From positions 227,759 through 270,113 of the forward strand of contig NZ_JALBVB010000053.1 in the NCBI RefSeq assembly GCF_022669155.1: a stretch of 42,355 nucleotides of DNA. Direction: 5' to 3'. Source of the stretch: Kineococcus sp. TRM81007 (GTDB lineage Bacteria; Actinomycetota; Actinomycetes; Actinomycetales; Kineococcaceae). Below, piece after piece: positions 1-42,355 of this stretch (position 1 is its first letter; the number at the start of each line of letters is the position of its first letter). The translations under genes and the position numbers were made by a program. Below the pieces are notes generated by a model. That model had not been told where the DNA came from and ran no database searches. It saw only the letters and a program-made list of their open reading frames with translations.

Positions 1-24
1 GGCCGCCGTCGTGGGTGCTGCGGG

Positions 25-2214
<2,190 letters not shown>

Positions 2215-2296
2215 GGGCTCCAGTCTCCGGTCGGCAGGGCCCGCCCGCGCGTCGGAACGGACCGGGGTTCTCGGTCGGTCGGTCAGGCCGTGGTGG

Positions 2297-3705
2297 TCAC
2301 GACGTCAGGCGTCGCACGGCGCCCATCGGGATGCCTACCCAGTCCGGCCGGTTGCGGACCTCGTAGACGACCTCGTACAGGGCCTTGTCCAGTTCGAGGG
2401 CCGCCAGCAGGGTCGCGGCTGCCGAGCCGGGTTCGCGCGGGTCCACACCGGTGCCCGCGGCGTACGCGGCGAGGAAGGCCTCGCGGCAGGCGGCGGCCCA
2501 GCGGCCGGCGGCCTCCTCGCCCACCCGGCCGGCGCCGCTGGAGGCGGCGTAGTCGAAGGAGCGCAGCATCCCGGCCACGTCGCGCAGCGCGAGGTCGGGC
2601 ACGCTGCGCTCGGCCAGCGGTCGCAGCGGTTCGCCCTCGAAGTCCAGCAGCACCCAGCCGCGCTGCTCGGAGCGCAGCACCTGCCCCAGGTGGTAGTCGC
2701 CGTGCACGCGCTGCAGGTCCGGCGCACCGCTGACGTGCCGCACGGCGTCGACGCGGGCGGTGGCCGCCTCCGCCACCTCGTGCAGCTCCGGGACCGCGGT
2801 GCAGGCCCACGCCACCCGGGCGGCCAGGCCGTCGGCGAACGCGGCGAGGCGCTCGGGCGTGGCGGGCTCGGTGGCCAGCTCCCGGGCCAGGACGGCGTGC
2901 ACCTCGGCCGTGGCCGCACCCAGCTCGCCCGCCTCGGCGCTGAAGTCGCGCCCCTGCTCCACCGCGGCGGTGGCGACCCGCCAGGCGTCCTGCGAGCCGG
3001 CGAGGAACTCCGTCAGGTGCGCGAGGTGGCCGTGCGCGACGCGCCCGTCCGGGGCGGTCCACTGCCCGTCGACCCAGCCCGCGGGGCGGGGCACGCGCTC
3101 GCAACCGGCCGCGGCCAGGGCGGTCTGCACGACGACGTCGGGGTTGTCGCCGGCGCTGAGGACGCGGAACACCTTCGCGATGAGCGGTGCCGCGTCCGAA
3201 CCGGGCGGCGGGGTGACGACGATGGAGGTGTTCGACTGCTCGCCGCCGAGCACCTTCGTGCTCGCGCCGGTGGGTACCGGCAGGCCGCCGTCGGCGCTCG
3301 TGCCGTGCACGCCGAAGGCCGCCGACCCGGCGCCCTCCTCGGCGGCGACGAGGGTCAGCAGGGCGCGGGTGAAGGTGGGGTCGTGGGGGCCGTCGTACAC
3401 CCAGGCCTCCGCCCCGTCGACGTCCGGCAGGTGCCCCACCAGCGCGCCGGCGAGGTCGTCGTCGGGGGCCGGCCGCACCGTCAGCGGCACCGCGTAGACG
3501 GTGCTGGTCGCCTCCTCGCCCGCGCCGGTGCGCACGGTCAGGGCCACGAGCTGCGCCACGCCGCCCTCGTCCAGGGGGGTGCGCTCCAGGCGCTGCAGGT
3601 GCACCGAGGCGCCCTTGTGGGCGAACCACCGCTGGTGCGGCGCCCACTGCAGCAGCAGCTCGGCGAGGGCCGCGTCCGAGGCCGGGTCCGTGGTGGTGGG
3701 GCCGG

Positions 3706-3709
<4 letters not shown>
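2297..3709 (-). CDS. mak: Maltokinase (Mak/Pep2)
   Basis: Maltokinase phosphorylates maltose with ATP to give maltose-1-phosphate, the donor used by GlgE. The 470-residue product has the aminoglycoside-phosphotransferase-like fold: the catalytic loop HGDYHLGQ has Asp338, and a metal-binding LLDFEGEP follows. The N-terminal part ([13 protein letters not shown]) is the usual maltokinase cap region. The GTG start at 3709 overlaps the treS stop by four bases (GTGA), which points to translational coupling. TreS and Mak are fused in many actinobacteria but separate here. The open frame continues far upstream of this start; that extension is antisense noise inside treS. Confidence 0.93.
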
Positions 3710-5504
<1,795 letters not shown>

Positions 5505-5508
<4 letters not shown>

Positions 5509-7604
5509 CCTCCCGCCCCGTGCGGCAGCACGTGGAAGACGTGCGCGGGCTCGACGTACGGGTCCAGTCGCACGTAGTCGTGCTCGCCCCACTCGTGCAC
5601 CGCGCCGGTCAGCTCGTCGCGCACGGTGAACCGCTCCCACCACTGCCGGCCCAGCGCGCCCATGTCCAGGTGCACGGTGGTCTCGCGGGTGGCGTGCGGG
5701 TCGAGGTTGACGACCACGATCACGAGGTCCTCGGTCCCGTCGGGTGCCACCCGGCGGCGGGAGAACGCCAGGACGTTCTCGTCGTCGCAGGGGTGGAACG
5801 CCGTGCCGCGCAGCTCCTGCAGCGCGGGGTGCGCCCGGCGCACCTCGTTCAGGCGCTTCAGGTACGGCGCCAGGCTCCAGCCCTCGCGCTCCGCGCGCTC
5901 CCAGTCGCGGGGACGGAACTGGTACTTCTCGTTGTCCAGCTGCTCCTCGGCGCCGGGGCGCGCGGCGTGCTCGACGAGCTCGTAGCCGGAGTAGATGCCC
6001 CACGACGGGCTCAGCAGCGCGGCCAGCACGGCGCGCAGCTTGAACACCGGCGGGCCGCCGTACTGCATGGTGGGGGTGAGGATGTCGTGCGTCGTGGGCC
6101 AGAAGCTGGGCCGCATGTAGTGCGCCGACTCCGTGGTGAGCTGCTCCAGGTACTCGCGGATCTCCCAGCCGGCGTTGCGCCACGCGAAGTAGGAGTACGA
6201 CTGCTGGAAGCCCACCTTGGCCAGGGTGTGCATCATCGCCGGGCGGGTGAACGCCTCCGAGAGCCACACCACCTCGGGGTGCTCGCGGCGCACCTCGCCG
6301 ATGAGCCACTCCCAGAACTCGACCGGCTTGGTGTGCGGGTTGTCCACGCGGAAGCACGTCACGCCGTGCTCGATCCACACGTCCACCACGCGCTTGACCT
6401 CGGCGTAGATGCCCTCGGGGTCGTTGTCGAAGTTCAGCGGGTAGATGTCCTGGTACTTCTTCGGCGGGTTCTCCGCGTAGGCGATCGTGCCGTCGGCGCG
6501 CGTGGTGAACCACTCCGGGTGCTCGGTGACCCACGGGTGGTCCGGTGCGCACTGCAGCGCCAGGTCCAGCGCCACCTCCAGGCCCAGCTCCCTGGCCCGG
6601 GCCACGAAGAAGTCGAAGTCCTCGAAGGTGCCCAGCTCCGGGTGGATGGCGTCGTGACCGCCCTCGGCGGCGCCGATCGCGTACGGCGAGCCGGGGTCCA
6701 GCGGGCCGGCGTTCAGCGAGTTGTTCGGGCCCTTGCGGTTGGTGCGCCCGATGGGGTGGATCGGGGTGAGGTACGCGATGTCGAAGCCCATGTCGGCGAT
6801 CGCGGGCAGCCGCTCTGCCGCCGTGCGGAAGGTGCCGGAGACCCACCGGCCGGCGGCCTCGTCGAAGTACGCGCCCTCCGACCGGGGGAAGAACTCGTAC
6901 CAGCTGCTGAACGCGGCCAGCCGTCGCTCCACCACCAGCGGGTGGGTGGGGGAGGGGGAGACCATCTCGCGCAGCGGCAGCCGGTCCAGGGCGGCGCGCA
7001 CGCCGTCGGACGTCCCGGCGGCCAGCCGCTCGCCGTCCCCCAGGGAGGTGTCGCGCAGCCGGCCGGCGGCGTCGCGCAGCACCTGCGCGCCCTCGCGGTC
7101 GCGGCCCGGCAGGTCCGCGGCGCGCTCCAGCAGCCGGGCGCCCTCCTCCAGCATGAGCGCCACGTCCACCCCGGCGCCGACCTTGATGGTCGCGTCGTGG
7201 TCCCAGGTGCCGTACGGGTCGGACCAGCCGTCCACCCGCACCCCCCAGTCGCCCTCGCCGTCCGGCACGAGCACGGCGGCGTAGCGGTCGGTGCCGGCGT
7301 TCGTCAGGGTCATGCGCGCGCTGGGGCCGTCGGTGCCGTCCGGGCGCACCAGCACGGCCGTGGCGGCGACCGCGTCGTGGCCCTCGCGGAACACGGTGGC
7401 CGTGATCGGCACGAGTTCCCCGACCACCGCCTTGGAGGGCCAGCGCCCCGCGTCCACCGCGGGGGCGACGTCGAGGACGGGGATGCGCCCGACCACCGGC
7501 CGGGTGCTGCTCCCGGCCGGCACGCCGCCCGCCGAGGGGGTGTCCGGGCGTCGCGCCGTGGTGGCGGCGGTCCCGCGCGTCGTCGGCTGCTCCTTCGTCG
7601 TCAC
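5505..7604 (-). CDS. glgE: Alpha-1,4-glucan:maltose-1-phosphate maltosyltransferase GlgE
   Basis: GlgE transfers maltosyl units from maltose-1-phosphate to the non-reducing end of alpha-1,4-glucan; it defines the GlgE pathway. The 699-residue GH13_3 protein has nucleophile Asp421 in [10 protein letters not shown] and acid/base Glu450 in WLSEAFTRP. The 29-residue spacing is that of characterised GlgE. The first ~35 residues are a Thr/Ala/Ser-rich tail before the first beta-sandwich. I chose the GTG at 7604 because a TAGGTT hexamer lies 7 bases upstream, no ribosome site is present, and conserved sequence begins soon after. It leads the anabolic operon and is divergent from glgP. Confidence 0.95.
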
Positions 7605-7611
7605 GTGCGGC

Positions 7612-7617
7612 AACCTA
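7612..7617 (-). promoter_or_regulatory. Leaderless -10 element of glgE
   Basis: TAGGTT on the minus strand, 7 bases before the GTG start of glgE, with no Shine-Dalgarno sequence. The spacing would place the transcript start at or next to the start codon. Confidence 0.6.
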
Positions 7618-7753
7618 CCGACGGCGGGCGGAGGTGTCGCGGGGAAGTTGCGGGGGAGCGGCCGCCGTTCCCGCTCGCGCGGGCCGGGCGGCGGCGGGGC
7701 GCGCGGTGCCGCGGAGGTGGAGCGCTCACCTGTCGTGCGCGTGCCCGCGCGGC

Positions 7754-7759
7754 TACTGT
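7754..7759 (+). promoter_or_regulatory. Leaderless -10 element of glgP
   Basis: TACTGT lies 8 bases before the GTG at 7768. An in-frame ATG at 7762 lies only 2 bases after the hexamer and would be upstream of any normal transcript start, so the GTG is the better start. The 163-base glgE-glgP interval holds both divergent promoters. Confidence 0.55.
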
Positions 7760-7767
7760 CGATGTTC

Positions 7768-10332
7768 GTGAGAGCCATCCGACGCTTCACCGTCCGCACC
7801 GTGCTCCCCGCCCCGCTGGCCCCCCTGGGGGAGCTGGCCAGCAACCTGCGCTGGTCGTGGCACGAGCCCACGCGCGAGCTGTTCGAGTCCATGGACCCGG
7901 CCGCCTGGGTAGCCGTGCACCGCGAACCGGGCGCCCTGCTGGGCGCCCTGAGCACGGAGCGGCTGGAGGCCCTCGCCACCGACGCGGGCTTCGTGCGCCG
8001 CGTCGAGGCCGCCGCGGCGGACCTGCGCTCCTACCTGGCGCGACCCGGCTGGTACGCCTCCCTGGGGCCGGACGCCCCGCGGTCCATCGCGTACTTCTCC
8101 ATGGAGTTCGGCATCACCGGTGCCCTGCCGCAGTACTCCGGCGGCCTGGGCATCCTCGCCGGCGACCACCTGAAGTCCGCCAGCGACCTGGCCGTGCCCG
8201 TGGTCGGCGTCGGGCTGTTCTACGCCACCGGTTACTTCAAGCAGTCCCTCTCCCGCGACGGCTGGCAGCAGGAGACGTACCCGGTCCTGGACCCGGACGG
8301 GCTGCCGCTGGCCCTGCTGCGCGAGGCGGACGGCACCCCGGTGAAGGTCCACGTGGACCTGCCCGGCGGTCGCCGCCTGACGGCCCAGGTGTGGAAGGCG
8401 CAGGTCGGGCGGGTCCCGCTGCTGCTGATGGACTCCGACGTGGAGGAGAACGACGACGCGGCCCGCTCCGTCACCGACCGGCTCTACGGCGGTGGCGGCG
8501 AGCACCGCCTGCAGCAGGAACTGCTGTGTGGCATCGGCGGGGTGCGCGCGCTGCGGGCGTGGTCGCGGCTGACCGGTGCACCGGAGCCGGAGGTCTACCA
8601 CACCAACGAGGGGCACGCCGGGTTCCTCGGCGTGGAGCGCATCCGCGAGCACGTCGAGCGGGGCCTGGGGTTCGAGGAGGCGCTGGAGGCCGTCCGGGCC
8701 GCCACCGTGTTCACCACGCACACGCCCGTGCCCGCCGGCATCGACCGCTTCGGCCGCGACCAGATCGAGCTGTACTTCGGCCCCGGCAACCCGCTGCCGG
8801 GCGTGCCGGTCGAGCGCGTCCTCGCCCTGGGCGCCGAGGACTACCCCGGCGGCGACCCCGGCGTGTTCAACATGGCCGTCATGGGGCTGCGCCTGGCGCA
8901 GCGCGCCAACGGCGTCTCGAAGCTGCACGGCGCCGTCAGCCGCGGCATGTTCGACGGGTTGTGGCCCGGGTTCGACGCGCCCGAGGTGCCCATCGCGTCC
9001 ATCACCAACGGCGTGCACGCCCCCACGTGGGTCGCCGCTGAGGTGCTGCGCATGGGCGAGCAGTACATCGGCCCCGAACTCGTCCGCGAGGGCCAGGGGT
9101 TCGAGAAGGTCGACCAGGTCCCCGACGAGGAGATCTGGCGCACCCGCCGGGTGCTGCGCGGCCGGCTGGTGGAGGACGCCCGCCGCCGGCTGCGGCTGTC
9201 GTGGCTGCAGCGCGGCGCCAGCGAGGCCGAGCTGGCCTGGACCCGGGAGGTCCTGGACCCGGACGTGCTGACCATCGGGTTCGCCCGGCGCGTGCCGACG
9301 TACAAGCGCCTGACGCTCATGCTGCGCGACCCCGAGCGGCTGAAGTCGCTGCTGCTGCACCCGCAGCGGCCGGTCCAGCTCGTCATCGCCGGCAAGTCCC
9401 ACCCGGCCGACGAGACCGGCAAGCGCCTCATCCAGCAGATGGTGCGCTTCGCCGACGACCCCGAGGTGCGCCACCGCATCGTCTTCCTGCCCAACTACGA
9501 CATCACCATGGCGCTGTCGCTGTACCCGGGGTGCGACGTGTGGCTGAACAACCCGCTGCGCCCCTTCGAGGCGTGCGGCACCTCGGGCATGAAGGCCGCC
9601 CTGAACGGCGGGCTGAACCTGTCGATCCTCGACGGCTGGTGGGACGAGTGGTACGACGGCGGCAACGGGTGGGCGATCCCCACCGCCGACGGCGTCGACG
9701 ACCCCGACCGCCGCGACGACCTCGAGGCGGCGGCGCTGTACGACCTCGTCGAGAACTCGGTGGCCGCGCGGTTCTACGACCGCGACGAGCGCGGCCTGCC
9801 CGCGCGCTGGCTGGAGATGGTGCGCCACACCCTGGCCTCGCTGGGGCCGAAGGTCCTCGCCAGCCGCATGGTCAGCGACTACGTGCGGCAGCTGTACGTG
9901 CCGGCCGCCGTCGCGGGCCGGGCCGCCGCGGCCTCCGGCGCGGCCGCGGCGAAGGACCTGGCGCGCTGGAAGGGCGAGGTGCGCGGGGCGTGGCCGGGCG
10001 TGCGGGTCGACCACGTGGAGTCCTCCGGCGTGGGCGACTCCGCCCAGGTCGGCGACGTGCTCCACGTGCGCGGCTTCGTCTCCCTGGGCTCGCTGCGCCC
10101 GGACGACGTGGAGGTGCAGGTCGTGCACGGCCGCGTCAGCGAGTCCGACCAGCTCAGCCCCTCCGGCGTGCTGGCCCTGCGGCACGCGGAGGACTTCGGC
10201 GACGGCCGGCACCGCTACGAGGGTGAGGTCGCGCTGCGGCAGACCGGCCCGTTCGGGTACACCGTGCGCGTGCTGCCCCGGCACGGCGGCCTGGCCACGC
10301 CCGCCGAGCTGGGGCTCGTCGCCAACGCCTGA
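7768..10332 (+). CDS. glgP: Alpha-glucan phosphorylase GlgP (actinobacterial type)
   Basis: GlgP removes glucose-1-phosphate from alpha-1,4-glucan ends; it is a GT35, PLP-dependent enzyme. The 854-residue protein carries an N-terminal extension with the NLRWSWHEPTRELF signature of the high-GC phosphorylase family. It also has IAYFSMEFGI, the tyrosine-rich YNTNEGH-like region (VYHTNEGHAG), and the PLP-lysine motif ACGTSGMKAALNG with Lys609. The start is GTG 7768, judged from the -10 spacing; ATG 7762 is the alternative and adds two residues. It is divergent from glgE, so glucan synthesis and breakdown can be switched from one intergenic region. A GC-rich hairpin follows 20 bases after the stop. 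Confidence 0.94.
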   Translation: MRAIRRFTVRTVLPAPLAPLGELASNLRWSWHEPTRELFESMDPAAWVAVHREPGALLGALSTERLEALATDAGFVRRVEAAAADLRSYLARPGWYASLGPDAPRSIAYFSMEFGITGALPQYSGGLGILAGDHLKSASDLAVPVVGVGLFYATGYFKQSLSRDGWQQETYPVLDPDGLPLALLREADGTPVKVHVDLPGGRRLTAQVWKAQVGRVPLLLMDSDVEENDDAARSVTDRLYGGGGEHRLQQELLCGIGGVRALRAWSRLTGAPEPEVYHTNEGHAGFLGVERIREHVERGLGFEEALEAVRAATVFTTHTPVPAGIDRFGRDQIELYFGPGNPLPGVPVERVLALGAEDYPGGDPGVFNMAVMGLRLAQRANGVSKLHGAVSRGMFDGLWPGFDAPEVPIASITNGVHAPTWVAAEVLRMGEQYIGPELVREGQGFEKVDQVPDEEIWRTRRVLRGRLVEDARRRLRLSWLQRGASEAELAWTREVLDPDVLTIGFARRVPTYKRLTLMLRDPERLKSLLLHPQRPVQLVIAGKSHPADETGKRLIQQMVRFADDPEVRHRIVFLPNYDITMALSLYPGCDVWLNNPLRPFEACGTSGMKAALNGGLNLSILDGWWDEWYDGGNGWAIPTADGVDDPDRRDDLEAAALYDLVENSVAARFYDRDERGLPARWLEMVRHTLASLGPKVLASRMVSDYVRQLYVPAAVAGRAAAASGAAAAKDLARWKGEVRGAWPGVRVDHVESSGVGDSAQVGDVLHVRGFVSLGSLRPDDVEVQVVHGRVSESDQLSPSGVLALRHAEDFGDGRHRYEGEVALRQTGPFGYTVRVLPRHGGLATPAELGLVANA

Positions 10333-10345
10333 CGCGCGCCGCCGC

Positions 10346-11116
10346 TCAGGGCGCGGGTGGTGGGGCGGGGTCCGCCCCGCCACCCGCACCACCGCCGTCC
10401 TCGCCGCCACCGCCGTCGTCGAGGAACTCCAGGAGCAGCGCGCTCACCCGGTCCGGTTCGACCAGGTGCGGCCAGTGCCCGGCGGCCAGCGGGCGCAGGT
10501 CCGCGGAGCGGGCGCGCGGGTTCAGCGCCCGCAACCCGGCGGCGTCCACGTCGCGGGTGCTGCGCACGTGCAGCAGCGGCACCCGCGCCGCCCGCAGCAC
10601 CGGACGCGGGTCCAGCTCCAGCACGTCCGCCCACAACCGGCGCACAGCGGCCTCCGGCGTGGCCGCGATGCGGGCGACGACCTCCTCGCGCAGCCGGGGC
10701 AGGCGCTCGCCCCACGCCGCGCGCATGGACGTCACCAGCACCTCGTGCCAGCCGTCGGCGCGCACCGCCGCCGCGCGGACCCGCTTCGCGGCCACCGCCT
10801 CGCCGCTCACCGGCACGTTGGAGTCCACCAGCACCAGCCGGCGCAGCAGCTCCGGCCGGTGCGCGGCCAGCAGCAGACCCACCACGCCGCCCGTGGAGTG
10901 GCCCACGAGGTCCACCGGCCCCGGACCGGCGAGCGCCGCCACCCGCTCCCCGACCCGCGCCGCCACCGCCTCCAGCGTCGCCGCGCCCGGCACGGGCGGC
11001 TCCGCGCCGTGGCCGGGCAGGTCCAGCGGCACCGCGCGCCGCCCCGAGCGGGCCAGCGCCGCCTCCTGCGCGGCGAGCTCCACCGCGCGGCAACCCGTGC
11101 CCGGCAGCAGCACCAC
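10346..11116 (-). CDS. Alpha/beta hydrolase, specificity unknown
   Basis: A probable serine hydrolase of 256 residues. The oxyanion region is LPGTGC near residue 5, the nucleophile elbow is GHSTGG with Ser74, a candidate acid lies in RSTRDVD, and the catalytic His is in AGHWPHLVEPD. The GTG at 11116 was chosen because the fold starts immediately after it and no better start exists before the glgX stop 29 bases upstream; it has no convincing ribosome site, so the start is uncertain. It is probably co-transcribed with glgX. The last ~20 residues are Gly, then Pro/Ala-rich, because the glgP terminator hairpin lies inside the gene's 3' end. The substrate cannot be read from sequence. Confidence 0.8.
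   Translation of the reverse strand: MVLLPGTGCRAVELAAQEAALARSGRRAVPLDLPGHGAEPPVPGAATLEAVAARVGERVAALAGPGPVDLVGHSTGGVVGLLLAAHRPELLRRLVLVDSNVPVSGEAVAAKRVRAAAVRADGWHEVLVTSMRAAWGERLPRLREEVVARIAATPEAAVRRLWADVLELDPRPVLRAARVPLLHVRSTRDVDAAGLRALNPRARSADLRPLAAGHWPHLVEPDRVSALLLEFLDDGGGGEDGGGAGGGADPAPPPAP
10353..10387 (+). terminator. GC-rich hairpin after glgP, inside the 3' end of the convergent hydrolase gene
   Basis: A 16-base-pair stem with a 3-base loop: 10353-10368 pairs with 10372-10387, with one G-U wobble at 10361/10379. It starts 20 bases after the glgP stop. There is no T tract, as is common for high-GC terminators. It would also form in the hydrolase transcript, with a mismatch in place of the wobble. 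Confidence 0.6.
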
Positions 11117-11145
11117 CGCGGCGGCGCCCGCCCGGGCCCGCCCGC

Positions 11146-13332
<2,187 letters not shown>

Positions 13333-13338
13333 CGGCGC

Positions 13339-13344
13339 AGTCTG
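13339..13344 (-). promoter_or_regulatory. Leaderless -10 element of glgX (weaker)
   Basis: CAGACT lies 6 bases before the GTG of glgX; it matches NANNNT but lacks the first T. It is back to back with the iscS-like promoter, and the whole divergent interval is 80 bases. Confidence 0.45.
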
Positions 13345-13400
13345 CCCGAGGCGGGCGCCGCGTGCCGGGTCGAGGGGGCCGGGGCACGACCGCGCGCTCC

Positions 13401-13406
13401 TACACT
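13401..13406 (+). promoter_or_regulatory. Leaderless -10 element of the cysteine desulfurase gene
   Basis: TACACT lies exactly 6 bases before the GTG at 13413. The short G-rich spacer is not a correctly placed ribosome site. Confidence 0.6.
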
Positions 13407-13412
13407 GGTGGG

Positions 13413-14669
13413 GTGACGGCGTACCTCGACCACGCCTCGACGACCCCCCTGCGGCCCGAGGCCCTCGAGGCGTACGCCGCCGCGGCCTCCCTGGCCGGCA
13501 ACCCGTCGTCACTGCACTCCAGCGGGCGCCGTGCGCGCGCCGCCGTGGAGGAGTCGCGCGAGGCGCTGGCCGCCGCCGTGGGGGCGCGTCCCGCCGAGGT
13601 GGTGTGGACCTCCGGCGGCACCGAGGCCGACAACCTCGCCCTGAAGGGCCTGTACTGGGCTCGCCGCGACGCGGACCCGCGCCGCCGCCGCGTGCTCGTC
13701 GGCGCCGCCGAGCACCACGCGGTGCTGGACTGCGCCGCCTGGCTCGCCGAGCACGAGGGCGCCGACGTGCGGCTGCTGCCCGTGGACGCCGACGGCCGCG
13801 CCGACCTGGACGCCCTGCGCGCCGAGCTGGCCGACGGCGCCGGCGAGGTCGCGCTCGTGTCGCTGATGTGGGCGAACAACGAGGTCGGCACCGTGCAGCC
13901 GGTCTCCGCCGCCGCCGAACTGGCCCACGCCGCCGGGGTGCCGCTGCACACCGACGCCGTGCAGGCCGTCGGCCACCTCCCCGTGGACTTCGCCGCCAGC
14001 GGTGCGGACGCCCTGTCGCTGTCGGCGCACAAGTTCGGCGGGCCCGTCGGTGCCGGGGCCCTCCTGCTGCGCCGCGGCACCCCGCTCGTGCCGCTGCAGC
14101 ACGGCGGCGGGCAGGAGCTCGGCGCCCGCTCCGGCACGCTCGACGCCCCCGCGGCGCGCGCCACCGCCGCCGCCCTGGCCGCTGCGCTCGCCGACCCCGG
14201 TGAGGGGGAGCGCACCGCTGCGCTGCGCGAGCGCCTCGTGGCGGGCCTGCGCGCGGCCGTGCCCGGCCTGGTGCTGCGCGGCGACCCCGTCCTCGACGCC
14301 GCGCACCGCCTGCCCGGCAACGCGCACGTGACCGTCGCCGGCTGCGAGGGCGACTCGCTGCTGTACCTGCTCGACGCCGCCGGGGTGGAGTGCTCCACCG
14401 GCTCCGCCTGCCAGGCGGGCGTGCCGCGGCCCAGCCACGTCCTGCTCGCGATGGGCCTGGACGAGGGCGAGGCCGCCGGGGCGCTGCGCTTCTCCCTGGG
14501 GTGGAGCTCCACCGACGCGGACGTCGACGCCGCGCTCGCCGCGATCGGCCCCGCCGTCGAGCGCGCTCGCCGCGCGTCCGGTTCGGCGCGCACCTCCCGG
14601 GCGCGCCGGCGCCGCCCGGCGGCCGCCACCGGCGCTCCGTCCGCCGGCACCGCGGCGGAGGCGTCCTGA
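13413..14669 (+). CDS. Cysteine desulfurase (IscS/NifS family)
   Basis: This PLP enzyme takes sulfur from cysteine as a protein persulfide. The 418-residue protein starts YLDHASTTP, has the PLP-lysine motif SAHKFGG (Lys207) and the persulfide cysteine in GSACQAG (Cys333), with a second cysteine at 327. The C-terminal ~40 residues are Arg/Ala-rich and probably disordered. The stop overlaps the mnmA start (ATGA), so the two are translationally coupled; the likely job is to supply sulfur for tRNA 2-thiouridine. It could also serve Fe-S assembly, but no scaffold gene is adjacent. Confidence 0.93.
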
Positions 14670-15754
14670 TGCGGGTGCTGGCCGCCATGAGCGGCGGCGT
14701 GGACTCCGCGGTGGCCGCCGCGCGCGCGGTGGACGCCGGGCACGACGTCGTCGGCGTGCACATGGCCCTCAACCGCGCCCCCGGCACGCTGCGCACCGGC
14801 TCGCGCGGCTGCTGCACGATCGAGGACGCGCTCGACGCGCGCCGCGCCGCCGACCTGCTGGGCATCCCCTTCTACGTGTGGGACCTCTCCGAGTCGTTCC
14901 TGGAGGAGGTGGTGGAGGACTTCGTCGCCGAGTACGCCGCCGGGCGCACCCCCAACCCGTGCGTGCGCTGCAACGAGCGCATCAAGTTCGCGGCCCTGCT
15001 GGACAAGGGGATCGCCCTCGGCTTCGACGCCGTCTGCACCGGCCACTACGCGCGCGTGCTGCCCGGCCCCGGCGGCGCCGAGCTGCACCGCGCCGCGGAC
15101 GCGGCCAAGGACCAGTCGTACGTGCTGGCCGTCCTGGACGCCGACCAGGTCGCGCACGCGATGTTCCCGCTGGGCGAGGCCCCCACCAAGGAGCGGGTGC
15201 GCGCCGAGGCCGAGCGCCGCGGCCTGCCAGTGGCCCGCAAGCCCGACAGCCACGACATCTGCTTCATCCCCGACGGCGACACCCGCAGCTTCCTCGCCGA
15301 GAAGCTGGGGGAGGAGCCCGGTGAGGTCGTCGACGAGGACGGCGCCGTGCTGGGCGCCCACACCGGCACGTACGGGTTCACCGTCGGCCAGCGCAAGGGG
15401 CTGGGACTGACCCGGCCCGCCCCCGACGGCCGTCCCCGCTACGTGCTGTCCATCGAGCCGGTGCGCCGCACCGTCACCGTCGGCCCCGCCGAGCGCCTCG
15501 CGGTGGGGGAGCTGCGTGCCGTGGAGGCGGTGTGGAGCGCGCCGGAGCCGTCCGGTCCCGTGGAGGTCCACGTGCAGGTGCGCGCCCACGGCGAGGCCGT
15601 GCCCGCCGTCGCCGAGGTGGCCGGCGAGGAGGTGCGGGTGGCGCTGCGCGCGCCGCTGACCGGGGTGGCGCCCGGGCAGACGGTGGCGTTCTACGCCGGC
15701 ACGCGGGTGCTGGGGTCGGCCACGATCTCCGGGACGTCCCCCGCGCGGGGCTGA
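14669..15754 (+). CDS. mnmA: tRNA-specific 2-thiouridylase MnmA
   Basis: MnmA adenylates U34 of Lys, Glu and Gln tRNAs and replaces its oxygen with sulfur. The 361-residue protein has the PP-loop SGGVDS at residues 8-13. Its candidate catalytic cysteines are Cys101 in [10 protein letters not shown] and Cys198 in [11 protein letters not shown], the usual pair that forms a persulfide or disulfide. Cys98 and the Cys48-Cys49 pair (GCCT) are additional cysteines. The ATG at 14669 overlaps the preceding stop. The sulfur donor is presumably the upstream desulfurase. No insertion or truncation was seen. Confidence 0.96.
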
Positions 15755-15794
15755 GACCCCCAGTACCCGGACCCGGACCCGGCGGCGCGGTCCG

Positions 15795-16832
15795 TCAGGC
15801 GGCCCGCTGCGGCGGGTGGTCGGCCGGGACGGTCTCCTCCGGCAGCGGCGGCGGGGGCGGGGTGCCGTCGCCGAACGGGCGCCCGCCCAGCTCTTCGCGG
15901 TGGTGCGGTTCCCACCAGTCCGAGGTGTCCGGGCCCTTCGGCACCACCCCGGTGGGGTTGATGTCGCGGTGCACCTCGTAGTAGTGCGCCTTGATGTGCA
16001 CCAGGTCGGTCGTGTCGCCGAACCCGGGGGTCTGGAACAGGTCGCGGAAGTACGCCCACAGCACCGGCATCTCGGTGAGCTTGCTCCGGTTGCACTTGAA
16101 GTGGCCGTGGTAGACGGCGTCGAAGCGGGCCAGCGTCGTGAACAGCCGCACGTCCGCCTCGGTGATCGTGTCCCCCACGAGGAAGCGCTGCCGCGACAGG
16201 CGCTCCGACAGCTCGTCCAGCCGTGCGAACAGCCGGTCGTAGGCCCGTTCGTACGCGCCCTGCGTGCCCGCGAAACCGGCCCGGTAGACGCCGTTGTTGA
16301 CGTCGCGGAACACGCCGTCGTTCACCTCGTCGATCTCGTCGCGCAGGTGCTCGGGGTAGAGGTCGGGGGCGCCGGGGCGGTGGTGCTCGCGCCACTCGGT
16401 GGAGAGGTCGAGCGTCATCTGCGCGAAGTCGTTCGTCACGACCTGCCCGGTGGAGACCTCCACGAGCGCCGGCACCGTGATGCCGCGCGGGTAGTCCGGC
16501 ACGCGCGCGAAGTACGCCTCCTGCAGCCGCTCGATGCCCAGCACCGGGTCCTTCCCGCCCGGGTCCAGGTCGAAGGTCCAGCTGCGCTCGTCGTGGGTGG
16601 GCCCGCAGATGCCCTGGGAGATCGCCGCCTCCAGGCCGAGCAGCCGGCGCACGATCGTCGCCCGGTTCGCCCACGGGCACGCCCGCGCCACCACGAGGCG
16701 GTAGCGCCCCGGCTCGACGGGGTAACCGTCGCGGCCGTCGGCGGTGACGCGGGTGGTGAGGTAGTTCTGGTCGCGCTCGAAGGACCCCTTCGGGTTCACG
16801 TAGCCCGTACCGCCGCCTCGCTGCTCGCTCAC
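15795..16832 (-). CDS. Glutathionyl-hydroquinone-reductase-like protein (YqjG/ECM4 family)
   Basis: A 345-residue member of the Xi-class glutathione transferase family, which reduces glutathionylated hydroquinones. The N-terminal thioredoxin-like half has the active-site motif ACPWA with Cys52; an SQGICGPTHDERSWTF region and the C-terminal all-helical half (FLVGDTITEADVRLFTTL) follow. The C-terminus is a Pro-rich tail. The GTG start has TACGGT 6 bases upstream. Actinobacteria normally use mycothiol rather than glutathione, so the natural thiol may be mycothiol; that is inference. It is convergent with mnmA. Confidence 0.88.
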   Translation of the reverse strand: MSEQRGGGTGYVNPKGSFERDQNYLTTRVTADGRDGYPVEPGRYRLVVARACPWANRATIVRRLLGLEAAISQGICGPTHDERSWTFDLDPGGKDPVLGIERLQEAYFARVPDYPRGITVPALVEVSTGQVVTNDFAQMTLDLSTEWREHHRPGAPDLYPEHLRDEIDEVNDGVFRDVNNGVYRAGFAGTQGAYERAYDRLFARLDELSERLSRQRFLVGDTITEADVRLFTTLARFDAVYHGHFKCNRSKLTEMPVLWAYFRDLFQTPGFGDTTDLVHIKAHYYEVHRDINPTGVVPKGPDTSDWWEPHHREELGGRPFGDGTPPPPPLPEETVPADHPPQRAA

Positions 16833-16838
16833 CCCGGA

Positions 16839-16844
16839 ACCGTA
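16839..16844 (-). promoter_or_regulatory. Leaderless -10 element of the YqjG-like gene
   Basis: TACGGT on the minus strand, 6 bases before the GTG at 16832, in the 96-base interval shared with the divergent GGDEF-EAL gene. Confidence 0.6.
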
Positions 16845-16928
16845 ACCCGCCCGCTCCCGTCACGCCCGGGCGCACCCGGACGGGGCACCCGGGGTCAAGC
16901 CCGCCCCCGCGGCGGCCGAGGGGGGGAC

Positions 16929-19217
16929 GTGACCTCGCACCGCGCCGCCCGCAGCGCCCGCCTGACGTGGTCGCTGCTCGCCGGCGTCCTCCTCGCCGCC
17001 GGCGCCGTGCTCGTCGTGCCGGGGTGGCGCCCCGCGGCCGTGGTGGCGACCTCGGCCGGCTCGGTGCTGCTGGTCGTGGCGGGCGCGGTGCTGCACCGCC
17101 CGCGCGGGGCCGCGTGGTGGCTGGTGGCGGTGATGCTCGCGCTGTGGGGGAGCGGGGCCCTGCTCGTGCAGGTCCACGGGCACGCCACCGCCGCGGCGAA
17201 CGCCACCGTCTCGGCGGGCCAGGCCGTCGCGGCCGGGATCGTGGTGCACGTGGCGCGCCGCCGGGCCGGTGACCGCGAACCCTCCCCGGGCGGCCGCCTC
17301 GACCTGCTCGTCACCGTCGCGGTCCTCGCCCTGGCCGGCGCCCAGGTGCTGGCCGCGCTGCTGAACGGGCGCGGTGACGTCTCCGGTGTCGTGGTGGCCA
17401 CCGTCGACGTCGCCGTCCTGGCGGTGCTGCTGCGCTTCACCGCCTCGCGGCGCGCCCTGCCGGTCAGCTCCTGGCTGCTGCTGGTGGCCGCCGCGCTCAC
17501 CATCGCCTACGACCTCTCGTGCGCGCTGCACGGGCACCGCCTGGCGCTGCCCGATGAACCGCTGCAGAGCCTGGGGGTGCTGTCCCTGGGGCTGTTCGGG
17601 CTCGCCGCCGTGCACCCGACGATGACGTCGGCGTTCGAGGCGCGCACCTTCACCCGCCGGCGCTCCCCCTCGGCGGCCCTGCTGGGGCTGCTGCCGCTGG
17701 TGGCGGTGCCGGCCGCGCTGTGGTGGGTGGCGCGGACCCGCGGCGCCCCGGGCCTGCCGGACTGGACGATCCCGGTGACCGGGGCGATCGTCGCCGCGCT
17801 GTGCCTGCTGCGCGCCCGGGCGGCCCTGCGCGCCAGCGAGCACCTGGCCGAGCACGACCCCCTCACCGACCTGGCCAACCGGCGCGGGCTGGCCCGGGCC
17901 CACGGCGAGCGAGCCCCGGCCGGCGGCCGCAGCCTGCTGCTCCTGGACCTCGACGACTTCAAGCAGGTCAACGACACGCACGGCCACGACGTGGGCGACG
18001 CCCTGCTGCTGCAGGTGCGCGACCGGCTGGTGGCGGCCACCCGCGAGGTCGCCGGCGCCGCCGGCGCCGTCGCGCGCCTGGGCGGTGACGAGTTCACCGT
18101 GCTGGTCCCCACCGCGTGCGCCGCCGCCGTCGCCGACCACCTCCTGCGCGCGCTCGCGGCTCCCGTCCCGGTCGAGGACCTGCGGTTGCGGACCGGGGCC
18201 AGCGTCGGCATCGCCCACGAGGAGACCTCCGGGCCGGTGCCGCTGGCCGAGCTGATCACCCGCGCCGACGTGGCGATGTACGCCGCGAAGTCCGGCGGCG
18301 GCTCCAGGGCCGTGTCGTACCACCCCGCCATGCGCGAGGAGGTCGCCCGGCGCTACACGCTCAGCGGCCAGCTGCGCCGGCTGCTGTCCGGGCGCGCTGC
18401 GGGGGTCGGGCACCTGGAGGTGCACTACCAGCCCCTCGTCGACCTGGCCTCGGGCCGGGCCACCGGCGCCGAGGCGCTGGTGCGCTGGTTCCACCCGGAG
18501 CACGGCCTGCTGGCCCCCGCCGACTTCCTCGCGCTGGTCCGCAGCAACGACCTGGACGCCCAGCTGGACACCGCCGTGCTGGAGGGGGTGGTGCAGCAGC
18601 TGGCCCGCTGGCGCGACCAGGGCCGGCGCGCCCTGCCGGTGGCCGTGAACCTGACCCGCACCAGCCTCGACGACCCGGACCTGGCCGGCCGCGTCCTGAC
18701 CCTGCTGGCCGCCGCCGACGTGCCGGCGCACCTGCTGCACCTGGAGATCACCGAGCACGAGCAGCTGCCCCTGGACAGCCCCGCAGCCCGCACGCTCACC
18801 CGCCTGCACGCCGCCGGCGTCGAGGTCCACCTGGACGACTACGGCACCGGGTACACCGCCCTGGACTACCTGCGCCGCTTCCCGGTGCAGGTGATCAAGG
18901 TGGACCGCTCCGTGGTGGTGGGGGTCGTCGAGGGGGACGGGCAGCTCGTCGCCGGGGTGCTGGCCATGGCGGGCGCGCTCGGTCTGCGGGTGCTGGCCGA
19001 GGGGATCGAGACCCCGGAGCAGCGCGCCCGGCTGGTCGAGCTCGGCGTGCAGCAGGGCCAGGGGTACCTGTTCTCCCGGCCGCTGCCCGCCGCCGCCTAC
19101 GCCGACAGGGTCCTCGGCCCCGTCCGTCCGCGGCGCGAGGACCCCACGCCGCCGCCCGTCCTGGGTGGTGCGGCCGTGCGCCCGGTCAGCTCACCAGCAC
19201 CGTCACCGCGTGGATGA
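16929..19217 (+). CDS. Membrane GGDEF-EAL protein (c-di-GMP synthesis and breakdown)
   Basis: A 762-residue predicted integral membrane signalling protein. About eight or nine hydrophobic segments fill residues 10-300. A GGDEF domain follows, with LDDFKQVNDTHGHDVGD and an intact RLGGDEF (GGDEF at 385-389), then an EAL domain with EALVRW (EAL at 515-517). The catalytic EAL residues appear present: Asn in VNLTRTSL, Glu in LEITE, the Asp pair in DDYGTGYTAL, Lys in IKVDRS, Glu in LAEGIET and Gln in QGYLFSRP. The GGDEF half lacks the RxxD inhibitory site. Both activities could therefore work. The GTG start has a GAGGGG about 5 bases upstream. Its 3' end overlaps the convergent DUF445 gene by 32 bases. 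Confidence 0.92.
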   Translation: MTSHRAARSARLTWSLLAGVLLAAGAVLVVPGWRPAAVVATSAGSVLLVVAGAVLHRPRGAAWWLVAVMLALWGSGALLVQVHGHATAAANATVSAGQAVAAGIVVHVARRRAGDREPSPGGRLDLLVTVAVLALAGAQVLAALLNGRGDVSGVVVATVDVAVLAVLLRFTASRRALPVSSWLLLVAAALTIAYDLSCALHGHRLALPDEPLQSLGVLSLGLFGLAAVHPTMTSAFEARTFTRRRSPSAALLGLLPLVAVPAALWWVARTRGAPGLPDWTIPVTGAIVAALCLLRARAALRASEHLAEHDPLTDLANRRGLARAHGERAPAGGRSLLLLDLDDFKQVNDTHGHDVGDALLLQVRDRLVAATREVAGAAGAVARLGGDEFTVLVPTACAAAVADHLLRALAAPVPVEDLRLRTGASVGIAHEETSGPVPLAELITRADVAMYAAKSGGGSRAVSYHPAMREEVARRYTLSGQLRRLLSGRAAGVGHLEVHYQPLVDLASGRATGAEALVRWFHPEHGLLAPADFLALVRSNDLDAQLDTAVLEGVVQQLARWRDQGRRALPVAVNLTRTSLDDPDLAGRVLTLLAAADVPAHLLHLEITEHEQLPLDSPAARTLTRLHAAGVEVHLDDYGTGYTALDYLRRFPVQVIKVDRSVVVGVVEGDGQLVAGVLAMAGALGLRVLAEGIETPEQRARLVELGVQQGQGYLFSRPLPAAAYADRVLGPVRPRREDPTPPPVLGGAAVRPVSSPAPSPRG

Positions 19218-20487
19218 GCAGGCCCACCAGCGCACCCACGACCGTGCCGTTGATCCGGATGAACTGCAGGTCGCGCCCGACGAACAGCTCGATGCGGTTC
19301 GCGGCGTCGTCGCCGTCCCAGCGCGCCACGGTGTCGGAGATGACCGTCGCCAGCTCCGGGGCGAAGCGGCGCACCACGTGCCCGGCGGCATCGGTGAGGT
19401 GGCGCTCCACGCGCGCGGCGAACGCGGCGTCGTCCACCAGGCGGTGGCCCAGGTCCACCAGCGCCTCCTCGCTGCGGGTGCGCAGCGAGGAGGACGGGTC
19501 GGCCAGGGCGTCGTTGAGGTAGCCGCGCACGCTCGTCCACAACCCGGCCAGGGTGTCGGCCAGACCCGGGGAGCTCAGCAGCCGCCGCTGGAACTCGTCG
19601 GCCTTCGCCCGGGTGTCCGGGTCGTTCTGCAGGGCGTCGGCGTAGCGGGCCAGCAGGTCGTCGATGGCCTTGCGGCCCGGGTGCTCGCGGTCGGCGGTGA
19701 CGTCGTCCACCCACCGCTGCGCCTCGGTGTGGACCCGCTTGCCGAGGCGCTCGTTGAGCCAGTCCGGTGCCCACAGCGGCGCCCGCTCCTCCACGAGGCG
19801 GCGCACCGTGTGCTCGTTGGCCCGCAGCCAGCGCTGCGCCTCCGCGAGGGTGAGGTCCACCACCGGGCGGTGGGTGCCGTCGCGCACCACCTCGGCCAGC
19901 AGGCGGCCCAGCACCGGGCTCCACGGCTCGGCCGCCAGCCGGCGCACCACCACCTGGTCCAGGACGCCGGTGACCTCCTCGTCGCGCAGGATCCCCAGCG
20001 CGCCCGTCAGCACCGTGGCGGCCTCGTCGACCACCCGGGCGGCGCCGCCGCGCCCGTGCAGCCAGGAGCCGACCCGGGCGGGGACCCCGGCGCGCTGGAC
20101 CTTGTCGCGCACGACGTCCTCGGCCAGGAAGTTCTCGGCGACGAACTGCTCCAGGCTCTTGCCCAGGGCCTCCTTGCGCCGGGGGATGAGGGCCGTGTGC
20201 GGGATGGGCAGCCGCAGCGGGTGCCGGAACAGCGCGGTGACGGCGAACCAGTCCGCCACCGCGCCGACCATCGCGGCCTCCGCGCCGGCGTTGACGAAGC
20301 CCCAGGCCCCGTCGCGGCCCAGCGTGGCGGCGTACACGACCGCGGCCACCACCAGCAGGCTCGTGGCGACCAGCCGCATGCGCCGCAGCCCGCTGCGGCG
20401 CTCGGCGTCCCCCTCGCCGTCGCCGGGCAGACCGGGGGCGGCGGGCGGGGCGGGGGTGCGCGGCGCGGGGTGCGTGGTGCTGCTCAC
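19186..20487 (-). CDS. DUF445 family membrane protein
   Basis: A 433-residue protein of unknown function in the DUF445 family. After a Pro-rich cytoplasmic N-terminus there is a membrane segment (LVATSLLVVAAVVYAATL, near residue 50) and then the family signature GAVADWFAVTALFRHP with PIPHTALIP. A long, charged, helical middle follows, and a final hydrophobic segment (VVGALVGLLIHAVTVLV) ends the protein, so both ends are membrane-anchored. The GTG at 20487 is chosen because a GAGGAT hexamer lies 6 bases upstream; a longer start 11 codons earlier cannot be excluded. No function can be assigned from context. Confidence 0.87.
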   Translation of the reverse strand: MSSTTHPAPRTPAPPAAPGLPGDGEGDAERRSGLRRMRLVATSLLVVAAVVYAATLGRDGAWGFVNAGAEAAMVGAVADWFAVTALFRHPLRLPIPHTALIPRRKEALGKSLEQFVAENFLAEDVVRDKVQRAGVPARVGSWLHGRGGAARVVDEAATVLTGALGILRDEEVTGVLDQVVVRRLAAEPWSPVLGRLLAEVVRDGTHRPVVDLTLAEAQRWLRANEHTVRRLVEERAPLWAPDWLNERLGKRVHTEAQRWVDDVTADREHPGRKAIDDLLARYADALQNDPDTRAKADEFQRRLLSSPGLADTLAGLWTSVRGYLNDALADPSSSLRTRSEEALVDLGHRLVDDAAFAARVERHLTDAAGHVVRRFAPELATVISDTVARWDGDDAANRIELFVGRDLQFIRINGTVVGALVGLLIHAVTVLVS

Positions 20488-20493
20488 CGCGCC

Positions 20494-20499
20494 ATCCTC
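20494..20499 (-). promoter_or_regulatory. Possible leaderless -10 element of the DUF445 gene
   Basis: GAGGAT lies 6 bases before the GTG at 20487. It keeps the A and final T of TANNNT but not the first T. Confidence 0.35.
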
Positions 20500-20576
20500 G
20501 CCCACGCACGGCCGGCCCACGCGCTGCCGGTCCTCACGCCGCCGCCCGCCGCCACCACGACCGCCCCGCCCTCAGC

Positions 20577-22385
20577 TCACGGGGTGACCGCGGAGCGCAC
20601 CGCCTGCTGCACCGAGCTGAGCAGCTGCGAGCCCGGCGCGGGCACGCCGGTCCCGGCGCAGGTCACGTCCTGCTCCGGGGCGACGCCCGTGGTGAGGAAC
20701 TCGTCGACGACCGCGTCCACGCACGGGTTGCCCGCGGAGGCGTACAGGGCGTGGTCGCCCTCGTCCTCGACGGTGATCAGCACCGACGAGCCCAGCGCCT
20801 CGTGCGTGGCGAGCGCGCCCTCGTAGGAGGTCGCCGGGTCGTGGCGCGACTGCACGATCAGCAGCGGCGGCAGGTCGCGACCGTCCGGGCGCGGCAGGCT
20901 CAGCGGGGCGCGGTCCCAGTAGCCGCACGGCTGCTGGGTCACGGCCCAGCCGCGCAGCGGGTACTGCGAGCCCTGGATCTGCCCCAGGTCGTTCCAGAAC
21001 TCCTCCCCGCGCGACCACGCGGTGTCGTTGCACGTGGTGGCCAGGAACGTCGCGGCGAACGAGTCCGCGTGGGTGGGTCGCTCCTCGGCCAGGCGCTCGG
21101 GCAGCAGCTCCTGCACGCGCCGGGCCAGGTCGCCGGCCGCCGCGTCCGCGGCGGCCCCGGCCGCTGCGTCCGCACCCGCCGCGGCGCGCAGGCCCGTCAC
21201 CACGTCCAGGCTCCGCAGGATCCACGCCAGGGACTCGAACTGGGTCTTGGAGTACATGGCCTGCGCGACGAGGACGTCGACCACGCTGCCGTCCACCAGC
21301 GTGACGCCCGACAGCTGCAGGGGGCGGGCGGCCAGCTCGGCGCGGACCCGCTCGTAGGTGCCCTCGACCGCGCCGGCGGTCGGGCCCAGGCCGAACAGCC
21401 AGTCGTAGCTCGCGGCCCAGGTGGCGAAGTCGGCCTCGAAGCGCCGCTGGAACGCCGGCGGCTGGTTCTCGCTGAACACCTCCTGGAAGGCGGCGGTCGC
21501 CTCGACGCTGGAGTCCAGCACGAACCGGCCCACGCGCGCGGGGAAGTACGTGGCGTACTGCGCCCCCAGCCAGGTGCCGCCGGAGTAGCCCACCCAGTCG
21601 ATCGTCTCGCGGTCCAGCGCGTGCCGGACCAGGTCGATGTCGGCGATGGTCTGCTCGGTGTTCACCACGTCGACCAGCGGGTCGTCCTCGCAGGCGGCCG
21701 CGGTGGCCCGCATCGCCTCGGCGGTGGCCGCCAGCGCCTCGGGGGAGCGGTCGCGCGGGTCGGGCGCCTGGAGCATCGCCGCGTTCGCCTCCGCGCCGCA
21801 CGTCAGGACCGAGCTGGCGCCCGTGCCGCGCACGTCCAGCCCGACCACCTCGGTGCCGGCCAGCGCGGGCTGCATCCCGAGCGTGGCCAGGGACAGGCCG
21901 GCCCCTCCGGGGCCGCCGGGGTTGGTGATCACCGTGCGGGCGGGGCGCTCGCCCTGCTGCGGCAGCCGGCTGATCGCGATGCGCAGCGGCTCACCGGCGG
22001 CCGGGTCGAGGTGGTCGCGCGGCACGAGCACCTCCGCGCACTCCAGCAGGGGGGCCAGCTGCGCGGAGTCCACGGCCTCTGCGGTGCACGGCGCCCACGC
22101 CGGCTCCTGGTCGCGGTAGAAGGCCGGGTAGCGCTCGGTGAACTGCCGCTGCGCCTGCTCGAGGGTCGTCGGCCGCGCGGTGGCCAGCGCCGACAGCGGG
22201 GCGTCGCCCGGCAGCGACGCGGTGGGGGCCGTGGTGGTGGGCGCGCTCACCGCCGCCGCGGTGCCGCCGGTGAGCAGGGTGGCGCCGAGGGCGACGGCGC
22301 CGACCGCCGCCAGCGTCGGCGACCGCCGGGCAGGGGGGTTCGGGGTGGGGCGTGCGGTGCGGCGCGGTGCCGGCTGCTGGTGCAT
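20577..22385 (-). CDS. Secreted alpha/beta hydrolase, tripeptidyl-aminopeptidase-like
   Basis: A 602-residue exported serine hydrolase of the Streptomyces tripeptidyl aminopeptidase / TAP-like group, expected to remove short peptides from protein N-termini outside the cell. An Arg-rich start is followed by a signal peptide core (LAAVGAVALGATLLTG, residues ~26-41) with an Ala cleavage region. The oxyanion region is NPGGPGGAG, the nucleophile lies in GYSGGTWLG, and the C-terminal TAP-like part has the acid in SRHDPATSYEGA and the His in DEGDHALY. Ala-rich filler is inserted before the C-terminal domain. The ATG has a GGAGAGG ribosome site 6 bases upstream, unlike its leaderless neighbours. The substrate is inferred from the family only. 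Confidence 0.88.
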   Translation of the reverse strand: MHQQPAPRRTARPTPNPPARRSPTLAAVGAVALGATLLTGGTAAAVSAPTTTAPTASLPGDAPLSALATARPTTLEQAQRQFTERYPAFYRDQEPAWAPCTAEAVDSAQLAPLLECAEVLVPRDHLDPAAGEPLRIAISRLPQQGERPARTVITNPGGPGGAGLSLATLGMQPALAGTEVVGLDVRGTGASSVLTCGAEANAAMLQAPDPRDRSPEALAATAEAMRATAAACEDDPLVDVVNTEQTIADIDLVRHALDRETIDWVGYSGGTWLGAQYATYFPARVGRFVLDSSVEATAAFQEVFSENQPPAFQRRFEADFATWAASYDWLFGLGPTAGAVEGTYERVRAELAARPLQLSGVTLVDGSVVDVLVAQAMYSKTQFESLAWILRSLDVVTGLRAAAGADAAAGAAADAAAGDLARRVQELLPERLAEERPTHADSFAATFLATTCNDTAWSRGEEFWNDLGQIQGSQYPLRGWAVTQQPCGYWDRAPLSLPRPDGRDLPPLLIVQSRHDPATSYEGALATHEALGSSVLITVEDEGDHALYASAGNPCVDAVVDEFLTTGVAPEQDVTCAGTGVPAPGSQLLSSVQQAVRSAVTP

Positions 22386-22528
22386 GGGCGGCCTCTCCGG
22401 TGGGGCTGGCGGGACGGCCGCCCCCGTCCGTGAGGCGGCTGTGGGCCATCCACCCGCACCGGCGCGGTCGCCGTCCAGGGACGACCGGCTCGGATCGGGT
22501 CCGTCGTTCGTCGCACCCGCCGCGCCGG

Positions 22529-22534
22529 TAGCGT
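22529..22534 (+). promoter_or_regulatory. Leaderless -10 element of the MetE-like gene
   Basis: TAGCGT lies 8 bases before the GTG at 22543, in the 157-base interval divergent from the secreted hydrolase. Confidence 0.55.
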
Positions 22535-22542
22535 GCGCGGAC

Positions 22543-23577
22543 GTGCCCGACGCCACGCCGCCCGCCGCCCGCGCCACCGCCCCCGGTGCCGTGAGCGCAC
22601 CGGTCGCCCTGCCGGGCACCGACCCGCGCGAGGCCGCCCGCACCGTGTTCGGCGAGCTCGGCGAGCCCCCGCACGCCCCGCACCTGCCCCAGCTGCCCGC
22701 CCGCGGCCCGGGCGCGGACCCGGTCGGGCGCGCCGCCGCGCTCCTGGTGGACCTGCCGGTGGACCTGCAGCCGTCCGGCTGGCGGTTCACCGACGCACCC
22801 GGCCGCGACCAGGAGCGCGCGCACGCGTACCTGCGCGCCGACCTGGACGAGCTGGCCGAGGCCGCCGACGGCTGGGGCGGGCCGCTGGTGCTGGCGGTGC
22901 TGGGCCCCTGGTCGCTGGCCGCCGCCGTCGAGCTGCCCCGCGGGGAGCGCAGCGCCTCCGACCCCGGCGCCCGGCGCGACGTCGTCGCCTCCCTCGCCGA
23001 GGGGATCGCCGCCCACGTCGCCGACCTGCGGCGGCTGGTGCCCGGGGCCCGGCCGGTGGTGCAGGTGGAGGAACCCTCGCTGCCCGCCGTGCTCGCCGGG
23101 CGGCTGCCCACGCGGTCCGGCTACGGCAGCCTGCGCGCCGTGGACCGCGCCGAGGTGCGCACCGGCCTGCGCGCCGTGGTCGACGCGGTGCGCGCCGCCG
23201 GCGGCGAGCCCGTCGTGCGCCTGGCCCCGGACGAGCCGCCGCTGGCGCTGGTGCGCGAGGCGGGCGCGGCCGGTGTCGCGCTCGACGTGACGCGCCTGGG
23301 CGCGCACGGGTGGGAGTCGCTGGCGGCGACCGTCGAGGGCGGCGTGCGCCTGTGGGCGGGGGCCCTGCCCGCCGTGGCCCCTCCGCCGGCGGTCGCAGCG
23401 CTCGTCGACGCGGTCCAGGGGCCGTGGCGACGCGTGGGGCTGGCCCCGGCCGGTCTGGCCGAAGTGGTCCTCACCGGCACCGAGGGCCTGCAGGACTTGC
23501 CGCCGGACTCGCTGCGCGGTGTGCTGCGCCGGCTGCGCGAGGCGGGTGCGGCGCTCGCGGAGGCCTCCGGTGACTGA
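22543..23577 (+). CDS. Methionine synthase (cobalamin-independent)-like protein
   Basis: A 344-residue protein resembling the short actinobacterial relatives of the MetE/UroD TIM-barrel family. These correspond to the C-terminal half of MetE and lack the N-terminal half. Recognisable parts are LPGTDPREA with HLPQLPARGPGAD near the start, VLAVLGPWSLAAAVEL in the middle and QVEEPSLPAVLAG, a typical MetE-like substrate-binding strand. I do not see an obvious His-Cys zinc set, so methyl transfer to homocysteine is doubtful; 'methionine synthase' is a family label rather than a function. It overlaps the GNAT gene by 8 bases. Confidence 0.78.
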   Translation: MPDATPPAARATAPGAVSAPVALPGTDPREAARTVFGELGEPPHAPHLPQLPARGPGADPVGRAAALLVDLPVDLQPSGWRFTDAPGRDQERAHAYLRADLDELAEAADGWGGPLVLAVLGPWSLAAAVELPRGERSASDPGARRDVVASLAEGIAAHVADLRRLVPGARPVVQVEEPSLPAVLAGRLPTRSGYGSLRAVDRAEVRTGLRAVVDAVRAAGGEPVVRLAPDEPPLALVREAGAAGVALDVTRLGAHGWESLAATVEGGVRLWAGALPAVAPPPAVAALVDAVQGPWRRVGLAPAGLAEVVLTGTEGLQDLPPDSLRGVLRRLREAGAALAEASGD

Positions 23578-24139
23578 GGCGGGGCCGGTGTTCCGCGAGG
23601 CGGCGCTCGCGGACGTGCCCGCGGTGGTGGCGCTGGTGGAGTCCGCCTACCGCGGTGCGTCCAGCCGGGCGGGGTGGACCACGGAGGCGGACCTGCTCGA
23701 CGGCCGGCGCACCGACGAGGAGGGCATCGCCTCGATCGTGGCGGACCCCGACGCGGTCCTGCTGCTGGCCGAGCACCCCGCGGGCGGGCCGGCCGGCGCG
23801 CGCCTGCTCGGGTGCTGCGAGCTCCGCCGGACGGGGGAGACGGCCTACTTCGGCACCTTCGCGGTGCGCCCGGTGCTGCAGGGCGGCGGCATCGGCGCTT
23901 CGCTGCTGGCGCGCGCCGACGCCGAGGCGGTGCGGCGCTGGGGTTCGGCGGCGCTGGAGATGACGGTCATCGCCCAGCGCGCCGACCTCATCGCCTGGTA
24001 CGAGCGGCGGGGTTTCTCCGCCACGGGTCACCGCCGGCCGTTCCCGTACGGCGACGAGCGCTTCGGGGTGCCGAAGCGCGACGACCTGGAGTTCCTGGTG
24101 CTGCGCCGGGCGACCGGTGGACCGCCCGGCGCAGCCTGA
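23570..24139 (+). CDS. GNAT family N-acetyltransferase
   Basis: A 189-residue single-domain acetyltransferase that uses acetyl-CoA; its substrate is unknown. The acetyl-CoA binding motif is FAVRPVLQGGGIGASLL near residues 98-114, followed by the motif B region LIAWYERRGFSATG. The GTG at 23570 overlaps the end of the MetE-like gene by 8 bases and has GGAGG at 23559-23563, so it is translated from the same transcript. The pairing with the MetE-like gene may be functional, but nothing in the sequence shows how. Confidence 0.88.
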   Translation: MTEAGPVFREAALADVPAVVALVESAYRGASSRAGWTTEADLLDGRRTDEEGIASIVADPDAVLLLAEHPAGGPAGARLLGCCELRRTGETAYFGTFAVRPVLQGGGIGASLLARADAEAVRRWGSAALEMTVIAQRADLIAWYERRGFSATGHRRPFPYGDERFGVPKRDDLEFLVLRRATGGPPGAA

Positions 24140-24148
24140 GGCGGGGCC

Positions 24149-25363
24149 TCAGCCGAGGTCGGCCTGCACCTCGATGGTGAGGAACTCGTTGTCGTCCGGT
24201 GCACCCTCGGTGCGGCCGGCGGAGAACGGGAAGTTGTTGTCGTTGCCGACGACGATGGTGTGCTCGTCCACCACGTCGACGCTCTCGATCGTCTGGAACG
24301 GGAACGTCACGTAGCCCGACTCCGCGCTGAGCTGCGGCGCGACGCCGTCCGGGTCCGGCACGGCCATGAGGTTCACCAGCTGGGTCTTCAGCGGGTGCCC
24401 GGCCGCGTCGGTGCGGCTGGTGTCGACGAGGAACACCGCCTTGAACACCGCGGTGGCGCCCTGGCCGTTGTCGCGCTCCAGCACCAGGAAGCGGTGGTCG
24501 TCGACGCGGGTGAAGTCGCCGATGGCGTTCTTCGGCGACTCCAGCCGGTACGTGAACTCCTCGCCGCGGTAGCGGTTCTGCTGCGTGTCGTAGCGCAGCA
24601 CCCGCAGGTCCTGCGGGTCGTCGCCGGCCACCGGGCCCTCGAGCATCGGGAACAGGTAGCGCCCGTCGGAGGAGATCGCCATGCCCTCGAAGCCCTTGCT
24701 GCCGCCGAGGTTCGGCTCGGCGTCGCCCAGGGCGGGGTCGTCGGGGGAGCTCACACCAGGCAGCGGCACGGGGGCCTCGACGAGCCGGCCGGCGGCGTCG
24801 GTGTGCAGCAGGTACGGCCCGAACTCCTCGCCGAACCAGAACGTGCCGTCGGGGGCCTGCCGGAAGGACTCCACGTCGAAGTCGGCGCCGGTCAGGCGGC
24901 GGTCCTCGCGGGTCAGCTCCCAGCTCACGTGCCGGTACGGGTCGGAGAGGGTGAACCCGCCGGGCACGAGCTCGACGGAGCCGTCCTCAGCGGGCTGCAG
25001 GCGGTGCACGGCCAGCAGGAAGTCCGCGCTGTTGGCCTTGGCGCCGTAGCCGTTGTCGGACAGCACCAGCCAGCTGCCGTCGGGCTGGACGAGGTTGCCG
25101 GAGAAGCCCTGCACGGGCTGGGCGTCGAACGGCACGGCCACGCCGTTGGCGCCCTCGATCGCCGAGCCGCTCGGCACGGGCTCGCCGAAGGTGGCGGCGG
25201 GCAGGACGTGGTGGCCCACGAGGCGGGCGGACTGGGCAGGGAAGTCCGCGTCGAAGCGGTCCTCGCGCGCGGAGGCCGCCGTGGTCCCGGCGAGGGTGCC
25301 GGCGAGCACGGCGCCGGACAGGACGAGGGGGAGGGCGGCGCTGCGCCGCGGGCGGGGGGTCAC
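24149..25363 (-). CDS. Exported phytase/esterase-like beta-propeller protein
   Basis: A 404-residue protein of the 'esterase-like activity of phytase' family (Phytase-like). An N-terminal signal peptide (ALPLVLSGAVLAGTLAGTTAASA) precedes a predicted propeller with conserved pieces such as QGFSGNLVQPDGSWLVLSDNGYG, FWFGEEFGPYLLH, GFEGMAISSDGRYLFPMLEG and VGNDNNFPFS. Family members are extracellular or cell-wall associated; an enzymatic activity is often assumed but not shown here. The GTG start has TAGCGT 8 bases upstream. It converges on the GNAT gene, with only 9 bases between the stops. Confidence 0.86.
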   Translation of the reverse strand: MTPRPRRSAALPLVLSGAVLAGTLAGTTAASAREDRFDADFPAQSARLVGHHVLPAATFGEPVPSGSAIEGANGVAVPFDAQPVQGFSGNLVQPDGSWLVLSDNGYGAKANSADFLLAVHRLQPAEDGSVELVPGGFTLSDPYRHVSWELTREDRRLTGADFDVESFRQAPDGTFWFGEEFGPYLLHTDAAGRLVEAPVPLPGVSSPDDPALGDAEPNLGGSKGFEGMAISSDGRYLFPMLEGPVAGDDPQDLRVLRYDTQQNRYRGEEFTYRLESPKNAIGDFTRVDDHRFLVLERDNGQGATAVFKAVFLVDTSRTDAAGHPLKTQLVNLMAVPDPDGVAPQLSAESGYVTFPFQTIESVDVVDEHTIVVGNDNNFPFSAGRTEGAPDDNEFLTIEVQADLG

Positions 25364-25371
25364 GGGCGGGG

Positions 25372-25377
25372 ACGCTA
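25372..25377 (-). promoter_or_regulatory. Leaderless -10 element of the phytase-like gene
   Basis: TAGCGT on the minus strand, 8 bases before the GTG at 25363; the same hexamer and spacing as at the MetE-like gene. Confidence 0.55.
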
Positions 25378-25378
25378 G

Positions 25379-27661
<2,283 letters not shown>

Positions 27662-27664
27662 CGC

Positions 27665-28513
27665 TCAGTCCCGCAGCACGAGCGTGCAGCACTTCGCGCC
27701 GCCGCCGCCGCGCAGCAGCTCCGACAGGTCCACGGGCACGGGCACGTACCCGCGCTCGGTGAGCTGCTCGGCGTAGCGCTGCGCCCGGGGTGAGAGCACC
27801 ACGTGCTTCCCGTCGCTGACGGCGTTCATGCCCAGCACCTCGGCCGTGGCGGCGTCGGTGCGCAGCGCGTGCGGGAACAGCTCCCGCAGCGTGCGCTGCG
27901 ACGCCTCGTCGAACGCGCCGGGGAAGTAGGCGACGTCCGGGTGGCGCGGGTCGTCGTCGAGCACCGTCAGGGCGGTGTCCAGGTGGTAGAAGCGCGGGTC
28001 CACCAGCCGCAGCGACGTCACCGGCCGGCCCAGGACCTCCTCGACCTCCCGGTGCGCGGCCAGGTCGGTGCGGAAGCCGTGCCCGGCCAGCAGGTGCTCA
28101 CCCACCACGAGCAGGTCGCCCTCGCCCTCGTTGACGTGCACCGGGCGGTGCACCGGGCCCAGCCCGTGCTCCTCCAACCAGCGAGCGTAGGCCTCCGCCT
28201 CGCCGGCGCGCTCGGGGTGGGCGAAGCGCACCCCCACCGAGCCCTGCGGGGTCACCAGCGCGCCGTTGGCGGCGTACACCATGTCCGGCAGGCCCGGCGC
28301 GGAGGGCACCACCTCGACCTCGTGGCCCAGCCGCTCGAACGTGGTGCGCAGCAGGTGCCACTGCGCCAGCGCCCGCGCGGCGTCGACCGGCGCGGCGGCG
28401 TCCATCCACGGGTTGATCTCGTACGAGACCGTGAAGTGCTCCGGCGCGCACATCAGGAAGCGCCGCGGGTGGGCGGTGCGCGCCGTGGGGGCGGTGGCAG
28501 ACGTCGTCGTCAC
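27665..28513 (-). CDS. ddaH: Dimethylargininase / arginine-deiminase-related hydrolase
   Basis: A 282-residue enzyme of the amidinotransferase fold, most like N,N-dimethylarginine dimethylaminohydrolase, which makes citrulline and dimethylamine. It has FLMCAPEHFTVSYEINPWMD near the start, the substrate-binding DMVYAANGALV, the catalytic His-Asp region FYHLDTALTVLDD and the C-terminal nucleophile in GGAKCCTLVL (Cys275 or Cys276). Related actinobacterial proteins may act on other arginine-like substrates, so the exact substrate is uncertain. The GTG has TAGCGT 7 bases upstream. It converges on ligA with 3 bases between stops. Confidence 0.85.
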   Translation of the reverse strand: MTTTSATAPTARTAHPRRFLMCAPEHFTVSYEINPWMDAAAPVDAARALAQWHLLRTTFERLGHEVEVVPSAPGLPDMVYAANGALVTPQGSVGVRFAHPERAGEAEAYARWLEEHGLGPVHRPVHVNEGEGDLLVVGEHLLAGHGFRTDLAAHREVEEVLGRPVTSLRLVDPRFYHLDTALTVLDDDPRHPDVAYFPGAFDEASQRTLRELFPHALRTDAATAEVLGMNAVSDGKHVVLSPRAQRYAEQLTERGYVPVPVDLSELLRGGGGAKCCTLVLRD

Positions 28514-28520
28514 GCCGCCG

Positions 28521-28526
28521 ACGCTA
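28521..28526 (-). promoter_or_regulatory. Leaderless -10 element of ddaH
   Basis: TAGCGT on the minus strand, 7 bases before the GTG at 28513; the third use of this hexamer in the window. Confidence 0.55.
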
Positions 28527-28632
28527 CGAGCCGCCTCCGCCGCCCGCCACGCGGGGCCGCTGCGGTGGCGCGGTGGAGCCCGGGGTGATCGGCTGGGAGC
28601 TGCGGGGGGACCGGTGAGGAGCAGGAGGACGC

Positions 28633-30495
28633 GTGGCCGTCGGGGACCGTCCAGCGGAGCGGGGCGAGGCCGTGCACCCGCCCGTGCCCGACTTCGCGAT
28701 GGTCTTCGACCAGGCGCCGGCACCGTTCCTGCTGCTCACCCCCGACCTCGTCATCGTCCACGCCAACCGGGCGCGGCTGGAGGCGACGGCCACCACGCTG
28801 GAGCAGCAGGTGGGCAGGCACCTCTTCGAGGTGTTCCCCGCGAACCCCGACGACCCGTCCGCCGACGGCCTGCGCAACCTGCGCGCTTCCCTGGAGCTGG
28901 CCCGCGACACCCGGTGCCCGCAGACCATGGCGCTGCAGAAGTACGACATCCCCGTACCCGGTGGCGGCTTCGAGGAGCGGTTCTGGAGCCCGCGCAACGT
29001 GCCGGTCCTCGACGAGCGCGGCGACGTGGTCCTGCTGCTGCACCGCTCGGACGACATCACCGACTACGTCCGCGACCGCGAGGCCGCCCGCCGTGCGGTG
29101 GCCGACGGGCAGCAGTGGTCCGAGCGCGTGCAGCAGGTCGAGGGGGACCTCTTCGAGCGCACCCGCGAGCTGGAGGAGCTCAACGCCGAGCTGCGCCGCT
29201 CCGGGGAGCGCGAACGGCGCACCGCGCGCCGCCTGGCGGGTCTGGCCGCCGCGGCCTCCGCGCTCGCGACCGCGGAGACCGTGCCCGGGGTGCTGGAGCA
29301 CCTCGCCCAGCACGGGCGCGCCGCCACCGGTGCCGAGGCCGTGGTGGTGGCGCTGCGCGAGGGGGCCGAGCTGGCGCTGACGTTCCTCGGCGGAGAGGGG
29401 CCTGCGGCGACCGCACCGACCGCCCGGATCCCGCTCACCTCCGACGCACCGGTGGCCCTCGCCGCCCGCGGCCGGCCGGTGGCGGCCGGTGAGGGCTGCC
29501 GCTGGGCCACGAGCGTGCCGCTGCCCGGCGCCGGGGAGCTGCCCGCGTGGGCGGCGATGCCGCTGTCCACCGGTGGCGGTGAGCCGCTGGGGTCCGTGGC
29601 GGTGGGCTGGGCCGAGCCGCGGCCGCTGGAGGGTGACGAGGTGCGGCTGCTGGAGGCGTTCGCCGCCCAGTGCGCGCAAGCCCTGGAGCGCGTGCGGCGG
29701 CTGCAGGACGAGCGCCGCCGGGCGCACGCCACCCGCACGCTCGCCGAGGCGCTGCAGCGCTCGCTGCTGACCGAGCCGCCGCAGCCCGACCACCTGCAGA
29801 TCGCGGTGCGCTACCTGCCGGCGGCGCAGGAGGCGCAGATCGGCGGTGACTGGTACGACGCCTTCCTCACCCGGGACGGCTCGACCACCATCGTCATCGG
29901 CGACGTCACCGGCCACGACAAGGTGGCCGCCGCCGAGATGGGCCAGCTGCGCGGGGTCCTGCGGGGCGTCGCCCAGGCGGTGACCGACCCGCCGGGGAAG
30001 ATCATGGCGGTCTTCGACCGGGCGCTGCACCGGCTGGGGGTGAGCACCCTGGCCACGGCCGTCCTGGCGCGCGTGGAGCAGACGCCGGCCCAGCGGGCCT
30101 CGGGGACGCGCACGCTGCGCTGGTCCAACGCCGGGCACCCGCCGCCGCTGCTCGTGGAGCCCGGACGCGCACCCCGCCTCCTGGAGGCCCCCGCCGACCT
30201 GCTGCTGGGTCTGGCGCCCGAGCTGGACCGTGGTGACCACCAGGCGCCGCTGGTGCCGGGCGCGACCGTCCTGCTCTACACCGACGGCCTCGTCGAGCGG
30301 CGCGACGAGTCCCTCGACACCGGGCTCGACCGGCTGCTGGAGGCCGTCGCCGACCTGGCCCACCTGCCGCTGGAGGAGTTCGTCGACGCGCTGCTGGAGC
30401 GGGCCGTGCCCGAGCCCGGTGACGACGTGGCCGTCGTGGCGCTGCGGGCCCACCCCGAGGACCGCCCGCGCCCGGACGGCGCCGGGCGGTCCTGA
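28633..30495 (+). CDS. PAS-GAF-PP2C (SpoIIE-type) serine phosphatase
   Basis: A 620-residue cytoplasmic phosphatase of the RsbU/RsbP kind, expected to dephosphorylate an anti-sigma-factor antagonist in a partner-switching stress pathway. A PAS-like domain (residues ~20-145, LLTPDLVIVHANRARL) is followed by a helical linker with heptad-like Leu/Glu repeats (~150-205), a GAF-like domain (~215-365), and a PP2C domain from ~380. The PP2C metal motifs IGGDWYDAF, IGDVTGHD, NAGHPPPLL, LLYTDGLVERR and GDDVAVVAL are intact. AGGAGGA lies just before the GTG. No antagonist or anti-sigma gene is nearby, so the partner must be elsewhere. The sensed signal is unknown. Confidence 0.91.
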   Translation: MAVGDRPAERGEAVHPPVPDFAMVFDQAPAPFLLLTPDLVIVHANRARLEATATTLEQQVGRHLFEVFPANPDDPSADGLRNLRASLELARDTRCPQTMALQKYDIPVPGGGFEERFWSPRNVPVLDERGDVVLLLHRSDDITDYVRDREAARRAVADGQQWSERVQQVEGDLFERTRELEELNAELRRSGERERRTARRLAGLAAAASALATAETVPGVLEHLAQHGRAATGAEAVVVALREGAELALTFLGGEGPAATAPTARIPLTSDAPVALAARGRPVAAGEGCRWATSVPLPGAGELPAWAAMPLSTGGGEPLGSVAVGWAEPRPLEGDEVRLLEAFAAQCAQALERVRRLQDERRRAHATRTLAEALQRSLLTEPPQPDHLQIAVRYLPAAQEAQIGGDWYDAFLTRDGSTTIVIGDVTGHDKVAAAEMGQLRGVLRGVAQAVTDPPGKIMAVFDRALHRLGVSTLATAVLARVEQTPAQRASGTRTLRWSNAGHPPPLLVEPGRAPRLLEAPADLLLGLAPELDRGDHQAPLVPGATVLLYTDGLVERRDESLDTGLDRLLEAVADLAHLPLEEFVDALLERAVPEPGDDVAVVALRAHPEDRPRPDGAGRS

Positions 30496-30501
30496 GGAGC
30501 C

Positions 30502-31431
30502 TCAGCCCTTGACGGACCCGGCCAGCAGGCCGCGGACGAAGAACCGCTGCAGGCCCAGGAACACCGCCAGCGGCACCGCCATCGCCAGGAACGCGCCCGG
30601 CGCCAGCAGGTACCAGGCGTTGTTCCGGGTGCCTGCGAGGTCGGCGATCGCCGAGGTCAGCGGTGTCGCGTCACCCCCGGCGAACGTCAGGGCGATGAGC
30701 AGGTCGTTCCACACCCACAGGAACTGGAAGACGCCGAAGGCCGCGATGGCCGGCACCAGCAGCGGCAGCAGCACCTTGAAGAAGACGGTCACGTGCCCGG
30801 CACCGTCCATGCGCGCCGCCTCCACCAGCGAGGCGGGCACGTCCTTCATGAAGTTGTGCAGCAGGAAGATCGCCAGGGGCAGGCCGAACATGGTGTGCGA
30901 GAGCCACACGGTCCAGAACGAGCCGTCGATGCCGAGGTCGACGTACAGGCTCAGCAGCGGGATGAGCGTGACCTGCAGCGGCACGACCTGCAGCGCGAAG
31001 ACGGCGACGAAGAGCAGTTCGCGCCCCCGGAAGGGGATCCACGCGAACGCGTACGCCGCCAGCAGGGCCAGCGTGATGGGGATGACCACGGCCGGGATCG
31101 TGATGACCAGGGTGTTGACGAAGTTGTCGCCCAGGCCGGTCTCGAGCGCCGAGACGTAGTTGTACCCGGTGAACAGCGGGCGGGCGAAGGCGTTCCACCA
31201 CCCGTCGGTCTGGATGTCGCTCTCCACCCGGAAGCTGGTGATGAGCAGACCCAGCGTGGGGACCGTCCACAGCGCCGCGATGAGCAGGGCGATCACGGAG
31301 GCCGCGGGGGAGCTGAGCCGGTTCTTCGCCGCGATGGCCCGCTTCTCGGCCCGGCTGAGCTTGCGGGGCCGGGACTCGATCTCCCCGGTGGGGTTCGTGA
31401 CGACCCTGCTGGTGTCGGTCTGCCCGCTCAC
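30502..31431 (-). CDS. Alpha-glucoside-type ABC importer permease (AglG/MalG-like)
   Basis: One of two membrane subunits of a carbohydrate ABC importer. The 309-residue protein has a ~35-residue basic N-terminus, then about six hydrophobic segments and the ATPase-docking EAA loop (EAARMDGAGHVTVFFKVLLPL). It resembles the MalG/AglG subfamily. The GTG at 31431 overlaps the stop of the partner permease (GTGA) and has GGAGGT upstream. It converges on the phosphatase gene with 6 bases between stops. No ATPase gene follows. Confidence 0.9.
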   Translation of the reverse strand: MSGQTDTSRVVTNPTGEIESRPRKLSRAEKRAIAAKNRLSSPAASVIALLIAALWTVPTLGLLITSFRVESDIQTDGWWNAFARPLFTGYNYVSALETGLGDNFVNTLVITIPAVVIPITLALLAAYAFAWIPFRGRELLFVAVFALQVVPLQVTLIPLLSLYVDLGIDGSFWTVWLSHTMFGLPLAIFLLHNFMKDVPASLVEAARMDGAGHVTVFFKVLLPLLVPAIAAFGVFQFLWVWNDLLIALTFAGGDATPLTSAIADLAGTRNNAWYLLAPGAFLAMAVPLAVFLGLQRFFVRGLLAGSVKG

Positions 31432-32417
31432 CGGACCTCCTCCGCCAGGCGCATCTGCCGGACGTTGTAGACGATGATCGGGATGACCAGCACGAACAGC
31501 AGGACGGCCAGCGCCGCGCCCAGGCCCTGGTTGAACTGCCGGAAGGACTGCGAGTAGAACTCGCTGGCCACCACGGACGTGCCGAACTGGCCGCCGGTCA
31601 TCACGTACACGATGTCGAAGACCTTCAGCGTGCTGATGGCGACGGTCGTGAGGACCACGACCAGCGCCGGGCGGATGCTCGGCACGGTGACCGAGCGGAA
31701 CATCTGGAAGGAGCTGGCGCCGTCCAGCCTGGCGGCCTCGACGATGTCGTCGGAGATCGCCTTGATCGAGGCCGACAGCACCGTCATGGCGAAGCCCGCG
31801 TTGATCCAGATCATCACGACGATGAGGAAGAACGTGTTCCACGGCTGGTGCAGCAGGAACTGGTAGGGCTCCAGCCCCAGCCAGACCAGGAGCTGGTTGA
31901 GCAGGCCGATCTGCTCGATGCCCGGCTGGTCGGGGCGGTACTCGTAGACGAACCGCCAGATCAGGCCGGCGGCCACGCCGGAGATGGCCATGGGCAGGAA
32001 GATGAGCGCCTTGGCCAGGGACTCGAAGCGGGTGCGGTCCACCAGGTACGCGTAGATCAGGCCGAACGCGGTGGAGATGAGCGGTACCAGGACCACCCAG
32101 AGGACCGTGTTGCGCAGCACGAGCTGCAGGTTGTCGCTGGTGAAGACCTGCTGGTAGTTGTCCAGGCCGACGAAGCTGCTGCCGTCGGGCGACTTCAGCG
32201 ACAGCCACAGCGTGTTCAGGGCCGGGTACACCAGGCCGATCGTCACGAGCAGCAGGGCGGGGCCGACGAAGCCGGCGACGACGAGCCAGGTGGGGACCCG
32301 CTTGGGCTTGTCGACGGCGAACAGGATGACGCCCATCACCACCACGAAGGCGAGGACGGCGACGACCATGAGGGCGAGCTTGTGGGCGGTGCTGTCGGCG
32401 TCGAGCAGCCAATCCAC
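31428..32417 (-). CDS. Alpha-glucoside-type ABC importer permease (AglF/MalF-like)
   Basis: The partner membrane subunit, 329 residues. It has an unusual extra N-terminal hydrophobic segment (LMVVAVLAFVVVMGVILF, residues ~15-32) before the usual permease core, and the EAA loop EAARLDGASSFQMFRSVTVPS. The STLKVFDIVYVMTGGQFGTSV and IVYNVRQMR segments resemble AglF-type permeases of alpha-glucoside importers rather than classical MalF, which has a large periplasmic loop missing here. The GTG start has AGGAGG upstream. A strong hairpin separates it from the binding-protein gene. Confidence 0.9.
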   Translation of the reverse strand: MDWLLDADSTAHKLALMVVAVLAFVVVMGVILFAVDKPKRVPTWLVVAGFVGPALLLVTIGLVYPALNTLWLSLKSPDGSSFVGLDNYQQVFTSDNLQLVLRNTVLWVVLVPLISTAFGLIYAYLVDRTRFESLAKALIFLPMAISGVAAGLIWRFVYEYRPDQPGIEQIGLLNQLLVWLGLEPYQFLLHQPWNTFFLIVVMIWINAGFAMTVLSASIKAISDDIVEAARLDGASSFQMFRSVTVPSIRPALVVVLTTVAISTLKVFDIVYVMTGGQFGTSVVASEFYSQSFRQFNQGLGAALAVLLFVLVIPIIVYNVRQMRLAEEVR

Positions 32418-32468
32418 CGGAGGACCTCCTCGGTGAGGTGAGCGGACGGAGGTGTGCGGACGGCGGGA

Positions 32469-32504
32469 GAGGGGCCGGGCACCAGGTGCGGTGCCCGGCC
32501 CCTC
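32469..32504 (-). terminator. Perfect stem-loop between binding-protein and permease genes
   Basis: A 15-base-pair perfect stem (32469-32483 with 32490-32504) and a 6-base loop, starting 11 bases after the binding-protein stop and ending about 50 bases before the aglF-like start. In this position it probably works as a partial terminator or a 3'-end stabiliser that lets the binding protein be made in excess of the permeases. Confidence 0.7.
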
Positions 32505-32514
32505 GGGGTGCCCG

Positions 32515-33915
32515 TCAGCTGGCGGGCCAGGCGGCCTCGATGTTGTCGAGGGTCGTCTGCGTGTCCTGTCCGGCCGCGATCCACGCGGTCAGCTCGCGCC
32601 ACTCGGCCGCCGCGCCGACGGCGGCGGGCATGAGGTCGGAGGCGTCGAAGCGGAACGTGACCGACTCGTCCTGCAGCTGCTCGGCCGCGAGCTGGTCGAT
32701 CGGGCTGGTGAGGTTGTCCAGCTCCAGGCCCGTGTTGGCGCTCAGCCAGCCGGGACCGGTGGCCTGCGCCTTGAGGTTCGCCCACTCCGGGGTGGACAGG
32801 TAGTACTGCAGCGCCTGCACCTCGGGCCGGTCGGCGAACGCGGCGACGAACTCACCGCCGCCGACGACCGTCTTGCCGGCCGACTCGCCGATCTGCGGGA
32901 ACGGGAAGGCGAAGACGTCGCCGTCCTCGGCGACCTCGGTGCCCTCGGGCCAGTTGGCCTGGTAGAAGGACGCCTGCCGGTGCAGCCAGCAGTTCCCCTG
33001 GGTGATGGGGATGCCGGCGTCCTGGAAGGTCGTCGTCGCGATGGACGCCACGTCGCCGAAGCCGCCGTTGACGTAGTCGGGGTTGCGCAGGATCGAGCCG
33101 ACGCGGTCCAGCGCGGCGACGATCCTCGGGTCGTTGAACGGGATCTCGTGCGCGATCCACTGGTCGTAGACCTCGGGGCCGAGCTCGTGCAGGACGACGT
33201 CCTCCAGCCAGTCGGTGGCCGGCCAGCCGGTGGCCTCGCCGGAGCCGATGCCGGCGCACCACGGCTTGGTGTCGGGGTTGTCCTGGACGATCTGGTCGGT
33301 CAGGGCGATGAGCTCGTCCCACGTCTGCGGGACCTCGTAGCCGGCCTCCTCGAACGCCGAGGGGGAGTACCACACGAAGGACTTCACGTTCGCGCCCAGC
33401 GGGGCGGCGTACAGCGTGCCGTCGACGGAGCCGTAGTCGCGCCAGTCCTCGCTGAAGTGCTCCTCGACGTTCTGCGCCACCGCCTCCGGGGCGGCGGCGA
33501 CCTCGCCGGTGGAGACCATCTGCTCCAGCAGGCCCGGCTGCGGCAGGAAGGCGATGTCCGGGGCGTTGCCGGACTGCACGCGCACGGGCAGTTGAGCCTC
33601 GAACTGCTTGGTGCCGTTGTAGTTCACCGTGATGCCGGTGCACTCGGTGAACGGCTCGAACGTGTCCTTGAACGGCTGGTCCTCGGGGGTGACGATGGAG
33701 GTGTAGACCTCCACCTCGGTCCCGTCGAGGCTGTCGCCGAACTGGTCGAACTGCGAGCAGTCGATCTCGGCCCCGGTGACGTCGGTGCCGGTGCCGGCGC
33801 CGGTGCCTTCGTCGACACCGGCCTCCTCGGCGGTGGCGCAGCCGCTCGCGGCGAGCGCCAGCCCGAGGCCACCGGCCAGCAGCGCCAGGCGGCGAGCGCG
33901 GGTGAGGACGGTCAT
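32515..33915 (-). CDS. Alpha-glucoside-type substrate-binding lipoprotein (AglE-like)
   Basis: The extracellular sugar-binding lipoprotein of the importer, 466 residues. A lipobox LAASGC gives a lipid-anchored Cys near residue 26, followed by a Gly/Thr-rich linker. The body is a family-1 binding protein with TKQFEAQLPVRVQSGNAPDIAFLPQPG, typical of AglE-like proteins, and several cysteines likely forming disulfides (DCSQF, TECTG, PWCAG, NCWLH). The ATG has a GGAGA-type ribosome site. It heads the operon. An alpha-glucoside such as maltose, trehalose or sucrose is the likely ligand; this is inference from resemblance and from the nearby trehalose/glucan genes. Confidence 0.88.
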   Translation of the reverse strand: MTVLTRARRLALLAGGLGLALAASGCATAEEAGVDEGTGAGTGTDVTGAEIDCSQFDQFGDSLDGTEVEVYTSIVTPEDQPFKDTFEPFTECTGITVNYNGTKQFEAQLPVRVQSGNAPDIAFLPQPGLLEQMVSTGEVAAAPEAVAQNVEEHFSEDWRDYGSVDGTLYAAPLGANVKSFVWYSPSAFEEAGYEVPQTWDELIALTDQIVQDNPDTKPWCAGIGSGEATGWPATDWLEDVVLHELGPEVYDQWIAHEIPFNDPRIVAALDRVGSILRNPDYVNGGFGDVASIATTTFQDAGIPITQGNCWLHRQASFYQANWPEGTEVAEDGDVFAFPFPQIGESAGKTVVGGGEFVAAFADRPEVQALQYYLSTPEWANLKAQATGPGWLSANTGLELDNLTSPIDQLAAEQLQDESVTFRFDASDLMPAAVGAAAEWRELTAWIAAGQDTQTTLDNIEAAWPAS

Positions 33916-33994
33916 CGGTGTTCTCCTCTCAGGTGCAGCTTCCTCGCCGCACCGGGCGTGCGCCCATGATGACCCACGGGCGCCGGTGCTGCGC

Positions 33995-34023
33995 GCGTGT
34001 CCCCGATCACGAACTGGACACGC
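33995..34023. promoter_or_regulatory. Inverted repeat, candidate operator
   Basis: GCGTGTCC at 33995-34002 and its exact complement GGACACGC at 34016-34023, separated by 13 bases, with arm centres 21 bp apart (two helical turns). It lies in the 180-base interval between the divergent binding-protein and exporter genes and suits a dimeric repressor, though no regulator gene is adjacent. Confidence 0.3.
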
Positions 34024-34083
34024 ACCCGTTCGCCGGAGGCGGGCGACGACGAGCGGTGGACGCGCACCACCGGCCGGTCCGCC

Positions 34084-34089
34084 CACACT
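34084..34089 (+). promoter_or_regulatory. Possible leaderless -10 element of the ABC exporter gene
   Basis: CACACT lies 6 bases before the GTG at 34096, with no ribosome site. It has the NANNNT form and the same spacing as the iscS-like promoter. Confidence 0.45.
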
Positions 34090-34095
34090 GCGCCC

Positions 34096-35886
34096 GTGAG
34101 CGTTCCCGAGACCCCCGAGGTCCTCCCGCTGCGCGAGGCCGGCCGGTCGCTGCTGCCGCACCTGCGCCCGCACCGCACCGCCATCGCCGTCGCGGTGCTG
34201 CTGTCCCTGGTGGGTGCGGCCACCGCGCTGGCCCAGCCGCTGGCCGTGGCCGCCGTCGTGCGGGTCGTGCAGGACGGCTCGCCCCTCGCCCCCGTGGCCG
34301 CGCTGCTGGTGGCCGTGGTGCTGCTCGGCGCGGTGACCGACGGCGCCCGGCAGTTCCTGCTGGAGCGCGCCGGCGCCGGCGTCGTGCTGGGCGTGCGCAC
34401 CTCCCTGGTCACCCGGCTGGCCCGGCTGACCGTCGCCGCCCGCGACGCGCGCGCCTCCGGGGACCTGCTCTCGCGCGTGTCCGGCGACACCACGGCCCTG
34501 GCCGCCGTCGTCACCTCCGGGCTGTTCGACCTGCTCGCCACCGTCCTGACGTTCCTGGGCGCCGTCGTGCTCATGGCCGTCCTGGACCCGGTGCTGCTGG
34601 CGGTGACGCTCGTCGCGATCGCCGTGGCCGGCACCGCCATCGCGATCGCCTCCAGCCGGCTGGGCCGGCTCACCCTCGCCACCCAGACCGAGGTGGGCGC
34701 GATGAGCTCCGCCGTCGGCCGGGTCCTGGGGGCGCTGCGCACCCTGCGCGCCAGCGGTGCCACCGACCGCGAGCTGGACGGCGTGGTCGCCGCCGCCCGC
34801 CGCGCCCGCGACGCCGCCGTGCGCGCCTCGCGCGTGCGGGCGCTGCTGGGCCCGGCGATGCAGGTGTCCGTGCAGGGTGCCTTCGTCGCCGTCCTCGGCG
34901 TGGGCGGGGCCCGCGTGGCCTCGGGCGCCACGAGCGTCGCCGAGCTCGTCGGGTTCGTGCTGCTGCTGTTCACCCTCGTCGCCCCGCTGGGCCAGCTCGT
35001 GCAGACCTGGACGGTCGTGCAGGCCGGTGCGGCCGCCCTGACCCGCGTGCAGGAGGTGCTGGCGCTGCCGGTGGAGCAGGACGAGCCCCGTCACGAGCCC
35101 CGTCGCGAACCCCGTCCCGCCGCCGCCGTGCCGGCGCAGCGGGCCGGGGAGGTGCCCCTGCTGGAGTTCGACGACGTCGCCTTCGCCTACCCCGACGGCA
35201 CCCCCGCGCTGCGCGGGGCGAGCTTCGCCGTGCCGCGCGGCACCCGCACCGCCCTCGTGGGCCCCTCGGGGGCCGGCAAGTCCACGCTGCTCTCCCTCGT
35301 CGAGCGCTTCCACGACGCCGGTGCCGGCAGCGTGCGCGTGGACGGGGTGGACGTGCGCGACCTGCCGCGCGCCGCGCTGCGCGCCCGCCTCGGCTACGTG
35401 GAGCAGGACGCCCCCGTCCTGGCCGGCACCCTGCGCGAGAACCTCGTGCTCGCCGCACCGGACGCCACCGACGAGGAGGTCCTCGCCGCCCTGGACGCCG
35501 TCGGCCTGCGCGAGCTCGCCGAGCGCGGCCCGGGGCTGGCCGCGGAGGTCGGCGAGCGCGGCGTGCTCCTCTCGGGCGGGCAGCGCCAGCGCCTGGCCAT
35601 CGCCCGGGCCCTGCTGGGGCCGGGGGAGCTGCTGCTGCTGGACGAGCCCACCGCCAGCCTCGACGCCCGCAACGAGGCCCTGCTGCGCGAGGCGCTGGCC
35701 GCCGCCGCCGACCGCCGCACCCTCGTCGTCGTCGCCCACCGGTTGTCCACCGTCGTCGACTCCGACCAGATCGTCGTCCTGGAGGACGGGCGCACCACCG
35801 CCGCCGGCACGCACGCGCAGCTGCTGGAGCGCTCCCCGCTGTACCGGGAGCTCGCCGCCACGCAGCTGCTGGTGGGCCCGTCCTAG
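34096..35886 (+). CDS. ABC exporter half-transporter (fused membrane and ATPase domains)
   Basis: A 596-residue exporter with a six-helix membrane domain (residues ~20-320) and an ATPase domain (~350-590). The Walker A motif is GPSGAGKST, the Q-loop VEQDAPV, the signature [16 protein letters not shown], Walker [13 protein letters not shown] and the switch His in VVAHRLS. A Pro/Arg/Glu-rich linker with short repeats joins the domains. It should act as a homodimer, or with a partner not encoded here. The substrate is unknown. Its stop codon TAG forms the first half of the gatC -10 element. Confidence 0.92.
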
Positions 35887-35889
35887 ACT
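35884..35889 (+). promoter_or_regulatory. Leaderless -10 element of gatCAB, overlapping a stop codon
   Basis: TAGACT, whose TAG is also the stop codon of the exporter gene, lies 8 bases before the GTG of gatC at 35898. There is no ribosome site. Confidence 0.55.
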
Positions 35890-35897
35890 CACCCGTC

Positions 35898-36197
35898 GTG
35901 TCCACCATCTCCCGTCCCGAGGTCGAGCACCTCGCGCGCCTGGCGCGCATCGACATGACCGACGAGGAGCTGGACCGGATGGCCGGCCAGCTCGGAGCGG
36001 TCCTCGACGCGGTCCAGCAGGTCGCCTCCGTCGTGTCCGACGACGTGCCCGCCACCTCGCACCCCGTGCCCCTGACCAACGTCACCCGCCCCGACGTGGT
36101 GCGCCCCGGCCTGAGCGCCGAGGACGCGCTCGCCGCCGCCCCCGAGGCCGAGGACGGGCGCTTCCGCGTCCCGCAGATCCTGGAGGAGGACGCGTGA
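35898..36197 (+). CDS. gatC: Aspartyl/glutamyl-tRNA amidotransferase subunit C
   Basis: The small subunit (99 residues) of GatCAB, which converts misacylated Glu-tRNA(Gln) and/or Asp-tRNA(Asn) to the correct amide. The family pattern is complete: [22 protein letters not shown] at the start, LDAVQQV in the middle and the C-terminal [24 protein letters not shown]. GatC wraps GatA and stabilises the complex. It starts 11 bases after the exporter stop and ends in a GTGA overlap with gatA. Confidence 0.95.
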
Positions 36198-37741
36198 GCG
36201 GCGTCTCCGAACTCGTCCGCTGGGACGCCGCCCGCCTGGCCGAGGGCCTGCGCGCGAAGGTCGTCTCCTCCGAGGAGGTCGTCCAGGCCCACCTGGAGCG
36301 CATCGAGGCCGTCGACGGCCCCACCTCCGGGGAGAACCCCGACGGGGTGCACGCCTTCCTGCACGTCGACGCCGAGGGGGCGCTGGCCCGCGCCCGCCGG
36401 ATCGACGCCGACCGCGCCGCCGGTGCGGTGCTCGGCCCGCTGGCCGGGGTGCCGATCGGCGTCAAGGACGTCCTGACGACGCGGGGCATGCCCACCACGT
36501 GCGGCTCCCGGATGCTCGAGGGCTGGGTGCCCCCGTACGACGCGACCGTGGTGCGCGAGCTGCACGGTGCGGGTCTGGTCGTGCTCGGCAAGACGAACAT
36601 GGACGAGTTCGCGATGGGCTCGACCACCGAGCACTCCGCGTTCGGCCCCACCCGCAACCCGTGGGACCCCACCCGCATCCCCGGCGGTTCCGGCGGCGGT
36701 TCCGCCGCGGCGCTGGCCGCGTTCGAGGCGCCCCTGACGATCGGCTCGGACACCGGCGGTTCCATCCGCCAGCCCGCCGCCGTCACCGGCACCGTCGGCG
36801 TCAAGCCCACCTACGGCGGGGTCTCGCGCTACGGGCTGGTGGCGCTGGCCAGCTCCCTGGACCAGGCGGGCCCGTGCGGGCGCACCGTGCTGGACACCGC
36901 GCTGCTGCACGCCGTGATCGCCGGGCACGACCCGTACGACTCCACCTCCATCCCCGAGGCCGTGCCGGACGTCGTGGGCGCCGCGCGGCTCGGCGCCGGC
37001 GGCGACCTGACCGGCGTGAAGGTCGGCGTGGTGCGCGAGCTGTCCGGCGAGGGGTACGAGCCGGGCGTCCTCGCCCGGTTCACCGAGGCCCTCGACGAGC
37101 TGCGCGCCGCCGGGGCCGAGGTCGTCGAGCTGAGCCTGCCGAACATCGTGCACGCCCTGGCCGCGTACTACCTGATCCTGCCCAGCGAGGCGTCCAGCAA
37201 CCTCGCCAAGTACGACGGCATGCGCTACGGCCTGCGGGTCACCCCCGCCGGCGACGGCGTCACCGCCGAGCAGGTCATGCGCGCCACCCGCGCCGCCGGT
37301 TTCGGCGACGAGGCCAAGCGCCGCATCATCCTGGGCACCTACGCGCTGTCGGCGGGCTACTACGACGCCTACTACGGCAGCGCGCAGAAGGTCCGCACCC
37401 TCGTGCAGCGCGACTTCGCCGCCGCCTTCGGGCAGGTGGACGTGCTGGTGTCCCCGACGGCGCCGACCACGGCGTACCGGCTGGGGGAGAAGCTGGACGA
37501 CCCGCTGGCCATGTACGCCGGCGACGTGGCGACCATCCCGGCGAACCTCGCCGGCATCCCCGGCATGTCCCTGCCGGTCGGGTTGTCCGACGGGCTGCCG
37601 GTGGGGCTGCAGGTCCTCGCGCCGCAGCAGGCCGACGACCGGCTGTACCGGGTGGGTGCCGCGCTGGAGGCGCGGCTGACGGCGACGTGGGGCGGCCCGC
37701 TGCTGGCGCAGGTCCCGGAGTGGAAGGGGTTGTCCGCATGA
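36194..37741 (+). CDS. gatA: Aspartyl/glutamyl-tRNA amidotransferase subunit A
   Basis: The 515-residue glutaminase subunit releases ammonia from glutamine for GatB. It is an amidase-signature protein with the catalytic Lys91 in [10 protein letters not shown], the glycine-serine stretch [11 protein letters not shown] with the cis-Ser, and the nucleophile Ser190 in [29 protein letters not shown] is the classical GatA signature. The GTG start overlaps the gatC stop and its own stop overlaps the gatB ATG, so the three subunits are translationally coupled and made in step. Confidence 0.97.
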
Positions 37742-39267
37742 GCACCACCGACGTGGAGCTCGTCGACTACGACGAGGCCGTCGCGGAGTTCGACCCGGTG
37801 CTGGGCCTGGAGGTCCACGTCGAGCTGTCGACCGTGACGAAGATGTTCTCCGCGGCGCCCACCGAGTTCGGTGCCGCGCCGAACACCCAGGTGGACCCGA
37901 CGTCCCTGGGCCTGCCCGGGGCGCTGCCGGTGCTGAACGCCAAGGCGCTGGAGTCCGCGGTCCGCATCGGCCTGGCGCTGAACTGCACGATCGCGTCGTA
38001 CTGCCGCTTCGCCCGGAAGAACTACTTCTACCCGGACATGCCGAAGAACTTCCAGACCTCCCAGTACGACGAGCCGATCGCGTACGACGGGTGGCTGGAC
38101 GTCGACGTCCCCGCCAGCGAGGACGGCTCCAAGCCGGCGTTCACGTACCGGGTGCTCATCGAGCGCGCGCACATGGAGGAGGACACCGGCAAGTCCCTGC
38201 ACGTGGGCGGCTCCACCGGGCGCATCCACGGCGCGGAGTACTCCCTGGTGGACTACAACCGCGCGGGCATCCCGCTCATCGAGATCGTCACCCGCCCGCT
38301 CGAGGGCACCGGTGACCGCGCTCCCGACGTGGCCCGCGCCTACGTGGCGGCGCTGCGCGACGTGCTGCGTTCCCTGGACGTCTCGGACGTGAAGATGGAG
38401 CAGGGCTCGCTGCGCTGCGACGTGAACCTCTCGCTGCGCCCCACGCCCGACTCCCCGCTGGGCACCCGCTCGGAGACGAAGAACGTCAACTCGCTGCGCT
38501 CGGTCGAGCGGGCCGTGCGCTACGAGGTCAGCCGGCACGCCGCCGTCCTGCGCGCCGGGGAGCGGGTGGTGCAGGAGACCCGCCACTGGCACGAGGACAC
38601 CGGGCTGACCACCTCCGGGCGGGAGAAGTCCGACGCGGAGGACTACCGCTACTTCCCCGAGCCGGACCTGGTGCCGATCACGCCCGACCCGGCGTGGGTG
38701 GAGGAGCTGCGCGCCGCGCTGCCCGAGCCCCCGGCGCAGCGCCGCAAGCGGCTGCAGGCCGAGTGGGGCTTCTCCGACCTGGAGATGCGCGACACCGCCA
38801 ACGCCGGCGCGGTCGACCTCGTGGAGGCGACCGTCGCCGCCGGGGCCTCCCCGGCCGGCGCCCGCAAGTGGTGGACCGGTGAGCTCTCCCGCCGCGCGAA
38901 CGCCGAGGGCGTGGAGCTGTCCGCGCTGCGGGTGGGCCCGGCCGACGTGGCCGAGCTGCAGGCGCTCGTGGAGGCCGGCACCCTCACCGACCGCCTGGCC
39001 CGCGAGGCCCTCGACGGCATGCTCGCCGGGGAGGGCTCGGCGGCCGAGGTCGTCGAGTCCCGCGGCCTGGCCGTCGTCTCCGACGAGTCCGCGCTGGTGG
39101 CGGCCGTGGACGCGGCGATCGCCGCGAACCCCGGCGTGGTGGAGAAGATCCGCGGCGGCAAGGCGCAGGCCGCCGGCGCCCTCATCGGCGCCGTCATGAA
39201 GGAGATGCGCGGCAAGGCCGACGCCGCGCGCGTGCGCGAGCTCGTCGTGGAGCGCGTGGGCGGCTGA
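37738..39267 (+). CDS. gatB: Aspartyl/glutamyl-tRNA amidotransferase subunit B
   Basis: The 509-residue subunit that binds the misacylated tRNA, activates the side-chain carboxylate with ATP and transfers ammonia. The catalytic cradle is recognisable from [41 protein letters not shown], the RPTP region following [10 protein letters not shown], and [10 protein letters not shown]. The C-terminal tail domain binds the tRNA body ([21 protein letters not shown]). The ATG overlaps the gatA stop (ATGA). A strong terminator begins 5 bases after the stop. Confidence 0.97.
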
Positions 39268-39272
39268 CCCCC

Positions 39273-39320
39273 GCACCGGCACGGGGCCCGGGCCGTCGCG
39301 CCCCGGCCCCGTGCCGGTGC
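39273..39320 (+). terminator. Strong hairpin terminator after gatB
   Basis: A 16-base-pair perfect stem (39273-39288 with 39305-39320) and a 16-base loop, beginning 5 bases after the gatB stop. There is no T tract, as is usual at this GC content. It separates gatCAB from the pfl genes, leaving only 46 bases for any pfl promoter. Confidence 0.8.
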
Positions 39321-39366
39321 CCACCCCCGCGGTCGCGGCACGGACGCTGCGGAGGACTGCGACGGG

Positions 39367-40365
39367 GTGGAGCCCCCGGCTCCCCTGGTGCTGGTGCCCG
39401 GCCACACCGCCACCGACCGCACCCGCGCCGTGTGGGCGAAGCTCACCGCGATGTTCCCGGCCGAGCGCGCCGAGGGCGTGCACGACGTCGACGTGGACAC
39501 CCCCTCGACCATCACCAGCCACGCCCCCGGGTACGTGGACCCCGAGCTGGACCTCATCGTCGGCCTGCAGACCGACGCCCCGCTGCGTCGGGCGATCATG
39601 CCCAACGGCGGGCTGAAGACGGTGCAGGACGGCCTGGCCGCCTACGGCTACGAGCTCCCCGAGCGCGTCGCGGAGATCTTCACCACGTACCGCAAGACCC
39701 ACAACCAGGGCGTGTTCGACGCCTACACCCCGGCCATCCGCGCCGCCCGCCGCTCGCACGTCATCACCGGCCTGCCGGACGCCTACGGCCGCGGCCGCAC
39801 CATCGGCGACTACCGCCGCCCGGCCCTGTACGGCACCGCGCGCCTCATCGAGGGCAAGAAGGCCGAGCGCGCCCTGCTCGACGCCCGCCGCAGCACCGCC
39901 GAGGTCGTGCAGCTGCGCGAGGAGAACTCGGAGCAGGTGCGAGCCCTGGGTGAGCTGGAGCGGATGGCCGCCTCCTACGGGTACGACGTCAGCGGCCCCG
40001 CCCGCACCGGCCGCGAGGCGATCCAGTGGCTGTACTTCGCCTACCTGGCCGCGGTGAAGGAGCAGAACGGCGCGGCGATGTCCCTGGGCCGCACCGCCAC
40101 GTTCGTCGACGTGTTCCTCCAGCGCGACATCGCCGAGGGCCGGTTGACCGAGCAGGACGCGCAGGAGCTCGTGGACGACTTCGTCGTCAAGCTGCGCATC
40201 GTGCGGTTCCTGCGGACCCCCGCGTACGACGAGCTGTTCTCCGGCGACCCCACCTGGGTCACGGAGTCCATCGGCGGTCTCGGCGAGGACGGCCGCCCGC
40301 TGGTGACCCGCACGTCGTTCCGCTACCTGCAGACCCTCTGCAACCTCGGCCCGGCGCCCGGGTGA
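39367..40365 (+). pseudogene. pflB: Pyruvate formate-lyase PflB, N-terminal fragment (broken gene)
   Basis: PflB splits pyruvate with CoA into acetyl-CoA and formate by a glycyl-radical mechanism. This 332-residue open frame carries the first half, with strong family sequence: [71 protein letters not shown] and [16 protein letters not shown]. The first ~35-40 family residues (the W..F..G.W / VRDFI / NYTPY region) are absent. The frame ends abruptly after NLGPAPG, just before the segment that should contain the catalytic Cys-Cys pair. GTG 39367 has a GGAGGA 10 bases upstream. The product cannot be an active lyase. Confidence 0.85.
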
Positions 40366-41183
40366 ACCTCGCCAAGACGCTGCTGTACGCGATCAACGGC
40401 GGGCGCGACGAGGTCAGCGGCGTGCAGGTGGCCCCGGCCGCGGAGCCGGTCACCGGCGACGTGCTGGACTGCGACGACGTCGTGGCCGAGCTGGAGCCGA
40501 TGATCGCCTGGCTGGCCGAGACGTACGTCAGCGCCCTGAACGTCATCCACCACATGCGCGACGAGTACGCCTACGAGCGGATCGAGATGGCGCTGCACGA
40601 CCTGGTCGTCGACCGCACCCTGGCGTGCGGCATCGCCGGCCTCTCCGTCGCGGTGGACTCCCTGTCGGCGATCAAGCACGCCACGGTGCGCCCGGTGCGC
40701 GACGAGACCGGCCTCGTCGTCGACTACGTGGTCGAGGGCGTGTACCCCGCCTACGGCAAGAACACCGGCAACACCCCCGACGGCCGCCGCGCCGGTGCCC
40801 CGTTCGCCCCGGGCGCCAACCCCATGAACGGCCGCGGCCGGCACGGCATGGTCGCCGCGGCGCTGTCGGTGGCGAAGATCCCCTACGAGGACGCCCTGGA
40901 CGGCACCTCCCTGACCACGTCGGTCACCCCCGACGGCCTGGGGCGCACCGCGCAGGAGCGGGTGGGCAACCTCGTCGGCGTCCTCGACGGGTACGTGGCC
41001 TCCGGCGGGTTCCACGTGAACGTCGACGTCCTGGACCGCGCCACGCTGCTGGACGCCATGGAGCACCCCGAGCAGTACGGCCAGCTGACGATCCGGGTGT
41101 CCGGGTACGCCGTCAACTTCGTCCGCCTGACCCGCGAGCAGCAGCTGGACGTCATCAACCGCACCTTCCACGGCTCCCTGTGA
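40362..41183 (+). pseudogene. pflB: Pyruvate formate-lyase PflB, C-terminal glycyl-radical fragment
   Basis: This 273-residue frame, shifted relative to the first fragment, resumes family sequence at [13 protein letters not shown]. It continues through [32 protein letters not shown] and [12 protein letters not shown] to the radical motif RVSGYAVNF (Gly248). About 65-70 residues between NLGPAP and NLAK, including the IACCVS active-site pair, are missing. A second block of ~45 residues between VYPAYG and GKNTGN is also gone, in frame. A GTG overlaps the upstream stop as GTGA, so re-initiation could in principle produce it as a separate glycyl-radical polypeptide; more probably it is decaying. 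Confidence 0.83.
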
Positions 41184-41190
41184 GGTTCGA

Positions 41191-42027
41191 GTGACCAGCA
41201 CACCGGTCGACCCGGGGCTCCCGCCCGCGGTGCGCCCGGAGCGCACCGTGGTCCAGCCCCTGCCGGGCGGCACCCTCGACGGCGTCGACATCGACGCCGT
41301 CGAGGGCAGGCTGCACTCGTGGGAGCTCGTCACCGCCCTGGACGGTCCCGGGACCCGCCTGGTGACGTGGGTGACGGGGTGCTCCCTGCGCTGCCGGCAC
41401 TGCCACAACCCCGACACCCGGGACGTGCGCAACGGCACCCCCACCACGGTGGGTGAGCACGCCGGCCGCCTGGTGCGCTACCGCTCGTTCCTGCGTGCCT
41501 CCGGCCGCGGGGTGACGATCTCGGGCGGGGAACCGCTGGTGCAGCCGGCGTTCACGGCGGCGTTCCTGCGCCGGGCCAAGGAGCTGGACCTGCACACGGC
41601 GCTGGACACCTCCGGCTGCCTGGGTGCGCGGGCGAGCGACGAGCTGCTCGACGACGTCGACCTCGTGCTCCTGGACGTCAAGAGCTCGGACCCGGCGACC
41701 TACCGGCGCGTCACCGCCCGCCCGCTGGCGCCGACGCTGCGCTTCGCCGAGCGCCTGGCCGGGCGCGGCGACCGGATGTGGATCCGGTTCGTGCTGGTGC
41801 CGGGGCTGACCGACGCGCAGGACGACGTCGACGGCGTGGCGCGCATCGCGGCGTCCCTGGGGCCGGCGGTCGAGCGCGTGGAGGTCCTGCCGCACCACAG
41901 CACGGGCCGGTCCAAGTACGAGCGGCTGGGACTGCCGTACCCCTTGCCGGACACCCCCGCGCCGACGGTGGAGCAGACCGAGCGGGCCCGCGACGCCTTC
42001 CGGGACCGGGGCCTGACGGTCCTCTGA
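41191..42027 (+). CDS. pflA: Pyruvate formate-lyase activating enzyme (radical SAM)
   Basis: PflA uses a 4Fe-4S cluster and S-adenosylmethionine to put the radical on the PflB glycine. The 278-residue protein has the cluster motif at Cys64, Cys68 and Cys71 (GCSLRCRHCHNPDT), the SAM-binding glycine motif TISGGEPLVQ, LDVKSSDPATYRRVT, and the C-terminal VLPHHSTGRSKYERLGL. The N-terminus is ~40 residues longer than the E. coli enzyme. The GTG lies 7 bases after the pflB remnant's stop with a weak GAGG. It appears complete, although its normal substrate next door is broken. Confidence 0.92.
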   Translation: MTSTPVDPGLPPAVRPERTVVQPLPGGTLDGVDIDAVEGRLHSWELVTALDGPGTRLVTWVTGCSLRCRHCHNPDTRDVRNGTPTTVGEHAGRLVRYRSFLRASGRGVTISGGEPLVQPAFTAAFLRRAKELDLHTALDTSGCLGARASDELLDDVDLVLLDVKSSDPATYRRVTARPLAPTLRFAERLAGRGDRMWIRFVLVPGLTDAQDDVDGVARIAASLGPAVERVEVLPHHSTGRSKYERLGLPYPLPDTPAPTVEQTERARDAFRDRGLTVL

Positions 42028-42057
42028 GCGCGCCGCGGCCGCACCCGGGCACGGCTT

Positions 42058-42075
42058 CGTCAGCGTCCTCTCAGC
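42058..42075 (+). promoter_or_regulatory. Direct repeat resembling a PhoP-type box
   Basis: CGTCAGC (42058-42064) and TCTCAGC (42069-42075) separated by 4 bases, giving an 11-base period. The geometry, and the second half in particular, resembles the direct repeat of actinobacterial PhoP boxes (TCACAGC, 4-base gap, TCACAGC). It lies 55 bases before the acyltransferase start. It is short and may be chance. Confidence 0.2.
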
Positions 42076-42129
42076 GACGCCGTGGCACCCTCCCTCCCGC
42101 AACGAGCCGCGGGGTGGGAGGGGGCCGGC

Positions 42130-42355
42130 GTGACGGTCGTGGACGGCAGCAGGGACGTGCGGGCGCGGGGGAGCGCCGAGCCCGCGGGCGGCGGGTTCCG
42201 CCCGGACGTGGAGGGGCTGCGCGCGGTGGCCCTGGGGGTGGTCCTGCTCTTCCAGGCGGGCGTGCCGTTCTTCGGCTCCGGCCTGGTCGGCGTCGACGTG
42301 TTCTTCGTCGTCTCCGGTTTCCTCATCACCGGGCTGCTGGTGCGCGAGGCCGAGC
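42130..42355 (+). CDS. Acyltransferase family 3 membrane protein (5' end only)
   Basis: The first 75 codons of an integral membrane O-acyltransferase of the OafA/YrhL type, which acetylates surface sugars or lipids. After a ~25-residue Arg/Gly-rich cytoplasmic start comes FRPDVEGLRAVAL, the family's opening signature with the R-x-x-x-x-R/H-type region, then GVDVFFVVSGFLITGLL, the second hallmark. A purine-rich GGGAGG lies about 8 bases before the GTG. The gene runs off the window, so its length and any C-terminal SGNH domain cannot be judged. Confidence 0.85.
   Translation, partial: MTVVDGSRDVRARGSAEPAGGGFRPDVEGLRAVALGVVLLFQAGVPFFGSGLVGVDVFFVVSGFLITGLLVREAE

Follow-up and report, generated by a model that had tools for sequence, protein, structure and literature searches.

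The 42,355-nucleotide stretch of the Kineococcus sp. TRM81007 genome analyzed here (the window) probably, at about three chances in four, carries an acquired pflBA unit in which at least three deletions, two at 8-9 base repeats, have turned pflB into a pseudogene and left pflA as an orphan. As read from the sequence, a pflB-pflA unit of actinobacterial type would have been gained in this lineage, presumably by transfer, between gatB and an acyltransferase gene, after which pflB would have become a pseudogene. Its 199- and 138-base deletions, both at 8-9 base direct repeats, would have arisen through slippage during replication or a comparable short-repeat deletion that does not need Ku, the 199-base event removing the Cys-Cys segment and shifting the frame, and pflA would have stayed full length as an orphan activase.

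The locus combines interpretable deletion junctions with an apparent orphan activase, and the corresponding site in the closest congener is empty. It is potentially a readable case of how a glycyl-radical enzyme of fermentation is lost; the named relative of this lineage, Kineococcus radiotolerans, is described as aerobic (PMC2587704). Automatic annotation could misread the fragments, or pflA, as evidence of pyruvate-to-formate fermentation. No title among the literature matches listed names this pfl locus.

Two pflB fragments and a full-length pflA

The pflB frame that opens at a GTG at 39367 (+ strand) ends at a TGA at 40363-40365, and pyruvate formate-lyase (PFL) sequence resumes immediately in a different frame. 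The 5' fragment (39367-40365, + strand, 332 amino acids, with PFL homology starting at 39412) matches positions 36-352 of TIGR01255. The 3' fragment (40362-41183, + strand, 273 amino acids) opens with a GTG sharing bases with the upstream TGA (GTGA at 40362-40365) and comprises a later PFL-like part (PF02901 positions 447-603, 125 bits) and the entire Gly_radical domain (PF01228, 114 bits). Aligned with the Escherichia coli PFL (1h16), the two fragments together cover its chain residues 46-367, 437-572 and 611-758. The stop at 40363, the NLGPAPG end and the resumption in another frame, on which the original prediction was built, are all present in the window bases.

A functional PFL would have a single open frame scoring above 994 bits against TIGR01255, the adjacent catalytic cysteines C418/C419, a radical glycine in RVSGYA and an adjoining activase gene. 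The window holds two fragments of 447 and 358 bits instead of one frame, and the segment with the cysteines is absent from pflB. The radical glycine codon (41103-41105, + strand, within RVSGYAV) is kept in the 3' fragment according to both alignment and domain match. The adjoining pflA (41191-42027, + strand) encodes a full-length pyruvate formate-lyase activase, with CSLRCRHC present and a TIGR02493 score of 267 bits against a cut-off of 231.75; no gap longer than 10 residues appears where it was aligned locally with 33 of 35 relatives. The gene product had been proposed to be a lyase that keeps its radical glycine but not its active site. The kept glycine codon and the lost Cys-Cys segment agree with this, but the further losses and the stop that splits the frame do not fit a lyase lacking its active site alone. 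Relative to intact homologs, pflB has three disabling lesions, as a pseudogene would.

Three lesions in pflB

Intact genes for comparison came from 50 of the 67 loci read, each with a PFL frame containing both ACCVS and RVSGYAV, the 17 minus-strand loci being left out; the alignment across all three lesions comprises window pflB and 13 of these 50 relatives. At lesion 2 (junction CGGCGCCCG, 40352-40360, + strand), 199 bases are gone, the frame is shifted and the catalytic Cys-Cys pair is lost. The distance between two motifs gives this same size in 45/45 measurable intact relatives, the motif search having been unsuccessful in five rows of the 50. The loss of the Cys-Cys segment is supported: the missing block includes ACCVS, although ACCVS was also a selection criterion for the intact rows. 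The block corresponds to chain residues 368-436 of 1h16, a gap that takes in C418/C419 provided that the 1h16 chain is numbered as in PMC12338860.

Over 8-9 bases, the sequence retained at lesion 2 can be read both as G-P-A-P-(E) of the upstream flank and as (F)-G-A-R of the downstream flank, in agreement with the earlier proposal of a deletion at a short direct repeat. Judged from the conserved residues, a TTC codon for the lost Phe would make the overlap in CGGCGCCCG 9 bases long, and any other codon 8. Relatives had been expected to carry the repeat twice, about 200 bases apart. An exact 9-base repeat occurs at both places in 2 of the 50 (L048 and L100), but the repeat is shorter in the other 48, so that by the original prediction's own criterion most relatives speak against it. 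The shorter runs are read here as synonymous codon choice, in which case the repeat would be peculiar to the parent gene, and not as a refutation.

Lesion 3 (junction CTACGGCAA, 40751-40759, + strand) is an in-frame deletion of 138 bases, likewise at an 8-9 base repeat, and the 46 residues that it removes directly precede the glycine domain. Its size is 138 bases in 44 of 45 measurable relatives (L025 was not scored), and 31/50 intact pflB genes have a repeat of at least 8 bases at both places. At lesion 1 (39367-39411, + strand), about 37 conserved N-terminal residues (AW.GF ... FLAGP before T.RT) are missing and a non-homologous 15-codon leader is present. When three frames of 39151-39440 are searched with a 41-position profile built from the 35 of 50 relatives fitting the search pattern, only its terminal TDRT is matched. 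The leader lacks conservation, which leaves no repeat definable for this lesion. Given lesions 1 and 3, one slip is insufficient for pflB, and the single exchange originally put forward fails as a whole account: about 37 N-terminal and 46 further residues (138 bases) were also lost.

Across 32,566 places in intact genes, matching runs at offsets of 199 or 138 reach at least 8 bases in 0.35% and at least 9 bases in 0.09%. Chance runs are thus rare, and both junctions lie at short direct repeats beyond chance expectation. Ku-dependent end joining was set aside as their source because no Ku domain was matched in the genome, which makes slippage or another Ku-independent route likely.

Some features speak against decay. 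Two of the three lesions keep the frame, and outside the three pflB shows neither small indels nor point nonsense mutations. The GC content at third codon positions (GC3) of the fragments is 0.987 and 0.996. With GC3 still high and any other stop or shift absent, the death of pflB, if real, must have been recent. Window pflB departs at 10 of 240 columns that are invariant in the 48 other non-redundant rows, the highest count of any row; one of these is the junction itself, and the median of the other rows is 0. The full-length pflB of Streptomyces actuosus VRA1 (L051), which lies on a long branch and perhaps has a shifted function, reaches 9/249 departures at otherwise invariant columns; such departures are therefore a weak sign of relaxed selection on pflB. 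Although unbroken, pflA has the most departures at invariant columns in its own set (4/58).

Locus setting and distribution

The pflB and pflA genes are flanked by gatB and, on the right, by an acyltransferase gene carrying an Acyl_transf_3 domain. A hairpin after gatB (39272-39320, + strand, -52.2 kcal/mol, z -4.3), likely a terminator, lies close to the left boundary of the pfl insertion; Rfam and tRNA scans of the window found nothing. Both genes are absent from 10/10 other genomes of the genus searched. In the closest congener by GatB (95%; G004) the site is empty: the sequence following gatB runs straight into a stretch alignable to window positions 42060-42147, to the right of pflA, with an alignment score of 46 (200 shuffles gave a maximum of 41 and a mean of 27.9). 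Opposite window positions 39268-42060, the remaining congeners show several different sequences after gatB, and this may be a variable site.

Within the order, the 5' fragment is matched in 180 of 396 sampled genomes. In the tree, window pflB has a long branch and is placed next to rows from Streptosporangiaceae, Thermomonosporaceae and Streptomyces (support 97/76, not starred). The simplest and most likely reading of these sequence comparisons is a gain of pflBA in this lineage, its loss in the other congeners being possible.

A second glycyl-radical enzyme as the target of PflA was rejected, as this locus is the sole match to Gly_radical (PF01228) in the genome and NrdD is matched in 0/11 genomes of the genus. 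With no other glycyl-radical domain found for it to serve and no NrdD match, pflA appears to be an orphan activase.

Gene decay or assembly artifact

The strongest rival to decay, unlikely but with some weight, is that pflB is intact in the cell and that assembly or amplification bridged thinly covered regions through overlaps of 8-9 bases. Three deletions of about 110-200 bases, two with repeat junctions, in a gene with no small mutations and a GC3 of 0.99 would suit such an artifact, as would the draft state of the genome (60 contigs). The contig holding the window (C52; 320,000 of its 320,414 bases) was compared, as an assembly control, with a 400-kb syntenic stretch of genome G008. The comparison covers 131 of the 256 predicted G008 genes, those with a partner of at least 60% identity, the remaining 125 having no such partner. 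Internal gaps of at least 15 residues occur in 0/131 partnered genes of C52 (55,522 aligned residues). That a single gene bears three large lesions and the 131 bear none argues for gene decay, and the assembly collapse that the original prediction had itself mentioned is made unlikely. Poor coverage of an extreme sequence finds little encouragement in base composition either, since the segment of the relatives that matches lesion 2 has a GC content of 66.9% against 68.4% for the gene. Moreover, the excess of changes at invariant columns, weak as that signal is, would not be produced by an assembler.

The same control listed two frame splits in C52 relative to G008. One was rejected, since what had been listed as its second half is an upstream reading that contains an internal stop. 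The other probably reflects a small frameshift outside the window, near C52 138105-138127 (L171), with a net change of -13 bases relative to G008; the product, which may be SRAP-like, reads CGRYALRRDVDEL before the shift and SNVAPTSSPPVV after it. Either an error at the base level or another broken gene may lie behind this shift. It casts some doubt on the assembly, slightly raising the artifact reading and slightly lowering that of decay. The reverse scan, of G008 against C52, gave five events (three gaps of 15-16 residues and two splits).

Possible use of the fragments

A far less probable alternative to pseudogenization, to which we give little credence, is that the cell expresses and uses the pflB fragments: translation from the GTG would turn the 3' fragment into a protein that works like GrcA and receives its glycyl radical from PflA. 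The activase is full length, the glycine loop is retained, the GTGA stop-start overlap offers a start, and the 3' fragment matches three GrcA families. The structured half of GrcA (residues 61-127) shares its fold with the end of PFL (PMC8683613), and PflB lacking both cysteines (C418A/C419A) is inactive yet still accepts the radical in E. coli (PMC12338860). However, the scores fall under all three family cut-offs (121/158, 108/145 and 79/170 bits), lesion 3 takes 46 residues right before the glycine domain, and the genome yielded no intact PFL that a spare part could mend. In PMC12338860, PflB C418A/C419A was unable to replace GrcA. Since an inactive, cysteine-less PflB could not stand in for GrcA and the scores are below the cut-offs, an expressed, useful fragment is possible but unlikely. 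Least credible of all is the idea that stop-start coupling yields a 3' fragment acting as a catalytically empty radical acceptor for PflA in a bacterium without a lyase.

Comparison with known systems

Window pflB resembles PflB (TIGR01255; E. coli 1H16) in its 5' fragment, which is 77% identical to the Microbispora protein over 316 aligned residues, and in keeping the glycine-radical end. It differs in being split by a stop and in what it has lost: the active-site Cys pair, a block of 46 residues and about 37 residues at the N-terminus. Like GrcA/YfiD, the 3' fragment ends in the glycine-radical region of PFL; unlike it, the fragment is 273 amino acids long and includes part of the PFL barrel, scores under the family cut-offs and had no partner PFL identified in the genome.

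Bacterial pseudogenes formed by short-repeat deletions are a known general kind. Window pflB differs from them in showing no small indels or nonsense mutations beyond its three lesions, but it is like them in that its 138- and 199-base deletions fall at 8-9 base repeats and that the gene is absent from the congeners searched. Window pflB looks like an ordinary pseudogene that arose by an ordinary mechanism.
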